The notes beneath the pieces were generated by a model. The model saw only the letters and a program-made list of their open reading frames with translations. It did no database searches and was not told the DNA's origin. DNA of 64,000 nucleotides, taken from contig NZ_CANMUW010000010.1 in assembly GCF_947501225.1 (NCBI RefSeq), forward strand, positions 107,714-171,713, read 5' to 3'. How positions within the stretch are numbered: position 1 is the first letter of the stretch; the number at the start of each line of letters is the position of its first letter. The DNA is from an uncultured Shewanella sp. (lineage in GTDB: Bacteria > Pseudomonadota > Gammaproteobacteria > Enterobacterales > Shewanellaceae). Positions 1 to 64,000 of this stretch are shown here, in pieces. The position numbers and the translations under genes were made by a program.

Positions 1-2
1 AT

Positions 3-983
3 TTGAAACCTATGATCAATGGCGAAGGGGAGGTGGATGTCTCTATCGGTGGCGACCAATACAGTCTGTCTACCGATGTCGGTTTTAACTTCCTCAATTT
101 TGACTTCTATAACGCTGACTCACAAGAGATTTTCGAATACCTGATGTTTGCGGATCGCCGTTCATACAAGCAGATGACGCCATTGATGCGTTATGGTGCC
201 GACAAGGTATTAAAGACCGACATCATGCGCCAATCTAAGTATAAAGGCTGGATCAATACCGGTCCCTTCGAAGGTCAGGAGGTCGAAATTCAGATCTGGA
301 AGAAGATCATCGAGCCCGGCAAGTTTGGTAAAGAGGGGAAGTACGGTAAGCCGTTACTGCTGGAAATTGGTTTCGAAGGCAAAACCAAGAACCGAGAGGA
401 CCTCAACAAGCTAAACAGCTGGCTCTACGGCAAGTTGAAACAGGCAGGTCTGCTGGCTGAAGATCAGTCTCAATCCAAAACTGAGATCGCGTTTGCCGTC
501 AGTAAGCGTTTTAACGCCAAGAAGCAGCCTAAGACTCCGGATGTCACTCCTGAGGTTAAGATTGCCGCGCTTGATGGCATCAAGACCCGTAACCTCGATG
601 GCAGCATCAATGTGAAGACTAACGGCGTTAAGCAGACTATTGCAGGCGAGAAAGGTGTTCAGGGTGAGGTGTATCAAACGGCTTTGAATGATGAGCCACT
701 TTCGGTAGTCGTGTTGGGTGGTAAGGGCAACATGAAGCAGGCTTTTGCAAAAGTGGTGGGGGCTAAAGGCAAGTTGTTGGTGGCCGTAGCTCAAGGCTCC
801 TCTTTGGATAACGCTAAAAGCCGGGCAAAGATTGCCGCTGAGTTAGACGGTGGTAATTCACTGAAAGGCTATGAGTTATTGGGTGATACCGCAAGAGATT
901 ACCTTAAGCCTATCATCAAGAAGAATATGGATATTAAGGCTCGCAGCAATCAGCACTACTACTGGACCGGTGTTGCAGAGTAG
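3..983 (+). CDS. Unrecognised protein, probably cut at its 5' end
   Basis: The frame is open from the window edge. The first possible starts are a TTG at 3 and an ATG at 12, and no ribosome binding site can be judged, so the true start may lie outside the window. The 326 visible residues have no signal peptide or membrane segment and are rich in Lys, Gly and Asp. I recognise no family or catalytic motif. The N-terminal third looks like a mixed strand/helix domain (FNFLNFDFYNADSQEIFEYL), followed by a Lys-rich linker near residues 165-185 and a C-terminal domain with a Gly-rich VVVLGGKGNMKQ stretch. It lies upstream of, and in line with, the pyrophosphatase gene across a 120-base gap. No function is assigned. 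Confidence 0.6.
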   Translation: MKPMINGEGEVDVSIGGDQYSLSTDVGFNFLNFDFYNADSQEIFEYLMFADRRSYKQMTPLMRYGADKVLKTDIMRQSKYKGWINTGPFEGQEVEIQIWKKIIEPGKFGKEGKYGKPLLLEIGFEGKTKNREDLNKLNSWLYGKLKQAGLLAEDQSQSKTEIAFAVSKRFNAKKQPKTPDVTPEVKIAALDGIKTRNLDGSINVKTNGVKQTIAGEKGVQGEVYQTALNDEPLSVVVLGGKGNMKQAFAKVVGAKGKLLVAVAQGSSLDNAKSRAKIAAELDGGNSLKGYELLGDTARDYLKPIIKKNMDIKARSNQHYYWTGVAE

Positions 984-1106
984 CTGAAATCCCAGCTCTG
1001 GGGGAGGGGGCAACCCTTCCCTATACACCAGGTATCTAAGTCCGGTCAGGCTTAAGGAGTTCGGCCGGAACTCAAATAAGAAAATAATTAATTACGGGGA
1101 AGTATC

Positions 1107-2132
1107 ATGACTTTTCATCGTTTAACACTCGTTGCGCTATCATTAACTGCGGCCATGGCATTACCTTGTCAGAGCGCCGACCTCGACCTTTCACTCAATG
1201 CACAGCCTATCTCATCCGATACGCTTTGGTTTGGGCACACGACCCCTGATACCGATACCATTGTTTCGGCCATCGCTGCCGCCGAAGTCTACGGTGGACA
1301 GGCCCGCAGTACGGGGAAGTTAAATAAAGAGACTCAATTTGTATTGGATCAGCTAAATGTAAAAACACCACCACTGGCCAGAAACCTGGAAAACGCCAAG
1401 GTGGCATTGGTAGATTTCAACCAGACGACACAACTGATGAAAGGGGTGGAGCAAAACAATATCCAGGCGGTGATAGACCACCATGCCCTGAGAGATAACC
1501 CTATCTCACTGTCGGCACCTATCAGCATCAATATTAAGCCCTGGGGCTCGGCGGCCACCATCATTGCCGATGATGCCCTGGATCATGGTAAGACGCTCTC
1601 AAAAACCATGTCCGGCCTACTGCTCGCGGGCATCCTGTCGGATACGCTAAACCTTAAATCAGTAACCACGACGCAACGTGACAGGGAGCTGGTTAAGACG
1701 CTTTCGGCAAAGGCAAACCTTAACCCCGATGAGTTTGCCCAGGGCATGTTCAGGGCAAAATCGGATCTGTCGGATGTCAGTGGATATGACATAGTCGTCG
1801 GGGACTACAAGAACTATACGGTTAATGGCAAGGAGATAGGGTTTGGCGTTGCCGAAGTGCTGGACTCGAGCGAGTTGCTTGGGCGTGTAGATGAGCTGCG
1901 CGGGGCTATGGCGAAGGCACGTAAGAATCAGAAACGGGAGCAGATCTTCTTCGCTATCGTCGATATGCAGAAGAAGACCGCCTATGTAATCACCAACAGC
2001 GATAGCGAGGCTAAGACAGCCACTAAAGCCTACGGGGTGAAACAGAACAGTCAGGGCATTTTCGTGTTGGAGGACACTCTGTCCCGTAAGAGACAGATGA
2101 TGCCGGCGATTAAGAGGGCGTTAGCCAATTAA
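1107..2132 (+). CDS. Exported family II (Mn-dependent) inorganic pyrophosphatase
   Basis: This should hydrolyse pyrophosphate to phosphate. It has the DHH-family signatures of family II enzymes: GHTTPDTDT at residues 43-51 (His44, Asp48 and Asp50 as metal ligands), Asp103, the DHH motif at 124-126, Asp179 in SDTLNLKS, and the C-terminal substrate motif SRKRQMMP at 326-333. The length of the mature part fits the family (about 310 aa). The first 23 residues form a clear signal peptide ending ...CQSA, so the enzyme is probably periplasmic, unlike the usual cytosolic members. The residue after Asp103 is Phe where I recall His in cytosolic homologues. The start at 1107 follows GGGGAAGT and is the one that gives the signal peptide. 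Family assignment is firm; location is inferred. Confidence 0.88.
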   Translation: MTFHRLTLVALSLTAAMALPCQSADLDLSLNAQPISSDTLWFGHTTPDTDTIVSAIAAAEVYGGQARSTGKLNKETQFVLDQLNVKTPPLARNLENAKVALVDFNQTTQLMKGVEQNNIQAVIDHHALRDNPISLSAPISINIKPWGSAATIIADDALDHGKTLSKTMSGLLLAGILSDTLNLKSVTTTQRDRELVKTLSAKANLNPDEFAQGMFRAKSDLSDVSGYDIVVGDYKNYTVNGKEIGFGVAEVLDSSELLGRVDELRGAMAKARKNQKREQIFFAIVDMQKKTAYVITNSDSEAKTATKAYGVKQNSQGIFVLEDTLSRKRQMMPAIKRALAN

Positions 2133-2147
2133 AATGTGGCCACATAT

Positions 2148-2171
2148 AGTTTTTTGAGCCATCAAAAAACT
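2148..2171. terminator. Hairpin downstream of the pyrophosphatase gene
   Basis: Perfect 10-bp arms AGTTTTTTGA / TCAAAAAACT with a 4-base loop lie 16 bases after the stop codon at 2132. A 12-base palindrome ATGTGGCCACAT (2134-2145) sits just before it. A-rich and T-rich arms make it a weak intrinsic terminator in either direction. Confidence 0.4.
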
Positions 2172-2246
2172 GGCAGGAAAGAGTGGATTCTGATTGCACT
2201 AAGGGTCCACCTCAAAAGTAATATCACTCCGACTCCATCTCATTGA

Positions 2247-3008
<762 letters not shown>

Positions 3009-3040
3009 TAACGCTTGCTGCTCTGCCCGCTAAATGAAAC

Positions 3041-3070
3041 AAAGCCTCGATAAATCGAGGCTTTGTGTTT
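3041..3070. terminator. Intrinsic terminator between adenylate kinase and island left end
   Basis: Arms AAAGCCTCGAT (3041-3051) and ATCGAGGCTTT (3054-3064) form a stem with a T-rich tail. By position it would have been the shared terminator of the adenylate kinase gene and yicC before the island inserted. The island brings a look-alike at 14364-14387. Confidence 0.85.
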
Positions 3071-3095
3071 TTAAAGAGGTTTAGCGGAGAACTAT

Positions 3096-3116
3096 TTACT
3101 CTACGTTCTGGATCTG
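3096..3116. repeat. attL core (21-bp direct repeat)
   Basis: Sequence begins TTACTCTACGTTCTGG. Read on the minus strand it encodes QIQNVE-stop, the YicC C-terminus, and it differs from attR only at a wobble base (G against A). This is the old yicC end left behind on the far side of the island. Confidence 0.93.
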
Positions 3117-3422
3117 AATATTGCTTATTGTTATTTTGCTCTTTGTTATCAGTACGTTTGTTGTTTTATGTATGTTCTTGGTTTACTCTGCCCACCATCG
3201 TGCCCACCATCGTGCCTACCATTAGTAGAACAAAATGTGTGAAACGAATTTTCTTGAGCTTGGGGCGATGCTCTATATTGGTGGCATTATTTCATGTGAC
3301 AAGAATTTCTAGAAATTTGTTAGGTTTATCATTTAAACATCGCCAATTCATGTGTAGAATCTTGATGTGAATAGAGGTTGAAAATCAACCATTTTCCTAA
3401 CTCAACAGACAAGGAATGTTAA
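3117..3422. other. Left-end non-coding stretch of the island
   Basis: This carries the arm-type repeats (3189-3221) and presumably the promoter of the defence-like operon that starts at 3423. The frame open across 3065-3370 has a composition unlike a protein gene and no ribosome binding site, so I treat the stretch as non-coding. Confidence 0.6.
3189..3221 (+). repeat. Left arm-type integrase repeats
   Basis: TGCCCACCA occurs at 3189-3197 and 3201-3209, and TGCCTACCA at 3213-3221, with an exact 12-bp period. The same nonamer in the same orientation recurs at the right end (14266-14318). Position about 75-125 bp inside the att core and matching copies at both ends fit arm-binding sites of the integrase. 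Confidence 0.75.
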
Positions 3423-4544
3423 ATGCGTTTGCATACCCTGAACCCAAATCAGAAGTATTGGGTTGTACGCCCAGGCGAGAATGGGCGTTATTTTGAGCAT
3501 TTTCGTGAAAATAATATTATGTGCTTAGGGCATATGGATGCAGTTCCTGTTGAGTCAGAAGGCTTTGTTGGTGCTAATAGTTTAGAGAGAATTGAAAGTG
3601 AGATTCGGGCACTAGAGAATAAGAAAAATCTCGATGACAGAGAATCAGCAAGTCAGCTATCAAAGAAATTATCTCAAGTGCGTACATTCGTTGATGATAT
3701 GTCTGTTGGTGATATTGTTTTTACCTTGGATTCAGATCGAATTTTACTTGGAACTATTAAATCCCAAGCCTTTGTTGATACAACGCCTCTTCGAGGTGCT
3801 GAAAGTAGAAGAGCTTCAGCGACCTTTTTGAATTATAAACTTCGACGATTCGTTGAGTGGGAGTTTCCTAAGCCGAGGCAAGGTATCCCATTGGTGGTTC
3901 GTGTTAGTTTGGCAGCTAATCAAACAGTTTTTTCTCTAGAAAATCATAAGTTGATGCTAAATCACTGGCTATTTAGTATGTTTCAGTTAGATGAAAAAAT
4001 ATATTTTTCTACTAAGTTGTCAGAAGATGAAGGGATAAGTCAGTTTCATGTGACTGAGTTTCAAAGGATGATTCAAAAGCTTGAGTTGCTTTCAGGGCTT
4101 ATACAGTCAGGAGAAATTAATAATGATAGTATTTTGGATGACACCCTAGTAAATAGAGTTGAATCTGAGTATGTCGTCAAAGGTTTAAAAGCAGAGTTTA
4201 CGCTCACTACTAAAAATGTGTTTATGTCTCCTGGAAATATTTGGAGTGAAATGAATGCGGATAAAACAAGAGCTGCAATCTTTTCGATGCTACTTTCCAC
4301 ATTTTTTTCAACAAGTGTTGATGCGGAAGAATATGTAGCTTTAAGTGAAGATGTTAGAAATGTTACGCTCAAGGTTGCTGAGAAATTTAATGAACATTCT
4401 AAGTTTGATATTTTTAAATCTTCCATTGGTGCGAGTTTGGATAAACCAAATAAAGGCATTCCTGCTATAAAAGTTACTAGTAAAATCCCAGAGAACGAAA
4501 TTATTTTTCCAGAGGATAATGAAGAGGGGGTTACCGGGTTATGA
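3423..4544 (+). CDS. EVE/PUA-like domain protein, candidate defence sensor
   Basis: The 373-residue protein opens with KYWVVRPGENGRYFEHFREN at residues 11-30, then a hydrophobic MCLGHMD strand, and near residues 97-110 has SVGDIVFTLDSDRILLG. This order (W-V-x-R-x-G-x-x-G, a short I/V-x-x-G strand, then a GD-x-V-...-hydrophobic-G strand) is how EVE-like/PUA-fold modules at the front of Mrr-type restriction proteins read; such modules bind modified bases. The rest (about residues 150-373) has no motif I recognise, and no nuclease PD-(D/E)XK pattern is obvious. AAGGA lies 7 bases before the ATG. The stop overlaps the next start as ATGA, so the two proteins are probably made together. It is AT-rich island cargo. 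Sensor role is inference. Confidence 0.6.
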   Translation: MRLHTLNPNQKYWVVRPGENGRYFEHFRENNIMCLGHMDAVPVESEGFVGANSLERIESEIRALENKKNLDDRESASQLSKKLSQVRTFVDDMSVGDIVFTLDSDRILLGTIKSQAFVDTTPLRGAESRRASATFLNYKLRRFVEWEFPKPRQGIPLVVRVSLAANQTVFSLENHKLMLNHWLFSMFQLDEKIYFSTKLSEDEGISQFHVTEFQRMIQKLELLSGLIQSGEINNDSILDDTLVNRVESEYVVKGLKAEFTLTTKNVFMSPGNIWSEMNADKTRAAIFSMLLSTFFSTSVDAEEYVALSEDVRNVTLKVAEKFNEHSKFDIFKSSIGASLDKPNKGIPAIKVTSKIPENEIIFPEDNEEGVTGL

Positions 4545-5254
4545 TTGCTTTAATAGCATTAGTTCTAGTATTACTAGTCCTAGCTGTTTATATAGCGGTT
4601 GTAAAAAAACTAGGGGCGCAGGGGGAAAAATACTCTGCATTTGCTTCAGCATTTCAACATCTGTTTGTTGTTATTTCAATAATATTCACTGCAGCTTGGA
4701 CATTGCAAACTTTCGATGTTTTAAACCAAAAAGAAAAGGCGGAGGCTGACTTAAAAGAGTTGCAAGAAAGAATTAATAATACTGAATCAACAAATATAAT
4801 AATTGATACTCAAGTCGTTGATTATGTAGTTAATAAGGAAAGGGAACGAGGCGTTATCATTGATGTAACAATAAAAAATCAAGGTAAATCAAAAGTATCA
4901 TTTGATCTTTCTAATTCGCCATTAAAAATATACCAAGTTGAAGCTTCTGGAGTAAAAATAGGTAGTAAAGAGGTACTTAAACCCAAACTTTACAGGGACT
5001 TGGCTGAGTTAGGTCGAGGTGGTGCTAAACCAAAAGGCAAAAACGTTCCTATAGATAGGTGGATTTCGTTGGCCTCATCGGAAAGAACATTGAGCTACTT
5101 TGTTACTTTAAAAGAAAGTGAAATGTATTACATAGTATTTTCTTCTAAAGCTATAGGTATGCAATCTATTGATGCGGAATGCCATGGTGAATCTGAATCA
5201 GAGTGTGATTGGTTTGTGTCAAAATATTTTTTTGTTGGTGGAAAAAATAGATAA
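4541..5254 (+). CDS. Two-helix membrane protein partnered with the EVE-like protein
   Basis: The 237 residues start with two hydrophobic segments (about 2-16 and 37-57) separated by a Lys-rich loop, then a short coiled coil with heptad-like KEKAEADLKELQERI (about 66-80), then a strand-rich domain to the end with two Cys in ECHGESESEC. The Lys-rich loop suggests that it is cytoplasmic and that the C-terminal domain is periplasmic, but this is weak. I recognise no enzyme motif. ATGA overlap with the upstream gene implies translational coupling. Paired with a putative nucleic-acid sensor, a membrane effector is a reasonable guess, as in many abortive-infection systems; it is only a guess. Confidence 0.65.
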   Translation: MIALIALVLVLLVLAVYIAVVKKLGAQGEKYSAFASAFQHLFVVISIIFTAAWTLQTFDVLNQKEKAEADLKELQERINNTESTNIIIDTQVVDYVVNKERERGVIIDVTIKNQGKSKVSFDLSNSPLKIYQVEASGVKIGSKEVLKPKLYRDLAELGRGGAKPKGKNVPIDRWISLASSERTLSYFVTLKESEMYYIVFSSKAIGMQSIDAECHGESESECDWFVSKYFFVGGKNR

Positions 5255-5343
5255 CCGATTAACTGGCCAAAATGTATCTTATTCTGAAAAACAGAACTTA
5301 GATTGACTTGGTGATTTTCTACGTATATTAATCACATTTACTT

Positions 5344-5658
5344 CTACTTTTCCTTTAACTCTTTAATTTTCATATCTTTATATCCTGAGCTTTTACCTGA
5401 CCCGTAATTGCCAAAAATAACAGAATCCTGTAATTTGTTAAGTATTTCATGATGCTTTTTTGTTTCTTCTAATATTGTGTCAATTTTTTCTGAAAATTTA
5501 GATTCATATGTGTCTTCTGCTTGATGTTTCAAGCTGAATTCAAGTCTAGAAGTAATCTCAGCGTTAAGGCTACGTTTATTAGCCTTAGATGCTTCCTCCA
5601 GGTCAGATTTTAATTCATGCGGAATTCTGATCCGCATTTGATGGTGCTCTCTGCTCAT
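5344..5658 (-). CDS. Arc-type ribbon-helix-helix DNA-binding protein
   Basis: The N-terminus has the Arc/MetJ pattern: a short strand MRIRIP (residues 8-13), then two helices HELKSDLEEASKANKRSLNA and EITSRLEFSL ending near residue 44. The rest (about 50-104) is a charged, likely coiled-coil segment EKIDTILEETKKHHEILNKL and a Lys-rich tail, probably for oligomerisation. It reads toward the membrane-protein gene and stops 90 bases from it. AGAGGT precedes the ATG at 5658. A 37-bp perfect palindrome sits 47 bases upstream, so it most likely represses its own promoter and perhaps the divergent HNH gene. Family assignment is good; targets are inferred. Confidence 0.8.
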   Translation of the reverse strand: MSREHHQMRIRIPHELKSDLEEASKANKRSLNAEITSRLEFSLKHQAEDTYESKFSEKIDTILEETKKHHEILNKLQDSVIFGNYGSGKSSGYKDMKIKELKEK

Positions 5659-5684
5659 GACTTACCTCTCATAGTTAGTCTGTC

Positions 5685-5713
5685 ATTTTACCAAAATTTT
5701 TACTTGACAGCAA
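5685..5713 (-). promoter_or_regulatory. Promoter of the ribbon-helix-helix gene
   Basis: On the minus strand an extended -10, TGGTAAAAT, ends at 5685. The -35 position, 17 bases away, reads TTGCTG (5708-5713) and lies inside the palindrome, so bound repressor would block RNA polymerase. A further TGTCA half-site overlaps the -10 (5681-5685). Confidence 0.55.
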
Positions 5714-5741
5714 TTGTCACACGGTGTGACAATTGCTGTCA
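5705..5741. promoter_or_regulatory. 37-bp perfect palindromic operator
   Basis: Arms TGACAGCAATTGTCACAC (5705-5722) and its exact complement (5724-5741) flank one G. Each arm itself contains TGACA and TGTCA, giving four half-sites. It lies between the divergent regulator and HNH genes. Ribbon-helix-helix repressors bind such repeated half-sites in tandem. Confidence 0.8.
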
Positions 5742-5837
5742 GTTGCGTTATTTGATGAAAGTGGGCTCTGATATTTTAATTTTTGTTGTTTTAAGTTGTT
5801 AATATGTTGGCTTTTAACTTAAAAAAAGGGGGGGAGG

Positions 5838-6947
5838 ATGCTTATAGAGAAGCTATGTAAGTCTTGTGGCAGTATGTTGAATATTTCAAATTTTTACCGT
5901 TCAAAGATTATTAAGGACGGTTTTGTTAATAAGTGCAAAAACTGTATGAAAAAACAAGCAAGTAAAAGGCATAAACATACTTGCATGCAGTGTAAGTCTG
6001 ATTTTACAAGCTCTATAGCAATCTCAAAGTACTGTTCCTCTTCATGCTCTGTGAATGCTAGAAGAAAGAGGGTTGAAGTTGAATGTGCATTTTGTAAAGC
6101 CGCAATAGAAGTGATGCAATGCAAAATTAGAATGCATAAAAAGTTTTATTGCGATAAGACCTGTAAAGCAGAAAACCAAAGGCTAATGGTCGGGAGTGCA
6201 CATCATAACTACAATAGAGTTGAATATAGCTGTGATGGGTGTAATAAACTAATAGATGTTGTCCCTAACCGTATCGAAAGGCAAAAATATATTTTCTGTT
6301 CTAAAGGTTGCTTTAAAAGTAATGTTGGTAAATTCTATTTAGGTGAGAATAATGGCAATTATATTAAGTCGATAAGTAAAATTTGTCCAGAATGCGCTCG
6401 AGACTTTGAAAGAAAACCAGGGCAGTTTGAGCATAATGTCTCATATTGCTCGAGAGAGTGTTATTTTACATCACGACGAAAACTTGATTTAAAAATTGAT
6501 AGAGTGCAGTTGACTTGCCCTTGTTGTAAACAGTTGTTCAAAAGGTTACCTTCGCAGATAAAAGGTAAAAAGAACATCTATTGCTCTAAACAATGTAAAA
6601 ATGTTGACCATGGAAAAATATATTTCGGTAGTTCTCACCCTAGATTTAATGCGGAGCTGACAGATGATGAAAGGGTGGACAGAAGAAAGTCTAATGAATA
6701 TTATATTTGGCGTGAGAAAGTTTACGCGCGTGATAATTATACGTGTCAATGTTGCAAAGATAATAAAGGTAAAAACTTAAATGCGCATCATAAGTATAGT
6801 TATAGAGATAACGAAGACCTTAGGACTGTTTTGAGTAATGGTGTTACTCTCTGTAAGCGTTGTCACAGTAAATTTCATGATATATACGGGTATGGGAATA
6901 ATACAAAAGAGCAGTTTGATGTTTTTTTAAAGGTGTATGGAAACTAG
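5838..6947 (+). CDS. HNH endonuclease with six tandem zinc fingers
   Basis: The C-terminal HNH nuclease has CQCC (303-306), AHH (316-318) and LCKRCHSKFH (338-347), which supply the zinc knuckle and the catalytic His pair. Before it run six Cys4 modules of CxxC...(F/Y)CSxxC type: C7/C10-C33/C36, C49/C52-C66/C70, C83/C86-C105/C109, C132/C135-C154/C158, C183/C186-C204/C208 and C227/C230-C249/C253. Such repeats usually contact DNA, so a long recognition site is plausible, as in homing endonucleases. AGGA just before ATG 5838 lies in a run of seven A and seven G that could slip and change expression. No intron or intein host is visible nearby. It may be a selfish nuclease or a defence nuclease. 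Confidence 0.85.
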   Translation: MLIEKLCKSCGSMLNISNFYRSKIIKDGFVNKCKNCMKKQASKRHKHTCMQCKSDFTSSIAISKYCSSSCSVNARRKRVEVECAFCKAAIEVMQCKIRMHKKFYCDKTCKAENQRLMVGSAHHNYNRVEYSCDGCNKLIDVVPNRIERQKYIFCSKGCFKSNVGKFYLGENNGNYIKSISKICPECARDFERKPGQFEHNVSYCSRECYFTSRRKLDLKIDRVQLTCPCCKQLFKRLPSQIKGKKNIYCSKQCKNVDHGKIYFGSSHPRFNAELTDDERVDRRKSNEYYIWREKVYARDNYTCQCCKDNKGKNLNAHHKYSYRDNEDLRTVLSNGVTLCKRCHSKFHDIYGYGNNTKEQFDVFLKVYGN

Positions 6948-7309
6948 GTGATGTGATGGGGGCTGCTCCCAATGAAAAACCTAGCAGTTCCCCTGCATGA
7001 GTAGGGCCCTTAGTTGCTTACACTTGCTTGATATATTTATATATTAGTTAGTAATAATGCTATTGAATAACTTGATGTTTGCGCTGCTTCCTTACTTTTT
7101 TTGCTCACGAACTAATGATTGAACATTCCTTTTCCTGATGGGGGCGGCCTGAAGCTGATGTTGCCAGCATCTGGATAGTTATCTGGTCGGGTCTTCTATT
7201 CATTTAGAATTGTTTTGTAACCCTCCTTATTTTTAAATAAGAAGGGTTACAGTGGCTATAGATGAGTATAACAGCTTGAGTAATTTGATTACTTTATTCT
7301 ATTGAATAG
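6948..7309. other. Intergenic region between convergent genes
   Basis: It holds a bulged stem GGGGCTGCT...AGCAGTTCCCC near 6960-6997 right after the HNH gene and a second, longer hairpin at 7217-7250. I see no coding frame or RNA gene in it. Confidence 0.5.
7217..7250. terminator. Long hairpin before the convergent exported-protein gene
   Basis: Arms GTAACCCTCCTTATTT (7217-7232) and AAATAAGAAGGGTTAC (7235-7250) pair with one mismatch over 16 bp and a 2-base loop. There is no clear T run, so it may be a bidirectional terminator or a remnant repeat. Confidence 0.45.
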
Positions 7310-7756
7310 TTATATATCGCCACACTTTATCGTTAGGCTGTGATTGTTTTCATCTACAAGTTCGGTTACCAGCATAAGCTCAGATGACAGTTGAGTATAT
7401 TTTTCTTCATCCAATCTAGGCCACATATTCTTAGCTAGTTTTTCCGTTGGGAAGAAGTTGGTTGTTACCTTGTGTAATGAATTACATTGTTCTTGTGTAA
7501 GGTATTTCGACTTACCGCTAAATGAAACTTTTAGTCCAAGCCTGTTGTTTTGCTCAATGACTGATGTGTTGTAAAAATCGAATTTGGTATTTTTAATTGA
7601 GTCACCTTTTGCTTTTTGTGTTGTAAATGCAGAAAAAATTTCCAACTGCATTTTTCCAAGATCGTACTTCGTTGCTGGTGTTTCTTTTAGTTCATCTAGC
7701 ACACCAGCATTAACTGAAAATGTAGCTGCTAAAAATAGAGTTAAGAATAGTCTCAT
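7310..7756 (-). CDS. Small exported protein of unknown function
   Basis: A signal peptide of about 17 residues (MRLFLTLFLAATFSVNA) precedes a 130-residue mature part that is mostly polar, with two Cys (in QEQCNSLH and IKCGDI) that could form one disulfide. No family recognised. It is followed on the same strand by nothing closer than the convergent HNH gene, and a second small exported-protein gene lies upstream in the same direction with an intergenic gap of about 90 bases. GGAGCAGTAA stands before the ATG. Likely periplasmic island cargo. Confidence 0.65.
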   Translation of the reverse strand: MRLFLTLFLAATFSVNAGVLDELKETPATKYDLGKMQLEIFSAFTTQKAKGDSIKNTKFDFYNTSVIEQNNRLGLKVSFSGKSKYLTQEQCNSLHKVTTNFFPTEKLAKNMWPRLDEEKYTQLSSELMLVTELVDENNHSLTIKCGDI

Positions 7757-7847
7757 TTACTGCTCCAATGTTTTTAATGTAATTGGCTAGATATTGCCTA
7801 CATAGGTAATATCTAGCCATACTTGGTCTTGTGAGGTATATATTTGT

Positions 7848-8189
7848 TTAGCACCCTTTTAGCGGCTCATAGCAAATAATTTTATTATTGATTTTGTTTT
7901 TAGAAAAAATTGCATACATTCCTGGAGTTACTGCAAACATGTCGCCCTTTTTCATTACCTCAGCTCCTTTTTGTGCTTTGCTTTTTTGATGATAAAACCA
8001 AAGAACACAGAAACGGTTACTTGAGCATAATGATTTACCTATTTCATCAAGCTTGCGTTCTGTCAATTGTCTATCCTCAGTGAGGAGAACTTTAGAGTTT
8101 CCTTTGTCGTACATGACATCAAAATCAGCTCCAGTTGCACTTAATGAGAAGAGGACTCCGACGAGCAAAACTAATGGCATCCATTTCAT
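7848..8189 (-). CDS. Small exported protein of unknown function
   Basis: The best start is the ATG at 8189, preceded by AAGGA at a good distance, giving 113 residues; longer in-frame starts (to 8246) lack a ribosome binding site. Residues 1-20 (MKWMPLVLLVGVLFSLSATG) are a signal peptide. The mature part is basic and has four Cys (CSSNRFC and CYEPLKGC), suggesting two disulfides. I recognise no family. It lies just upstream of the other small exported protein and may share its transcript. Confidence 0.62.
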   Translation of the reverse strand: MKWMPLVLLVGVLFSLSATGADFDVMYDKGNSKVLLTEDRQLTERKLDEIGKSLCSSNRFCVLWFYHQKSKAQKGAEVMKKGDMFAVTPGMYAIFSKNKINNKIICYEPLKGC

Positions 8190-9041
8190 TTTTAACATCC
8201 TTATATTTAGATTTGTTCGATAAGTTAACACATTGATAGGATGCATTAAATGTCATGAATCACAGAGTCAACTTAGTTTGAGGTTTGGGTATAGGCTTTA
8301 GGGTTAGAATTTTTCGATGTCAAAGACTTCGCTACGAATAATGCATCTCTGAGCATTGCTGTATAGTCACTCGATTCTCTTGGGAGCAGATAAAGAGAGG
8401 GAACCAGGCTAGCACAAACTATAAACCTCCATAAGTGCACTACTATAAATATTTGTGAACTAAGTTGGCTGACAGTTGTTTTTAATGTAATGGGAATTTA
8501 TCAGCCTGCGAAAAAAAGTTCTTATTTATTGCGCATAAAAATTGACTTAGGGGGACGGTGTTCAGTTTTAAGCTAGTAGATATTTGACCTCCCCCCTCCC
8601 TCATTCTATAGGGAGGAATGTTTGGTCGGTAGAGGGCTGTAGCCCTTATAAACACTGAGGGATAGGCGGTTATATGTTTTTTGAAATTAGATAGCAGATA
8701 CGCCATGTTTTGAGGCTAAACTACGGCGTTCAACTTCATCGATCTAGTGTCATTCTTTGTCATAACTCGATGGAAAAAGTAGTTTTTTTCCCGCATTTAA
8801 GCCCAAACTTCGGTTAAATAAGGCTGGATTTCGCTAATTGTTGAGCTGTTTTCAATGCTTAGGTTAGTGTTATTGCGCTCGTACTGGTGTTTGTGACGGG
8901 TCACAAACACCACTTTTCAGCCTTATTTTGCTGTAACCTGTGGTATTAGCATCTTGTAATGTTCGACTACCAGGTAGCGAATGATTGCGACTAGGGCACA
9001 ACTAACTAGTAGGATGATGACAAGTTTTTTGGAGCAACTAT
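8190..9041. other. 850-base non-coding stretch inside the island
   Basis: No credible gene: the only open frame (8482-8706, minus) has no ribosome binding site and low-quality composition. The stretch contains three inverted repeats: CCTCCC/GGGAGG near 8592-8613, AGGGCTGTAGCCCT near 8632-8645, and a perfect 28-base palindrome at 8885-8912. A transfer origin, replication origin or decayed gene could sit here; nothing decides between them. Confidence 0.5.
8885..8912. repeat. Perfect inverted repeat, 13-bp arms
   Basis: TGGTGTTTGTGAC and GTCACAAACACCA flank a GG centre. It lies about 130 bases past the stop of the nucleotidyltransferase gene. Without a T run it resembles a protein-binding palindrome or transfer-origin element more than a terminator. 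Confidence 0.6.
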
Positions 9042-9713
9042 TCACACAGGTATGGTTTCGATTATTTGAAATACAACCTTATGCTCAAACTGTTCGTAGC
9101 CCTCGTTATGCCCTTGGATGCTGATAACTCTTGAGCCGTTTTTGAGGTACTTGCGTACATCCAATTCAGGCCAACAAATTACTTCACTATAGTTTTTAAA
9201 TCGACGTCCTTCAGCAAGCATGTCTTTGGTCCTCTGTTCGCGGATGCTCGAAAAGGCGGCTTCGAATTTTGGTTTTTTTGCTAACCAGACAAATATGTCT
9301 ATGTCACTCACAGGTCCAGTCCCTGATAGATAGCTACCGAACAGAGCTACTTTGGTAACTTGATACATATACAGGTCGTCATCATTGATCTCTGAGACTC
9401 TTGCCAGAAACGCTTGATAGTGTTTGTCGGCTGTTGTTCGTTTAACTTTCTTGGCTGCACTGGCTTGAACTAAGGAGGCGGCCATCATGGTTAGTTGCCA
9501 GCGTGGTGTCTTGTTGTCATCACTTATTCTTTCAAAGTATCCCTCGAACTCAAACGCTTCTATGCGTGCCTTGGCGATCCGTTGGCTTGTATCGAATCGA
9601 TTGGCAAAGCATCGGACTGAGAAGCCTTTTTTTTCGAAGGGAATATTACTGACAAGCTTTCGTGCGTCCAGTGCTGGTAATCCTGCGATGATTGTATTTG
9701 AGTCTATTTTCAC
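9042..9713 (-). CDS. Nucleotidyltransferase-fold protein with winged-helix N-terminus
   Basis: The core motif GSYLSGTGPVSDIDIF (about residues 126-141) is the GS-x-DxD signature of the DNA polymerase beta-type nucleotidyltransferase fold, placing the two metal-binding Asp in SDIDIF. Residues 1-75 look like a winged-helix domain (KARIEAFEFEGYFERISDD...RWQLT) that might bind DNA. The arrangement is reminiscent of the MNT antitoxin enzymes, but no HEPN partner lies next to it, so I do not call a toxin-antitoxin pair. ATG 9713 is preceded by GGAGCTAATTGTGAAA. It stands alone, with long non-coding stretches on both sides. Confidence 0.7.
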   Translation of the reverse strand: MKIDSNTIIAGLPALDARKLVSNIPFEKKGFSVRCFANRFDTSQRIAKARIEAFEFEGYFERISDDNKTPRWQLTMMAASLVQASAAKKVKRTTADKHYQAFLARVSEINDDDLYMYQVTKVALFGSYLSGTGPVSDIDIFVWLAKKPKFEAAFSSIREQRTKDMLAEGRRFKNYSEVICWPELDVRKYLKNGSRVISIQGHNEGYEQFEHKVVFQIIETIPV

Positions 9714-10118
9714 AATTAGCTCCTAATCCTATGATGTTCAATAAAGTTATTTTCTCTAGCATGGTTTACCGCTGTTAACCGTAGTCAGAATGCGTCAAAC
9801 GACAGTCTGTATCCCTGTCATTACAAGGGTTTTTCCAGTGACCTGGTAACATTGCTGCTGTTGCATAGGGGCCGCAATATTTTTCCAGATACTGCGGGCC
9901 TCGTACCCGTGGTTAAAGTTGAATTCCCCAGGGACCCCGATGTTTTTAAATCACCGCGCGATTCACGCAATTCGTTGATATAGAAGTTTTTTAATCTTCT
10001 ATTTATGTTGCTGATAACTGCCAAAATAACTCATCAATTACTGCTTTTATGAGTCATTTAAAATCAGTGTGTTAGCTTCCATTTGGGACGTAACTTATAA
10101 ACTGTCTCAAGTTGGATA
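9714..10118. other. Non-coding stretch between nucleotidyltransferase and recombinase genes
   Basis: It contains an imperfect stem GGCCGCA...TGCGGGCC (near 9869-9902) and CCAGTGACCTGG (9835-9846). No gene is supported. It could include the recombination site of the adjacent small recombinase. Confidence 0.4.
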
Positions 10119-10724
10119 TTAATCACCAAATAATGCCCGGTCTCCCGCTACGAACGTATCAACTAGGTCTTGTTCGTTATTGTCGAGATAGTTAATCGTT
10201 GTCTCAGGTTTGCTGTGGTTTAGAAGTTGTTGCAGCTCCTCAAGCGTGACGCCAGCCTGTTGTCTTAGCCTAGAGCCTGATTTTCTTAATGAGTGAGTGC
10301 CAAGATTTACACCGCCTAAACGGCCATTTGTTCTGCGCCACTTAATCACATCAGTTTCAACCTCACACATCCAACGCCAAGCTGTCTTTCTGCTAATTGG
10401 CCTACGCGATCCTCCATGCCTGCTTTCAAATAGGTATTGGTCATGCGGGTACTCAAGTCGTATTTGGTTTAATAGCTTGATAGCGTGGGGTGTAAGAGTA
10501 ATGACTTTTACTTTTTGGGTTTTGGTTTCCACTATTGAAAATTCACCAGTCTCAAATGACTCATCAATTTGTTCTGTTGTGATGGCGAGAAGATCACTAA
10601 TCCTTAATGCCCAAAGTGAGGTGAGTTCTGCAAGCCAGCGAGCTTTTAGACCTCTGTTGCGTTCGAGTGCATTAAGGATGACCTTAAATTCATCTCTATT
10701 TCTTGCTGAATGGACTCTGGACAT
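10119..10724 (-). CDS. Small tyrosine recombinase (catalytic domain only)
   Basis: All hallmarks of the catalytic domain are present in 201 residues: ALRISDL with the first Arg near residue 42, TKTQKVKVITL with the likely Lys, HSLRKSGSRL (HxxR, about 144-147), LLNHSKPETT and the nucleophile Tyr in INYLD. The N-terminal core-binding domain of ordinary integrases is missing and nothing suggests frameshifting, so this is a compact enzyme of the kind found on plasmids and islands. It stands 6 bases after a 69-residue ORF. Besides the main integrase at the right end it gives the island a second recombination activity, perhaps dimer resolution or inversion. Confidence 0.85.
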   Translation of the reverse strand: MSRVHSARNRDEFKVILNALERNRGLKARWLAELTSLWALRISDLLAITTEQIDESFETGEFSIVETKTQKVKVITLTPHAIKLLNQIRLEYPHDQYLFESRHGGSRRPISRKTAWRWMCEVETDVIKWRRTNGRLGGVNLGTHSLRKSGSRLRQQAGVTLEELQQLLNHSKPETTINYLDNNEQDLVDTFVAGDRALFGD

Positions 10725-10730
10725 GGCTAA

Positions 10731-10940
10731 TTACTCCAGTAGATATTGTTTTACTGTTTGCTGCGCTAATTTCTCAATATCGACTGATAGATCGATCATT
10801 AAGCTGAATAGGCTAGATATGTCTGAGTCTTTCATTTCGCTGATGTCACTATTTTTAGAAGCTACTGAAATAGCTTTAATTTGGTTAGCTTTAGATTGGA
10901 TTTGCTCCAGGTTGTTTGATGTTATGTGTTGTTTTGTCAT
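10731..10940 (-). CDS. Small helical protein upstream of the recombinase
   Basis: This 69-residue acidic, all-helical ORF (ISSLFSLMIDLSVDIEKLAQQ) is preceded by AAGGT at a suitable distance and followed after 6 bases by the recombinase gene. I recognise no family. Tight spacing and a set of ACCAG palindromes in front suggest that the two genes form one regulated unit. It could be an accessory factor of the recombinase. Confidence 0.55.
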   Translation of the reverse strand: MTKQHITSNNLEQIQSKANQIKAISVASKNSDISEMKDSDISSLFSLMIDLSVDIEKLAQQTVKQYLLE

Positions 10941-11000
10941 CTTCGTCTTACCTTAATTCAATTACTCTATAGATGTCGGGTATGGCTATATATGTAGTAA

Positions 11001-11192
11001 ACCAGTTTCTGGTACGTACTTTTTGCAAAGCTAAAATCGTGACGCTTCAAGTTAAGCTATAAAATTCAATTTATTAGCGTTGCTTTGGGTAATGTTTCAT
11101 ATACCAGTTTCTGGCGTTTGCTTTCTCTGCTTTAGGAATGGTTTACACCAGTTAATGGATCAAACACTAAGATGTTTGTACCAGTAACTGGT
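11001..11192. repeat. Four ACCAGTTWMTGGT palindromes
   Basis: Copies at 11001-11013 (ACCAGTTTCTGGT), 11103-11115 (ACCAGTTTCTGGC), 11147-11159 (ACCAGTTAATGGA) and 11180-11192 (ACCAGTAACTGGT, fully palindromic). They fill the 269-base gap between the winged-helix gene and the recombinase unit. Either operators for that unit or iteron-like sites. Confidence 0.7.
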
Positions 11193-11209
11193 ATGGGTTT
11201 CTTAATTCG

Positions 11210-11623
11210 CTATTTTGACTGGGCCTTATTCCAATCATTTCGAATGGGGGCTGTTGTGGGCTTAACTGTCATTTGTCCTTTGCCTCTGTAGTCGTCAACA
11301 GCTTCCCAGGTAATTGCATATAGAGTCGGTGGCAATCCTCCTTTTCTCGATGTTGAGCCACTACCTGTAATTTCAATTAAGCGGTTTTTAATCAGTAATT
11401 TCAGTGCTTTCCTCATGGTGTCTTGTCCGCCAAAATTGGTTTTCATCTGCTCCCATGTGCATGTAAGGTTCCCATTGTTGTAACCGTTCCATTGTCTAGC
11501 TATTAGCGTGAGGAGCTTGACCGCGTTGCCGTTGCAGTTTGCGAAGTCGGCAGAGTCAATTACGCAATGGGGCAAGCTGGTATAACGCTTGTGAGAGCTT
11601 CTGCTCTGTTTTCGTCTGGCCAT
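11210..11623 (-). CDS. Winged-helix protein, replication- or regulation-type
   Basis: The 137 residues begin with a basic stretch (ARRKQSRSSHKRY) followed by a winged-helix fold: helix NAVKLLTLIARQWNGYNNG, WEQMKTNFGGQDTMRKALKLLIKNRLIEITG, then a wing with Gly-rich SGSTSRKGG. This resembles the N-terminal domains of plasmid or phage replication initiators and of replication-linked regulators, but there is no second initiator domain. The four ACCAG palindromes start right after its stop. A link between the two is attractive but unproven. A shortened initiator or a stand-alone repressor are both possible. Confidence 0.65.
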   Translation of the reverse strand: MARRKQSRSSHKRYTSLPHCVIDSADFANCNGNAVKLLTLIARQWNGYNNGNLTCTWEQMKTNFGGQDTMRKALKLLIKNRLIEITGSGSTSRKGGLPPTLYAITWEAVDDYRGKGQMTVKPTTAPIRNDWNKAQSK

Positions 11624-11656
11624 AACTCGCCTATGAGCTAGTTGTTATCAATGAAT

Positions 11657-11917
11657 CTAAAGATGCTTGTGATGGCTGGTGTACCATTGATTGATAGGCT
11701 CAAATTTGTCGCCATAATCTATAATTCGTTTGAAATCTTCTAAGTTATCAACTCGGGCCGCTCCGAAATAAACCTTGGTTTTAAGGCCCTCTTTGCATCT
11801 CAATATTGTGAAATGTAATGGCTCCTTACCTTGATGGGCGATTATGACACCACGCCGTTGGTACACATGTGCATCGTTAATTGGGAGGTCTAACCCATTC
11901 CTCGTTAATAGCTTCAT
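11657..11917 (-). CDS. Small hypothetical island protein
   Basis: This 86-residue, mostly strand-forming, basic protein (INDAHVYQRRGVIIAHQGKEP) overlaps the stop of the upstream AlpA-like gene as ATGA, so it is probably translated with it. No signal peptide, membrane segment or recognised family. The spacing to the downstream winged-helix gene is 33 bases, so the three likely form one transcript. Confidence 0.6.
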   Translation of the reverse strand: MKLLTRNGLDLPINDAHVYQRRGVIIAHQGKEPLHFTILRCKEGLKTKVYFGAARVDNLEDFKRIIDYGDKFEPINQWYTSHHKHL

Positions 11918-12213
11918 TTAGCCTCCATAGAGGCTGTTGCGCCTTTACTATGGGATAGTGGAGTGTGATTTCTTTGTACTGGGTTGTAGATGAACCAAAG
12001 TAGATCAGATAAAACCCAAGCTACAGAGTTCGCGCCTAATTTTTTGCATTTGGGGTGCTTACCTTCGCGCTCAAGCTTCCATGTCTGAGAGCGTGAGATC
12101 GAAGTTATACGCTCGCGCTCTGCACTTCTTACGAGGCGCTCTGATAGGCCTGCGCTGTGTAGTACTTCTTGGCGCTGCTCAGGTGTTGGTGGGATAAATT
12201 GATAGGTATTCAT
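11914..12213 (-). CDS. AlpA-like DNA-binding regulator
   Basis: Residues 34-73 read ERITSISRSQTWKLEREGKH...KCKKLGANSVAWVLSDLLWFI, the AlpA/excisionase-type winged helix pattern (ISRSxxW-x(4)-G-x-xP-x(5)-LG-x(4)-W-x-xS-x-xxxW). In P4-like elements AlpA proteins activate integrase expression and act as directionality factors; a similar role for excision of this island is inferred. It is 99 aa, with extra residues at both ends. It stands about 90 bases after a 242-residue gene and overlaps the next gene by 4 bases. Confidence 0.8.
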   Translation of the reverse strand: MNTYQFIPPTPEQRQEVLHSAGLSERLVRSAERERITSISRSQTWKLEREGKHPKCKKLGANSVAWVLSDLLWFIYNPVQRNHTPLSHSKGATASMEAK

Positions 12214-12305
12214 AAGCCTTCACTTGTGTTGGTAAGTTCAGGCATATCGTATTGCGAGTCCTAGAGTATTTCCGCCTAGTTTTAAAAGTTAAAACTAGGC
12301 GGTTT

Positions 12306-13034
12306 CTACTTCATATTTTTGATATTGGCTGTAAATTGCTCTAGATATTCAAAGGTCATCGCTTCTTTAGCATATGGAACAGTATTTTTTCTCAGATAGT
12401 CGGAAGTTATTAGTTCTTTATGGGCTATCGCATCGGTGATTAATTTTGGCGTCATTTTCCACCCGTACACCCGTGCCCAAAGAGTTAAGTCTAAATATTC
12501 GAATACACCATAAGAAAATAGCTTTCTATGCTTTTTTCCATTTGCGGCTTGTGGGCGTTCTGGTTCAGGTACATCAAGCTCGCTTCGCAGCCTTGTTAAT
12601 AGTCGTGCAAGTTCTTGTCCGATTTCTTTGTCCGTGGCATGAGAAAGGCTTATACCGACACAAACCCCTTTACCATCAAACGCACTATGTATGATGTCGT
12701 TAAATTGATGTAAGTATGCATGTTCCCCAGAATCTAAAGATCCTTGCGGTAGTTGCTTGGCCATTCTGGCTATATCATATGAGTGTATCGGATGAACATT
12801 TTCATCGGGGTAATCAATTAGCTCATTTGAAGTTGCTTGGTTTTTTTCAGAAAAAAGTTCTGATTGCAGCTCAAAATCTGGCTCTCCAATATCTAAGGCC
12901 CGTTTAACAAAATATCTCAGTGCTAATTCTTCGTAGATGGTTCCTAGGCTTGAATTTTGTATGTTTCTGTATCTGCTTTCTGTGAACCAAGGGATTAGTT
13001 TTAGCAGTTGTTCCTGGCTGATTGTTTTGTTCAT
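12306..13034 (-). CDS. Unrecognised integrase-proximal island protein
   Basis: 242 residues without signal peptide or membrane helix. The N-terminus LLKLIPWFTESRYRNI and the C-terminal LDLTLWARVYGWKMTPKLI / TFEYLEQFTANIKNM recall the conserved hypothetical proteins encoded beside integrases in P4-like islands (DUF6387-type), but I cannot confirm it. It begins four bases after the integrase stop, so it is very likely co-transcribed with the integrase. No catalytic motif is apparent. Confidence 0.6.
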   Translation of the reverse strand: MNKTISQEQLLKLIPWFTESRYRNIQNSSLGTIYEELALRYFVKRALDIGEPDFELQSELFSEKNQATSNELIDYPDENVHPIHSYDIARMAKQLPQGSLDSGEHAYLHQFNDIIHSAFDGKGVCVGISLSHATDKEIGQELARLLTRLRSELDVPEPERPQAANGKKHRKLFSYGVFEYLDLTLWARVYGWKMTPKLITDAIAHKELITSDYLRKNTVPYAKEAMTFEYLEQFTANIKNMK

Positions 13035-13038
13035 TCCA

Positions 13039-14253
13039 TCATCCGTTGATTATTGGTTCGAGTAGAGCCGCCACTTTGGCGTGAGCTTCCTTGCGTTCTT
13101 TTAGGTAATCGTGGCGATCATAGATACCTTCAACACCTTTCAGTTTGTGGTTTAGGCAACGCTCGGCAACATGGCCAGGCACACCAGCGTAAGCAGCTAA
13201 GCTCCTGAATGTTCTTCTAAGATCATGAGGGGAAAAATGCTCCATATCTCCCATTAGATTAGGGGGCTGTATCTTGCGCCCTGGTTCACGGCCGAACATT
13301 TTAGAAATGGCTCTGTTAAGTGTGTCATTCCCCATGTGCAGTTTGGTTGAAACTCTACGAGGTGGAAAAACGTAATCAGCGCCACAGGCACGCATTTGAA
13401 GCTCTGTTAGCCAAGCCATTACCTGTTTAGGCAATGGTATAGTGATAGGTGCGCCTGTCTTACTTCTGCCTTCTGGTAGGTGCCACAGAGCTTTATCGAG
13501 TTCAAATTCCTCCCATTTAGCACAGCACAATTCACTTTTACGAACGCCAAGGGTGACTAGTAGGGCACAGGCTAGATAATTGTCTCTGGTAAATTTAGCT
13601 TGGTTCTCTCTAAATAGCTTAAATGCAGTTTTAAGTTCATCGATTGATAATGCTCTATCTCTACTTGTTTCTATGCCGCCAGCATCAGAAACAGTAAAAG
13701 CGCTAGCTGGGTTGTTAGCTAGTAAGTCTAGTTTTATGCCATGGCGAAAAAGTTGTTTTAAATACATCAAAGAGTCATTGGCAATGGTGGGGCGTTCCTT
13801 GGCAATGCTCAGGATTATGGCTCTGATATCGCGTGCATTAACTTGTTCGATCTTCATGTCACCGATGGATGGCTTTATGTCTTTCAGATAAACACGTTTA
13901 GGGATATGTGGATGCTTTAATCGTTTGGCAATATCGTTGTCATACCAATCTTGAAATAGGTCATCGACTACACGGATTGACTGCTCTTTGATTCGCCTTC
14001 TGGCAACTAGGGGATCGGCTCCTGATTTTACTTCACGCTTTTGTATCGCTGCATCGGCTTTGGCATCTGCTAGTGATAAATCAGGATACTGACCAATCGT
14101 CATCTCTTTACGTTTACCGTTGGATGAATAGCGGAGCATCCAGTAGGGAGTCGCGTTATTTCTAACGACTAGATAAAGCCCACCGCCGATTGGGTGGCGT
14201 TTTGGCTCGCCTTTAACAAATGATTGGATTTGCTTTGCTGTTACCGTTGCCAT
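13039..14253 (-). CDS. P4-type tyrosine integrase of the island
   Basis: Catalyses site-specific insertion into the yicC 3' end and, with a directionality factor, excision. The catalytic residues are visible: Arg in TLGVRKSELC, the HxxR in FSPHDLRRTFRS, His in CLNHKLKG and the Tyr nucleophile in GIYDRHDY. The N-terminal arm-binding domain reads FVKGEPKRHPIGGGLYLVV...YWMLRY, the usual P4-type layout. I place the start at ATG 14253 (404 aa), which has AAAAGG at a good distance; the longer in-frame start at 14319 would run through the arm-type repeats. Its right neighbour is attR, as expected for an intact island. Confidence 0.93.
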   Translation of the reverse strand: MATVTAKQIQSFVKGEPKRHPIGGGLYLVVRNNATPYWMLRYSSNGKRKEMTIGQYPDLSLADAKADAAIQKREVKSGADPLVARRRIKEQSIRVVDDLFQDWYDNDIAKRLKHPHIPKRVYLKDIKPSIGDMKIEQVNARDIRAIILSIAKERPTIANDSLMYLKQLFRHGIKLDLLANNPASAFTVSDAGGIETSRDRALSIDELKTAFKLFRENQAKFTRDNYLACALLVTLGVRKSELCCAKWEEFELDKALWHLPEGRSKTGAPITIPLPKQVMAWLTELQMRACGADYVFPPRRVSTKLHMGNDTLNRAISKMFGREPGRKIQPPNLMGDMEHFSPHDLRRTFRSLAAYAGVPGHVAERCLNHKLKGVEGIYDRHDYLKERKEAHAKVAALLEPIING

Positions 14254-14265
14254 AGGAATACCTTT

Positions 14266-14318
14266 TGCCCACCAATTGTGTTTTAGGGTAAAGTCATTGC
14301 TCACCACTTTGCCCACCA
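14266..14318 (+). repeat. Right arm-type integrase repeats
   Basis: TGCCCACCA at 14266-14274 and 14310-14318 and TGCTCACCA at 14298-14306; the last two have the same 12-bp period as the left set. They lie right before the integrase start, so integrase binding could repress its own gene. Confidence 0.75.
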
Positions 14319-14363
14319 CAAATGATACATCTAACGGAAACGAATGGAAACAGGTGGAAATAA

Positions 14364-14387
14364 AAAGCCCCGTAAAAACGAGGCTTT
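14364..14387. terminator. Island-borne copy of the yicC terminator
   Basis: Arms AAAGCCCCG and CGAGGCTTT pair with one mismatch. It takes the place of the chromosomal terminator (3041-3070) that the insertion separated from yicC, so the island restores both the coding end and a transcript end. Confidence 0.6.
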
Positions 14388-14424
14388 AAAGTGATTTGTG
14401 AGAGCTTAAGAAAACGTGAAAAAC

Positions 14425-14445
14425 TTACTCTACATTCTGGATCTG
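14425..14445. repeat. attR core (21-bp direct repeat)
   Basis: Begins TTACTCTACATTCTGG and forms the last seven codons (including stop) of the intact yicC gene. One silent difference from attL. Confidence 0.93.
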
Positions 14446-15288
14446 TTCACGCATCTGCTCGATTAAGACCTTGAGTTCTACAGCGGCGGCGGTGACCTCT
14501 GCGCTGATAGACTTAGAAGCTAAGGTGTTAGACTCGCGGTTAAACTCCTGCATCATGAAGTCGAGGCGGCGGCCCTGTGCGCCACCTTTCTTAAGGATGC
14601 GTTGGGTTTCGGCAACGTGGGCGTCGAGTCTGTCCATCTCTTCGGCGACATCCATCTTCTGGGCAAGAATCACCATCTCCTGCTCCATACGAGCCGGATC
14701 CAGCTCACCGGTGATCTCATTGAGTCGGTTAGTCAGCTTGTCTCGCTGCCACTGCATAACGGTAGGCATATGCTCACGAACGATGGCAACCTGCTCTACT
14801 ATGGCATCCAGGCGAGTCTGTAGCATGGTCTTGATAGCCTCGCCTTCACGACCGCGGGCTTCGATGAACTGTTCGATGGCAGAATCGAAAGCGACAAGCA
14901 GCTCTTTACCCAGTGCATCCATATCCTGCTCTGAGCCTGACATGACACCAGGCCACTTCAGGATATCGACCAGGTTAAGCTCACCCTGACCGGCTTCCTG
15001 CTTAACCCAGTTAGCGGCGCTAATAAGCTGCTTGGCAAGGTCCTGATTAACCTGCAGCTCGTTGTTTGCGTTTTCGGCGAGGTCGTATCTTAAGTTAACT
15101 TCGATCTTGCCGCGGTTTAAACGTTTACGCAGACGGTCTCTTAATACCGGCTCCAGGTTGCGAAAGTGTTCGGGTAGGCGCAGGTAGGTTTCCAGATAGC
15201 GCTGATTGACTGAACGAATTTCCCAAGAGGCGGTGCCCCATTCGGCTTTGTGCTCGATACGAGCATAGGCTGTCATACTTTGGATCAT
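14425..15288 (-). CDS. yicC: YicC family endoribonuclease
   Basis: The 287 residues follow E. coli YicC over the whole length: N-terminal MIQSMTAYAR, SVNQRYLETYLRLPE, and the C-terminal GRRLDFMMQEFNRESNTL...LIEQMREQIQNVE. YicC-type proteins are endoribonucleases involved in RNA turnover. The gene is intact; its last codons are supplied by the island's attR. It is divergent from rph with a 180-base gap, the common gammaproteobacterial order. The right half of the island insertion therefore leaves YicC unchanged in sequence. Confidence 0.95.
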   Translation of the reverse strand: MIQSMTAYARIEHKAEWGTASWEIRSVNQRYLETYLRLPEHFRNLEPVLRDRLRKRLNRGKIEVNLRYDLAENANNELQVNQDLAKQLISAANWVKQEAGQGELNLVDILKWPGVMSGSEQDMDALGKELLVAFDSAIEQFIEARGREGEAIKTMLQTRLDAIVEQVAIVREHMPTVMQWQRDKLTNRLNEITGELDPARMEQEMVILAQKMDVAEEMDRLDAHVAETQRILKKGGAQGRRLDFMMQEFNRESNTLASKSISAEVTAAAVELKVLIEQMREQIQNVE

Positions 15289-15468
15289 GGGTTTTCCCGG
15301 TCGTGTAAACGTTAAAGTGAACTGGGATTATAGACCTATGCTTGCAAGGTTCAAAGTAAACTCGTTCGGCTTTAACTCAGGAGTTCGAATAACGTGGCAT
15401 CAAACGGCACAAGCCCCTATAATATGCAGCCAAATTCGCCTATAGATTTATGAATACAGGAATTTCCT

Positions 15469-16182
15469 ATGCGCCCTAGCGACAGAACGCCAGCTCAATC
15501 ACGTCCGGTGACTATTACCCGTCAGTTTACAGCCCATGCTGAAGGCTCTGTTTTAGTTGAGTTTGGTGACACTAAAGTACTTTGTACTGCCAGCTTCGAA
15601 GAGGGTGTTCCGCGTTTTCTTAAGGGGAAAGGCCAAGGTTGGGTAACGGCTGAGTATGGCATGCTGCCGCGTTCGACTCACAGCCGTATGAACCGTGAAG
15701 CTGCCCGTGGTAAGCAATCAGGCCGTACTCAGGAGATCCAGCGTCTAATCGGTCGTTCACTGCGTGCAGCCGTCGACATGAAGGCTCTGGGTGAAAATAC
15801 TATCGTTATCGATTGTGACGTGATTCAGGCCGATGGTGGTACGCGTACTGCGGCTATCACAGGTGCATGTGTTGCCCTGGTCGATTCCCTGAACTGGGCA
15901 CGTGGCAAGGGGATTTTGAAGACAAACCCGCTTAAGTTCCTTATCGCCGCTGTCAGTGTCGGTATCTATAAGGGTGAGCCGATTTGTGATTTAGAGTATA
16001 TCGAAGACAGCGAAGCCGAAACCGATATGAATGTTGTGATGACCGAAACCGGTAAGATGATCGAAATTCAGGGCACGGCAGAGGGTGAGCCATTCAGCCA
16101 TGAAGAGCTGTTGAGTCTGCTGGAGTTAGCCAAGCACGGTATTCGTGAAATTGTAGATGTACAGAAAGCGGCACTGAGCTGA
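15469..16182 (+). CDS. rph: Ribonuclease PH
   Basis: Phosphate-dependent 3'-5' exonuclease that trims tRNA 3' ends. [16 protein letters not shown], the [13 protein letters not shown] segment, GRSLRAAVD and [18 protein letters not shown] are the family landmarks; the length of 237 aa is standard, and the sequence is uninterrupted, unlike the well-known frameshifted rph of E. coli K-12. ATG 15469 is preceded by AGGAATTT. pyrE follows after 88 bases that include an attenuator-like hairpin, so the pair should form the classical rph-pyrE operon in which rph translation governs pyrE. Confidence 0.97.
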
Positions 16183-16200
16183 TTTATATAAAACAATGAT

Positions 16201-16223
16201 AAGGGCCCTTCGGGGTCCTTTTT
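16201..16223 (+). terminator. pyrE attenuator
   Basis: AAGGGCCC-TTCG-GGGTCCTT followed by TTT forms a strong hairpin 18 bases after the rph stop and 48 bases before pyrE. In E. coli the same arrangement gives UTP-sensitive attenuation of pyrE through coupled rph translation; position and structure here support the same mechanism. Confidence 0.8.
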
Positions 16224-16270
16224 GTAAGTAAAACATTTAAAACCCAGCCTACAAATTTTAAGGAGAGATT

Positions 16271-16912
16271 GTGAAAGCCTATCAGCGTGAGTTTATTGAA
16301 TTTGCTTTAGAGCGTCAGGTACTGAGATTTGGCGAATTTACGCTTAAATCGGGTCGTACGAGCCCTTACTTTTTTAATGCTGGTCTGTTTAATACCGGTC
16401 GTGATCTGGCGCGTCTTGGACGTTTTTACGCCGCTGCCCTGGTGGATTCAGGGATCAAACACGATCTTCTGTTCGGACCCGCTTACAAAGGGATCCCGAT
16501 CGCTACCACTACCGCCGTGGCGCTATGTGAGCATCATGATATCGACATGCCTTATTGCTTTAACCGTAAAGAGAAGAAAGATCACGGTGAGGGTGGCAGC
16601 TTAGTCGGTAGTGAGCTTAAGGGCCGTGTTATGCTGGTGGATGACGTGATCACCGCCGGCACCGCGATTCGTGAGTCTATGGAGATCATCGAGGCCCATA
16701 AGGCGGAACTGGCAGGTGTGTTGATTGCGCTGGATCGTCAGGAGAAGGGCAAGGGTGAGCTCTCTGCTATTCAGGAAGTTGAGCGTGACTTTGGTTGTGA
16801 AATCGTCTCTATCGTCAAGTTGGGCGACCTGATCAGTTACCTGTCTGAAAAGCCGGGTATGGAAGCGCAGCTTGAGTCTGTGAGTGCTTATCGCGATCAG
16901 TACGGGATTTAA
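16271..16912 (+). CDS. pyrE: Orotate phosphoribosyltransferase
   Basis: Makes OMP from orotate and PRPP in pyrimidine synthesis. The PRPP-binding motif is [12 protein letters not shown] (about residues 120-131), and [11 protein letters not shown] and [13 protein letters not shown] are the usual substrate-loop segments. 213 aa is the normal length. The start is GTG at 16271 behind AAGGAGAG. It lies behind rph and its attenuator and ends before a strong hairpin. Confidence 0.97.
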
Positions 16913-16981
16913 AAGAAGCCTCGAGTTCCCAGGGCTTAGACTCCAAGATTCTTTGCTGGCTTATAGTAAAGCCAAAAAATA

Positions 16982-17010
16982 AAAACGCTGCGTTTGTGAC
17001 GGAGCGTTTT
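16982..17010 (+). terminator. pyrE terminator
   Basis: Arms AAAACGCT and AGCGTTTT enclose a partly paired loop and are followed by more T. It stands 70 bases after the pyrE stop and between pyrE and the convergent folE. Confidence 0.75.
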
Positions 17011-17127
17011 TTTCTGGAATAACATCTTACGAAGCTTGAAACCCTTAAAGATTCGCGGCTAAAGCCGCTCCTACATGGGAATATCGTAGCTCGTAACTAG
17101 GCTCTGGAACCTCGTACCTTTGAACTC

Positions 17128-17787
17128 TTAATTACTTAAGAACTCTGCGCGTGTGGCCGGGTTTGATTTGAAGATCCCGCCCAGTGCCGTGGTGGTCGTT
17201 GTGCTGGTGGAGTCCATGACGCCACGGGACTTCACGCAGTAATGAACTGCGTCCATCTTCACGGCGACATCTTTGGTCTCAAGCAGGGCCTGAAGTGCGA
17301 CCAACACTTGCTGCGTGAGTCGCTCCTGTACCTGAGGGCGCTGGGCGAAGAACTTAACGATGCGATTGATCTTAGATAGGCCGATGATATTTTTTCTCGG
17401 CAGATAAGCCACTCTGGCAAACCCATCTATTGTGACTAAATGGTGCTCACAGGTGCTTGTCAGGCTGATATCGTTTACCTTGACCATCTCATCGAAACCC
17501 ATCTTATTTTCGATGACGGTGATCTTGGGGAAGTTTCGGTAATCCAAGCCTGAGAATATCTCATCGACGTACATCTTAGCTATGCGACCAGGGGTATCGG
17601 CCAGGCTGTCATCGGTCAGATCCAGCGACATCAAATTTAAGATTGCACGCATATGCTCTTCAATCTGAGCTTTACGTTCATCTGCGCTGAGCTCACTGGG
17701 GAGCATAGGTGTCTCCAGTCCCCGCGCTAAGAGGGCACTTTGCACAAGTTGTGCAGATTCGCTGAGAACGGCTTCTTTTGATGTCAT
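17128..17787 (-). CDS. folE: GTP cyclohydrolase I
   Basis: Converts GTP to dihydroneopterin triphosphate, the first step of folate synthesis. Landmarks: [32 protein letters not shown], the zinc-site CEHH with a second Cys in VHYCVKSRG, and the C-terminal GGIFKSN. I choose ATG 17787 (219 aa), which has a near-perfect GGAGG and matches the usual length; an in-frame TTG at 17892 would add 35 residues that have no counterpart in known FolE. Transcribed alone, convergent with pyrE. Confidence 0.96.
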
Positions 17788-17981
17788 AAGTTCCTCCACT
17801 ATGATGCTTAGTGGTTTGTTCTGTATCTTTTCTTGCAACAAACGCTGGATTTGCTGAGGTGTCAGTCTTCTCTTAAAAAGCGTCGAGGTCAACTCGTTAT
17901 TTGTCGCTTGAATCAGGAGAGAGCGGGAGGATACCGCTATTTGCTGTAAATATATACCAGAAATCTTAGTTAAGGTAATAA

Positions 17982-18008
17982 AAAAGCCGATAGAGGCTAT
18001 CGGCTTTT
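17982..18008 (-). terminator. S9 peptidase terminator
   Basis: Perfect arms AAAAGCCGATAG and CTATCGGCTTTT with an AGG loop lie 17 bases past the stop of the S9 peptidase gene; on the minus strand a T run follows. Confidence 0.88.
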
Positions 18009-18024
18009 CATCTGCAATCGAGGA

Positions 18025-19989
18025 TTATAGCTTGAGGTTTTCTTTCAAGAAGCTCAGCATCTCACCATAATACTTGGCTTGATGCTCGTCGTTGTAGAAA
18101 CCATGGCCCTCGTCATCCATCACGAGTTTTTGGTAGGGATAGTTATGCTCATTCAGGGCATCTTCCAGAGCTTCAAACTGCTCGATTGGTGCACGCTCAT
18201 CATCACCACCATGAACCAGTAAAAGCTTGGTCTTTAGCTTGTCGACATTATGAGTGGGTGACATAGATTGCAACACCTTAGTGTCTTCACCTAAGACCTG
18301 CTCTAAGTAGCGCTCACCGGCGCGACGGCTCTGTACGTCCCCCTCTTTGAACATCAAGGGCAGATCGTAGACACCGGCAAATCCGATAGCGCATTTAAAC
18401 ATGTCGGGTTCGAGGGTTGATGCCATCAATGCCGAGTAGCCACCGAAGCTTCCGCCGGCGATGCAGATACGGTCTTTGTCGACCAGCCCCTGTTCGATGA
18501 CATACTTAGTGCCGTCGATGATGTCATATTGAATATCGGTTCCCCACTTTCGATGACCTAAGTGTTCAAAGTGTTTCCCGTATCCGCCCGAACCACGAAA
18601 GTTTATCTGTAATACTGCGGCGCCCTGGCTGGCAATAAGCTGATTTTGAGGATCGAAGCCCCACCAGTCTCTGGGTCCGTGGGGGCCGCCGTGAGGGTTG
18701 ACCACTAAGGGTAAGTTTTTGGCTTCAACATTGTTCGGCAGGGTGAGATAACCATGGATTGTTTTACCGTCCCTGCTGGTGAAGCTGATAGGTTTCACCT
18801 CGGCCATCAGCTCAGGGTCTAACCAGTTCTTTTCAGAAACCAAATACTCAAGCTTCATGGTCTCACTATTGAAGAGATAATAATCTCCTGGGTTACGATC
18901 ATTAAATGCTTTGATAATAAATTGGCTGGAATCGATTGTTTCACTGACCAGGTGGATCTGGTATCCCGGTAAGGATGCGAGCAGCTGTTTTATCAGCTTG
19001 GCCCGGGCATCTTTTTTATCTACAAATTCGTAACTGGGGTAACCATTTTCAAACTCTACGGCGTAGAGCTTCTTATTGTTTTGATTGATCCAGACGTTAT
19101 AGGGATCGACCACATCATCACGGCTTATCAGCTCTTTCGTACCCGTTTTGATATTGATCAGGTATATACCTTTATTCTTTCCTGGCTCGCTGCCAACAAC
19201 ATAGACGCTGTCTTTATTATCTCCGAATGCAATCGGTCGCATCTGCTCCAGATTTAACTGTAACTTTTCAGTATCGACCCAAAGGTTGTCTTTTCGGTAG
19301 AAAAGGCGAGAGTTGATGTAATCTTTAGTCCCGCTGACAAATCGTACTTCTCCTTCATCATCGGTCAGGAAGTTAGCGTAAGAGATTGGCGAGGTCGCCA
19401 GTTTTTTACGTTTGCCTTTGTAAACATCGACACGATAGACCTGCTGTAAATTTTCGGCAGTATTACTGCTTCCAGAACCCCAGGGCAGAGCCTTAACCAG
19501 CATGTAACGTTTGTTTTCAGGCATGGGATCGAGAATATAGGCCGTGGCACGTATTGGCGTATTTTTTTTAATTCTGCTGCCTGTCTGTTGCCCATTTTGA
19601 GCGTATCCGAATAGATATTCCGGTTTCGAGCCGTCGGCATTAACGGCCATCAACTCGCCGTAATAGAGCGGATGCTCTTGCCAGCCCTTCAGGTAAACTT
19701 TTTGGAGCACGATTCTTTCATCGTTTACCCATTCGTAGTCACCAACCTGAGCATTAGTAGAGAAGTAGACTGAGTGAAGTGGCTTTTTGGTTTTTGCATC
19801 TAAAATTATCAACACCTTTTTACTGTCTTTGGTGGTGATAGTACTGAGGTAGTCGCCGCCCGGGGAGATTTTTACATTACTGAACTCGGCCGAACGGCTG
19901 AAAACCTGAGCGGGATTCTCAATTTTTGCTGTAGCAGCAAAGCTGAGAATCGTGAGGCAGGTAAAACTAAAAAACTTAATTAGTTTCAT
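18025..19989 (-). CDS. Exported S9 family (prolyl oligopeptidase-like) peptidase
   Basis: A two-part enzyme: an N-terminal beta-propeller region (about residues 25-390) and a C-terminal alpha/beta hydrolase domain with the nucleophile motif GGSFGGYSA, the Asp region HGGDDERAP and the His in DDEGHGF, which complete a Ser-Asp-His triad; HGGPHG provides the oxyanion region. The ATG at 19989 follows AAGGAAG and gives a clean signal peptide (MKLIKFFSFTCLTILSFAATA), so 654 aa, likely periplasmic; the longer frame to 20070 is not supported. Such enzymes remove dipeptides or cleave acyl-peptides, but the specificity cannot be read here. Single-gene unit with its own terminator. Confidence 0.92.
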   Translation of the reverse strand: MKLIKFFSFTCLTILSFAATAKIENPAQVFSRSAEFSNVKISPGGDYLSTITTKDSKKVLIILDAKTKKPLHSVYFSTNAQVGDYEWVNDERIVLQKVYLKGWQEHPLYYGELMAVNADGSKPEYLFGYAQNGQQTGSRIKKNTPIRATAYILDPMPENKRYMLVKALPWGSGSSNTAENLQQVYRVDVYKGKRKKLATSPISYANFLTDDEGEVRFVSGTKDYINSRLFYRKDNLWVDTEKLQLNLEQMRPIAFGDNKDSVYVVGSEPGKNKGIYLINIKTGTKELISRDDVVDPYNVWINQNNKKLYAVEFENGYPSYEFVDKKDARAKLIKQLLASLPGYQIHLVSETIDSSQFIIKAFNDRNPGDYYLFNSETMKLEYLVSEKNWLDPELMAEVKPISFTSRDGKTIHGYLTLPNNVEAKNLPLVVNPHGGPHGPRDWWGFDPQNQLIASQGAAVLQINFRGSGGYGKHFEHLGHRKWGTDIQYDIIDGTKYVIEQGLVDKDRICIAGGSFGGYSALMASTLEPDMFKCAIGFAGVYDLPLMFKEGDVQSRRAGERYLEQVLGEDTKVLQSMSPTHNVDKLKTKLLLVHGGDDERAPIEQFEALEDALNEHNYPYQKLVMDDEGHGFYNDEHQAKYYGEMLSFLKENLKL

Positions 19990-20224
19990 ACAACTTCCTT
20001 GTAATAACATTGTGACGATTTGTTTGCTTTTTATCTGGTGGAGGGTAAAGCAAAAGTCGTGGCATATCAACAGAATGATTTAAGTGGCTGCGCTGGACAA
20101 TGGCTGCCTCTTCGCTAATGAAGCCCTAGGATGAGGCTCTACGGTTATAAGTGGTGCTGATTTCAGAGGTGTTATAACAGCCCACCGCTCAGGTAAGGGG
20201 CGCCTGGCATCTGTGTGGGTTGTC

Positions 20225-20305
20225 TTAGCTTTGGAGTAGCTGTTGTTGGATAAATACCCACTGCTGCTCGAAATGCTCGGTGGGCTTCTGTTTGGACTCG
20301 CTGCG
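20225..20305 (-). pseudogene. slmA C-terminal remnant
   Basis: Read on the minus strand this is an in-frame copy of the last 26 or so SlmA codons, including the stop ([17 protein letters not shown] and onward), with no gene in front of it. It lies just downstream of the intact slmA. The differences from the intact copy are mainly synonymous, so the fragment was once under the same selection as a real slmA end, which favours a past duplication or replacement event over a sequencing artefact. Confidence 0.8.
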
Positions 20306-20336
20306 TATAATCGGGGCGATGCTTGCTTAGCGGGAT

Positions 20337-20376
20337 AATAACAGCCCACCTTATTAGGTAAGGTCAGGCTGTTATT
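20337..20376 (-). terminator. Hairpin after slmA
   Basis: Arms AATAACAGCC (20337-20346) and GGCTGTTATT (20367-20376) flank a 20-base loop 14 bases after the slmA stop. The arm sequence is the same motif that recurs in copy A. A weak terminator at best. Confidence 0.45.
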
Positions 20377-20389
20377 TGTAATGATTCAT

Positions 20390-20983
20390 TTAGCTTTGAA
20401 GTAGCTGCTGTTGGATAAATACCCACTGCTGTTCGAAATGCTCGGTGGGCTTCTGTTTAAACTCACTACGAACGAACTGCGCTATTCTGCCTTCGGCGAT
20501 GGCCAGGAGCAGGTTGGCGAGAATAGCCTCATCCAGATCGAAGCCTTTACCCTCTCTCAGGGTCTTCTCACGTAAGATCTGTTTAAGGTGAGTCTCGATT
20601 TTTGAAAAGATGAGGCCGACTCTGCTGCGCAAACGATCATTTTCACCAAGCAGGGCATCACCATTTAATACTCTGGAGATCCCCGGATTTCTTTCTGAGA
20701 AGATAAGCAGCAACTGCAGCAGTAACTGGCATCGTCTCATGGTGTCTTTCTCTTCCGTCATTATCAGGTTGATACGGGAGAGCAGTGACTCTTCGATGAA
20801 GTCGATCAAGCCCTCAAACATGCGGGCCTTGCTGGGGAAGTGTCTATATAGTGCGGCTTCAGACACGCCAACTTCTGCAGCGAGCTTTGCCGTTGTGATC
20901 CTCTGTCCCGGATTGGTCTCGAGCATAGTTGCCAGGCACTGGAGGATATGTTCACGACGATTTATTTTTGGGCTTACAGCCAT
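20390..20983 (-). CDS. slmA: Nucleoid occlusion factor SlmA
   Basis: TetR-family DNA-binding protein that blocks FtsZ assembly over the nucleoid. The N-terminal helix-turn-helix reads [36 protein letters not shown] (about residues 30-65), typical of SlmA. 197 aa is the standard length. It stands third in the coaBC-dut-slmA order, 140 bases behind dut, as in E. coli. Its 3' end is duplicated just downstream. FtsZ, its target, is encoded later in this window. Confidence 0.96.
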
Positions 20984-21124
20984 TTAGTTTTCCTTCACTC
21001 AAAATACGGCAGGAGCTAGGTGATCTCTTCGTCGACATTCGATGGTTGAATGCCGACAACTGTTCACTCTCTTATTAGTTTTCGTGTCAGGGGAAGATAC
21101 TCCCGTAGAGCACTGAGGTTGAGG

Positions 21125-21583
21125 TTACTTGGTTCCGGAGTGGCCGAAACCACCTTCACCACGAGATGAGTTATCGAACTCATCTACGAGTTTAAACTCG
21201 GCTTGAACGACCGGAACAAAAACGAGCTGTGCCAATCGATCTCCAATCTCTAATGTGAATGGCTCATCGCCTCGGTTCCAGCAGGAGACCATGAGGGGGC
21301 CTTGATAGTCTGAATCGATAAGACCAACCAGGTTGCCTAAAACAATGCCGTGCTTATGACCCAGACCCGAGCGGGGTAAAATCACAGCAGCAAGGCTGGG
21401 GTCGGCGACATGAATCGATATGCCTGTTGGAATTAGAATGGTCTCTCCCGGGGCCACCTGGATACTGGTATCGAGCATAGCGCGTAGGTCCATGCCGGCA
21501 CTACCGGGGGTGGCATAAGCTGGCAGGGGGAATTCAGATCCAATGCGTGAGTCGAGAATTTTTACTTCAATAGGAGTCTTCAT
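21125..21583 (-). CDS. dut: dUTP diphosphatase
   Basis: Hydrolyses dUTP to dUMP and pyrophosphate, keeping uracil out of DNA. The five trimeric-dUTPase motifs are present, including [29 protein letters not shown], and the C-terminal flap [10 protein letters not shown]. 152 aa is standard. Its start overlaps the coaBC stop (ATGA), so translation is coupled. Confidence 0.97.
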
Positions 21584-22782
21584 GGGTTATCTATTCGTTT
21601 CGCTATCAGGGTGAGCAATTGAGTGGCCAATGAAAGTTTATCAGTTGCCGGTAGATCTTGCTGTCCTTTTTCCCAAATGACTTTCAGTGCGTTGCTATCG
21701 GCATTGAAGCCAAGTTCGGGGCTGGATACATCGTTAGCTGCAATCATGTCGAGCTTTTTACGGATGAGTTTGTCTTTAGCGTAGTGTTCAACATCTTGCG
21801 TTTCTGCCGCAAAACCGACAGTAAATGGCCTAGGGCTATGACTTGCGACTGTGGCTAAGATATCAGGATTTCTTACCAGCGCAAGCTGCATATCTGTCGC
21901 TGACTTCTTAATCTTATCAGCGGCTATATCGGCAACGCGATAATCTGCGACCGCGGCGCAGCCGATAAAAATGTCATGGGATTCGACCTGGGCCATGACG
22001 GCATTGAGCATATCATCCGTCGACTCTACATCTATTCTATTCACCCCCTCCGGGGTGGCAAGGTGAACCGGTCCTGCGACTAAGGTGACCTTAGCTCCCA
22101 TGTCGGCAGCGGCTTTAGCCAGTGCGAAGCCCATCTTGCCTGAGCTGTGATTTGAGATGTAGCGTACCGGGTCGATCGCTTCTCGTGTCGGGCCAGCTGT
22201 CAGCAGTAGTGAGTGACCGGCAAGCAGCTTAGGGGCAAAAAACTGTTCGACCTGCGCGGCAATCTCTAAGGGTTCCTGCATACGGCCGGGACCTATCTCT
22301 CCACAGGCTTGACTGCCGGAGGCGGGTCCCCAGATTGTGAGTCCACGTTGAGATAAGTTTTTGATGTTGTCCTGTGTCGCCTGATTGCGGTACATCTGTT
22401 GGTTCATTGCCGGGCAGATGACGACCGGAGATTCTGTGGCTAAACAGGTTGTAGTAATGAGTTCATCGGCCATGCCGGCGTTGATGCGGGCGATGAGGTT
22501 CGCCGTTGCCGGGGCAACAATGACCAGATCCGCCCAGCGTGCTAACTCAATATGTCCCATTGCGGCCTCGGCGGCGGTATCGAGTAGATCCGATGCAACA
22601 GGGTAGCCTGATAGGGCCTGCAGTGTCAGCGGAGTAATAAATTCTTTAGCGCTTTGACTCATGACGACACGAACTTCGGCGCCTCGCTCTTTGAGACGGC
22701 GAATGAGGTCGGCAGACTTATAGGCCGCAATGCCGCCGCCTATCGCTAATAAGATTTTTTTATTTGTCAGACTCTGGTTCAT
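21580..22782 (-). CDS. coaBC: Bifunctional phosphopantothenoylcysteine decarboxylase / synthetase
   Basis: Two steps of coenzyme A synthesis in one protein: the flavin-dependent decarboxylase (residues 1-185; [25 protein letters not shown], the active Cys in [13 protein letters not shown]) and the CTP-dependent synthetase (about 190-400; [24 protein letters not shown]). 400 aa matches the family. First gene of coaBC-dut-slmA and divergent from radC with a 140-base gap. Confidence 0.97.
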
Positions 22783-22926
22783 AGGAGATAGCTCATTAAG
22801 AGATGAAATCAGTCGCTAAGTTGAATTGCCGCCTAACATATCACAAACCTGATGAAGTGGAGGATACAAGTTTGAAAAACTCGACCATACTCAAGAACAG
22901 GTAAAAAATCACACAGGGAGGTGGTG

Positions 22927-23604
22927 ATGGGAATAAAAGATTGGCCTGAGGGAGAGGGACCAAGAGAAAAGCTTTTAAAATCAGGTGTAGGACAGTTGTC
23001 CGATGCCGAGTTGCTTGCTGTTGTTCTCAGGAATGGTATCCAGGGCTTAAGCGCCGTTGAGCTTGCCAGGAATTTGATTAGTCGATTCGGGGGGCTAAGA
23101 GAGCTACTTACAGCTTCAGAGCTTGAGGTTTGCAGAGTTCAGGGGATGGGACCGGTAAAGTTCGCTCAACTACAAGCGGCTAGCGAGTTAAGCAAGCGAA
23201 TTTCCCGGCAAAATTTAAAAAGAGGAAAAATATTGAGTGATCCCGATTTAACTCGGGACTATTTAATGAGACAATTATCGGATCGTGCCTATGAAGTGTT
23301 CGCAATTTTATTGTTGGACAGTCAGCATCGAGTAATTCAGTTCGTTGAACTGTTTCGGGGCACCATAGATTCAGCCTCGGTATATCCGCGAGACGTGGTA
23401 TGCCTGGTGCTTGAGAAAAAGGCCGCGGCCGTGATTGTCTGCCACAACCACCCATCGGGTGTTGCGGAGCCAAGTCAGGCCGACAGGCGAATAACTGAGC
23501 GATTGAAACATGCGCTTGCAACTATTGATGTTTCCTTGTTAGACCATATGGTTGTAGGCGATCGCGAGATAGTTTCATTTGCAGAAAGGGGATTGATAGA
23601 TTAA
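22927..23604 (+). CDS. radC: RadC/JAB1-domain protein
   Basis: N-terminal helix-hairpin-helix region (DAELLAVVLRNGIQG, VQGMGPVKFAQLQAA) followed by a JAB1/MPN-type metalloprotease-like domain with the JAMM motif HNHPSGVAEPSQAD (the two His and an Asp as metal ligands). The biochemical role of RadC in DNA repair is unsettled. I choose ATG 22927 over the GTG at 22921 since GGGAGG stands at the right distance. 225 aa. Upstream of rpmB-rpmG and divergent from coaBC, the usual order. Confidence 0.95.
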   Translation: MGIKDWPEGEGPREKLLKSGVGQLSDAELLAVVLRNGIQGLSAVELARNLISRFGGLRELLTASELEVCRVQGMGPVKFAQLQAASELSKRISRQNLKRGKILSDPDLTRDYLMRQLSDRAYEVFAILLLDSQHRVIQFVELFRGTIDSASVYPRDVVCLVLEKKAAAVIVCHNHPSGVAEPSQADRRITERLKHALATIDVSLLDHMVVGDREIVSFAERGLID

Positions 23605-23611
23605 CTATCCC

Positions 23612-23640
23612 TTGATCTTTGTTTTTAGATCCTGTATAAA
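23612..23640 (+). promoter_or_regulatory. rpmBG promoter
   Basis: TTGATC (23612-23617), 17 bases, TATAAA (23635-23640), followed by GC-rich ATGCGCCC. The GC-rich start region is typical of stringently controlled ribosomal promoters. It begins right after the radC stop. Confidence 0.7.
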
Positions 23641-23732
23641 ATGCGCCCTCTGTTGTGTGCCTCAGGCGACGGCCGTGTTCGAGGTGCATTAATGCTCGAG
23701 CGTTATATATATTGTTTTTGGAGAAGATTGAC

Positions 23733-23969
23733 ATGTCAAGAGTATGCCAAGTAACTGGCAAGCGACCAATGGTTGGTAACAACCGCTCGCACGCGAAAAA
23801 CGCGACGCGTCGTCGTTTTTTACCTAACCTACAAAACCACCGTTTTTGGTTAGAAGGCGAAAAGCGTTTCGTTAAGCTACGTATCTCTACTAAAGGTATG
23901 CGTATTATCGATAAGAAAGGTATTGAAGTTGTTGTTGCAGAACTTCGTGCCCGCGGCGAGAAGGTATAA
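23733..23969 (+). CDS. rpmB: Ribosomal protein L28
   Basis: 78 residues matching bacterial L28 ([20 protein letters not shown] ... [16 protein letters not shown]). ATG 23733 follows GGAG; a longer open frame upstream is leader. Large-subunit protein, co-transcribed with rpmG, which begins 6 bases after its stop. Confidence 0.98.
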
Positions 23970-23975
23970 TAAACC

Positions 23976-24149
23976 ATGGCTAAATCTAAAGGTAATCGTG
24001 AGAAGATCAAGCTAGTTTCTAGCGCTAAGACTGGTCATTTCTATACGACTGAAAAGAACAAGCGTAACATGCCTGAAAAGATGGAAATCAAGAAATTTGA
24101 TCCAGTTATCCGTCAGCACGTTATGTACAAAGAAGCTAAAATCAAGTAA
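23976..24149 (+). CDS. rpmG: Ribosomal protein L33
   Basis: 57 residues, [20 protein letters not shown] through [18 protein letters not shown]. It lacks the CxxC pairs of the zinc-binding L33 form, so it is the zinc-free type. Six bases after rpmB and before a strong terminator. Confidence 0.98.
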
Positions 24150-24170
24150 TTGCTTGATTATAACTTCTCG

Positions 24171-24199
24171 AAAAGCCCCTGTTTCAGGGGCTTTTTTTT
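24171..24199 (+). terminator. rpmBG terminator
   Basis: Arms AAAAGCCCCT and AGGGGCTTTT with a GTTTC loop and a run of T. Confidence 0.95.
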
Positions 24200-24329
24200 T
24201 GCTCAAATTTCTCTACCTTGGCCCCCCCTGTTTACCCTTGCATAATATAAATTCATATCTAGTCTTTAGGTTAATTTGTTCAATCATCATCATTTTATTC
24301 TTTTTTTAGCTATTTATGGTTCACTGTCG

Positions 24330-24368
24330 CGTGAAAACAAATGCTTTTAATGTGAATTAAAATGCAAT
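24330..24368 (+). promoter_or_regulatory. ARG box pair at argA
   Basis: TGTGAATTAAAATGCAAT (24351-24368) fits the ArgR half-box consensus WNTNAATWWWWATTNANW with one mismatch. Three bases upstream a weaker copy (24330-24347) keeps TGAA...AT. ArgR boxes come in pairs 3 bp apart. The strong box runs up to the -10-like TACTAT (24368-24373), so ArgR with arginine should block argA transcription. Confidence 0.75.
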
Positions 24369-24426
24369 ACTATTGGGCTTCCTCTGCAATGCTGCAGATG
24401 ACTGTGTATTTGATTAAGGTGAGAAG

Positions 24427-25752
24427 TTGCCCGTGCGTACCACTGAACTCGTTGATGGATTTCGTCATTCAGCATCCTATGTTAACTCTCATAGGGGAAA
24501 GACCTTTGTCGTGATGTTAGGCGGCGAGGCCTTGGCTCAAAATCAGTTTCGCTCAATCATCAACGATATCGCCCTGCTCCATAGCTTGGGAATTAAAATC
24601 GTTCTGGTGCATGGAGCCCGGCCGCAAATCGATGAAGCCTTAGCTGAAAAGTCGATCGCTCCCGAATACTACAACGGTATACGGATCACCGAAGAGGATG
24701 CATTCAAGGTTATCAAGCAAGTTGTCGGGGGGCTTCAGCTCGATATCACCGCAAGACTCTCCATGAGTCTGAGTAATACGCCCATGCAAGGTGCGCAGAT
24801 AAATGTCGTAAGCGGTAACTTTGTTATCGCTCAGCCGCTGGGGATAGATGATGGAGTGGATTACGCTCTCAGTGGAAAGGTAAGGCGAATCGATGTTCAA
24901 GGGCTTAAGGCTCAGCTGGACAATAACGGTATCGTGTTGCTCGGCCCCATTGCCGCCTCGGTGACGGGGGAAAGCTTCAATTTAACGGCGGAAGAGGTGG
25001 CGACTCAAATAGCGGTCAGGCTCAAGGCCGATAAGATGATAGGCTTCAGTTCTCAGAAAGGCATTCTGGATAACAGTGGTGAGGTGTTGGCCGAGCTGAT
25101 GCCAAACGAGGCGCAACAGATCCTCAATGATCTTAGTCAGGAGTCCGAGGTCTGTGTGGGAACCAAGGCATTTTTAAAGGCCAGTATTGATGCCTGTCGT
25201 AATGGTGTGGCGCGTTGCCATTTTGTCAGCTACCTCGATGATGGCTCACTGCTTCAGGAGCTATTTTCAAGAGATGGCGTCGGTACGCAAATTGTTACCG
25301 AGAGTGCTGAGCGTCTTCGTCGAGCCGGTATCGGTGATATTGGTGGCATATTAGATCTGATTCGTCCGTTGGAGGAGAAAGGGATACTGGTGCGTCGCTC
25401 ACGTGAGCAGCTGGAGATGGAGATAGAGCAGTTTATGCTGATTGAGCGTGACAGCTTAGTGATAGGCTGTGCCGCCTTCTACCCCTTTGAAGAGGATAAT
25501 GCCGGTGAGTTCGCCTGTCTGGTGGTGCACCCTGAGTATCGTGATGCGGACAGAGGCAGTATTTTACTTAAAAATATCATTGGCCAGGCCAGGGTCAGGG
25601 GTTACTCACGACTCTTTGCATTAACGACCAGAAGCATTCATTGGTTCTTAGAACATGGATTCGAGATTGTTGAGGTCGATGAGTTACCGGACAAGAAAAA
25701 GCAGCTCTATAACTATCAGAGGAAGTCGAAAATACTTTCGCTTCAGCTGTAA
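24427..25752 (+). CDS. argA: N-acetylglutamate synthase
   Basis: Makes N-acetylglutamate from glutamate and acetyl-CoA, first step of arginine synthesis. Residues 1-290 form the amino-acid-kinase-like regulatory domain ([24 protein letters not shown]), and about 295-441 the GNAT acetyltransferase ([17 protein letters not shown]). 441 aa is standard. The start is TTG 24427 (GTG 24433 possible) behind AAGGTGAG. Expression should be arginine-repressed through the ARG boxes upstream. Own terminator downstream. Confidence 0.96.
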
Positions 25753-25762
25753 TAGGGGCAAT

Positions 25763-25792
25763 AAAAAAGGAGGCGCTATCGCCTCCTTTTTT
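25763..25792. terminator. argA terminator
   Basis: Arms AAAAAAGGAGGCG and CGCCTCCTTTTTT with a CTAT loop; works in both directions between argA and the convergent rarD. Confidence 0.93.
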
Positions 25793-25877
25793 ATATTTGG
25801 AACATTTATACCGAGCGTCCGTGGGTGGGGGCTATCGGCTTTATAACCTATGGTTCAGTGTTAATGTCTGGGCTGCC

Positions 25878-26786
25878 CTAACTACCCCTGCCGGTGGAGC
25901 TTGTTGATTTTTGACGCTTGTAGAGCATATCGATACTAAACACGATGAGTGCACTCCAGATGAAGCCGAAGGTGATCCCCTTCTCCAGATCAAACGGCTC
26001 CTTGTAGAGGGTGATCGCGAGTATAAACATGATGCTGGGGCCGATATATTGAAAGAAGCCCAGCATAGAGAGCGGGATCCTGACCGCGGCTGCTGCAAAA
26101 CAGAGAAGCGGTATAGTTGTGACTATACCTGCGGCCATCAAGAGCAGGTTGAGTGACAGGGGATTGCTCATGAGGTTGGTCAGTGCACTGCCCGAGTCAG
26201 AAAAAAGATAGAGCATGGCGATGGGGCACAAAATGGCCGTTTCCACTAATAAGCCTGTCTTGGCATCGACATTGACCTTTTTGCGTAGCAGCCCATATAG
26301 ACCGAAAGAGAAAGCCAGCCCCAACGAGACCAGCGGGATCGAGCCGAATGAGATCAGTTGGATCAGTACCCCCGATGCGGCTAAGCCTACGGCACACCAC
26401 TGTAGTTTCCTTAGTCTTTCGCTCAGAAAAACCATGCCTAACATGACATTAACCAGAGGGTTGATGAAATAGCCCAGGCTTGCGTCTAACATGTGGTCAT
26501 TATTTACGGCCCAGATAAACAGTAGCCAATTTCCTGCTATAAGGATGGATGTCAAGGTGAGTACAGTCAGCTGTTTCGGGCGTTTCAATACTTGTCTTAA
26601 TCTGGAGAAACCACCGAAGATGAGCATCAGCAGGCTCACAAATACAAATGACCAGATCACTCGATGGATTAATATTTCAGTCGCTGAAACATGATCGAGT
26701 AACTTAAAGTAGAGGGCAGCAAAGCCCCACAAGGTATAGGCACAAAGCGCAAATGCGATGCCTTTGCGGTTTTCAGAGTCAAGCAT
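25878..26786 (-). CDS. rarD: EamA-family permease RarD
   Basis: 302 residues with about ten hydrophobic segments, the two-repeat EamA (DMT) fold; N-terminal RKGIAFALCAYTLWGFAALYF matches RarD. Inner-membrane transporter of unknown substrate. Gene order rarD-yigI-recQ is as in E. coli, except that pldA is absent between yigI and recQ. Ends 85 bases from the argA terminator. Confidence 0.9.
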   Translation of the reverse strand: MLDSENRKGIAFALCAYTLWGFAALYFKLLDHVSATEILIHRVIWSFVFVSLLMLIFGGFSRLRQVLKRPKQLTVLTLTSILIAGNWLLFIWAVNNDHMLDASLGYFINPLVNVMLGMVFLSERLRKLQWCAVGLAASGVLIQLISFGSIPLVSLGLAFSFGLYGLLRKKVNVDAKTGLLVETAILCPIAMLYLFSDSGSALTNLMSNPLSLNLLLMAAGIVTTIPLLCFAAAAVRIPLSMLGFFQYIGPSIMFILAITLYKEPFDLEKGITFGFIWSALIVFSIDMLYKRQKSTSSTGRGS

Positions 26787-27007
26787 GAATATAACTACAA
26801 AAGAAGAGAGGAGTACATTGTATGCGTCATGGACTGCGGGCTCAACTTCATAGGTAATATATGTCAGAAAAAGTGCACGTAATTGATGTCTCGTGAAAGT
26901 AACAGCAGGAAACTAAAGCTGACACTTGAGGCAGACGCTGTCGATACACAGAGTAAGCAGGGAGAGCCCCGCCCGGCAGAAAGAGACGGGGATAAATTCA
27001 GTAGGTA

Positions 27008-27472
27008 TTAACCAACCATGTAAGTTCCTGTGCCGAATGCAATATGACTGCCCTGTTCGTTGTGTAGCTCCATACGGCAAACGGATACACGATTACCCGC
27101 CCTTATCACAGTTCCTGTTCCGGTAAACAGCATGCCTCTTCCAGGTCTGAGGTAATCGATACGCAGATCTATGGTGCCCAATGTTTGTAATCGGCTCTGA
27201 AGATCTTCGAGACTCCAATCATCCCGGCTTGCAACCAGACCCGAGAAGGCGGTGAGGCCGCCGACAACATCCAGTACAGTTGCGGTAACCCCCCCATGAA
27301 GGATCTGCTGGTGAATATTTCCTATGAGCTCAGGCTTCATGTTGACGACGACTTCAACACCATCAAGGTCATAGCGCTTGATATCCATGCCTAACAAGTT
27401 ATGGAAAGGGACCTGCTTGTCGAATACTTCGGCGACGCGGTGAAGTGTTTGCTCTTGAATTGGATTAGTCAT
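27008..27472 (-). CDS. yigI: YigI-type acyl-CoA thioesterase
   Basis: 154 residues with the hot-dog thioesterase core: HGGVTATVLDVVGGL (about 66-80) and GTIDLRIDYLRPGRG, the latter nearly as in E. coli YigI. Hydrolyses acyl-CoA esters in the cytoplasm. Transcribed toward rarD, with about 220 bases between them, and divergent from recQ. Confidence 0.88.
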   Translation of the reverse strand: MTNPIQEQTLHRVAEVFDKQVPFHNLLGMDIKRYDLDGVEVVVNMKPELIGNIHQQILHGGVTATVLDVVGGLTAFSGLVASRDDWSLEDLQSRLQTLGTIDLRIDYLRPGRGMLFTGTGTVIRAGNRVSVCRMELHNEQGSHIAFGTGTYMVG

Positions 27473-27772
27473 GAAGCTCCCTCTTAGACCTGTCTATTAT
27501 TAGAGCAATTAATCTATCGCTTATGTATGTCTGAATGCAAATTAAATCTCGATAAAAGATAAAATGCTACTGAATTTGTTGGAAATTAACTTAGTTGGTC
27601 AACGACTTTTGTGGCATTTATCAGGCGGCTGATGCTGTGGCGCAGATGTGAATGTCGATGAATGCTTGCAGTAAAAATCGATGTTTACAGTGCCAGAGTG
27701 GCGTTATTAGGCAAGCAATTTTATCTGATTGGTATTAGAATAGGCCCCCCAAATTTCTGACTATGATGGCCA
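27473..27772. other. Divergent promoter region yigI-recQ
   Basis: E. coli carries pldA here; I find no trace of it. A TAGAAT (27736-27741) with TTGGTAT-like extension could be the recQ -10. Otherwise nothing seen. Confidence 0.45.
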
Positions 27773-29596
27773 ATGGAACAAGCGATAGAGGAACCGCAAT
27801 TAGATCCACTCTCTGCCAGTTTGCAGTCCGTGTTCGGTTACCGGACATTCAGAGACGGGCAAAGAGAGGTGATAGAGCAAAGCTGTTCGGGTTATGACTG
27901 CTTAGTCATCATGCCCACGGGGGGCGGTAAGAGCCTCTGCTATCAGCTTCCGGCCCTGCAGTTACCTGGCTTGACCATCGTCGTTTCTCCGCTTATCTCG
28001 TTGATGAAAGATCAGGTTGATAGCCTGATCCAGATGGGAGTGCCCGCCGCTTATCTTAATTCGTCTCTGCCACGTGAACAGAGCGCTAAGATTTTGAAAC
28101 AGATGCACAGCGGTGAATTAAAGCTGCTCTATGTGTCTCCGGAACGCCTGCTTCAGGCCAGCTTTATCGACAGGTTACATGAGCTTAATATCTCGCTGTT
28201 TGCCATCGATGAGGCTCACTGCATATCTCAGTGGGGACATGACTTCAGACCCGAGTATGCGGCTCTCGGTAAGCTGAGGGAGTATTTTCCTCATGTGCCA
28301 ATCATGGCATTGACGGCAACTGCGGATCAGGCAACCAGAAAAGATATTTGTGACCGTTTGTCAATTAGTCCGTTTTCATTACTTACCAGTTTCGATCGTC
28401 CTAATATCCGTTATACCGTGGCTGAGAAACTCAATGCTGCTAACCAGCTACGTCAGTTTATCAGCGACCAAAATGGCAGTAGTGGTATTATTTATTGTAG
28501 TAGCCGTCGCCGGGTCGATGAGGTTGCCGAGCGTTTGAAGTTACAGGGGTATAATGCCGAAGCTTACCACGCGGGAAAGACGCAAGAGGAGCGAGCCGAA
28601 GTTCAGGATCGTTTTCTTAAGGATCAGTTAGATATTGTGGTCGCTACCGTCGCCTTCGGCATGGGGATCAATAAGTCGAACGTACGTTATGTCGTTCATT
28701 ATGATATTCCAAAGAGTGTCGAGGCCTATTACCAAGAGACCGGCAGGGCGGGGCGTGATGGCTTAGACTCCGAAGCATTGATGTTATTCGATCCCGCCGA
28801 TATCGGTCGCGTGCGCCACCTGATTGAACAGTCTGAACCCGGGCCGCAACAACAGGTGGAGTTCCATAAGTTAAACACTATGGCGGCTTTTGCCGAGGCT
28901 CAGACCTGTCGACGTCAGGTCCTGCTGCACTATTTTGATGAGAGTGCACTTGAGCCCTGCGGTAACTGTGATATCTGCTTAGACCCTCCTAAACGCTATA
29001 ACGGAATTCAGGATGCCCAGAAGGTGCTCTCCTGTATCTATCGCCTGGAGCAACGTTTCGGCATTAATCACCTGATTGAGGTGCTCAGAGGCTCAAAAGC
29101 CGCCACCGTTATCGAGCGTGGCCATGATAAGTTGTCTACCTGGGGGATAGGTAAGGAGAAGAGCCATGAGTTTTGGCTGAGTATTATCAGGCAGATAATT
29201 CACTTAGGCTTTGCCAGTCAAGACATCACCCGTGGCTCGTCGGTGAAATTAAACCCTTCGGCCCGTTCAGTTTTAAAGGGAGAGGTCGAGTTGTTGCTCG
29301 CAGAGCCAAGAATAGTACTGCAAACCACCAAGCGAAGGGGAAGCAGCACTCGTGCACCGCTCAATTATGACCGTAAACTCTTTGCCCGGCTAAAACAGCT
29401 CAGACGTCAACTGGCTGAGGAGTTGGATGTTCCACCCTATCTGGTATTTAACGATGCTTCTTTAGCCGAGATGGCGGCCATGATGCCAACGAGCCCCGCA
29501 GAGATGCTAGCCGTAAACGGTGTAGGTGAACGAAAGTTGACTCGTTTTGGCGGTGAGTTTCTTGATGAGATCGCCGACTATCTGGCTAAAAGTTAG
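27773..29596 (+). CDS. recQ: ATP-dependent DNA helicase RecQ
   Basis: 3'-5' superfamily 2 helicase for repair and replication-fork maintenance. Walker [13 protein letters not shown] (about 45-56), DEAH box [14 protein letters not shown], motif [12 protein letters not shown], a zinc-binding domain with [10 protein letters not shown]...CGNCDICLD, and a C-terminal HRDC domain ([15 protein letters not shown]). 607 aa is standard. No Shine-Dalgarno sequence is obvious before ATG 27773. Confidence 0.97.
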
Positions 29597-29601
29597 TTGG
29601 G

Positions 29602-31353
29602 TTAGCCTGTCGGTTCCTCTTCTATTTTTGTTTGCCTGAGTTGTTGGATGTTAGCCCTCTTTATCAGGGAGTTCAGGCTGTCATGTTGCTGCATTCTGGC
29701 ATAGCCTATTCGCGTTCTGTGGCCGTGTAACAGCGGTAGCATTATCTCCTTCAGCTGTCCGATAACTCTTAAGGTTCCGGTCTCCTTAGTATGGGGAAGC
29801 AATAGCAGAAGCTCCCCATCCTCTCTGTTTATCACCAGATCCTGATCCCGAAGTAAGCCCTCTATACGTGAAACCAGTAGCGGAAGATCGGCCGGGTAAA
29901 TATGCGTTGTCTGGATGGCGATGAGGCTAAGGGGGTAGCCTCCTGATTTACTGCTACTGATTAAGCGTTCTACTTTATGGGCGTTATTATGAGGTTCGAT
30001 GGCTATGGGGGCTTCGACAGTACGCTTCCTGTATCTGACGGTGATAACCCCTAAAATAAAGCCAAACAGCAGGGTCAGCACTATTGCGATATAGCCTGAC
30101 TTAAACCCCAGGCCGACGTTTATCGAGGAGTTACCTTGTAATAACTCAGTTTTAAACAGTTGCTGTTGTCTGCTCACTCTGGCATTTAGCTGAAGCAGTC
30201 GGGTATCTTTGATGAAATTGAAAGAGCTTTCAGCGGCTTCAAAACGCTTGAGTTGATATTGGTGGGCGAGTTTATATTCGCCGATTTCCGCATAGTAGTC
30301 GCTTAATAGTTGATAACTCAGTATCAGTTCACCATAGTGGGATGTTCGTAAGCCAGTGCTGATTGACTTGTTTATTAATACTAATGCCTTAGAAGAGTTA
30401 CCACTTGCCAGATATACTTCGGCAAGTAGGCGCTGTGCCCTTAACTCTTCAATGGTTTTTTTCTGCTTCTTAAAGGTGTTCAGGCTGATTTCGAGTAGCT
30501 GAACCGCGCTGATATAGTTAGCCCTGCTGTATTCGAGTCGAGCCAGCTCTGTGTAACTGATGGCTAGCTCAAGTGCGGTGCCTAATTCGGGAAGTAGAGA
30601 CTTGGCTTGCTGTATTAAGGTATCACTGGAGCTGTATTGGTTTAATTGAGCCATCCGGGCCATTTGAGTTGTCACCATGACCCTGACTTTCCCCTTTAGT
30701 TCCTGAGTGTTTGCCGCTCTTTCTATCACCTCATAGGCGCGTTTGTTTTCCCCTTTCTTGGCGAGAAGCTGGCTCAGTGATAACTGAATATGTGCAAGGG
30801 GCGGCAGCGCCCAGTCAGGCTTCTGGTTTACTGCGTCCGGGTATATATCTATGGCTAAGCGAAGATCTTCATAAGCGCTGCTGTAGCTGTCAACCTGCGT
30901 ATCGATGGCACCTCTCAACCTCAAACCATTGATTAAAGATTGTGGCTGCTTAAGTTCTCTGGATAAAAGAATCGATGAGTCGAGTATGGGCAGTGCCTGT
31001 CTGAAATCACCATAGTTAGTAAAGGCTCCCGCCATACAGTTAAGGAAATAAGGTCGTGCCTGATCGAGTTTGAGAATTTTGGCCTTGGCTTCGCTGACCC
31101 TGGATAGGTTTATGGCCGCTTCGTTTTCGCCGAGTTGTAAGAAGGTTTCGCACCTGAATAGGGCGAGTCTTAGCTTCTGAGCTTCAGAGAGTCTGACGGG
31201 AGAGGTGATCGCTTCGAGGTTATTTATCTCTGTTAATGCTTTACTGGGATATTGATAGAGTAAGGTTCCGATCGCATCGAGTTGTTCAGATGTGCTGGCC
31301 CACGCTGGCACGAGCCAGAATGTCAGGCTTAGCACGACGATACGAAAATCCAT
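29602..31353 (-). CDS. TPR protein with membrane anchor and degenerate GGDEF domain
   Basis: 583 residues: a signal peptide (1-19), tetratricopeptide-like helical repeats (about 25-390), one membrane helix (421-440), then a cytoplasmic region shaped like a diguanylate cyclase. At the GGDEF position it reads REDGELLLLLP (510-520), and the downstream GYARMQQHDSLNSLIKRAN keeps the fold, so the catalytic motif is lost and the domain is probably a sensor or partner rather than an enzyme. The periplasmic TPR part would receive the signal. Convergent with recQ (5-base gap), with its promoter next to the leu operon region. Exact role unknown. Confidence 0.85.
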   Translation of the reverse strand: MDFRIVVLSLTFWLVPAWASTSEQLDAIGTLLYQYPSKALTEINNLEAITSPVRLSEAQKLRLALFRCETFLQLGENEAAINLSRVSEAKAKILKLDQARPYFLNCMAGAFTNYGDFRQALPILDSSILLSRELKQPQSLINGLRLRGAIDTQVDSYSSAYEDLRLAIDIYPDAVNQKPDWALPPLAHIQLSLSQLLAKKGENKRAYEVIERAANTQELKGKVRVMVTTQMARMAQLNQYSSSDTLIQQAKSLLPELGTALELAISYTELARLEYSRANYISAVQLLEISLNTFKKQKKTIEELRAQRLLAEVYLASGNSSKALVLINKSISTGLRTSHYGELILSYQLLSDYYAEIGEYKLAHQYQLKRFEAAESSFNFIKDTRLLQLNARVSRQQQLFKTELLQGNSSINVGLGFKSGYIAIVLTLLFGFILGVITVRYRKRTVEAPIAIEPHNNAHKVERLISSSKSGGYPLSLIAIQTTHIYPADLPLLVSRIEGLLRDQDLVINREDGELLLLLPHTKETGTLRVIGQLKEIMLPLLHGHRTRIGYARMQQHDSLNSLIKRANIQQLRQTKIEEEPTG

Positions 31354-31682
31354 TTTTACCAGCTCCGGTTTACTGTTCAGATATCCATGAAGAATTGCAT
31401 TATACCGAATTTAAATAATATGTTGCATAAAAATACAGCTAAGTGTGATTGATCGCTGCCAGATTGAATAAATGGTGGTTAATAGCTGTTAAGTATTCAG
31501 CTGTGGTGAAAGCTGTGGTGTGGTGCAGTTTTGCCGGCATTTAAAATTGAGTCTTCTGGTCTAATCTTTGATAAATGAAAATAATGGGGTTGACACCGGC
31601 AGGCTCACACGTTAAAAATTAACCACTCGAACGATAAATGAACGCATATCCAGTTATGCATGACCGATATTAAAAGATGAAA
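31354..31682. other. Regulatory region before the leu leader
   Basis: Divergent promoter region for the TPR gene and the leu operon; it contains the leu promoter and no gene. Confidence 0.6.
31590..31617 (+). promoter_or_regulatory. leu operon promoter
   Basis: TTGACA (31590-31595), 16 bases, TTAAAA (31612-31617). Position fits a start shortly before the leader peptide at 31683. The -10 is imperfect. Confidence 0.55.
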
Positions 31683-31745
31683 ATGACCAGTGCTCTACTC
31701 AACCTCCTTATTCTCATTCTCGCAGATTCTGCGCGGAGGATATAG
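31683..31745 (+). CDS. leuL: leu operon leader peptide
   Basis: A 20-codon frame, MTSALLNLLILILADSARRI, with six leucine codons in eleven positions, four of them CTC, one CTA and one CTT. It is followed after 35 bases by an intrinsic terminator and then leuA. This is a textbook attenuation leader: stalled ribosomes at low leucyl-tRNA would prevent the terminator. Coding role inferred from this arrangement. Confidence 0.93.
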   Translation: MTSALLNLLILILADSARRI

Positions 31746-31780
31746 TGTTGCACGCTCGATAGAACTACCAGCATTCACAA

Positions 31781-31810
31781 ACCCCGCGCTAACAACCGCG
31801 GGGTTTTTTG
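31781..31810 (+). terminator. leu attenuator
   Basis: Arms ACCCCGCG and CGCGGGGT followed by six T; 35 bases after the leader stop and 65 bases before leuA. Confidence 0.9.
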
Positions 31811-31868
31811 TTTTTTACAGCAACGATTTGATAAGCGCCAATAACATAAGTATCCACGGAGAAAACAG

Positions 31869-33440
31869 ATGTCCAACCGAGTGATTATTTTTGATACAAC
31901 CCTACGAGATGGCGAGCAAGCTTTAGCGGCTAGTTTAACGGTTAAGGAAAAACTACAGATAGCACTCTCACTGGAACGTCTAGGCGTCGATGTTATGGAA
32001 GTGGGTTTTCCGGTCTCTTCACCCGGTGATTTTGATTCGGTGCAGACCATAGCAAAAACGGTGAAAAATAGCCGGGTATGTGCCCTGGCCAGAGCGCTCG
32101 AAAAAGATATTGATGCTGCAGCTCAGTCCTTGTCGGTTGCCGAACAGTTCAGAATTCACACCTTTATCTCCACATCAACCATTCATGTAGAGAGTAAACT
32201 GAAACGCTCCTTCGACCAGGTGCTTGAGATGGCTGTTGGCGCGGTTAAATACGCCCGTCGATTCACCGACGATGTCGAATTTTCCTGTGAGGATGCCGGC
32301 AGAACGCCAATCGATAATCTATGTCGCATGGTCGAGGAGGCAATTAAGGCGGGCGCGCGTACCATCAATATCCCTGATACAGTCGGCTACACAGTTCCCA
32401 GCGAGTTTGGTGGCATCATCGAGACCTTGTTTAACCGGGTTCCGAATATTGATCAGGCGATCATCTCCGTTCATTGTCACGACGATCTGGGGCTATCTGT
32501 CGCCAACTCGATAGCTGCGGTGCAGCAGGGAGCCAGACAGATTGAGTGTACCGTTAACGGTATTGGTGAGCGAGCGGGCAACTGCTCGCTGGAGGAGATT
32601 GCGATGATCCTCTCGACCCGCAAAGACACATTGGGCCTTGAGACCGGGATCAATGCCAAAGAGATTCACCGAACCTCTAATCTGGTTAGCCAGCTGTGCA
32701 ATATGCCTGTGCAGGCTAATAAGGCGATTGTAGGTGCCAATGCCTTCACTCACTCATCGGGGATTCACCAGGACGGCATGCTGAAGTCACAAAATACCTA
32801 TGAAATTATGACGCCGGAAAGCATAGGTTTGCATCGTAATAATTTAAATATGACCTCCCGTTCGGGTCGTCATGTGATCAAGCATCGCATGGAGGAGATG
32901 GGTTACGGTGATAACGATTATGATATGGATGTCCTGTATGACGCCTTCCTGCAGCTTGCGGATAAGAAAGGGCAGGTATTTGACTATGATCTTGAAGCAC
33001 TGGCGTTTATGGAAGCTCAGGCCGATGAGGAAGCCGATTATAAGCTTGCGCAATTAGTCGTCCATTCAGACTCTACCGAAGGAAATGCAACCGCAACCGT
33101 AAAGTTAGAGATTGACGGAAAGACCGTTACTGAGGCCGCGACAGGAAATGGTCCTGTCGATGCGGCTTATAACGCCATTGCAAGAGCGAGTCAGTGCGAG
33201 GTGAATATCACCAGCTATAAGCTGAGCTCGAAGGGTGAGGGGCAAAATGCGCTGGGGCAGGTAGATATTGAAGCTAACTATAACGGGCAGAGTTTTCATG
33301 GTGTTGGTCTCGCGACTGACGTGGTAGAGGCTTCGGTTCAAGCCTTGGTGCATGTGATGAATCTGACCTCCAGAGCCGACAAAGTGGCGGACTGTAAAGA
33401 GAAGAGACAAAAAAACCGTAGTGAGCTGGGTGGTGTTTAA
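31869..33440 (+). CDS. leuA: 2-isopropylmalate synthase
   Basis: Condenses acetyl-CoA and 2-oxoisovalerate, the first committed step to leucine. [15 protein letters not shown] (about 8-22) and the metal site [13 protein letters not shown] mark the catalytic TIM-barrel; the C-terminal third (about 390-510) is the leucine-sensing LeuA allosteric domain. 523 aa is normal. GGAG precedes ATG 31869. First structural gene of leuABCD, under the attenuator. Confidence 0.97.
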
Positions 33441-33483
33441 CCCCCTGCGCGGCGAGTTTAATAATTGATAAGAATATAATTGA

Positions 33484-34599
<1,116 letters not shown>

Positions 34600-34602
34600 C
34601 TC

Positions 34603-36003
34603 ATGGCAAAGACATTATATGAAAAGGTTTGGGACAGCCATGTGGTGGTTGAAAATGAGGGAGAGGCACCATTAATCTATGTGGACAGGCATCTGGTGCA
34701 CGAGGTGACCTCACCCCAGGCATTCAGTGGCTTAAAGGTTGCGGGTCGCAAGCTTAGAGCTCCGGAGAAAACTTTCGCGACAATGGATCATAACACGTCG
34801 ACCAAGAGCGCGAGCCTTGATGCATTGAGCCCTATGGCTCGTATCCAGGTGGAAACCCTACAGGACAACTGTAAAGAGTTTGGCGTGCGCCTGTATGACA
34901 TTCATCATAAAAACCAGGGGATCGTCCATGTGATGGGGCCTGAACTGGGGATCACCTTGCCCGGTACGGTTATCGTGTGTGGTGATTCGCATACTGCGAC
35001 CCACGGTGCTTTCGGAGCCTTGGCTTTTGGTATCGGTACCTCTGAAGTTGAGCATGTGATGGCGACGCAGACTTTGCGTCAAAACAGAGCCAAAACCATG
35101 AAAATTGAGGTTCGTGGTCAAGTTGCCGCCGGCATTACTGCAAAAGATATTGTACTGGCCATTATCGGTAAGATAGGTATGGATGGCGGTACCGGTTATG
35201 TGGTCGAGTTCTGTGGTGAGGCGATCGAAGCACTCTCGATGGAGGGGCGCATGACGGTTTGTAACATGGCGATCGAGATGGGAGCAAAGGCGGGCATGAT
35301 AGCGCCGGATGCGATCACCATAGAGTATCTTAAGGGGCGTGAATTTGCCCCTGAAGGAGATGCCTGGGAGCAGGCTACTGCCGCATGGGCCGAGCTTAAA
35401 ACTGATGACGATGCCGTTTTCGATGCAACGGTTGTGCTTGATGGTGCCGATATCGCTCCTCAGCTCACTTGGGGGACTAACCCGGGTCAGGTAGTCGCTA
35501 TCGATGCTTTGGTACCTAACCCAGAAGATGAGTCTAATGCAACTGTCAGGGCCAGCATTGAGAAGGCGCTTGAATATGTCGCCCTGTCTGCCGGAACCTG
35601 TATGACAGATGTGAGCATTAACAAGGTCTTTATCGGATCCTGTACCAACTCGCGTATTGAAGATCTGCGTGACGCAGCCAGACATGCAAAAGGCCGTAAA
35701 GTGGCTGAGGGAGTCACTGCAATTGTGGTACCCGGTTCAGGCTTGGTTAAAGAGCAGGCGGAAGCGGAAGGGTTAGACAAGATCTTCATTGATGCTGGCT
35801 TTGAGTGGCGATTGCCGGGCTGCTCCATGTGTTTGGCAATGAATGATGACAGGTTAGAGGCGGGCGATCGCTGTGCCTCAACCAGTAATCGCAACTTTGA
35901 GGGGCGACAGGGACGTGGTAGCCGAACTCACCTCGTGAGCCCCGCGATGGCTGCTGCCGCCGCCGTTACCGGTCATTTTGTCGACATTCGCAAAGCATAT
36001 TAG
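34603..36003 (+). CDS. leuC: 3-isopropylmalate dehydratase large subunit
   Basis: Aconitase-family [4Fe-4S] enzyme that isomerises 2- to 3-isopropylmalate with Leu[22 protein letters not shown], the cluster cysteines in [11 protein letters not shown] and GCSMCLAMN, and [12 protein letters not shown] are the family marks. 466 aa. Follows leuB directly and precedes leuD by 9 bases. Confidence 0.97.
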
Positions 36004-36012
36004 GAGAGCATC

Positions 36013-36618
36013 ATGCAAGCATTTATCAAGCATACCGGGCTGGCGGTGATGATCGACAGCGCTAACGTCGATACGGATCAGATCATACCTAAGCAGTTTT
36101 TGTCAAAAGTGACCCGGGATGGCTTCGGGGTTCACCTGTTTCACGATTGGCGTTATCTGGATGATGCAGGCGATGAGCCCAACCCTGATTTCAGTCTCAA
36201 TCAGCCAAGATATAAAGGTGCCTCTATCCTTATATCAAAAGAGAACTTTGGCTGTGGTTCGAGTCGTGAGCATGCTCCCTGGGCGTTAGCCGATTTTGGT
36301 TTGCGGGTTATCATTGCACCGAGTTTTGCCGATATTTTCTATGGCAATGCTATCAATAACGGCCTGCTTCCGGTTCGCCTGAGTGATATCGAGGTGCAGC
36401 AACTGATGGATGAGGTTGAGGCCTGTGAAGGCGCAGAGGTGACTGTTGACCTTGAGGCTCTCAAGGTGACCTCCCCGTCGGGAGCGGTCTTTAACTTTGA
36501 TATAGCCAGCTCCGCAAGACACAACCTGCTAAATGGCCTGGATGCAATAGGTTTGACTCTGGCTTATGCCGATCAGATAGCCGGCTATGAGTCACAGTTA
36601 CCGGCCTGGAAAACTTAA
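36013..36618 (+). CDS. leuD: 3-isopropylmalate dehydratase small subunit
   Basis: Swivelling domain of the LeuCD enzyme. [11 protein letters not shown] and [15 protein letters not shown] are characteristic, 201 aa standard. Last gene of the operon, followed by a terminator. Confidence 0.97.
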
Positions 36619-37134
36619 ATAGTTTTAAGCGTACGTTTGTACACGTCTGTTAAAAAAAATAAGCCGAATGGATTTTTGTTCATTCGGTTTTTATTTTAGT
36701 TCACTAAGGTGATTTGTTAATTGTCTGAAATGTATCACCTTTATGTTTTTTATTTGCTCTTTCTGTGAATGTTTTTGATATTAGTAGTAGTTTATCCTGC
36801 CATTTTATTCTCTTTTTAGCGAACACATGTCTTGCTTGGTTTTATGCTTTAGTTATTGATATTTATGTTTTTTATTTTATGGTTTAGCTCTTGGCAACTC
36901 ATTATGGCGATTGTTGTTTAATTCTCTTTGGAGATATAAACGTTTTAACAGTCATTTGTACTGTTTTTGTGGCTGTCACCACCTTAGATATGGTGTTTTG
37001 TTCTGTTTTGCTGTCCGTGCTTGCAAAGATATGCTGTATCAGTACACTCCCGCCTCAATAATGGTTTGAGCTATTGCTCTAATTAAAAGCCAAGAGTATT
37101 AAATTCAATAATGACATCAGAGATGAGAGAGACG
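36619..37134. other. AT-rich intergenic region leuD-fadL
   Basis: After the leuD terminator nearly 440 bases of very T-rich sequence precede the porin gene. No gene or RNA is evident; it should hold the porin promoter. Confidence 0.5.
36661..36695 (+). terminator. leu operon terminator
   Basis: Arms AGCCGAATG and CATTCGGTT (one G-T pair) with a 10-base loop, then a T run. Confidence 0.9.
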
Positions 37135-38448
37135 ATGAACAAGCGCATTTTAGCTATGGCCGTGACTGCGGCGATTGTGGGGTCGGTTACACAAGTTCAG
37201 GCAGCAGGTTTTCAATTAGCGGAATACTCGGCAACCGGCCTTGGTCGTGCATTCGCCGGAGAGGCAGCTATGGCCGATAATGCCGCTGCACAGTTCCGCA
37301 ACCCAGCCATGATGACTTATCTGCCCGGTACACAAGTTTCCGGCGGTGCGATTTTGGTGATGCCAAACATCGATATCGACGGAGAGGTTACCTTTGTTGA
37401 TGGTACAAATGCTACCTCTGCATCCGACATCGCCGACGATGCCGTTGTGCCAAATTTCTACGTGACTCATCAGTTAAATGAGCATTGGTTTTTAGGTTTG
37501 GCGCTGGGGAGTAACTTTGGTATGGCGACCGAGCAGGATGACAGCTTCCGCGGCACCCAGTTCGGTAATGAAGCGTCTGTTACCACCATAGAGATCAATC
37601 CAAATGTCGCATATCGCATCAATGAGCAGTTCAGTGTTGGTGGCGGTGTTCGTTTCGTTATTGGTGAAGGCAGCATAGGAGCCAAGAGCTCGGCTGATTC
37701 TGTTTTACCTACCCCGATGGGCAACCTGCCGGTACCTAAAGGGACAACGCTGAAGTATATGGAAGGCGATGATACCGCTTGGGGTTGGCAGTTAGGTGCT
37801 GCCTGGCAGGTTAATGACAACAACCGTATCGGTGTAAATTATCGCTCTGCTGTCGATCAAAATCTGGAAGGAGAGGCGAATGGTCTGGCGTTTAATCCAC
37901 TGGATCCGACTCAGAAGCTGGATGGCTCAATGGAGCTGTCTCTGCCGGCCACAGCTGAAATCGCCTCTTTCCATCAACTGACCGAGAAGTTAGCCATTCA
38001 TGCCAGCTTCAACTGGACCGACTGGAGCTCATTTGAGAAGCTGGAAGCCGTTATCCCGGCCCTGTCTGAGCCTACTCAGTTGGTGAAGCAGGAAAACTGG
38101 AAAGACAGCTATCGCTTCGCGCTGGGCGGCACTTATGTTCTTAACCAGAAGTCGACACTGCGCGCGGGTGTAGCTTATGACAGATCTGCAGTTTCTGATG
38201 CCAACCGTACTCTGACCATTCCGGAGATGGATCGCTTGTGGGTGAGTGCAGGTTATGGGTATCACTTCAGTGATAACCTCGACTTAGACTTCGGCTTCAC
38301 CTATATCTTTGCCGATGAGTCTCCTGTTGTTGAACCACGTCCGGGGATTGAATCGGATCTCTCTTCGGCTCTGTTCGGCGGCACATTCAGCGGCACAACC
38401 AGCGGTAATATTATGCTGGTGGGAGTACAGGCAAGCTATCGCTTCTAA
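37135..38448 (+). CDS. FadL-family outer membrane long-chain fatty acid porin
   Basis: Signal peptide ending QVQA (MNKRILAMAVTAAIVGSV...), then AGFQLAEYSATGLGRAFAGEAA with the NPA motif (FRNPAMMTYL) typical of FadL-type hatch domains, and a barrel ending in Phe (QASYRF), the outer-membrane insertion signal. 437 aa from ATG 37135. Takes up fatty acids or other hydrophobic compounds. I prefer this start over 37111 since it gives a clean signal peptide. Single gene with a strong terminator. Shewanella genomes often carry several FadL paralogues, so no symbol is given. Confidence 0.92.
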   Translation: MNKRILAMAVTAAIVGSVTQVQAAGFQLAEYSATGLGRAFAGEAAMADNAAAQFRNPAMMTYLPGTQVSGGAILVMPNIDIDGEVTFVDGTNATSASDIADDAVVPNFYVTHQLNEHWFLGLALGSNFGMATEQDDSFRGTQFGNEASVTTIEINPNVAYRINEQFSVGGGVRFVIGEGSIGAKSSADSVLPTPMGNLPVPKGTTLKYMEGDDTAWGWQLGAAWQVNDNNRIGVNYRSAVDQNLEGEANGLAFNPLDPTQKLDGSMELSLPATAEIASFHQLTEKLAIHASFNWTDWSSFEKLEAVIPALSEPTQLVKQENWKDSYRFALGGTYVLNQKSTLRAGVAYDRSAVSDANRTLTIPEMDRLWVSAGYGYHFSDNLDLDFGFTYIFADESPVVEPRPGIESDLSSALFGGTFSGTTSGNIMLVGVQASYRF

Positions 38449-38468
38449 TATCGCTGGTCTATGAAATT

Positions 38469-38502
38469 AAGGGGTCGGAGCTTAAGCTCCGACCCCTTTT
38501 TT
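38469..38502. terminator. Terminator after the FadL-type gene
   Basis: Perfect self-complementary stem AAGGGGTCGGAGCTT / AAGCTCCGACCCCTT followed by T. Confidence 0.93.
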
Positions 38503-38703
38503 ACACCTGACCACCTGATGTTATCAGCAAGAATAGACAGCTAAGTAAAATTTTTGTTAGCAAAATGAACTTCATAAGATTATATTCAACTAACGGATTA
38601 CCCTATTAGCTATGTATTTTTGTGCCTATTCTTAGGCTTAAAGTACGATTCGTATGTCTGATTTCATTGTTCCGGCATACGGTAACGAAAAATGAGGTGT
38701 ACA

Positions 38704-39210
38704 ATGAGGCCCTACCTGCTCGCCGCCAGTTTAGCTTTCCTACCCTTAACCTCACTCGCCGCTCAAACTCCAACAGAAGTGGTTGAAAGTTTTATTCAAG
38801 CCTACAACAAACATGATGTTGAACTAATGGTGCAGCACACCAGCGAGTCTGTGCGTTGGATGCATATCTCGGGTACTAAAGTCGAGGTAGAAACATCTGA
38901 TCGGACGGAGTTTGGTGCAGCCATGACCGATTACTTTGAGACCCTGAAAGATGCCAGGGCCACCATTCTCAAAATTATTGATTCGGGTAACTATGTCAGT
39001 ACCGTCGAAAGGGTGACATGGGATAACGATGGTGAGCAGCTCAGCCAGTGCAGTATCGGTACATTCAGGGTTAAAGGAGGCAAGTTGGCAGAGTTTTGGT
39101 ATTTCCCGGCCCATGCTTGTGATGAGCCCTCTTCACCGGAGATGCCTGATAAATCAGACTCAACCGATATAGAGCCGGTGAGCGGTGCATTGCAGGAGAA
39201 GCAAGAGTAA
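38704..39210 (+). CDS. Exported NTF2/SnoaL-like protein
   Basis: 168 residues: a signal peptide (MRPYLLAASLAFLPLTSLAA), then a SnoaL-like alpha+beta barrel beginning TPTEVVESFIQAYNKHDVELM and ending GGKLAEFWYF. The cone-shaped fold binds small ligands or acts as an isomerase-type pocket, and no catalytic residue set is clear. Two Cys (QCS and AHACDE) may form a disulfide. The acidic tail (about 145-168) is low complexity. GAGG lies before ATG 38704. Function unknown. Confidence 0.75.
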   Translation: MRPYLLAASLAFLPLTSLAAQTPTEVVESFIQAYNKHDVELMVQHTSESVRWMHISGTKVEVETSDRTEFGAAMTDYFETLKDARATILKIIDSGNYVSTVERVTWDNDGEQLSQCSIGTFRVKGGKLAEFWYFPAHACDEPSSPEMPDKSDSTDIEPVSGALQEKQE

Positions 39211-39355
39211 CCCTAACGCCATCCGTTTGCTTATCAAGACCGAAGCTTGTGAGGCAGTGGAACCGGGTTGTCATTGAGGAAGTGGTGTATTATTTTCGCT
39301 GCTGCTTTAAGGTTATATTGGCTTTAATCAGTTTGCAGTAGTTAGGGGAGCAGTT

Positions 39356-40843
39356 GTGACAAAGAAGTATGTGGTAGCGTTAGATCAGGGAACGACAAGT
39401 TCAAGAGCGATCATATTTGATCACGATGCCAATATTGTGGCGATATCGCAGCGTGAGTTTCCCCAGATATACCCTCAGGCTGGTTGGGTCGAGCATGATC
39501 CCATGGAGATATGGGCGTCACAGAGCTCGACTCTGATTGAGTTACTTGCTCGCTCCGACATCCATGGTAGTGAAGTGGCTGCCATAGGGATAACCAACCA
39601 GCGTGAAACCACAATAGTTTGGGATAAGGTAACAGGAAAGCCGGTATATAACGCCATTGTCTGGCAGTGTCGTCGCAGTAGCCATATCTGTGAAGAGTTA
39701 AAGGCCAGAGGGCTGGAAGAGTATGTGCGTGACACAACTGGTCTTCTGCTTGATCCCTACTTCTCCGGTACTAAGATTAAGTGGATTTTGGACAATGTTG
39801 CCGGTGTGAGGGAGCGAGCGGAAAAAGGAGAGCTACTCTTCGGCACTATCGATACCTGGCTGGTCTGGAAGCTGACAGAGGGAAAAGTACATGTCACAGA
39901 CCCGACTAATGCGAGCCGTACTCTGTTATTTAATATTCATACCCAAGAGTGGGATAGTAAGCTCCTGGAAGAGTTAGAGATCCCGAGATCCCTGCTGCCT
40001 GAAGTTAAGCCCTCTTGTGCCATTTACGGTAAGACCCGAATCGCCGGGGAGGGTGGCGAGATCGATGTAGCCGGGATCGCCGGGGATCAGCAGTCTGCGC
40101 TGTTTGGTCAGCTCTGTATCGAAGAGGGGATGGCAAAGAATACTTATGGTACAGGCTGCTTCCTATTGATGAATACGGGGAAGCAGGCGGTGAGATCGAC
40201 CCATGGATTACTCACTACTGTCGCGATTGGGGCAGACTGCGAAGTTAACTATGCCTTAGAGGGAGCAGTCTTCATGGGAGGGGCCACCATTCAATGGCTC
40301 AGAGATGAATTGGGTCTTATCAGAGATGCTCAGGATACCGAATATTTTGCTTCAAAGGTGGAAGATACCAATGGGGTTTATTTAGTTCCGGCATTTGTTG
40401 GCTTAGGGGCCCCTTATTGGGAGCCCGGGGCCCGTGGGGCACTGGTTGGTTTAACCCGCGGTTCCAATCGTAACCACATCATCCGTGCTTCCCTGGAGGC
40501 TATCGCTTACCAGAGCCGGGATCTTCTCGATGCCATGGCAAAGGATAGTTGTGTGATGCTTAAACAGCTGAAGGTCGATGGCGGAGCAGTATCAAATGAC
40601 TTCCTGATGCAGTTCCAGGCCGACATTACTAGTGTTGAGGTGCAGCGCCCGGCAATCACAGAAACTACTGCAATGGGAGCGGCATTCCTCGCCGGGTTAG
40701 CCGTTGGATTTTGGAGCTCGACCTCTGAACTCAAGCATAAGGCCGATATCGAGCGAACATTTAAGCCATCGATATCGGTGCAGAGGTGTGATGAGCTATA
40801 CGCCGGCTGGAACCGGGCAGTTGCGCAGACGCTGAAGGATTGA
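39356..40843 (+). CDS. glpK: Glycerol kinase
   Basis: Phosphorylates glycerol to glycerol 3-phosphate with ATP. FGGY-family motifs: [15 protein letters not shown] (about 7-21), [11 protein letters not shown], the [10 protein letters not shown] and TYGTGCFLL segments, and [16 protein letters not shown]. 495 aa standard. GTG start at 39356. No glpF or glpD is next to it here. Confidence 0.96.
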
Positions 40844-40903
40844 TGGTTATCGTTAACAATCAGAGGTAGGCGTTCCTGGTTTTGTTGAATCTATGGCGCT
40901 TCG

Positions 40904-41206
40904 TTAAACATCAATATCGATATGGGGAAGGGGAGACTCTGCGGCTTCTTTCTGAGCTTTAGCTATCTCCTCTTTTCTCTTCTCCTCTCGTTCTTTCTGA
41001 CCACGGCGATCGCCTCGCGGTGAGGCGCGCCTGTCTTCAACGGCATGGCGGCGTTCGAGGTTAGGCGGAAGTTGTGATTGAGGTGCCTCGTGGCTGTCTG
41101 GCGCGATCCCCTTACTGTACTCCGTCTGTTCAACGACTCGCTTTCGTTTTATAACCGGTGGAATGGGGCGAGCCAGCATGGCGTATAAACTGTCTAAACC
41201 AACCAT
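40904..41206 (-). CDS. Small basic/acidic hypothetical protein
   Basis: I choose ATG 41206, behind GGAGGAGAT, giving 100 residues; an in-frame upstream start (41245) lacks one. The sequence is disordered-looking and charge-rich: a short N-terminal helix DSLYAMLARPIPPV, then RRHAVEDRRASPRGDRRGQKEREEKRKEEIAKAQKE. No family recognised. It lies convergent to glpK and upstream of the dcw promoter. Confidence 0.7.
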   Translation of the reverse strand: MVGLDSLYAMLARPIPPVIKRKRVVEQTEYSKGIAPDSHEAPQSQLPPNLERRHAVEDRRASPRGDRRGQKEREEKRKEEIAKAQKEAAESPLPHIDIDV

Positions 41207-41559
41207 ATCTCCTCCTTTGTTAAGTATATATTCCTTTATCGGCAAGCTGTGGTCAATATTTATACCGTTCAGGCGTGTTTGCGGAGAGTCGCTAATGCAT
41301 TTTATCTGTTAGCGGATAGTGCGGGCCAGGACGAGTTAGTGAGGCTCAACAGGTAGAGATGTCCTCTTATTAGGGAGATGCAGGAGACTTTTTCCCACTT
41401 AAATATTAATTAATGTTAAATGTAGTGTTATACCTGTCTATTTTTTCTGCTTTTTGGGGATGTAGATCCACTTTTTACCCCTATTATTTCTTGCTTTTAC
41501 AATATTTTAAATTTGCTTCTAACCCGCTTGAATACTGGATTTATAAATGGTTTGTGGCC

Positions 41560-41589
41560 TTGACAATGCTTGCGTTCTGTCTCTAAACT
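41560..41589 (+). promoter_or_regulatory. mra (dcw) promoter
   Basis: TTGACA (41560-41565) and TAAACT (41584-41589), 18-base spacing, upstream of the MraZ repeats and mraZ. Confidence 0.6.
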
Positions 41590-41596
41590 TAGGTCT

Positions 41597-41626
41597 TGTG
41601 GGAAATTGTGGATAATTGTGGATCAC
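41597..41626 (+). promoter_or_regulatory. MraZ box: three 10-bp direct repeats
   Basis: TTGTGGGAAA, TTGTGGATAA and TTGTGGATCA at 41597, 41607 and 41617. MraZ of E. coli binds three TGGGN repeats spaced by 10 bp before its own gene. Located just behind the promoter -10, so binding should repress the cluster. Confidence 0.8.
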
Positions 41627-41651
41627 TTATTACTGGCAAGGATAAGCTAAC

Positions 41652-42110
41652 GTGTTTCGTGGGGCGAGCGCTATCAATCTTGATACAAAAGGCCGGATCG
41701 CTATTCCAAAGCGCTACCGTGAGCCTCTGCACGCCGAATTTAACAGCCAAATAGTGATTACCGTTGATTTTCAATCCCCCTGTCTCTTGCTCTATCCATT
41801 GGATGAATGGAGTAAGATCGAAGCAAAATTACTGTTGCTATCAGATACCCGGGCCACTGAAAGATCCATGAAACGCTTGCTGCTGGGTTATGCCCATGAG
41901 TGTGAACTCGATGGGAACGGTAGATTATTACTACCCCCCCCGCTTCGTCAATATGCCAATTTAGAGAAGCGGGCAATGTTAGTGGGGCAGCTGAATAAGT
42001 TTGAACTTTGGGATGAAACTGCTTGGCAGCAGCAGATAGAGCACAGCCGAGAGACGATTCAAAGCGAAGAGTTCGCTGAAAATGAGCGTCTTGCCGATTT
42101 CTCACTGTGA
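41652..42110 (+). CDS. mraZ: Transcriptional regulator MraZ
   Basis: Dimeric AbrB-like fold doubled in one protein: two DxxGRI/GNGRLLLP segments (LDTKGRIAIPKRYR and LDGNGRLLLPPPLR). Represses the division/cell-wall cluster by binding the box upstream of it. 152 aa is standard. GTG start at 41652. First gene of the dcw cluster; rsmH follows after 26 bases. Confidence 0.96.
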   Translation: MFRGASAINLDTKGRIAIPKRYREPLHAEFNSQIVITVDFQSPCLLLYPLDEWSKIEAKLLLLSDTRATERSMKRLLLGYAHECELDGNGRLLLPPPLRQYANLEKRAMLVGQLNKFELWDETAWQQQIEHSRETIQSEEFAENERLADFSL

Positions 42111-42136
42111 TCAGTGAAGCTAATAGATAGAAGAGA

Positions 42137-43081
42137 ATGATGAGCCAAGAATTTGCGCACTTATCGGTACTGCTAACTGAAACTGTAGCGGGCCTAAATA
42201 TTAAAGAAGATGGTATCTATATCGATGGCACATTTGGTCGTGGTGGTCATTCTCGGGAGGTGCTTAAGCATCTGGGCGAAAATGGTCGCCTAATCGCTAT
42301 CGACAGGGATCCTCAGGCGATTGCCGCCGCCGAGCAGTTTGCCGATGATGCCAGATTCAGCATAGTTCATGGTGGCTTTGGGCAGTTGGCTACATATGTA
42401 GAAGAGCTGGGCCTGAAAGGCAAGATCGATGGGGTGCTCCTGGACTTCGGTGTTTCGTCTCCGCAACTCGATGACGCCGAGCGTGGCTTTAGCTTTTTGC
42501 GAGATGGTCCGCTCGATATGCGTATGGATAACTCTCAAGGAGAAACGGCTGCAGAGTGGATTGCCCGAGCTGAGATAGAGGACATGGCCTGGGTATTTAA
42601 AACCTATGGAGAGGAGAAGAACTCCCGACATATTGCCCGTTGTATCGCGGCCGACAGAGAGAAGACTCCCTTCTTGAGAACCAAAGAGTTGGCAGATTTA
42701 ATTGCTCGGGTGAGTAAGAGCAAGGAGCGCAATAAGCATCCCGCCACACGCGTTTTTCAAGCCATCAGGATCTATATCAACAGTGAGCTTGAGCAGATCG
42801 ATCAGGCGCTGGAGGGGGCGCTGAAGGTACTCGCTCCCCATGGGCGTTTATCGGTGATCAGCTTTCACTCTCTGGAGGACAGGATGGTGAAGCGCTTCAT
42901 TCGTCGCCATAGCCAAGGTGAAAGTGTCCCCCATGGGTTGCCTATCACAGAAGCCGAGATCAATAAGACCCGTCTACTCAAAGGTGTAGGCAAAGCCATA
43001 AAGCCTTCAGAGGAGGAGATTGAGCGCAATACCCGGGCCCGCAGCTCTGTATTGCGGATTGCGGAGCGGTTGGAATATTAA
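42137..43081 (+). CDS. rsmH: 16S rRNA m4C1402 methyltransferase RsmH
   Basis: N4-methylates C1402 of 16S rRNA using S-adenosylmethionine. [14 protein letters not shown] (SAM-binding, about 31-44), [20 protein letters not shown] and [13 protein letters not shown] are hallmark stretches. 314 aa. Starts ATG 42137 or 42140. Second in the dcw cluster. Confidence 0.97.
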
Positions 43082-43157
43082 TGTCGGGTGAAGTGGCTGT
43101 GTCACTGCTAATTAGCTGCTTCCCCTTGAGGAAGGTTGCCGTCGGCGGGAGTAAGGT

Positions 43158-43472
43158 TTGAGCAAGTCTCAATTAAATCTTCCCAGAATCGTGTTGCTCG
43201 ATCTGTGGCATCACAAGTGGGTGTTACTGCTTGCTGTGGCCGTGATGATCAATGCCATTGCCGTTGTATACACAAGCCATGTGAGTCGAAAGTACATCAC
43301 AGAGTGGGATCAGATGCTACAGGAGCGGGATCGACTGGACATAGAGTGGCGTAATTTACTCCTCGAGGAGCAGTCGCAGTCTGAGCATAGCCGGATCACC
43401 CGTTTTGCGACTAAAGAGCTGGAGATGAGCCGCCCACTCCCCAGGGAGGAGATCGTGGTGAGAGTACCATGA
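43158..43472 (+). CDS. ftsL: Cell division protein FtsL
   Basis: 104 residues: a short cytoplasmic N-terminus, one membrane helix (about 21-40, VLLLAVAVMINAIAVVYTSH) and a periplasmic leucine-zipper-like segment (MLQERDRLDIEWRNLLLEEQ). Forms the FtsQLB scaffold. The start is TTG 43158 behind GGGAG; no better start exists before the helix. 77 bases behind rsmH; the gap to ftsI is likewise 77 bases. Confidence 0.9.
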   Translation: MSKSQLNLPRIVLLDLWHHKWVLLLAVAVMINAIAVVYTSHVSRKYITEWDQMLQERDRLDIEWRNLLLEEQSQSEHSRITRFATKELEMSRPLPREEIVVRVP

Positions 43473-43549
43473 TGAATAAGTGTTTAAAAATAAGTGAGTA
43501 AAACTAGCTATTCCCCGAGGCTTTATTGGGGAGTGTTGTTGAGGGTGTA

Positions 43550-45286
43550 ATGAACAAACAGGCAAAGCGTAAACAGAAGCCGCAGTTAATAGAATGGCGT
43601 TTGTATGTCGTCGTGGCTTTCGTATGCCTGCTGTTTACCAGTCTTATCGGTCGCGCCGCCTATATTCAGATCATCGAGCCGGAAAAGTTACGCCACGAGA
43701 GTGATATGCGTACGTTGCGCACAACCAGCAGGGAGGTGCAACGTGGACTGATCACCGATCGTAATGGTGAGATGTTAGCCGTGAGCGTGCCGGTAAAGGC
43801 CGTTTATGCCGATCCGAAAGTGGTCCATGATCGCAATGGCTTTGTGGATATGCGCCGCTGGCAAGCACTGGCTGATATTCTTCATGAGCCTAAAGAGAAG
43901 ATACTGGAACGGGTGCAATCTAACCCCAAGAAACGTTTCACCTATCTCAAGCGTCAGGTGACACCGGCCGTTGCGGATTATATCAGTAAGTTAAAATTAC
44001 CCGGTGTCTACCTTAAGTCGGAGTCCAGGCGTTATTATCCGACCAGTGAGATCTCTGCTCAGCTGGTGGGTATTACTAATATCGATGATATTGGTATCGA
44101 AGGAATCGAAAACTCCTATAACGACTGGCTTACCGGTACCCCATCTAAACAGAAAGTCCGTAAATCAAGAGATGGCCATGTCGTCGAGCGTCTCGATATC
44201 GTACAAGATGGAGACAGCCCAAACGATCTCGTGCTGAGTCTGGATCAGCGAATTCAACAGTTGGCATATCGTGAACTGAAAAAAGCGACCGAGATAAACC
44301 AAGCCACATCCGCATCTATCGTGGTGCTGGACGTTCACACCGGTGAGGTGCTGGCGATGGCGAATACGCCATCATACAACCCCAACTCCCGCGATAATCT
44401 GCAGGCGTTCAGAATGCGTAACCGTGCGCTGACAGACTCTTACGAACCGGGGTCGACCATTAAGCCATTCGTTGTCGCCGCTGCACTCGAAGCCGGAACC
44501 ATCCAATCCGATCAGATTATCAACACCTATCCGGGGCGAATGAGGATCGGCGGCAAGATCGTCCGGGACTCTAGATATTATGGTGATCTATCACTTGCCG
44601 ATGTATTGGTGCACTCGAGCAACGTCGGCATGGCAAAAATTTCGCTTTCAATGCCAGTGCAGGAGCTGCTGGGGGCATATCAATCTATGGGGCTGGGTAA
44701 CTACTCGGGTATCAACCTTGCCGGCGAAAGTGCCGGACTGATCCATGACCGCAGGCGTTGGTCTGAGTTTGAGCGTGCGACACTTTCATTTGGCTATGGC
44801 CTTATGGTAACGCCACTACAGTTAGCGAGACTCTATGCCACCTTAGGCAGCAAAGGTGTGCTGTACCCCGTCTCTATCCTGAAACTCAAGCAGAAGCCCG
44901 AGGGTGAGCAGGTCATCTCCCCCGAGATTGCGCAGAGGGTAATGGAGATGCTTATCGGTGTCACTGAAAAAGGGGGCACGGCGACTAAGGCTCATATCGA
45001 GGGCTATCCGGTGGCCGGAAAGACGGGAACGGCACGTAAGGCCGTTGCCGGTGGTTATGGTGAAGATTATGTCGCCCTGTTTGCCGGGGTAGCCCCTGTG
45101 CATAATCCGGAATTGGCGATTGTTGTCGTAGTCAATGAGCCCAAGGGCGACAAATATTATGGTGGTGACGTTGCTGCGCCAGTGTTTGCTGCGGTGATGT
45201 CAGGAGCCCTGCAGATGCTCAATATTGAACCAATTTCATCCAGAGAGAAGGTACGCTTAGCAGGTACAACGAGGAGAGCTGAGTGA
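43550..45286 (+). CDS. ftsI: Peptidoglycan transpeptidase FtsI (PBP3)
   Basis: Septal cross-linking enzyme. A membrane anchor (about 16-38) is followed by a pedestal domain and the penicillin-binding transpeptidase domain with STIK (the active Ser in EPGSTIKPF), SSN (HSSNVG) and KTGT ([10 protein letters not shown]). ATG 43550 gives 578 aa and follows GAGGGTG; the in-frame TTG 43526 is less likely. Overlaps murE by the ATGA/GTGATG junction. Confidence 0.97.
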
Positions 45287-46767
45287 TGCTGTTACGTGAT
45301 TTATTAGCGCCCTGGTTTCATTACGCGGGGGCTGAAAGTTTTAATAAGATGACCTTGGATAGCAGGGCCGTCCAACGCGGGGATCTTTTTATTGCGATCC
45401 CGGGTCATCAGGTTGATGGCCGCAACTATATTACAGCTGCCCTGCAGCAAGGCGCCGTAGCAGCTCTGGTTCATACCGATGATCCTGAGAGTCACGGACA
45501 GCTGGCAGACGGAGAAGGTGTACAGATACTATTTTTCCAGCTAAACCGTCAGTTGTCGGCATTGGCGGCACAAGCCTATCCGTTAAGCGCAAGTCGCCTG
45601 AAGTTGGTCGGTGTCACGGGAACCAACGGCAAAACATCGATTACTCAGTTGATGGCTCAACTGGTCAGCTTGTTGGAGAAGCAAAGTGCTGTCATGGGGA
45701 CCTTAGGTAACGGTCTATGGGGAGAGTTGGTCGATAGCGGTAATACGACTGCAGACCCCATCACCATCATGGCCCAGCTTCAGGAGTTTGATGCTAAAGG
45801 CGCCGAATTATGTGCAATGGAGGTTTCCAGCCACGGTTTAACACAGGGAAGAGTTGAAGCCATTCCATTCGATGTGGCGGTATTCACTAACTTAAGTCGT
45901 GATCATCTTGATTACCATGGAAGCATGCAGGCCTACGGCGATGCAAAGAAGCGGTTATTTAACTTCCCCTCGCTGAACCATGGATTGATCAACCTCGATG
46001 ATGAGATAGGTAAGCAGTGGCTGGCCGAACATGATGTGCAGAAGTTTACCAGCTTCAGCATTCATGGCGAGGCCGGGGCCGTTGATATATCGAGAGCCAT
46101 ATATACCGAAAATAACCACTTTCATCACCAGGGGGTGGATGCAACATTAGTTTGGCCTGAGGGGAAAGCCGAGCTGCGTTCACCGCTACTGGGCTCATTT
46201 AATCTATCGAACTTAATCGCTTCACTGGGGGCGTTATACCTGCTGGGCTTCGATATGAATGCACTGCTCTCGGTTGTACCTAAGCTGCAAGCCGTTGTGG
46301 GGCGAATGGAGCGTTTTACTACCCAAGACGATGTCACCTTAGTGGTCGATTATGCACATACTCCCGATGCAATCGAGCAGGCTCTGCAGGCGTTAAGAGG
46401 ACACTGTGACGGAGAGTTGTGGTGTCTGTTTGGCTGTGGCGGTGATCGTGATAAGGGTAAGCGCCCGTTGATGGCACAAGCTGCCGAAAAGTATGCTGAT
46501 AGAGTTGTTGTGACCAGTGATAACGCCAGGAGTGAACAACCCGAGCTTATCATAGGTGATATTCTGAAGGGGTTAACGGCTCCCGATAAGGCATTCACAC
46601 AAGTGGATCGTGAACTGGCTATCCGTCAGGTGGTGGCAGATGCCAAAGCCGGAGATATCGTGCTGCTTGCGGGCAAAGGACATGAAACCTATCAGGAGGT
46701 GGCCGGAGAGCGCCGTGATTATGATGAGCGTGCGTTAGCCCGTGAACTCGCCGGGAGCCAGTTATGA
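45283..46767 (+). CDS. murE: UDP-MurNAc-tripeptide ligase MurE (adds meso-diaminopimelate)
   Basis: Adds the third amino acid to the peptidoglycan precursor. ATP-binding [10 protein letters not shown] (about 112-121), MEVSSHGL, and the substrate motif DNAR in SDNARSEQP. In E. coli the diaminopimelate-selective motif is DNPR; here Pro is Ala while the Arg that contacts the substrate remains. Start GTG 45283 or ATG 45286 (TGATG overlap with ftsI). Overlaps murF by 4 bases. Confidence 0.95.
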
Positions 46768-48131
46768 TTCCGTTACAGTTATCGCAATTAAGTCACAGGC
46801 TAAATGCTCGTCTCATAGGGCGAGATCTTATCATTACCCATGTCTGCAGTGACAGCAGAAACATTGAGGCTAAGACACTTTTTGTGGCGCTGAAAGGTGA
46901 ACGGTTCGATGGCCATGATTTTGCCCTGGTAGCGGTAGACAATGGCGCTTGTGCACTTCTTGTTACCCGAGAGCTGCCCATAGATATTCCCCAGCTTATT
47001 GTGAGAGATACTCAAAAAGCGATGGGAGATATCGGGGCTTACCTGAGAGATACGATTCAGCCGAGATCTGTCGCGCTGACCGGCTCTAACGGTAAGACGA
47101 GTGTGAAAGAGATGGTCGCAACCATCTTATCCCAGAGAGCAAAGGTGCTCTACACCGCTGGTAATTTTAATAATGAGATCGGTGTTCCCCTTACCCTGCT
47201 TCGTCTGGAGGAGGGAGATGAGTTCGGTGTTTTCGAGCTTGGAGCAAATCACAGGGGGGAGATCGATTACACCTCGTCACTGGTAAAACCCGATGTTGCA
47301 TTAGTCAACAACGTCGCCTCGGCTCATCTGGAAGGCTTCGGATCGTTAGCTGGTGTGGCTGTTGCCAAGTCTGAAATTTTTAATCATCTCAGTGTTGACG
47401 GGACGGCTGTGATTAATGCCGATGACGACTTTGCTCAGGTGATGCGAGAGGCGGCCGGTAAGCATAAACAGTTAACGTTTGCCATTGAGTCCGCAGCCGA
47501 CCTTAAAGCCTGTGAGCTTGAGGCCGATCCACTTGGTCGATACCGTTTTACTATGCGTTATCAGGCACAAGAGGTGTCGGTGACACTGCCCTTGTCCGGC
47601 CGCCACCAGGTGAGCAATGCGCTTGCTGCTGCGGGGATCTGTTTAGCTCTGGGAGTGCCTCTGAGTGAGATCGTTACAGGTCTATCCCTGCTCGAACCGG
47701 TCAAGGGTAGAATGCTGCCAACTCAACTTGGCAGGGTAAGAGTCATTGACGACAGCTATAACGCAAATCCCGCCTCCGTGGGTGCCGCAATTGACTGGCT
47801 TCAAGAAATTGATGGATATCGCTGTTTAGTGCTGGGTGATTTGGGAGAATTAGGCGACAATGCGTCCCTTTTGCATGCTCAGCTAGGTGAGCTTGCGAAA
47901 AACAGAGGGATCGATGCACTGTTTTCACTGGGGGAATTAAGCGCCAACGCGAGTGCTGCCTTTGGTGGTGTTCATCATCAGGAGCTGGAAAAGATAGTGC
48001 ATGATTTAATTAGTCTTATTAATCAGTTACAAGGTGATGTAACTGTTTTAATCAAGGGCTCGCGCAGTGCCAAGATGGAACGCGTGGTTGAAGCCTTAAC
48101 AGTTGCCTACGGGCGAGGGGAGTTTGTTTAA
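46764..48131 (+). CDS. murF: UDP-MurNAc-pentapeptide ligase MurF
   Basis: Adds D-Ala-D-Ala to the tripeptide. ATP-binding [16 protein letters not shown] (about 106-121), [15 protein letters not shown]-like [10 protein letters not shown] and [14 protein letters not shown] are typical. 455 aa. Translation is coupled with murE (ATGA) and with mraY (TAATG). Confidence 0.96.
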
Positions 48132-49213
48132 TGCTGGTCTACCTGGCGGAGTATTTAACTCAGTTTTACTCTGGGTTTAACGTTTTTTCTTATGTAACGT
48201 TCAGAGCCATTCTTGGCCTGTTAACTGCCTTGATATTTAGTCTTTGGTGGGGACCTAAGATGATTGAGCGTCTGCAGATGCTGCAGATCGGTCAAATTGT
48301 TCGCAATGATGGACCGGAATCTCATTTCAGTAAGCGTGGTACGCCGACTATGGGCGGCATCCTGATCTTAGCCGGCGTGTTTATCAGCGTCTTGCTTTGG
48401 GGCGATCTTGCCAGCCGTTATGTGTGGGTGGTGTTATTCGTGCTCGCAAGCTTTGGTTTAATTGGTTTTATCGATGATTACCGTAAGGTTGTTAGAAAAG
48501 ATACCAAAGGTTTGATTGCCAAGTGGAAGTATATCTTGCAGTCACTTGCGGCATTGATCATCGCATTTTACCTTTATGCCTCTGCCGACCTGGCAGGAGA
48601 AACACAGCTGGTTGTGCCTTTCTTTAAAGATATTATGCCTCAACTCGGTGGTTTATTTATCGTGCTGGCGTACTTCACCATTGTTGGCTCGAGTAATGCG
48701 GTCAACCTGACCGACGGGCTGGACGGTTTGGCTATTATGCCTACGGTTATGGTGGCGGCGGCGTTTGCCTTAATTGCATATCTTTCAGGTCATGTTCAAT
48801 TTGCAAATTACCTGCACCTGCCTTATCTGCCCGGGGCAGGAGAGTTGGTGATTGTCTGCACGGCGATCGTCGGTGCGGGCTTAGGTTTCCTCTGGTTTAA
48901 CACTTACCCGGCACAGGTCTTCATGGGAGACGTAGGTTCTCTGGCCCTTGGTGCAGCGCTTGGTGCGATAGCCGTGTTGGTTCGCCAGGAGATCCTTTTG
49001 GTGATCATGGGAGGGGTCTTCGTTATGGAGACGGTCTCGGTCATCCTGCAGGTGGGTTCATATAAGCTGCGTGGGCAGAGAATTTTCCGTATGGCGCCGA
49101 TTCACCATCACTATGAGTTGAAAGGATGGCCTGAACCCAGAGTGATCGTTCGTTTTTGGATTATCTCTCTGTTTCTGGTCTTACTCGGCCTGGCTACTCT
49201 GAAACTAAGGTAG
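48131..49213 (+). CDS. mraY: Phospho-MurNAc-pentapeptide transferase MraY
   Basis: Polytopic inner-membrane enzyme that makes lipid I. About ten membrane segments; [31 protein letters not shown] and [11 protein letters not shown] (catalytic and metal-binding residues) are present. 360 aa. Starts at the last base of the murF stop. Confidence 0.97.
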
Positions 49214-49285
49214 TAGCCGATGGATTTTGCTATGACGTCACAGTGCATTTTTGCACTCTGCATCGCTGAACAAGGGTAACTGAAT

Positions 49286-50617
49286 ATGGTTAACCACAAG
49301 TCGCATCTGGTATTGGGGTTGGGAGCTACAGGGCTCTCTGTCGTGCGCTATCTGTGTGGGCAGGGGATCACCCCTTTGGTCATGGATAGCCGACAACAGC
49401 CGCCGGGAGCAGATGAGTTAGCGGCTGAGTTTCCCGGTGTTGAGTTGATCTGTGGTGGGTTTGATTGCCGCTATCTGGTGCAGGCGACTCAGATCATCGT
49501 CAGCCCTGGCATAGCCATCGATACTCCGGAGATCCGTGCCGCCATCGATATGGAGATCGAGGTGATCGGTGATGTCGAACTATTTGCCAGAGCCATAAAA
49601 GAGCGTGATGCCTGTGTTATCGGTATAACGGGGTCGAACGGAAAATCTACGGTTACGACCTTAGTGGCTGAGATGGCTAAGGCTGCGGGAATCAATTATG
49701 CCGTCGGTGGCAACATAGGTATCCCGGTATTAGATCTACTCCGGGACGATATTGAGCTTTATGTTCTGGAGTTGTCGAGTTTCCAGTTGGAAACGACTCA
49801 CAGTCTGAACTGCGTATCGGCAACCTGTCTCAATATCAGTGAAGATCATATGGATAGATACAGTGATATTGAGGCGTATCGTCAGGCTAAGTTGAGGCTA
49901 TATTCACAAACCCGGTTCGCCCTGTTTAATCGGGAGGATGAGCTGACCAAGCCTAAAGACCCTATGAACCAGAACAGCTTCGGTTTATCTGTGCCGGAAA
50001 ATGATGAGTGGGGGATCTGTGAAGGTAAGATAGTACACGGCAGTGCCTTGGTTATCAGCCTTCAGGATGTGGCGTTGGTAGGCAGTCATAATCATGCAAA
50101 TCTTATTGCGGCTATGGCCTTGGCCTATCAGGCCGGAATTGAAAAGGCGGCAATGGTTGAGGTGGCTTCATCATTTACCGGGCTCAAGCATAGGTTTGAA
50201 CTGGTTGTTAATCACAATGGTGTTGCGTACATAAATGACTCTAAAGCGACCAATGTCGGCGCGACGGTTGCCGCGATAGAGGGGCTTAGCGATCACCTGG
50301 GAGATATCATCTTAATTGCCGGTGGTGATGGAAAGGGAGCCGATTTTAAACCTTTGGTTCCGGTCCTGAAGCAGGTGAGTCATCTTATTACGTTGGGCAA
50401 GGACGGAGATAAGATTGCCGCCCTTTCCGATAACTCGCTGAAGGTCAAATCGATGGCCGATGCGGTAGATAAGGCTGCTCAACTGGCAATCGCCGGCGAT
50501 ATTGTTTTACTCTCTCCAGCCTGTGCCAGCCTGGATATGTACAAGAACTTTATGGAAAGAGGCGACGACTTCCGTCGTCTGGCCGAGGGACTGAGTACCG
50601 AGGCCCTGGATGCGTAG
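49286..50617 (+). CDS. murD: UDP-MurNAc-L-Ala-D-Glu ligase MurD
   Basis: Adds D-glutamate to UDP-MurNAc-L-alanine. N-terminal HLVLGLGATGLSVVRYL, ATP-binding GITGSNGKSTVTTLV (about 112-126), and LSPACASLDMYKNFMERG near the C-terminus. 443 aa. The 72-base gap behind mraY is the longest inside the mur block, and it overlaps ftsW by 8 bases. Confidence 0.97.
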   Translation: MVNHKSHLVLGLGATGLSVVRYLCGQGITPLVMDSRQQPPGADELAAEFPGVELICGGFDCRYLVQATQIIVSPGIAIDTPEIRAAIDMEIEVIGDVELFARAIKERDACVIGITGSNGKSTVTTLVAEMAKAAGINYAVGGNIGIPVLDLLRDDIELYVLELSSFQLETTHSLNCVSATCLNISEDHMDRYSDIEAYRQAKLRLYSQTRFALFNREDELTKPKDPMNQNSFGLSVPENDEWGICEGKIVHGSALVISLQDVALVGSHNHANLIAAMALAYQAGIEKAAMVEVASSFTGLKHRFELVVNHNGVAYINDSKATNVGATVAAIEGLSDHLGDIILIAGGDGKGADFKPLVPVLKQVSHLITLGKDGDKIAALSDNSLKVKSMADAVDKAAQLAIAGDIVLLSPACASLDMYKNFMERGDDFRRLAEGLSTEALDA

Positions 50618-51827
50618 CGAAGAGAGACAGCTGAACTTATTTGGCACCAGTGTTAATTGGAGTTGGCCAAATTTGTTTAAAGAGCGGCAGGCTCCGGGAA
50701 TGCAGTTGTATGACCGAGCCTTGCTGTTTTCTGTTTTGTCTCTGATCTGTTTTGGATTTGTCATGGTGATGTCGGCTTCAATGCCTGAAGCACAGAGCCT
50801 GACCGGTAACCCATACCACTTCGTTATCAGGCATTTTGCCTATCTTGTGGGCTGTGGTGTTATTGCGACTGTGGTATTGCGTATCGAGATGAGTCGTTGG
50901 CAACAGTTTAGCCCCCTATTGTTGCTGATAGTAGGCATCATGTTGGTCGCCGTATTGCTTGTGGGGACTTCGGTCAATGGCGCTACCCGTTGGTTATCTG
51001 TCGGCCCGATTCGCATACAGGTAGCCGAAGTCGCTAAGTTTGCTTTCGCCATCTATATGGCGGGATATTTAGTCAGACGGCACCAGGAGATCAGAGAGAA
51101 TGCAAAAGGCTTCTACAAGCCGATAGCCGTATTTGCTGTTTATGCGTTTCTGATCTTGATGCAGCCCGACTTAGGTACCGTGGTTGTGTTATTTGTGGGA
51201 ACGGTAGGCTTACTATTTTTAGCCGGAGCCCGTCTGCTGGACTTCTTTGCCCTGATATTGACAGGCGTGATGGCCTTTGTGGCTTTGGTGTTGCTGGAGC
51301 CTTACAGAATGCGGCGGGTAACCTCTTTTATGGATCCCTGGCAAGATCCTTTCGGCAGCGGTTATCAATTGACTCAATCTTTGATGGCTTACGGTCGTGG
51401 TGATTGGCTCGGCCAGGGGTTGGGCAACAGTATTCAGAAGCTGGAATACCTTCCCGAGGCGCATACCGATTTTATCTTCGCCGTGATCGGTGAGGAGTTA
51501 GGTTTTATCGGCATCATTGTGGTGCTGTCGGTACTACTGTTTGTTGCCCTCAGGGCCATTAAGTTAGGAAATTTATGTATTGAGATAGATAAGCCCTTCG
51601 AAGGCTATCTTGCTTACGCTATCGGTATCTGGTTCTGTTTTCAGACCGTCGTTAATGTGGGAGCAAGTATTGGCATGTTGCCGACGAAGGGACTCACTCT
51701 ACCTTTTATTAGTTATGGAGGCAGTAGCCTCTGGGTTATGACCGCCGCAGCTATGATATTGATCCGAATCGATCATGAGCGACGTTTGAGCTCAATTCAG
51801 GCTGTTCAGGGGAAAAAAAGTAAATGA
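50610..51827 (+). CDS. ftsW: Septal glycosyltransferase FtsW
   Basis: SEDS-family polymerase that works with FtsI. Ten membrane segments; GATRWLSVGPIRIQVAEVAK, QPDLGTVVVL (the conserved Asp) and TKGLTLPFISYGGSSLW match the family. 405 aa. Overlaps murD by 8 bases and murG by 4. Confidence 0.96.
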   Translation: MRSEERQLNLFGTSVNWSWPNLFKERQAPGMQLYDRALLFSVLSLICFGFVMVMSASMPEAQSLTGNPYHFVIRHFAYLVGCGVIATVVLRIEMSRWQQFSPLLLLIVGIMLVAVLLVGTSVNGATRWLSVGPIRIQVAEVAKFAFAIYMAGYLVRRHQEIRENAKGFYKPIAVFAVYAFLILMQPDLGTVVVLFVGTVGLLFLAGARLLDFFALILTGVMAFVALVLLEPYRMRRVTSFMDPWQDPFGSGYQLTQSLMAYGRGDWLGQGLGNSIQKLEYLPEAHTDFIFAVIGEELGFIGIIVVLSVLLFVALRAIKLGNLCIEIDKPFEGYLAYAIGIWFCFQTVVNVGASIGMLPTKGLTLPFISYGGSSLWVMTAAAMILIRIDHERRLSSIQAVQGKKSK

Positions 51828-52921
51828 CGACCGTTACTACCGATAAACGTATTTTGATTATGGCCGGAGGCACTGGCGGCCACGTATTTCCGGCATTAGC
51901 TGTCGCGAAATACCTTTGCCAGCAGGGGTGGCAGGTCAGGTGGTTGGGTACGGCTGAGCGTATGGAAGCAAGGTTGGTTCCTCAGCATGGTTTCGATATC
52001 GATTTTATTGACATTAAAGGGGTAAGAGGAAACGGCTTGCTGCGTAAGCTGGCAGCCCCATTCAAGGTGATACGTTCGATCATACAGGCCAGGGAAGTCA
52101 TTAAGGATTTTAAGCCCGATGTCGTCTTAGGCATGGGAGGCTTTGCCAGCGGACCCGGCGGTGTCGCCGCAAGGCTATCCGGGATCCCCCTGGTACTACA
52201 TGAACAAAATGCAATACCGGGAATGACCAACAAAATTCTTGCACGAATTGCCAGCCAGGTTTTATGTGCCTTCGAAGGTACCTTCGGCAAGACAGAGGCT
52301 GAAGTTGTCGGAAACCCGATCAGAGAAGAGCTGATCGCCTTGGGTGATCGCGCAGGCGCACCGGTTGGTGGTGATGCTTTGAAGGTCTTAGTCGTTGGTG
52401 GCAGCTTAGGAGCAAAGGTCTTTAACGATCTGATGCCGAGCGTGACAGCGGCAGTGAGTAAGACGCAATCCATCACAGTATGGCACCAGGTAGGCAAGGG
52501 AAACCTTCAGAAGGTTAAGGCGGAGTATCAACACCTGGGCCAGGATGGCAGTGTAAACGTAGCTGAGTTTATCGATGATATGGAAGCGGCTTATCGTTGG
52601 GCCGATGTGGTGCTGTGCCGCTCGGGAGCGCTGACCGTTTCAGAGTTGGCTGCCGTTGGCGTGCCTAGCCTGTTGGTACCATACCCTCATGCCGTTGACG
52701 ATCATCAGACCAGGAATGCACAAGTTCTGGTACAGGCGGGAGGGGCATTTTTACTGCCGCAAACGATTTTAGATGCAGATAAGCTGATTGGTAAGTTGCA
52801 GATTCTGGCCTCAGATAGAGAGGAGTTGAACCAGATGGGGCAACGAGCAAAGAGTGCAGCGGTATTGGATGCAACGCAGAAAGTTGCAACCGTCTGCATC
52901 AGGTTAGCCGGAAAGGATTGA
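51824..52921 (+). CDS. murG: UDP-GlcNAc transferase MurG
   Basis: Adds GlcNAc to lipid I to make lipid [16 protein letters not shown] (about 16-29), the substrate regions [20 protein letters not shown] and [15 protein letters not shown]. 365 aa. Overlaps ftsW; murC follows after one base. Confidence 0.97.
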
Positions 52922-52922
52922 G

Positions 52923-54392
52923 ATGAGTAAGAATCAAGAGAAGTATTCACAGTTAAGAAGCATCATCCCGGAGATGAGACGGGTTAAACATATCTACTTC
53001 GTCGGTATCGGCGGTGCGGGTATGGGTGGCATAGCTGAGGTACTGGTTAATGAAGGCTACCTGTTATCGGGATCCGATATTGCTGAGAATGCCGTGACAA
53101 AGAGACTCGCATCCTTGGGCGCTAAGATCCATATCGGTCATAAACAAGAGCAGGTTCATGGCGCAGATGTCGTTGTGGTCTCTACGGCGATAAGTGCTGA
53201 TAACCCGGAGCTGTTAGAGGCTCAGGCGCTGAGGATCCCCGTCGTTCAACGTGCAGAGATGCTCGCCGAGCTCATGCGTTATCGTCACGGTGTTGCCGTT
53301 GCTGGCACCCATGGTAAAACGACTACCACGAGTTTAATTGCCAGTGTCTATGGTCAGGCGGATCGCGACCCGACCTTCGTTATCGGTGGCCTTCTGAACA
53401 GCGCCGGCACCAATGCCAGATTGGGCCGCAGTCGCTACCTCATCGCCGAGGCTGATGAGAGTGATGCCAGTTTTCTGCATCTGCAGCCCATGGTCAGTGT
53501 TGTAACTAATATTGAAGCGGATCATATGGATACCTATGAGGGAGACTTTGAAAAACTGAAGTCAACCTTTGTCGATTTCCTGCATAACCTGCCTTTTTAT
53601 GGTGTGGCTGTGATGTGTATCGATGATCCTGTTGTACGTGAACTGCTCCCGAGAGTCGGCCGTAAAGTCGTTACCTATGGTTTCAGTGAAGATGCTGACA
53701 TTCGGGCGCTCAACTTCGTTCAGGAAGCCTATCGTAGCCGTTTCACCCTGCGAAGGGACGGAGTTGAAGATATTGAGGTCGTGGTGAACCTGCCAGGTCA
53801 ACATAATGTACTCAATGCATTGGCCGCAATTGCCGTAGCTACAGAAGATGAAATTGATGATACGGCAATTATTCAAGCTCTGGCCGACTTCCAGGGCATT
53901 GGCCGTAGATTCGAGCAGTTGGGCTGTTTCGATACCGACAAGGGAGAGATGGTTCTGGTAGATGACTATGGCCATCACCCCAGCGAAGTAGCTGCAACGA
54001 TCAAAGCTGCAAAATCCGGCTGGCCGGATAAGCGTTTAGTCATGATTTATCAGCCACACAGATATAGTCGTACACGCGATCTTTATGATGACTTTGTCGA
54101 AGTCTTATCTCAGGTTGATTGTCTGTTGTTGCTGGATGTTTATGCTGCGGGAGAGGCGCCCATACCTGGGGCGGATAGCCGTGCCTTGTGCCGCTCTATA
54201 CGTCAGAGAGGTCAACTTGACCCAATTTTTGTCTCTGACAGTGAACAGCTACTGAGTCTATTACCGGATGTGCTGCAGGAGGGTGATCTTGTATTAACCC
54301 AAGGCGCGGGTAATATCGGAGCGATCGCTAAACAGCTATCACAATCGAGCTTAGGCTTCGATTTTGCGATTTCGCAAACGAATGAGGGATAA
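52923..54392 (+). CDS. murC: UDP-MurNAc-L-alanine ligase MurC
   Basis: Adds L-alanine, first amino acid of the stem peptide. [16 protein letters not shown] (about 27-42), ATP-binding [14 protein letters not shown], and [14 protein letters not shown]. 489 aa. It is followed by 130 bases and ftsQ; the D-Ala ligase gene ddlB that lies here in E. coli is missing. Confidence 0.97.
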
Positions 54393-54426
54393 ATTTGAAA
54401 GATATCCCATTGATGATGTTTCAGAT

Positions 54427-54454
54427 TTTGACCCCACGAATAAGGTCTATATAA
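54427..54454 (+). promoter_or_regulatory. Promoter before ftsQ
   Basis: TTGACC (54427-54432), 16 bases, TATAAT (54449-54454). A near-consensus sigma-70 promoter about 70 bases before ftsQ, in the gap where E. coli has ddlB. It would supply ftsQAZ independently of the long upstream transcript. Confidence 0.78.
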
Positions 54455-54522
54455 TGGCCGGTTTTCTGTGGTTCGTTAACATATTTATTTTTTCATTTAA
54501 GTATAGATTGGGTTGAATATCT

Positions 54523-55287
54523 GTGTCTTGGGCTGAGGTGGGTCAAAGGTGGAAATTGAGGCTGGAACAGGTCGATTGGTATCTCTGTTTCGGACTTCTG
54601 TTTTTGCTCTTGGTACTGCTCGGTTTATCGATGGGAGCCTGGAAGCTGAATTTGATCGTCAATGATGCGGATGCACTACCTATCGAGGCGGTGGCGATAA
54701 GGGGAGAGCGAGCCAGAACCTCTGATGAAGAGATACAGGTTGCTCTTCAGGACCTGATGCAGAGAAGCTTTTTCTCGGCAGATGTTAATCAGGTACAAAA
54801 TGCCCTGGAGGCGCTGCCCTGGGTATACCAGGCTTCTGTTCGGCGTGAGTGGCCGGCAAAACTCAAGGTGTACCTGGTTGAGCAACAGGTGGTTGCTCAT
54901 TGGAATGGCGACGCCTGGCTCAACATTCATGGGCAGGTGTTTGATGCCCCACAAAGAGCCGACATCGGGCCACTGCCTCTTCTGGCCGGACCCGAGGGAC
55001 AGTCGAAAGTGGTGTTAACGGCATATCGACAGGTCAGTGAGTTACTGAAGATAAATGGTTTTAAGTTAGACAGCTTAAGTTTAAGTCCAAGACATGCATG
55101 GCACGGTTCGCTGGATAACGGAGTTAAGCTTGAGTTAGGTAGAGAAGATAAAATGGCAAGGATACAAAGGTTTATCAATGTGTATCCGACACTGGCTAAG
55201 CAATCTAAGCCAGTAGCCAAGGTAGATTTGCGCTACGACACCGGATTAGCCGTAGGTTGGGAAAATGCACAGAAAGAGAGCCAGTAA
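54523..55287 (+). CDS. ftsQ: Cell division protein FtsQ
   Basis: 254 residues: short cytoplasmic segment, one membrane helix (about 22-42), then the POTRA domain (VAIRGERARTSDEEIQVAL) and the FtsQ beta domain (VYQASVRREWPAKLKVYLVEQQ). Scaffold of the FtsQLB complex. GTG start at 54523. Three bases before ftsA. Confidence 0.95.
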   Translation: MSWAEVGQRWKLRLEQVDWYLCFGLLFLLLVLLGLSMGAWKLNLIVNDADALPIEAVAIRGERARTSDEEIQVALQDLMQRSFFSADVNQVQNALEALPWVYQASVRREWPAKLKVYLVEQQVVAHWNGDAWLNIHGQVFDAPQRADIGPLPLLAGPEGQSKVVLTAYRQVSELLKINGFKLDSLSLSPRHAWHGSLDNGVKLELGREDKMARIQRFINVYPTLAKQSKPVAKVDLRYDTGLAVGWENAQKESQ

Positions 55288-55290
55288 ATA

Positions 55291-56526
55291 ATGACCAAGA
55301 ATCAAGATAGAAATCTGATCGTTGGATTAGACATAGGAACCTCAAAGGTTGCTGTGATCATAGGTGAAGTGCTACCCGATGGTGAGATCAGCGTTGTCGG
55401 TCTGGGAAACCATCAGTCCAGAGGGATGGACAAAGGTGGCGTTAATGATCTTGATTCAATTGTGCGCAGCGTTCAGCGAGCACTGGATCAGGCTGAGTTG
55501 ATGGCCGACTGCCAGGTCTCATCTGTATACCTGGGCATTTCCGGCAAACATATTGATTGCCAGAATGAAAATGGCATGGTCTCTATCAACGATGAAGAGG
55601 TTACGCAGGATGATGTTGATAACGTGATCCATACGGCTCGCTCAGTCAAAATTCCGACCGAGCGCCGCATTTTGCATGTGTTGCCTCAAGAATATGCCAT
55701 CGATGTTCAGGACGGTATCAAGAGTCCTATCGGCATGTCCGGGATGCGCATGGAGGCAAAGGTTCATATTGTGACCTGTGCCAATGATATGGCAAAGAAT
55801 ATAACCAAGAGTGTTGAGCGTTGTGGATTAAAGGTCGACGACCTCGTTTTTTCAGCGATTGCATCAGCAGATTCTGTATTGACTAACGATGAGAAAGACT
55901 TAGGTGTCTGTCTGGTTGATATCGGTGGTGGTACCACAGATCTGGCTATATACACTAACGGGGCATTACGTCACTGTGCCGTTGTGCCGGTTGCCGGTAA
56001 TCAGGTGACTAACGATATCGCTAAGATTTTCAGAACACCGCTTTCCCATGCGGAGCAGATCAAGGTTCAATATGCCAGCGCTCGCAGCGCCATGGTGAGT
56101 CGTGAAGACAGTATTGAAGTTCCCTCTGTCGGTGGCCGACCATCCAGAACTATGTCCAGACATACATTGGCGGAGGTCGTTGAACCTAGGTATCAGGAGT
56201 TGTTTGAGCTGGTATTGAAAGAGCTGAGAGACTCAGGGCTCGAAGATCAGATCGCTGCAGGCATTGTGCTGACCGGTGGAACAGCATCCATTGAAGGGGC
56301 TGTTGATATTGCCGAAGCAACATTCGGTATGCCGGTAAGGGTGGCATCGCCATTGCCGGTGAAAGGTTTATTTGAATATGTGGATCAGCCTATCTATTCG
56401 ACTGGAGTAGGCTTGTTACACTACGGAGCAAGAAGGGTCGTCGAGCGTCAGTTTGAACGACCTGAGCGTCAAGGGGTTACCAGTCTTTGGAATCGGGTTC
56501 AAAGCTGGTTTAAAGGTGAGTTTTAA
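55291..56526 (+). CDS. ftsA: Cell division protein FtsA
   Basis: Actin-like ATPase that tethers FtsZ to the membrane. GLDIGTSKVAVIIGE (about 13-27), VDIGGGTTDLAIYTNG and VLTGGTASIEGAVDIAE are the phosphate- and adenosine-binding loops; the amphipathic membrane-targeting helix LWNRVQSWFKGEF closes the protein. 411 aa. Confidence 0.97.
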   Translation: MTKNQDRNLIVGLDIGTSKVAVIIGEVLPDGEISVVGLGNHQSRGMDKGGVNDLDSIVRSVQRALDQAELMADCQVSSVYLGISGKHIDCQNENGMVSINDEEVTQDDVDNVIHTARSVKIPTERRILHVLPQEYAIDVQDGIKSPIGMSGMRMEAKVHIVTCANDMAKNITKSVERCGLKVDDLVFSAIASADSVLTNDEKDLGVCLVDIGGGTTDLAIYTNGALRHCAVVPVAGNQVTNDIAKIFRTPLSHAEQIKVQYASARSAMVSREDSIEVPSVGGRPSRTMSRHTLAEVVEPRYQELFELVLKELRDSGLEDQIAAGIVLTGGTASIEGAVDIAEATFGMPVRVASPLPVKGLFEYVDQPIYSTGVGLLHYGARRVVERQFERPERQGVTSLWNRVQSWFKGEF

Positions 56527-56602
56527 TAGCTTGATAAAGAGGAATTTAAACTCGTTTCAATCGCTATTTAACATATAACGCAGGCAAAACGGAGAGAAGA
56601 CC

Positions 56603-57784
56603 ATGTTTGAGATCATGGATAGTCATACTGATGAAGCGGTGATTAAGGTCATCGGTGTCGGTGGTGGCGGTGGTAATGCCATCGAGCATATGGTGAAGCA
56701 CAACATCGAAGGTGTTGAGTTTGTGGCAACCAATACAGATGCACAGGCTTTAAGAAAGTCTTCTGCAGGTTCAACCATTCAACTTGGACGTGACATCACG
56801 AAAGGGTTGGGAGCCGGGGCGAATCCGGAAATTGGACGCCTTGCAGCAGAGGAAGATAAAGAAAATATCAGAAACGCCATCAAAGGCTCTGACATGATCT
56901 TTATCGCCGCCGGTATGGGTGGCGGTACAGGTACCGGAGCAGCGCCGGTTGTTGCCGAAGTCGCGAGAGAAGAGGGTATCTTAACCGTAGCCGTGGTGAC
57001 TAAGCCTTTCCCGTTCGAGGGTAAAAAGCGGATGTCCTATGCCGATCAAGGCATAACAGAGCTGGGTAAGCATGTTGACTCACTGATCACGATACCGAAT
57101 GAGAAGCTATTGAAGGTATTGGGTCGAGGCACCTCATTGTTGGATGCTTTCGCTGCTGCCAATAATGTATTGCTGGGAGCTGTACAAGGTATTGCTGAGT
57201 TGATTACTCGTCCTGGCCTGATCAACGTGGATTTCGCCGACGTGAAAACAGTGATGTCTGAGATGGGTAATGCCATGATGGGGACTGGTGTTGCCAGTGG
57301 CGAAGACCGTGCGGAAGAAGCGGCAGAAGCTGCTGTTGCAAGTCCACTGCTGGAAGATATCGATCTTGCCGGAGCGCGTGGCGTACTTGTTAATATCACT
57401 GCCGGTATGGATATGAGTATCGAAGAGTTTGAGACTGTGGGTAACCACGTTAAAGCTTACGCTTCAGATAATGCAACTGTCGTAGTGGGTGCGGTGATCG
57501 ATCCTGAAATGAGTGATGAGTTACGGGTAACTGTTGTTGCTACAGGTATCGGTGCAGAGAAGAAGCCAGACATTCAGCTGGTAACTAAGCCTGCTCCTCG
57601 TCCTGAGCCGGTAGTTGCACCTGAAGTTCGTCAGGAAACGGCCTCAGAGGAACTTGTTGCTCAGCCTGTTGCGACCGGGAATGTTGTTCCTGTTGCACAA
57701 ACGACTCCTGCGCCGGCGCCAGCACCAAAAAATGAAGCTGATTATTTAGATATTCCAGCATTTTTGCGAAAGCAGGCTGATTAA
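56603..57784 (+). CDS. ftsZ: Cell division protein FtsZ
   Basis: Tubulin-like GTPase that forms the Z ring. [13 protein letters not shown] (about 18-30), the tubulin signature [13 protein letters not shown], and the C-terminal peptide [14 protein letters not shown] that binds FtsA and ZipA after a Pro/Ala-rich linker. 393 aa. SlmA, encoded in this window, is its inhibitor. Confidence 0.98.
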
Positions 57785-57977
57785 TAGCTCTGTTAAAGGC
57801 TAAATTGAGCTTTATAGTTTCACCAAAGTGGCATCTGCAATGTCGCGACGGTGATTGCTAGTAGAATTTTGGCTAATTTGCAAAGATATGTTAGCATATC
57901 CGACCAGCCACGCCTGTATGCAGAGAGTTCTCTGTACAGGTTTTGAGCTTTTTATGTTGAGATGAACGGGTAATAGA

Positions 57978-58895
57978 ATGATTTTTCAAAGAACTGTTAA
58001 AGAAATGGTTAAAACTACCGGAGTCGGATTGCATTCCGGCAATAAGGTAACTTTGAGTATCAAGCCTGCTCCCGTTAATACGGGTATTGTACTCGTGCGC
58101 ACGGATCTGGAGCCGGCTGTAGCTATTCCAGCCAAAGCAGATTTAGTGCGTGAAACGACCATGTGTACAGCACTGGTAAATGATGAAGGTGTTCGCATCT
58201 CAACGATTGAGCATCTGTTTGCAGCTCTTGCGGGATTGGGTATCGATAATGCTGTCATTGAGGTCGATGCTCCGGAGATCCCAATTATGGATGGTAGTGC
58301 CAGTCCATGGGTATTCCTGCTTCAATCTATAGGGATTCAGGAGCAGTCTTCAGCCAAGAAGTACCTGAGAATCAAAAACACTGTGCGTGTTGAAGATGGT
58401 GATAAATGGGCTGAATTAAAACCCTTTAAAGGTTTTAGAGTAGATTTTGCAATCGACTTTAATCATCCGGAAATTGCCCGAAGTCAACAACATATGGTGA
58501 TGGATTTTTCAACTTCAGCCTTCGTTCGCGATATCAGCAGAGCAAGAACCTTTGGTTTTATGCGTGATATCGAATACTTGAGAGCTAATAACTTAGCACT
58601 TGGCGGAAGCATGGAAAATGCAGTTGTGCTTGACGAATATAAAGTCCTCAACCCCGATGGTCTGCGTTATGAGGATGAATTCGTTAAGCATAAGATTTTA
58701 GATGCCTTTGGTGACCTCTATGTTGCTGGTCATGCAATTGTTGGTGAATTCAGTGCATTCAAAACCGGGCATGCATTAAATAATCAGTTAGTGCGTGCTT
58801 TGTTAGCTCAAGAAGAAGCTTGGGAACTTGTCAGCTTCGAAGAAGATGAAGCTCCGGTGAGCTTTTCTGTGCCTGCAGGTGCCGTATTCGCTTAA
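57978..58895 (+). CDS. lpxC: UDP-3-O-acyl-GlcNAc deacetylase LpxC
   Basis: Zinc enzyme at the committed step of lipid A. Zinc and catalytic residues in [18 protein letters not shown] and [21 protein letters not shown]; substrate region [23 protein letters not shown]. 305 aa. Its upstream gap (193 bases) includes an inverted repeat GATATG-TTAG-CATATC (57885-57900). Last gene of the dcw cluster. Confidence 0.97.
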
Positions 58896-58936
58896 CCTTC
58901 GGGTTAAACGAACTGAGAGTTACTTCATTGCTAACG

Positions 58937-59389
58937 CTAAGATTGCCTCGAACGGCTGGCTAATGCAGCCAGCCGTTTTAGTTTCTCTGCTAAAGACCCC
59001 TCCGTATGTTCAGCTAGTGCCTCAATATGTGCAGCAGCTGTTTCGCTGATTGCATGTTGTGGGATTTTGGGCTTTGTTTCATACAAAACCAGACTCGGGT
59101 TGACTTTGACCTCGATAGCGGAGAGCATGGGTAACGTTTCGGCTTGTAGCTGTTGTAAAATTTTGGCCTTTTGGAAGTTTATTCTTGCGGCCCATGCAGC
59201 TGTAGTCGTTTCAATAACAAGAACACCCTGTCGAAGATTGGCAACTTTCAGTTGCTGCGACACTGGACCGGCTAGCACCTGTTTTACGTGATGATTCAAG
59301 TGCAATAGCAGTTCTGCTTTTTCAGCAATATTAGGCATTTGCCCGTGCTGATGCAGTAATTGGCTTAGGTCCTGCGGGGGCTTTTTCAT
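58937..59389 (-). CDS. dciA: DciA-type (DUF721) replicative helicase loader
   Basis: 150 residues from ATG 59389 (MKKPPQDLSQLLHQHG). The DUF721 core is VKQVLAGPVSQQLKVANLRQGVLVIETTTAAWAARINFQKAKILQQL. DciA proteins load or assist DnaB helicase in bacteria lacking DnaC. Convergent with lpxC, whose terminator lies inside its 3' end, and divergent from the M23 peptidase gene across 27 bases. No ribosome binding site is obvious. Confidence 0.88.
   Translation of the reverse strand: MKKPPQDLSQLLHQHGQMPNIAEKAELLLHLNHHVKQVLAGPVSQQLKVANLRQGVLVIETTTAAWAARINFQKAKILQQLQAETLPMLSAIEVKVNPSLVLYETKPKIPQHAISETAAAHIEALAEHTEGSLAEKLKRLAALASRSRQS
58951..58980 (+). terminator. lpxC terminator inside the dciA 3' end
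   Basis: Arms AACGGCTGGCT and AGCCAGCCGTT with a 5-base loop and TTTA tail, between the convergent lpxC and dciA ends. Confidence 0.85.
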
Positions 59390-59416
59390 ATGATAACAAA
59401 ATGGCTTAACTAGGCT

Positions 59417-60316
59417 ATGAGTGTAACAGTTTTTATTCAAGGTCGAAATGGTGCCTCTCGTTGGCAACCCGGTAAGCGTTGGTTGTTGTTACCTGTTCTA
59501 TTGATTGCAGCAGGTTCTGGTCTATATCAGCATAGTGCTAAACAGGTCGAACAACAGCAAGCGAATGTCGATAATGAGAGAGTCGCGCGTGAGGCGCAAA
59601 AAGATGAGCTTATCAAGCTTAAAGATGCGACCGAAGCACAATTGGCTATGCTGGTGACTCATGTTGCCCGAATGCAGGCTAAGGTGACTCGTTTAGAGGC
59701 TTTAGGCCAACAAGTTGCCAAAAACAATCAACTAGAAGATCAATTCGATTTCTCTTCCGAAGTCGGTGTGGGCGGCCTGAGTGAATTGGGTGCCGGTATC
59801 GAGTTAGACCAACTTATTGCAGACATGGATAAGTTAGTATCAAGAATAGATAACAATAATGTTCAGTTTTCAATACTTGAAACAGTATCATCTAATCTCC
59901 ATATAGATGAAGAACGTTATATATCTGGGCGGCCCATCCAAAAAGGATGGTTATCATCGCCCTATGGTTTACGTAATGATCCCTTTAATGGCAGAAGAAC
60001 GATGCATAAAGGCATCGATTTTGCCGGTAAAGAGGGAACCGATGTGGTCGCCACCGCTGGCGGTGTGATCACATGGGCAGGCAAAATGTTTGGTTATGGC
60101 GAGCTTGTGGAGATAGACCATGGCAATGGTTTGCGAACTCGTTATGGGCATAATAAGTCTTTGTTAGTAACCGTAGGTGATGTCATCGCCAAAGGCGAGA
60201 GTATCGCCAAAATGGGAAGTACCGGGCGCTCGACTGGGCCCCATGTGCATTATGAAGTGTTGCGGGGTGGACAGCAGATAGATCCGCAGAAATATGTCTA
60301 CCGCAAAGCAGGTTAA
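59417..60316 (+). CDS. M23 (LytM) family peptidase
   Basis: 299 residues: one N-terminal membrane helix (about 22-37), a coiled coil (about 40-105), then the LytM domain with HKGIDFAG (first zinc ligands) and HVHYEV, so the metal site is complete and the enzyme is probably active on peptidoglycan cross-links. It stands between dciA and secA, where E. coli has secM, a common gammaproteobacterial arrangement. Periplasmic by topology. Confidence 0.9.
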   Translation: MSVTVFIQGRNGASRWQPGKRWLLLPVLLIAAGSGLYQHSAKQVEQQQANVDNERVAREAQKDELIKLKDATEAQLAMLVTHVARMQAKVTRLEALGQQVAKNNQLEDQFDFSSEVGVGGLSELGAGIELDQLIADMDKLVSRIDNNNVQFSILETVSSNLHIDEERYISGRPIQKGWLSSPYGLRNDPFNGRRTMHKGIDFAGKEGTDVVATAGGVITWAGKMFGYGELVEIDHGNGLRTRYGHNKSLLVTVGDVIAKGESIAKMGSTGRSTGPHVHYEVLRGGQQIDPQKYVYRKAG

Positions 60317-60375
60317 TATAAAATTAGGCTTTTGACTCAATCGGGAATAGGCCAACAACATAAAAAGTGGTTCAG

Positions 60376-63099
60376 ATGTTTGGTAAAATACTGACAAAAT
60401 TATTTGGTAGTCGTAACGATCGCACACTTAAATCTCTTGGCAAAACTGTCACAAAGATTAATGCACTGGAAGATGAATATGAAAAGCTGACTGACGAAGA
60501 GCTAAAGGCTAAAACGTCAGAGTTTCGTGGTCGTTTAGAGTCTGGGGAGACTTTAGATGATGTCATGTCTGAAGCTTTTGCCGTAGTTCGTGAAGCGTCG
60601 AAGCGTGTGTTTGAAATGCGTCATTTCGACGTTCAGATGCTGGGTGGTATGGTTCTGGATAGTAACCGTATTGCGGAGATGAGAACGGGTGAAGGTAAAA
60701 CGCTTACCGCAACGCTACCAGCCTATCTGAATGGTTTGACCGGTAAAGGTGTTCACATTATTACGGTAAACGATTATCTGGCGCGTCGTGATGCCGAGAA
60801 TAACCGTCCACTCTTTGAATTCCTTGGCTTAACCGTTGGTATTAACGTTGCGGGCCTTGGCCAGCAAGAGAAGAAAGCCGCTTACGATGCCGATATTACC
60901 TATGGCACCAACAACGAGTTCGGTTTCGATTATCTTCGTGACAATATGGCATTCTCGCCACAGGAGCGGGTTCAACGCCCGCTGCATTATGCTCTGATCG
61001 ATGAGGTCGATTCGATTCTTATCGATGAAGCAAGAACACCTTTGATCATCTCTGGTGCTGCTGAAGACAGCTCTGAGCTCTACACTAAAATTAATACCCT
61101 TATTCCGCACCTTATTCGACAGGAGAAAGAGGATACGGAAGAGGAGATCGGTGATGGCGATTACTCTATCGACGAGAAGGCTAAGCAGGTCCATATGACC
61201 GAGCGTGGTCAGGAGAAGGTAGAAGTTCTGTTGACTGAGCGTGGCATGTTAGCCGAAGGCGACTCACTATATTCAGCTACCAATATCTCTTTGCTCCATC
61301 ATGTGAACGCCGCACTTCGCGCCCACACACTGTTTGAAAAAGATGTCGACTATATTGTTCAGGATAACGAAGTCATCATCGTCGATGAGCACACCGGTCG
61401 TACTATGCCGGGTCGACGCTGGTCAGAGGGACTTCACCAGGCGGTTGAAGCGAAAGAGGGGGTTCATATTCAAAATGAAAACCAAACCCTTGCATCTATT
61501 ACTTTCCAGAACTTCTTCCGCCAATATGAGAAGTTAGCGGGGATGACAGGTACGGCAGATACCGAAGCATTTGAATTTCAACATATCTATGGATTAGATA
61601 CAGTAGTGATTCCCACTAACAGACCAATGATCCGTCAGGATCATGCGGATCTGGTTTATCTAACTCCGGATGAGAAATACGCGGCTATTATCGAGGATAT
61701 CCAGGGCTGTCGTGAACGTGGCCAGCCAGTACTTGTGGGTACGGTTTCAATCGAGCAGTCAGAGTTGCTTGCTCGCTTATTGAAAAAGGAAAAGATCCCA
61801 CACGAAGTCCTGAATGCTAAATTCCATGAACGTGAAGCCGACATCGTTGCCCAGGCGGGTCGTACCGGTGCGGTAACCATCGCCACTAATATGGCGGGTC
61901 GTGGTACCGATATCGTACTCGGTGGTAACTGGGCTATGGAGATCGATGCGCTTAATAACCCTAGCGATGAACAGAAAGCCAAGATTAAAGCCGACTGGCA
62001 GGTACGACACGATGCCGTAGTTGCCGCAGGTGGTTTACATATTCTGGGTACCGAGCGTCATGAATCTCGTCGTATTGATAACCAGTTACGTGGTCGTTCC
62101 GGTCGTCAGGGAGACGCAGGCTCTTCACGCTTCTATCTCTCTATGGAAGATAGCTTAATGCGTATCTTCGCTTCAGACCGTGTTTCATCAATGATGAAGA
62201 AACTGGGCATGGAGAAAGGTGAGGCGATTGAGCACCCTTGGGTGTCTCGTGCAATTGAAAATGCGCAACGTAAAGTTGAAGCCCGTAACTTCGATATTCG
62301 TAAACAGCTGCTCGAGTTTGATGATGTGGCCAACGATCAGCGTCAGGTTGTCTATGCACAAAGAAATGAGCTGATGGATGCAGAAAGCATCCAGGATACG
62401 ATCGTAAATATTCAAGCCGATGTGGTTAATGGTCTTATTGACCAATATATCCCTCAACAATCTGTCGAAGAGCTTTGGGATGTACCAGGTTTAGAAACTC
62501 GCCTCGAGCAAGAGTATGGCTTGAAGATGCCTGTACAGGAGTGGCTTGACAAGGAAGATGATCTTCATGAAGAGACACTTCGTGAACGTATCGTTGATAC
62601 TTGGGTTAAATCTTATCAGGCTAAAGAAGAGATGGTTGGTGAACAGGTGCTTCGCCAATTTGAGAAAGCAGTCATGCTACAAACCCTCGATGGTTTGTGG
62701 AAAGAGCATCTGGCTGCCATGGACCACCTGCGTCAGGGTATCCACCTTCGTGGCTATGCACAGAAGAATCCTAAGCAGGAATATAAGCGTGAATCATTTG
62801 AGTTATTCCAACAGATGCTAGAAACACTGAAGCACGATGTCATCAGTGTGCTATCTAAGGTTCAGGTTCAGGCTCAGTCAGATGTTGAAGAGATGGAGGA
62901 ACGCCGCCGTCAGGAAGATGCCAAGATCCAACGTGATTACCAACATGCTTCAGCCGAAGCGATCGTTGGTGCAGAAGAAGCTGAAGCTTTGGCTGCACAT
63001 ACTCCGATAGTACGCGAAGGCGAAAAAGTGGGTCGCAATGATCCTTGTCCATGTGGTTCAGGTAAGAAGTACAAACAATGTCACGGTAAGCTGACCTAA
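60376..63099 (+). CDS. secA: Preprotein translocase ATPase SecA
   Basis: Motor of Sec export. Walker [37 protein letters not shown] (Walker B), [16 protein letters not shown], and a C-terminal zinc finger [13 protein letters not shown] that binds SecB. 907 aa from ATG 60376; an in-frame GTG nine bases upstream (60367) is less likely. Own terminator downstream. Confidence 0.98.
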
Positions 63100-63126
63100 T
63101 CGCATCTATTTTGCTTTAATATTCCT

Positions 63127-63155
63127 AAAGGCCACTCAATGAGTGGCCTTTTTAT
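63127..63155 (+). terminator. secA terminator
   Basis: Arms AAAGGCCACTC and GAGTGGCCTTT with an AAT loop, then T. Confidence 0.93.
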
Positions 63156-63331
63156 TTTTAAGGGACCATGAATGCTATAGGTGCTTGGTATCGAAATATC
63201 TGTATTTGAGTAGTGTGCTGCAAATTTCAGCTAAAACTTAACGGTTTGTGGATAAGTTTGGGGGTAAATAGTGAGTATTGTGTGGCTATCTTAAAAGAGA
63301 TAAAAAAGATCGTTTTTTCTGAAAAAAGGCC

Positions 63332-63359
63332 TTGTGCTCTGCTCCGAGATCCCTATAAT
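63332..63359 (+). promoter_or_regulatory. rRNA operon promoter P1
   Basis: TTGTGC (63332-63337), 16 bases, TATAAT (63354-63359), followed by GC-rich GCGCAACC; an AT-rich UP-element-like tract (63285-63330) lies before it. Confidence 0.8.
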
Positions 63360-63549
63360 GCGCAACCACTGACACGGCGCAGCAGGCATACAGCCTACAT
63401 CTCATGGAGATGTGCACTGGAAGTTGAGTTAACTTTTTAACGAAAGATGACTCAGGCGGAAAAGCCTTTAAGAGTTACACCTGTTGTTCTCTTATATAAG
63501 TCTCTTGTATAAGAAAAAGGCAGTTGAAAAAACTTCTTAAAATTAGGGC

Positions 63550-63577
63550 TTGACGCCAACAACGGGAAGTGTAGAAT
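63550..63577 (+). promoter_or_regulatory. rRNA operon promoter P2
   Basis: TTGACG (63550-63555), 16 bases, TAGAAT (63572-63577), then a GC-rich start region. About 255 bases before the 16S 5' end. Confidence 0.75.
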
Positions 63578-63634
63578 ACGCATCCCTAAGCCAACGACCT
63601 AGCGTCATCGGCAGCATCTGAAAAATTGGTGCTA

Positions 63635-63646
63635 CGCTCTTTAACA
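63635..63646 (+). promoter_or_regulatory. rRNA leader boxA
   Basis: CGCTCTTTAACA matches the boxA antitermination consensus TGCTCTTTAACA at all but one base. It binds NusB-S10 in the rRNA leader. Confidence 0.85.
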
Positions 63647-63831
63647 ATTTATCAAGTAATCTGTGTGGACACTCACAGGTGTTGAGTTATTCGAAACCAT
63701 CTTAGATGGTAACAAATTTTCTCAATGATTGAGTGTTCATAGATTCGAACCTAGTTCGGATCACTTATATAAACAGTACAATTCATTGAGCCGAAGTCAT
63801 TCCCGAAAGAGAGTGCTTCAAAAAAAACTTT

Positions 63832-64000
63832 TAATTGAAGAGTTTGATCATGGCTCAGATTGAACGCTGGCGGCAGGCCTAACACATGCAAGTCGAGCGG
63901 TAACAGAGAGTAGCTTGCTACTCTGCTGACGAGCGGCGGACGGGTGAGTAATGCCTAGGGAACTGCCCAGTCGTGGGGGATAACAGTTGGAAACGACTGC
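63832..64000 (+). rRNA. rrsA: 16S ribosomal RNA, 5' part
   Basis: Begins TAATTGAAGAGTTTGATCATGG, as bacterial 16S, and continues through the V1 hairpin region to the window end. The text CCTAGGGAACTGCCCAGTCG is typical of Shewanella. The gene continues beyond the window; which rrn operon this is cannot be told. Confidence 0.96.

Follow-up and report, generated by a model that had tools for sequence, protein, structure and literature searches.

On balance, two overlapping genes in the window, the whole 64,000-nucleotide stretch of uncultured Shewanella DNA analysed here, appear to form a two-gene module against phages, with a nucleic-acid reader that is tethered to the membrane and would trigger a membrane or periplasmic partner; we hold this reading with slightly more confidence than doubt. 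The observations behind it are the reader-like fold of a predicted model, the co-inheritance of the two genes, a signal-like segment confined to the paired sensors, and the mobile or defence surroundings of the relatives. Prophages and defence islands harbour relatives of the pair, and this suggests an undescribed alarm against phages at the cell membrane, in which a reader-like domain appears to be wired to the membrane and, by means of a secretion signal buried in its chain, to the periplasm as well. If the reading is correct, bacteria can recognise viral nucleic acid by its modification and answer with a response of the envelope, and the sensor can exchange its membrane partner while the layout stays unchanged.

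The gene pair and its genomic island

Both reading frames and their ATGA overlap were recovered as the sequence-only reading had given them (Table 1), and the N-terminal peptides that it quoted from protein 1 are present in the sequence. When the 1,832 bases were shuffled 200 times, the longest ORF per shuffle measured 71 aa in the median and never exceeded 126 aa; the ORFs of gene 1 and gene 2 are far longer than this. The AT-richness claimed for the two genes also held, with a GC content of 36.8% for gene 1 and 33.8% for gene 2 versus 48.6% for the window outside positions 3009-14424. As had likewise been proposed, the pair lies at the left end of an island: by eye, these are the first genes past what we take to be adk (end 3008), at the start of the low-GC stretch. 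At the far end of this stretch, again by eye, a presumed tyrosine integrase-like gene (13039-14319, minus strand) adjoins a presumed yicC-like gene, and a shorter integrase gene assigned by Pfam lies within it (10119-10724, minus strand). The longest word common to 3001-3450 and 14201-14600 was 11 bases, and attachment repeats were not found between these two segments. We call the stretch, as judged by eye, an island.

Table 1. Features of the gene pair, in window positions; functional names are predictions.
Feature	Positions	Strand	Basis
Gene 1, putative EVE/YTH-fold sensor with internal signal-like segment, 373 aa	3423..4544	+	ORF; PDC-S02; phrog_10226; AlphaFold2
Protein 1, N-terminal EVE/YTH-like (PUA superfamily) domain, residues ~7-185	3441..3977	+	predicted fold
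Protein 1, middle region, residues ~186-280, S-P-G motif at 269-271	3978..4262	+	no family found
Protein 1, internal hydrophobic segment and signal-peptidase-I-like site SVDA/EE, residues ~281-301	4263..4325	+	strict motif; model helix
Protein 1, C-terminal tail, residues 302-373, predicted periplasmic	4326..4541	+	inferred from preceding segment
ATGA overlap of gene 1 and gene 2	4541..4544	+	
Gene 2, putative membrane partner of the type A family, 237 aa	4541..5254	+	ORF; relatives adjoin gene 1 relatives
Protein 2, first predicted membrane helix, residues 2-25	4544..4615	+	model helix; missing in several relatives
Protein 2, second predicted membrane helix into predicted coiled coil, residues 32-79	4634..4777	+	model helix, block pLDDT 65-81; coiled coil by eye
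Protein 2, strand-rich C-terminal domain, residues ~90-237, predicted periplasmic	4808..5251	+	charges (by eye); conserved residues

Two further genes of the window were recorded in passing. One (5838-6947, plus strand) encodes a 369-aa protein with an HNH domain (PF01844) that resembles phage HNH endonuclease families. The other (9042-9713, minus strand) encodes a protein with a nucleotidyltransferase domain (PF01909) and PADLOC PDC-S09 matches (1.8e-6), and may be a further gene of defence or toxin-antitoxin type in this island.

The N-terminal module of protein 1

The AlphaFold2 model of protein 1, with a mean pLDDT of 70 and an alignment of 10 sequences behind it, shows a PUA-like fold in the N-terminal domain, and its Foldseek matches include EVE/YTH-type structures with a best E of 0.0016; in this comparison, the absence of a fold from the results does not count against that fold. 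The structural half of the EVE/PUA assignment made in the sequence-only reading was thus upheld in the predicted model, but its HMM half was not: none of the 23 gene 1 members scanned matched Pfam EVE or YTH at E up to 1, which leaves the predicted model and the Foldseek matches as the basis of the fold claim. Protein 1 is accordingly described here as a predicted EVE/YTH reader by fold and not by Pfam sequence models.

Residues 11-182 match the first half, and just the first half, of the PADLOC candidate-defence model PDC-S02 (2.5e-9), and residues 2-220 match phrog_10226 (4.6e-18). All 23 scanned gene 1 relatives matched PDC-S02 at E up to 1 (best 2.3e-19), and Trp13 and Trp146, candidate residues for an aromatic pocket around the modified base, are invariant in all of them. 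Nothing significant or above curated cut-off was found for either window protein in Pfam, NCBIfam or the PDB sequences, and window protein 1 as a query found no match in phages or plasmids. With relatives as queries, two phage searches gave 10 and 7 records, four of which were read, and a single plasmid relative came from L. brevis; there was no match in E. coli genomes.

The module is shared with proteins of other architectures. The gene 1 profile matches five Mrr-type proteins over 149 columns, and Mrr_cat (PF04471) accompanies the N-terminal module in the two proteins checked (L018 and L011); among the 13 matches of one search, 10 covered the N-terminal module only, and a search with relatives as queries matched part of a protein annotated as a restriction endonuclease. 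Mrr_cat is absent from window protein 1 (Pfam) and from the 23 gene 1 members, one of which has a weak Pfam match to PDDEXK_9 (0.081). A nuclease domain in the C-terminal half of protein 1 was considered and rejected on the sequence searches; matches to the PADLOC type II nuclease model REase_II in 8/23 members (best 0.00037, matching region unassigned) are not accounted for. Separately, L017 (1333-2628) carries a module of the gene 1 type ahead of an AbiGi domain (PF10899) and may be another base-sensing abortive system.

Among the closest known systems, PDC-S02 proteins and Mrr-type proteins are like protein 1 in this module only, since the C-terminal half of protein 1 consists of a predicted membrane segment and a tail and a second gene follows. 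L017 resembles protein 1 in placing the module ahead of another domain, but its C-terminal domain differs. The YTH domains of the m6A readers YTHDF2 and YTHDC1 are also among the closest systems, without a Pfam match for the protein 1 family. EVE readers are known to be coupled to nucleases; in its available text, the EVE-context survey by Bell and colleagues includes EVE-PD(D/E)XK and EVE-HNH fusions, and the words transmembrane, MazG and Mrr are absent from its main text (PMC7641849). EVE-HNH type IV enzymes such as VcaM4I, in the available part of their description (PMC7897488), are nuclease-coupled, whereas the sensor here is predicted to be membrane-coupled. No description of the gene 1/gene 2 pair was found in the literature searched, most subscription papers being outside its coverage.

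A buried signal-like segment in the paired sensors

The middle region of protein 1 matched no Pfam family in more than one of the 23 members; in its S-P-G motif, Ser269 and Gly271 are invariant in 23/23 and Pro270 is present in at least 90%. The model then shows a helix at residues 281-295, followed by a candidate cleavage site after residue 301, and its pLDDT falls below 50 from residue 336. In the paired sensors, a hydrophobic stretch near residues 280-330, with its core at about 279-327, ends in a signal-peptidase I-like site or a lipobox, and a tail of 64-113 residues lies beyond the core. The lipoboxes occur in two lineages and read LTGC in L039, L040 and L071, LTSC in L072, and LSGC in L041.

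A first, loose cleavage-site rule was rejected because 95 of 150 control membrane segments also fit it, although its lipobox part does discriminate (5/17 paired sensors versus 2/150 controls). A strict rule, composed after inspecting the 17 paired sequences, fits 16 of these 17 and 5 of 187 control segments; it fits none of the seven unpaired Gram-negative relatives and none of the five relatives from Bacillota. The controls are hydropathy-predicted internal segments from ORFs of the window and of the relatives' loci, some of which are perhaps not real genes. Controls of similar charge bias fit it in 4/62 cases, and no lipobox was found in the 187 controls. The single paired miss, L073, has SVA/EEIK, and L077, which was found after the rule had been fixed, fits (1/1). 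The core hydrophobicity of the unpaired L020 and L026 equals that of the paired sensors, but the site is missing from both. This division between paired sensors with and unpaired relatives without the signal-like site yields a directly testable prediction.

With a hydrophobic core and a peptidase site or lipobox within the chain, the paired sensors are judged from their sequences to carry an internal signal-like segment. Because of this segment, the sensor is probably cytosolic, with one membrane pass and an exported tail; cleavage by signal peptidase is putative. In the Bacillota relatives (L053-L057), 4/5 have a hydrophobic segment at the corresponding place, with the opposite charge bias.

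Two unrelated families of membrane partner

Protein 2 belongs to the partner family that we call type A. The sequence-only reading had described it as two membrane helices, a coiled coil and a strand-rich domain. Its single-sequence model, which is poor (mean pLDDT 48, below 50 from residue 82), does contain helices at 2-25 and 32-79 followed by strands, and the coiled coil was recognised by eye; several type A relatives, on the other side, have only one or no membrane helix above the hydropathy threshold used. In an alignment of eight type A members, Trp53, Phe58, Asp59 and Gln63 are invariant, the tryptophan lying in the last membrane helix and the F-D pair after it. The strand-rich domain conserves Asn113, Pro148, Tyr151, Leu184, Tyr196, Tyr197, Phe200, Trp224, Ser227 and Tyr229 and ends in WxxSxY. 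No recognised toxic or pore-forming domain is present in protein 2; DUF4352 is matched weakly by 4/8 members (best 0.0053, under the Pfam cut-off), and PADLOC gave two weak single-member matches to the type A family (0.015 and 0.019).

The C-terminal half of protein 1 and the whole of protein 2 had been said to match nothing recognisable. This stands insofar as no Pfam match passes the cut-off, but protein 2 is not an orphan: it has eight relatives, seven of them at 30-33% identity and all adjoining a gene 1 relative, and one further on a viral contig. A single protein 2 query found no match in plasmids, phages or the viral scan; in 126 genomes of the window's genus it found its own copy and a match of E 0.0075 that we take for chance.

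At nine other loci, an unrelated membrane protein of about 190 aa, type B, occupies the same place. Joining types A and B into one family was rejected, with an hhalign probability of 0.4% and a sole blastp match of 42 residues at 0.03-0.05.

The arrangement recalls ToxR and ToxS, in which a cytosolic nucleic-acid domain, one membrane helix and a periplasmic tail are encoded next to an overlapping gene for a bitopic partner. We think it unlikely that the window pair works in this outside-in manner, in which the periplasmic tail and protein 2 would sense something that happens at the envelope, for instance the attachment of a phage or its injection, and would switch the cytosolic nucleic-acid-binding domain to act on DNA, RNA or transcription. 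The likeness of layout to ToxR/ToxS speaks for it, as do the conserved C-terminal parts of both partner families and the two cysteines that are invariant in the C-terminal part of eight aligned type B members; yet the predicted cytosolic domain resembles a base reader, no winged helix was seen in protein 1, and the N-terminal module also precedes nuclease domains.

Pairing and co-divergence

The pairing of gene 1 and gene 2 is real. The survey covered 25 full-length gene 1 proteins of Gram-negative bacteria, each locus once and with the window included, and 18 of them had a membrane protein gene directly downstream. This proportion is favoured by the search design, in which gene 2 relatives were mostly recognised by looking beside gene 1. 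Type A partners stand at nine loci (the window, L044, L071-L076 and L077), among which that of L044 was found by tblastn (2.8e-17) with its start codon unsettled. Type B partners stand at nine (L022, L024, L027, L036/L048, L037, L038, L039, L040 and L041), all from the genus Pseudomonas except one viral contig. The seven loci with neither partner are L002, L019, L020, L021, L023, L025 and L026. The co-occurrence of homologues of both genes, on which the proposal of a two-gene system depended, was confirmed for the nine type A loci. From the gene 2 side, the only true relative came from the profile search, a single viral locus (L077) in which gene 1 adjoins and whose contig was also met by the gene 1 search.

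In the P. putida genus, 8/348 genomes match gene 1 and all eight are paired (seven type B, one type A); in the genus of the Pseudoalteromonas locus, 6/108 match, with three type A pairs, one unpaired and two matching in the N-terminal module only; and in that of the Vibrio locus, 7/112 match, with three type A pairs, one unpaired and three weak. Gene 1 is rare and patchy in the window's own genus (2/129 genomes, namely the window and the unpaired L002); its order gave 2/394. This set of relatives is a lower bound, as the contig scan used one peptide pattern, with 8/16 stretches confirmed.

The intergenic gaps of the 15 pairs measured range from -14 to +69 bases, with start codons as chosen by the ORF caller. 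Distances between gene 1 proteins agree with those between their partners, with a Mantel r of 0.96 for eight type A pairs and 0.95 for nine type B pairs, both inflated by near-copies (gene 1 identities of 97% for L039/L040, 78% for L071/L072, 80% for L075/L076 and 81% for L022/L024). In a tree built from the part of gene 1 before the SPG motif, type B sensors form one clade (99/98), type A sensors form one clade with weak support (77/53), and six unpaired relatives group together (95/97), the seventh, L026, lying next to type B (89/80). Placement is unsure for the long branches of L044, L025 and the L. brevis row.

Two loci were scored as unpaired despite notable downstream genes. In L023, a Tle1-like phospholipase gene (7995-10580; PF09994) with two predicted membrane helices begins 70 bases past the gene 1 relative and could be a third kind of partner. 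In L026, a one-helix protein (9345-9884) is encoded 270 bases past gene 1 and may represent yet another type of partner.

A toxin-antitoxin-like pair, in which protein 2 would be a membrane toxin restrained by the exported tail of protein 1, would account for the overlap of the genes, their co-divergence and the interchangeable partner. We nevertheless consider it distinctly improbable, given gene 1 relatives that exist without a partner and an N-terminal module common to nuclease fusions. If phage-triggered, such a pair would equally be a defence system and does not exclude the favoured reading.

A proposed mechanism

In the favoured anti-phage module, protein 1 would be a cytosolic EVE/YTH-fold reader, as modelled, of modified or otherwise foreign nucleic acid. 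Its internal signal-anchor would hold it at the inner membrane and export the C-terminal tail, which signal peptidase might then cut or, in the lipobox relatives, lipidate on the periplasmic side. The coiled coil and the strand-rich domain of protein 2 would face the periplasm and contact this tail. Binding of phage DNA or RNA at the membrane would then cause a change that is relayed across the membrane to protein 2, which by analogy may disturb the envelope or stop DNA entry. The reader step follows from the predicted fold alone, the membrane link from co-inheritance together with the signal segment, and the effector step from analogy; we infer the ligand, the topology and the direction of signalling, and likewise that the tail is cleaved and that protein 2 does harm.

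In a sharper version, protein 1 would be a receptor that spans the membrane and detects phage nucleic acid by its modification: a cytosolic EVE/YTH base reader with an internal signal peptide would have its tail freed or lipidated in the periplasm by signal peptidase I or II, and there the tail would control an interchangeable partner of type A or B. This version is tentative, and we would sooner doubt it than assert it. By its conserved adjacency, the pair seems to fall among sensor plus membrane partner systems. The earlier suggestion of a modified-DNA or phage-nucleic-acid sensor that triggers membrane damage is partly supported, by the predicted reader fold, the conserved pairing and the defence or prophage settings of some relatives; its ligand and damage step are conjectural.

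In favour of the module, the N-terminal module of gene 1 also heads Mrr nucleases and an AbiGi protein. Against it stand the lack of a Pfam EVE or YTH match, the seven Gram-negative relatives without either partner, from which gene 1 may work alone, the hydrophobic cores of two of these (L020 and L026), a protein 2 without a known toxic domain and with a poor model, the post hoc cleavage rule, and the PADLOC type II nuclease matches in 8/23 members.

Surroundings of the relatives

Among the loci typed, a location in defence islands or as prophage cargo was found for some relatives, through retron, type IV nuclease, CBASS and prophage settings. In L044, a type II-A retron (NDT and RT) lies directly upstream of the pair. 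In 3/3 Vibrio pairs, an HNH nuclease gene and a MazG-like gene lie directly upstream on the same strand; the HNH nuclease genes match a type IV restriction model over their HNH part, and the Pfam assignment of MazG comes from L074 alone. Near the unpaired L004 are CBASS genes (cyclase and E1-E2). The HNH proteins of L004, L005 and L074-L076 showed no sequence link to gene 1 (hhalign 1.6%), so the EVE-HNH label for them is by eye only.

Other pairs are placed as in prophages: L076 and L077 lie between integrase and CI repressor genes, and L027 between two integrase genes. Each of the five Bacillota relatives (L053-L057: four phage or satellite-phage records and one plasmid) has an integrase gene downstream of it in the same orientation; no partner was recognised in these five loci, SF39 and G2-Guo having small unnamed-function genes 0.2-0.4 kb downstream. 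In the available text on E. coli P2-like phages, comparable prophage spots are reservoirs of anti-phage systems (PMC9122126).

These placements bear on two further explanations. The prophage cargo position of some relatives and the predicted membrane location of both proteins would suit superinfection exclusion, in which the device would grip phage DNA as it arrives at the inner membrane, so that entry is blocked without killing the cell. We give this a low probability, as a modified-base reader would seem an odd choice for general exclusion; the present observations do not separate it from the favoured module. Not all prophage cargo genes serve defence, and the pair might instead belong to prophage or island housekeeping, such as the regulation of lysogeny. 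Several members do lie in prophages, and a defence role is read from context; the adjoining retron and type IV nucleases and the rare, patchy occurrence of gene 1 (in the genus counts above) make such a non-defence role very doubtful.

Two minor observations concern the type A loci. A frame in L071 (7999-8907), named by eye as a DNA adenine methylase, has no Pfam match and is possibly a wrong frame, and it was set aside. In L074, a 480-aa gene (4439-5878, minus strand) downstream of the pair matches PADLOC PDC-M36A at 1.3e-44.
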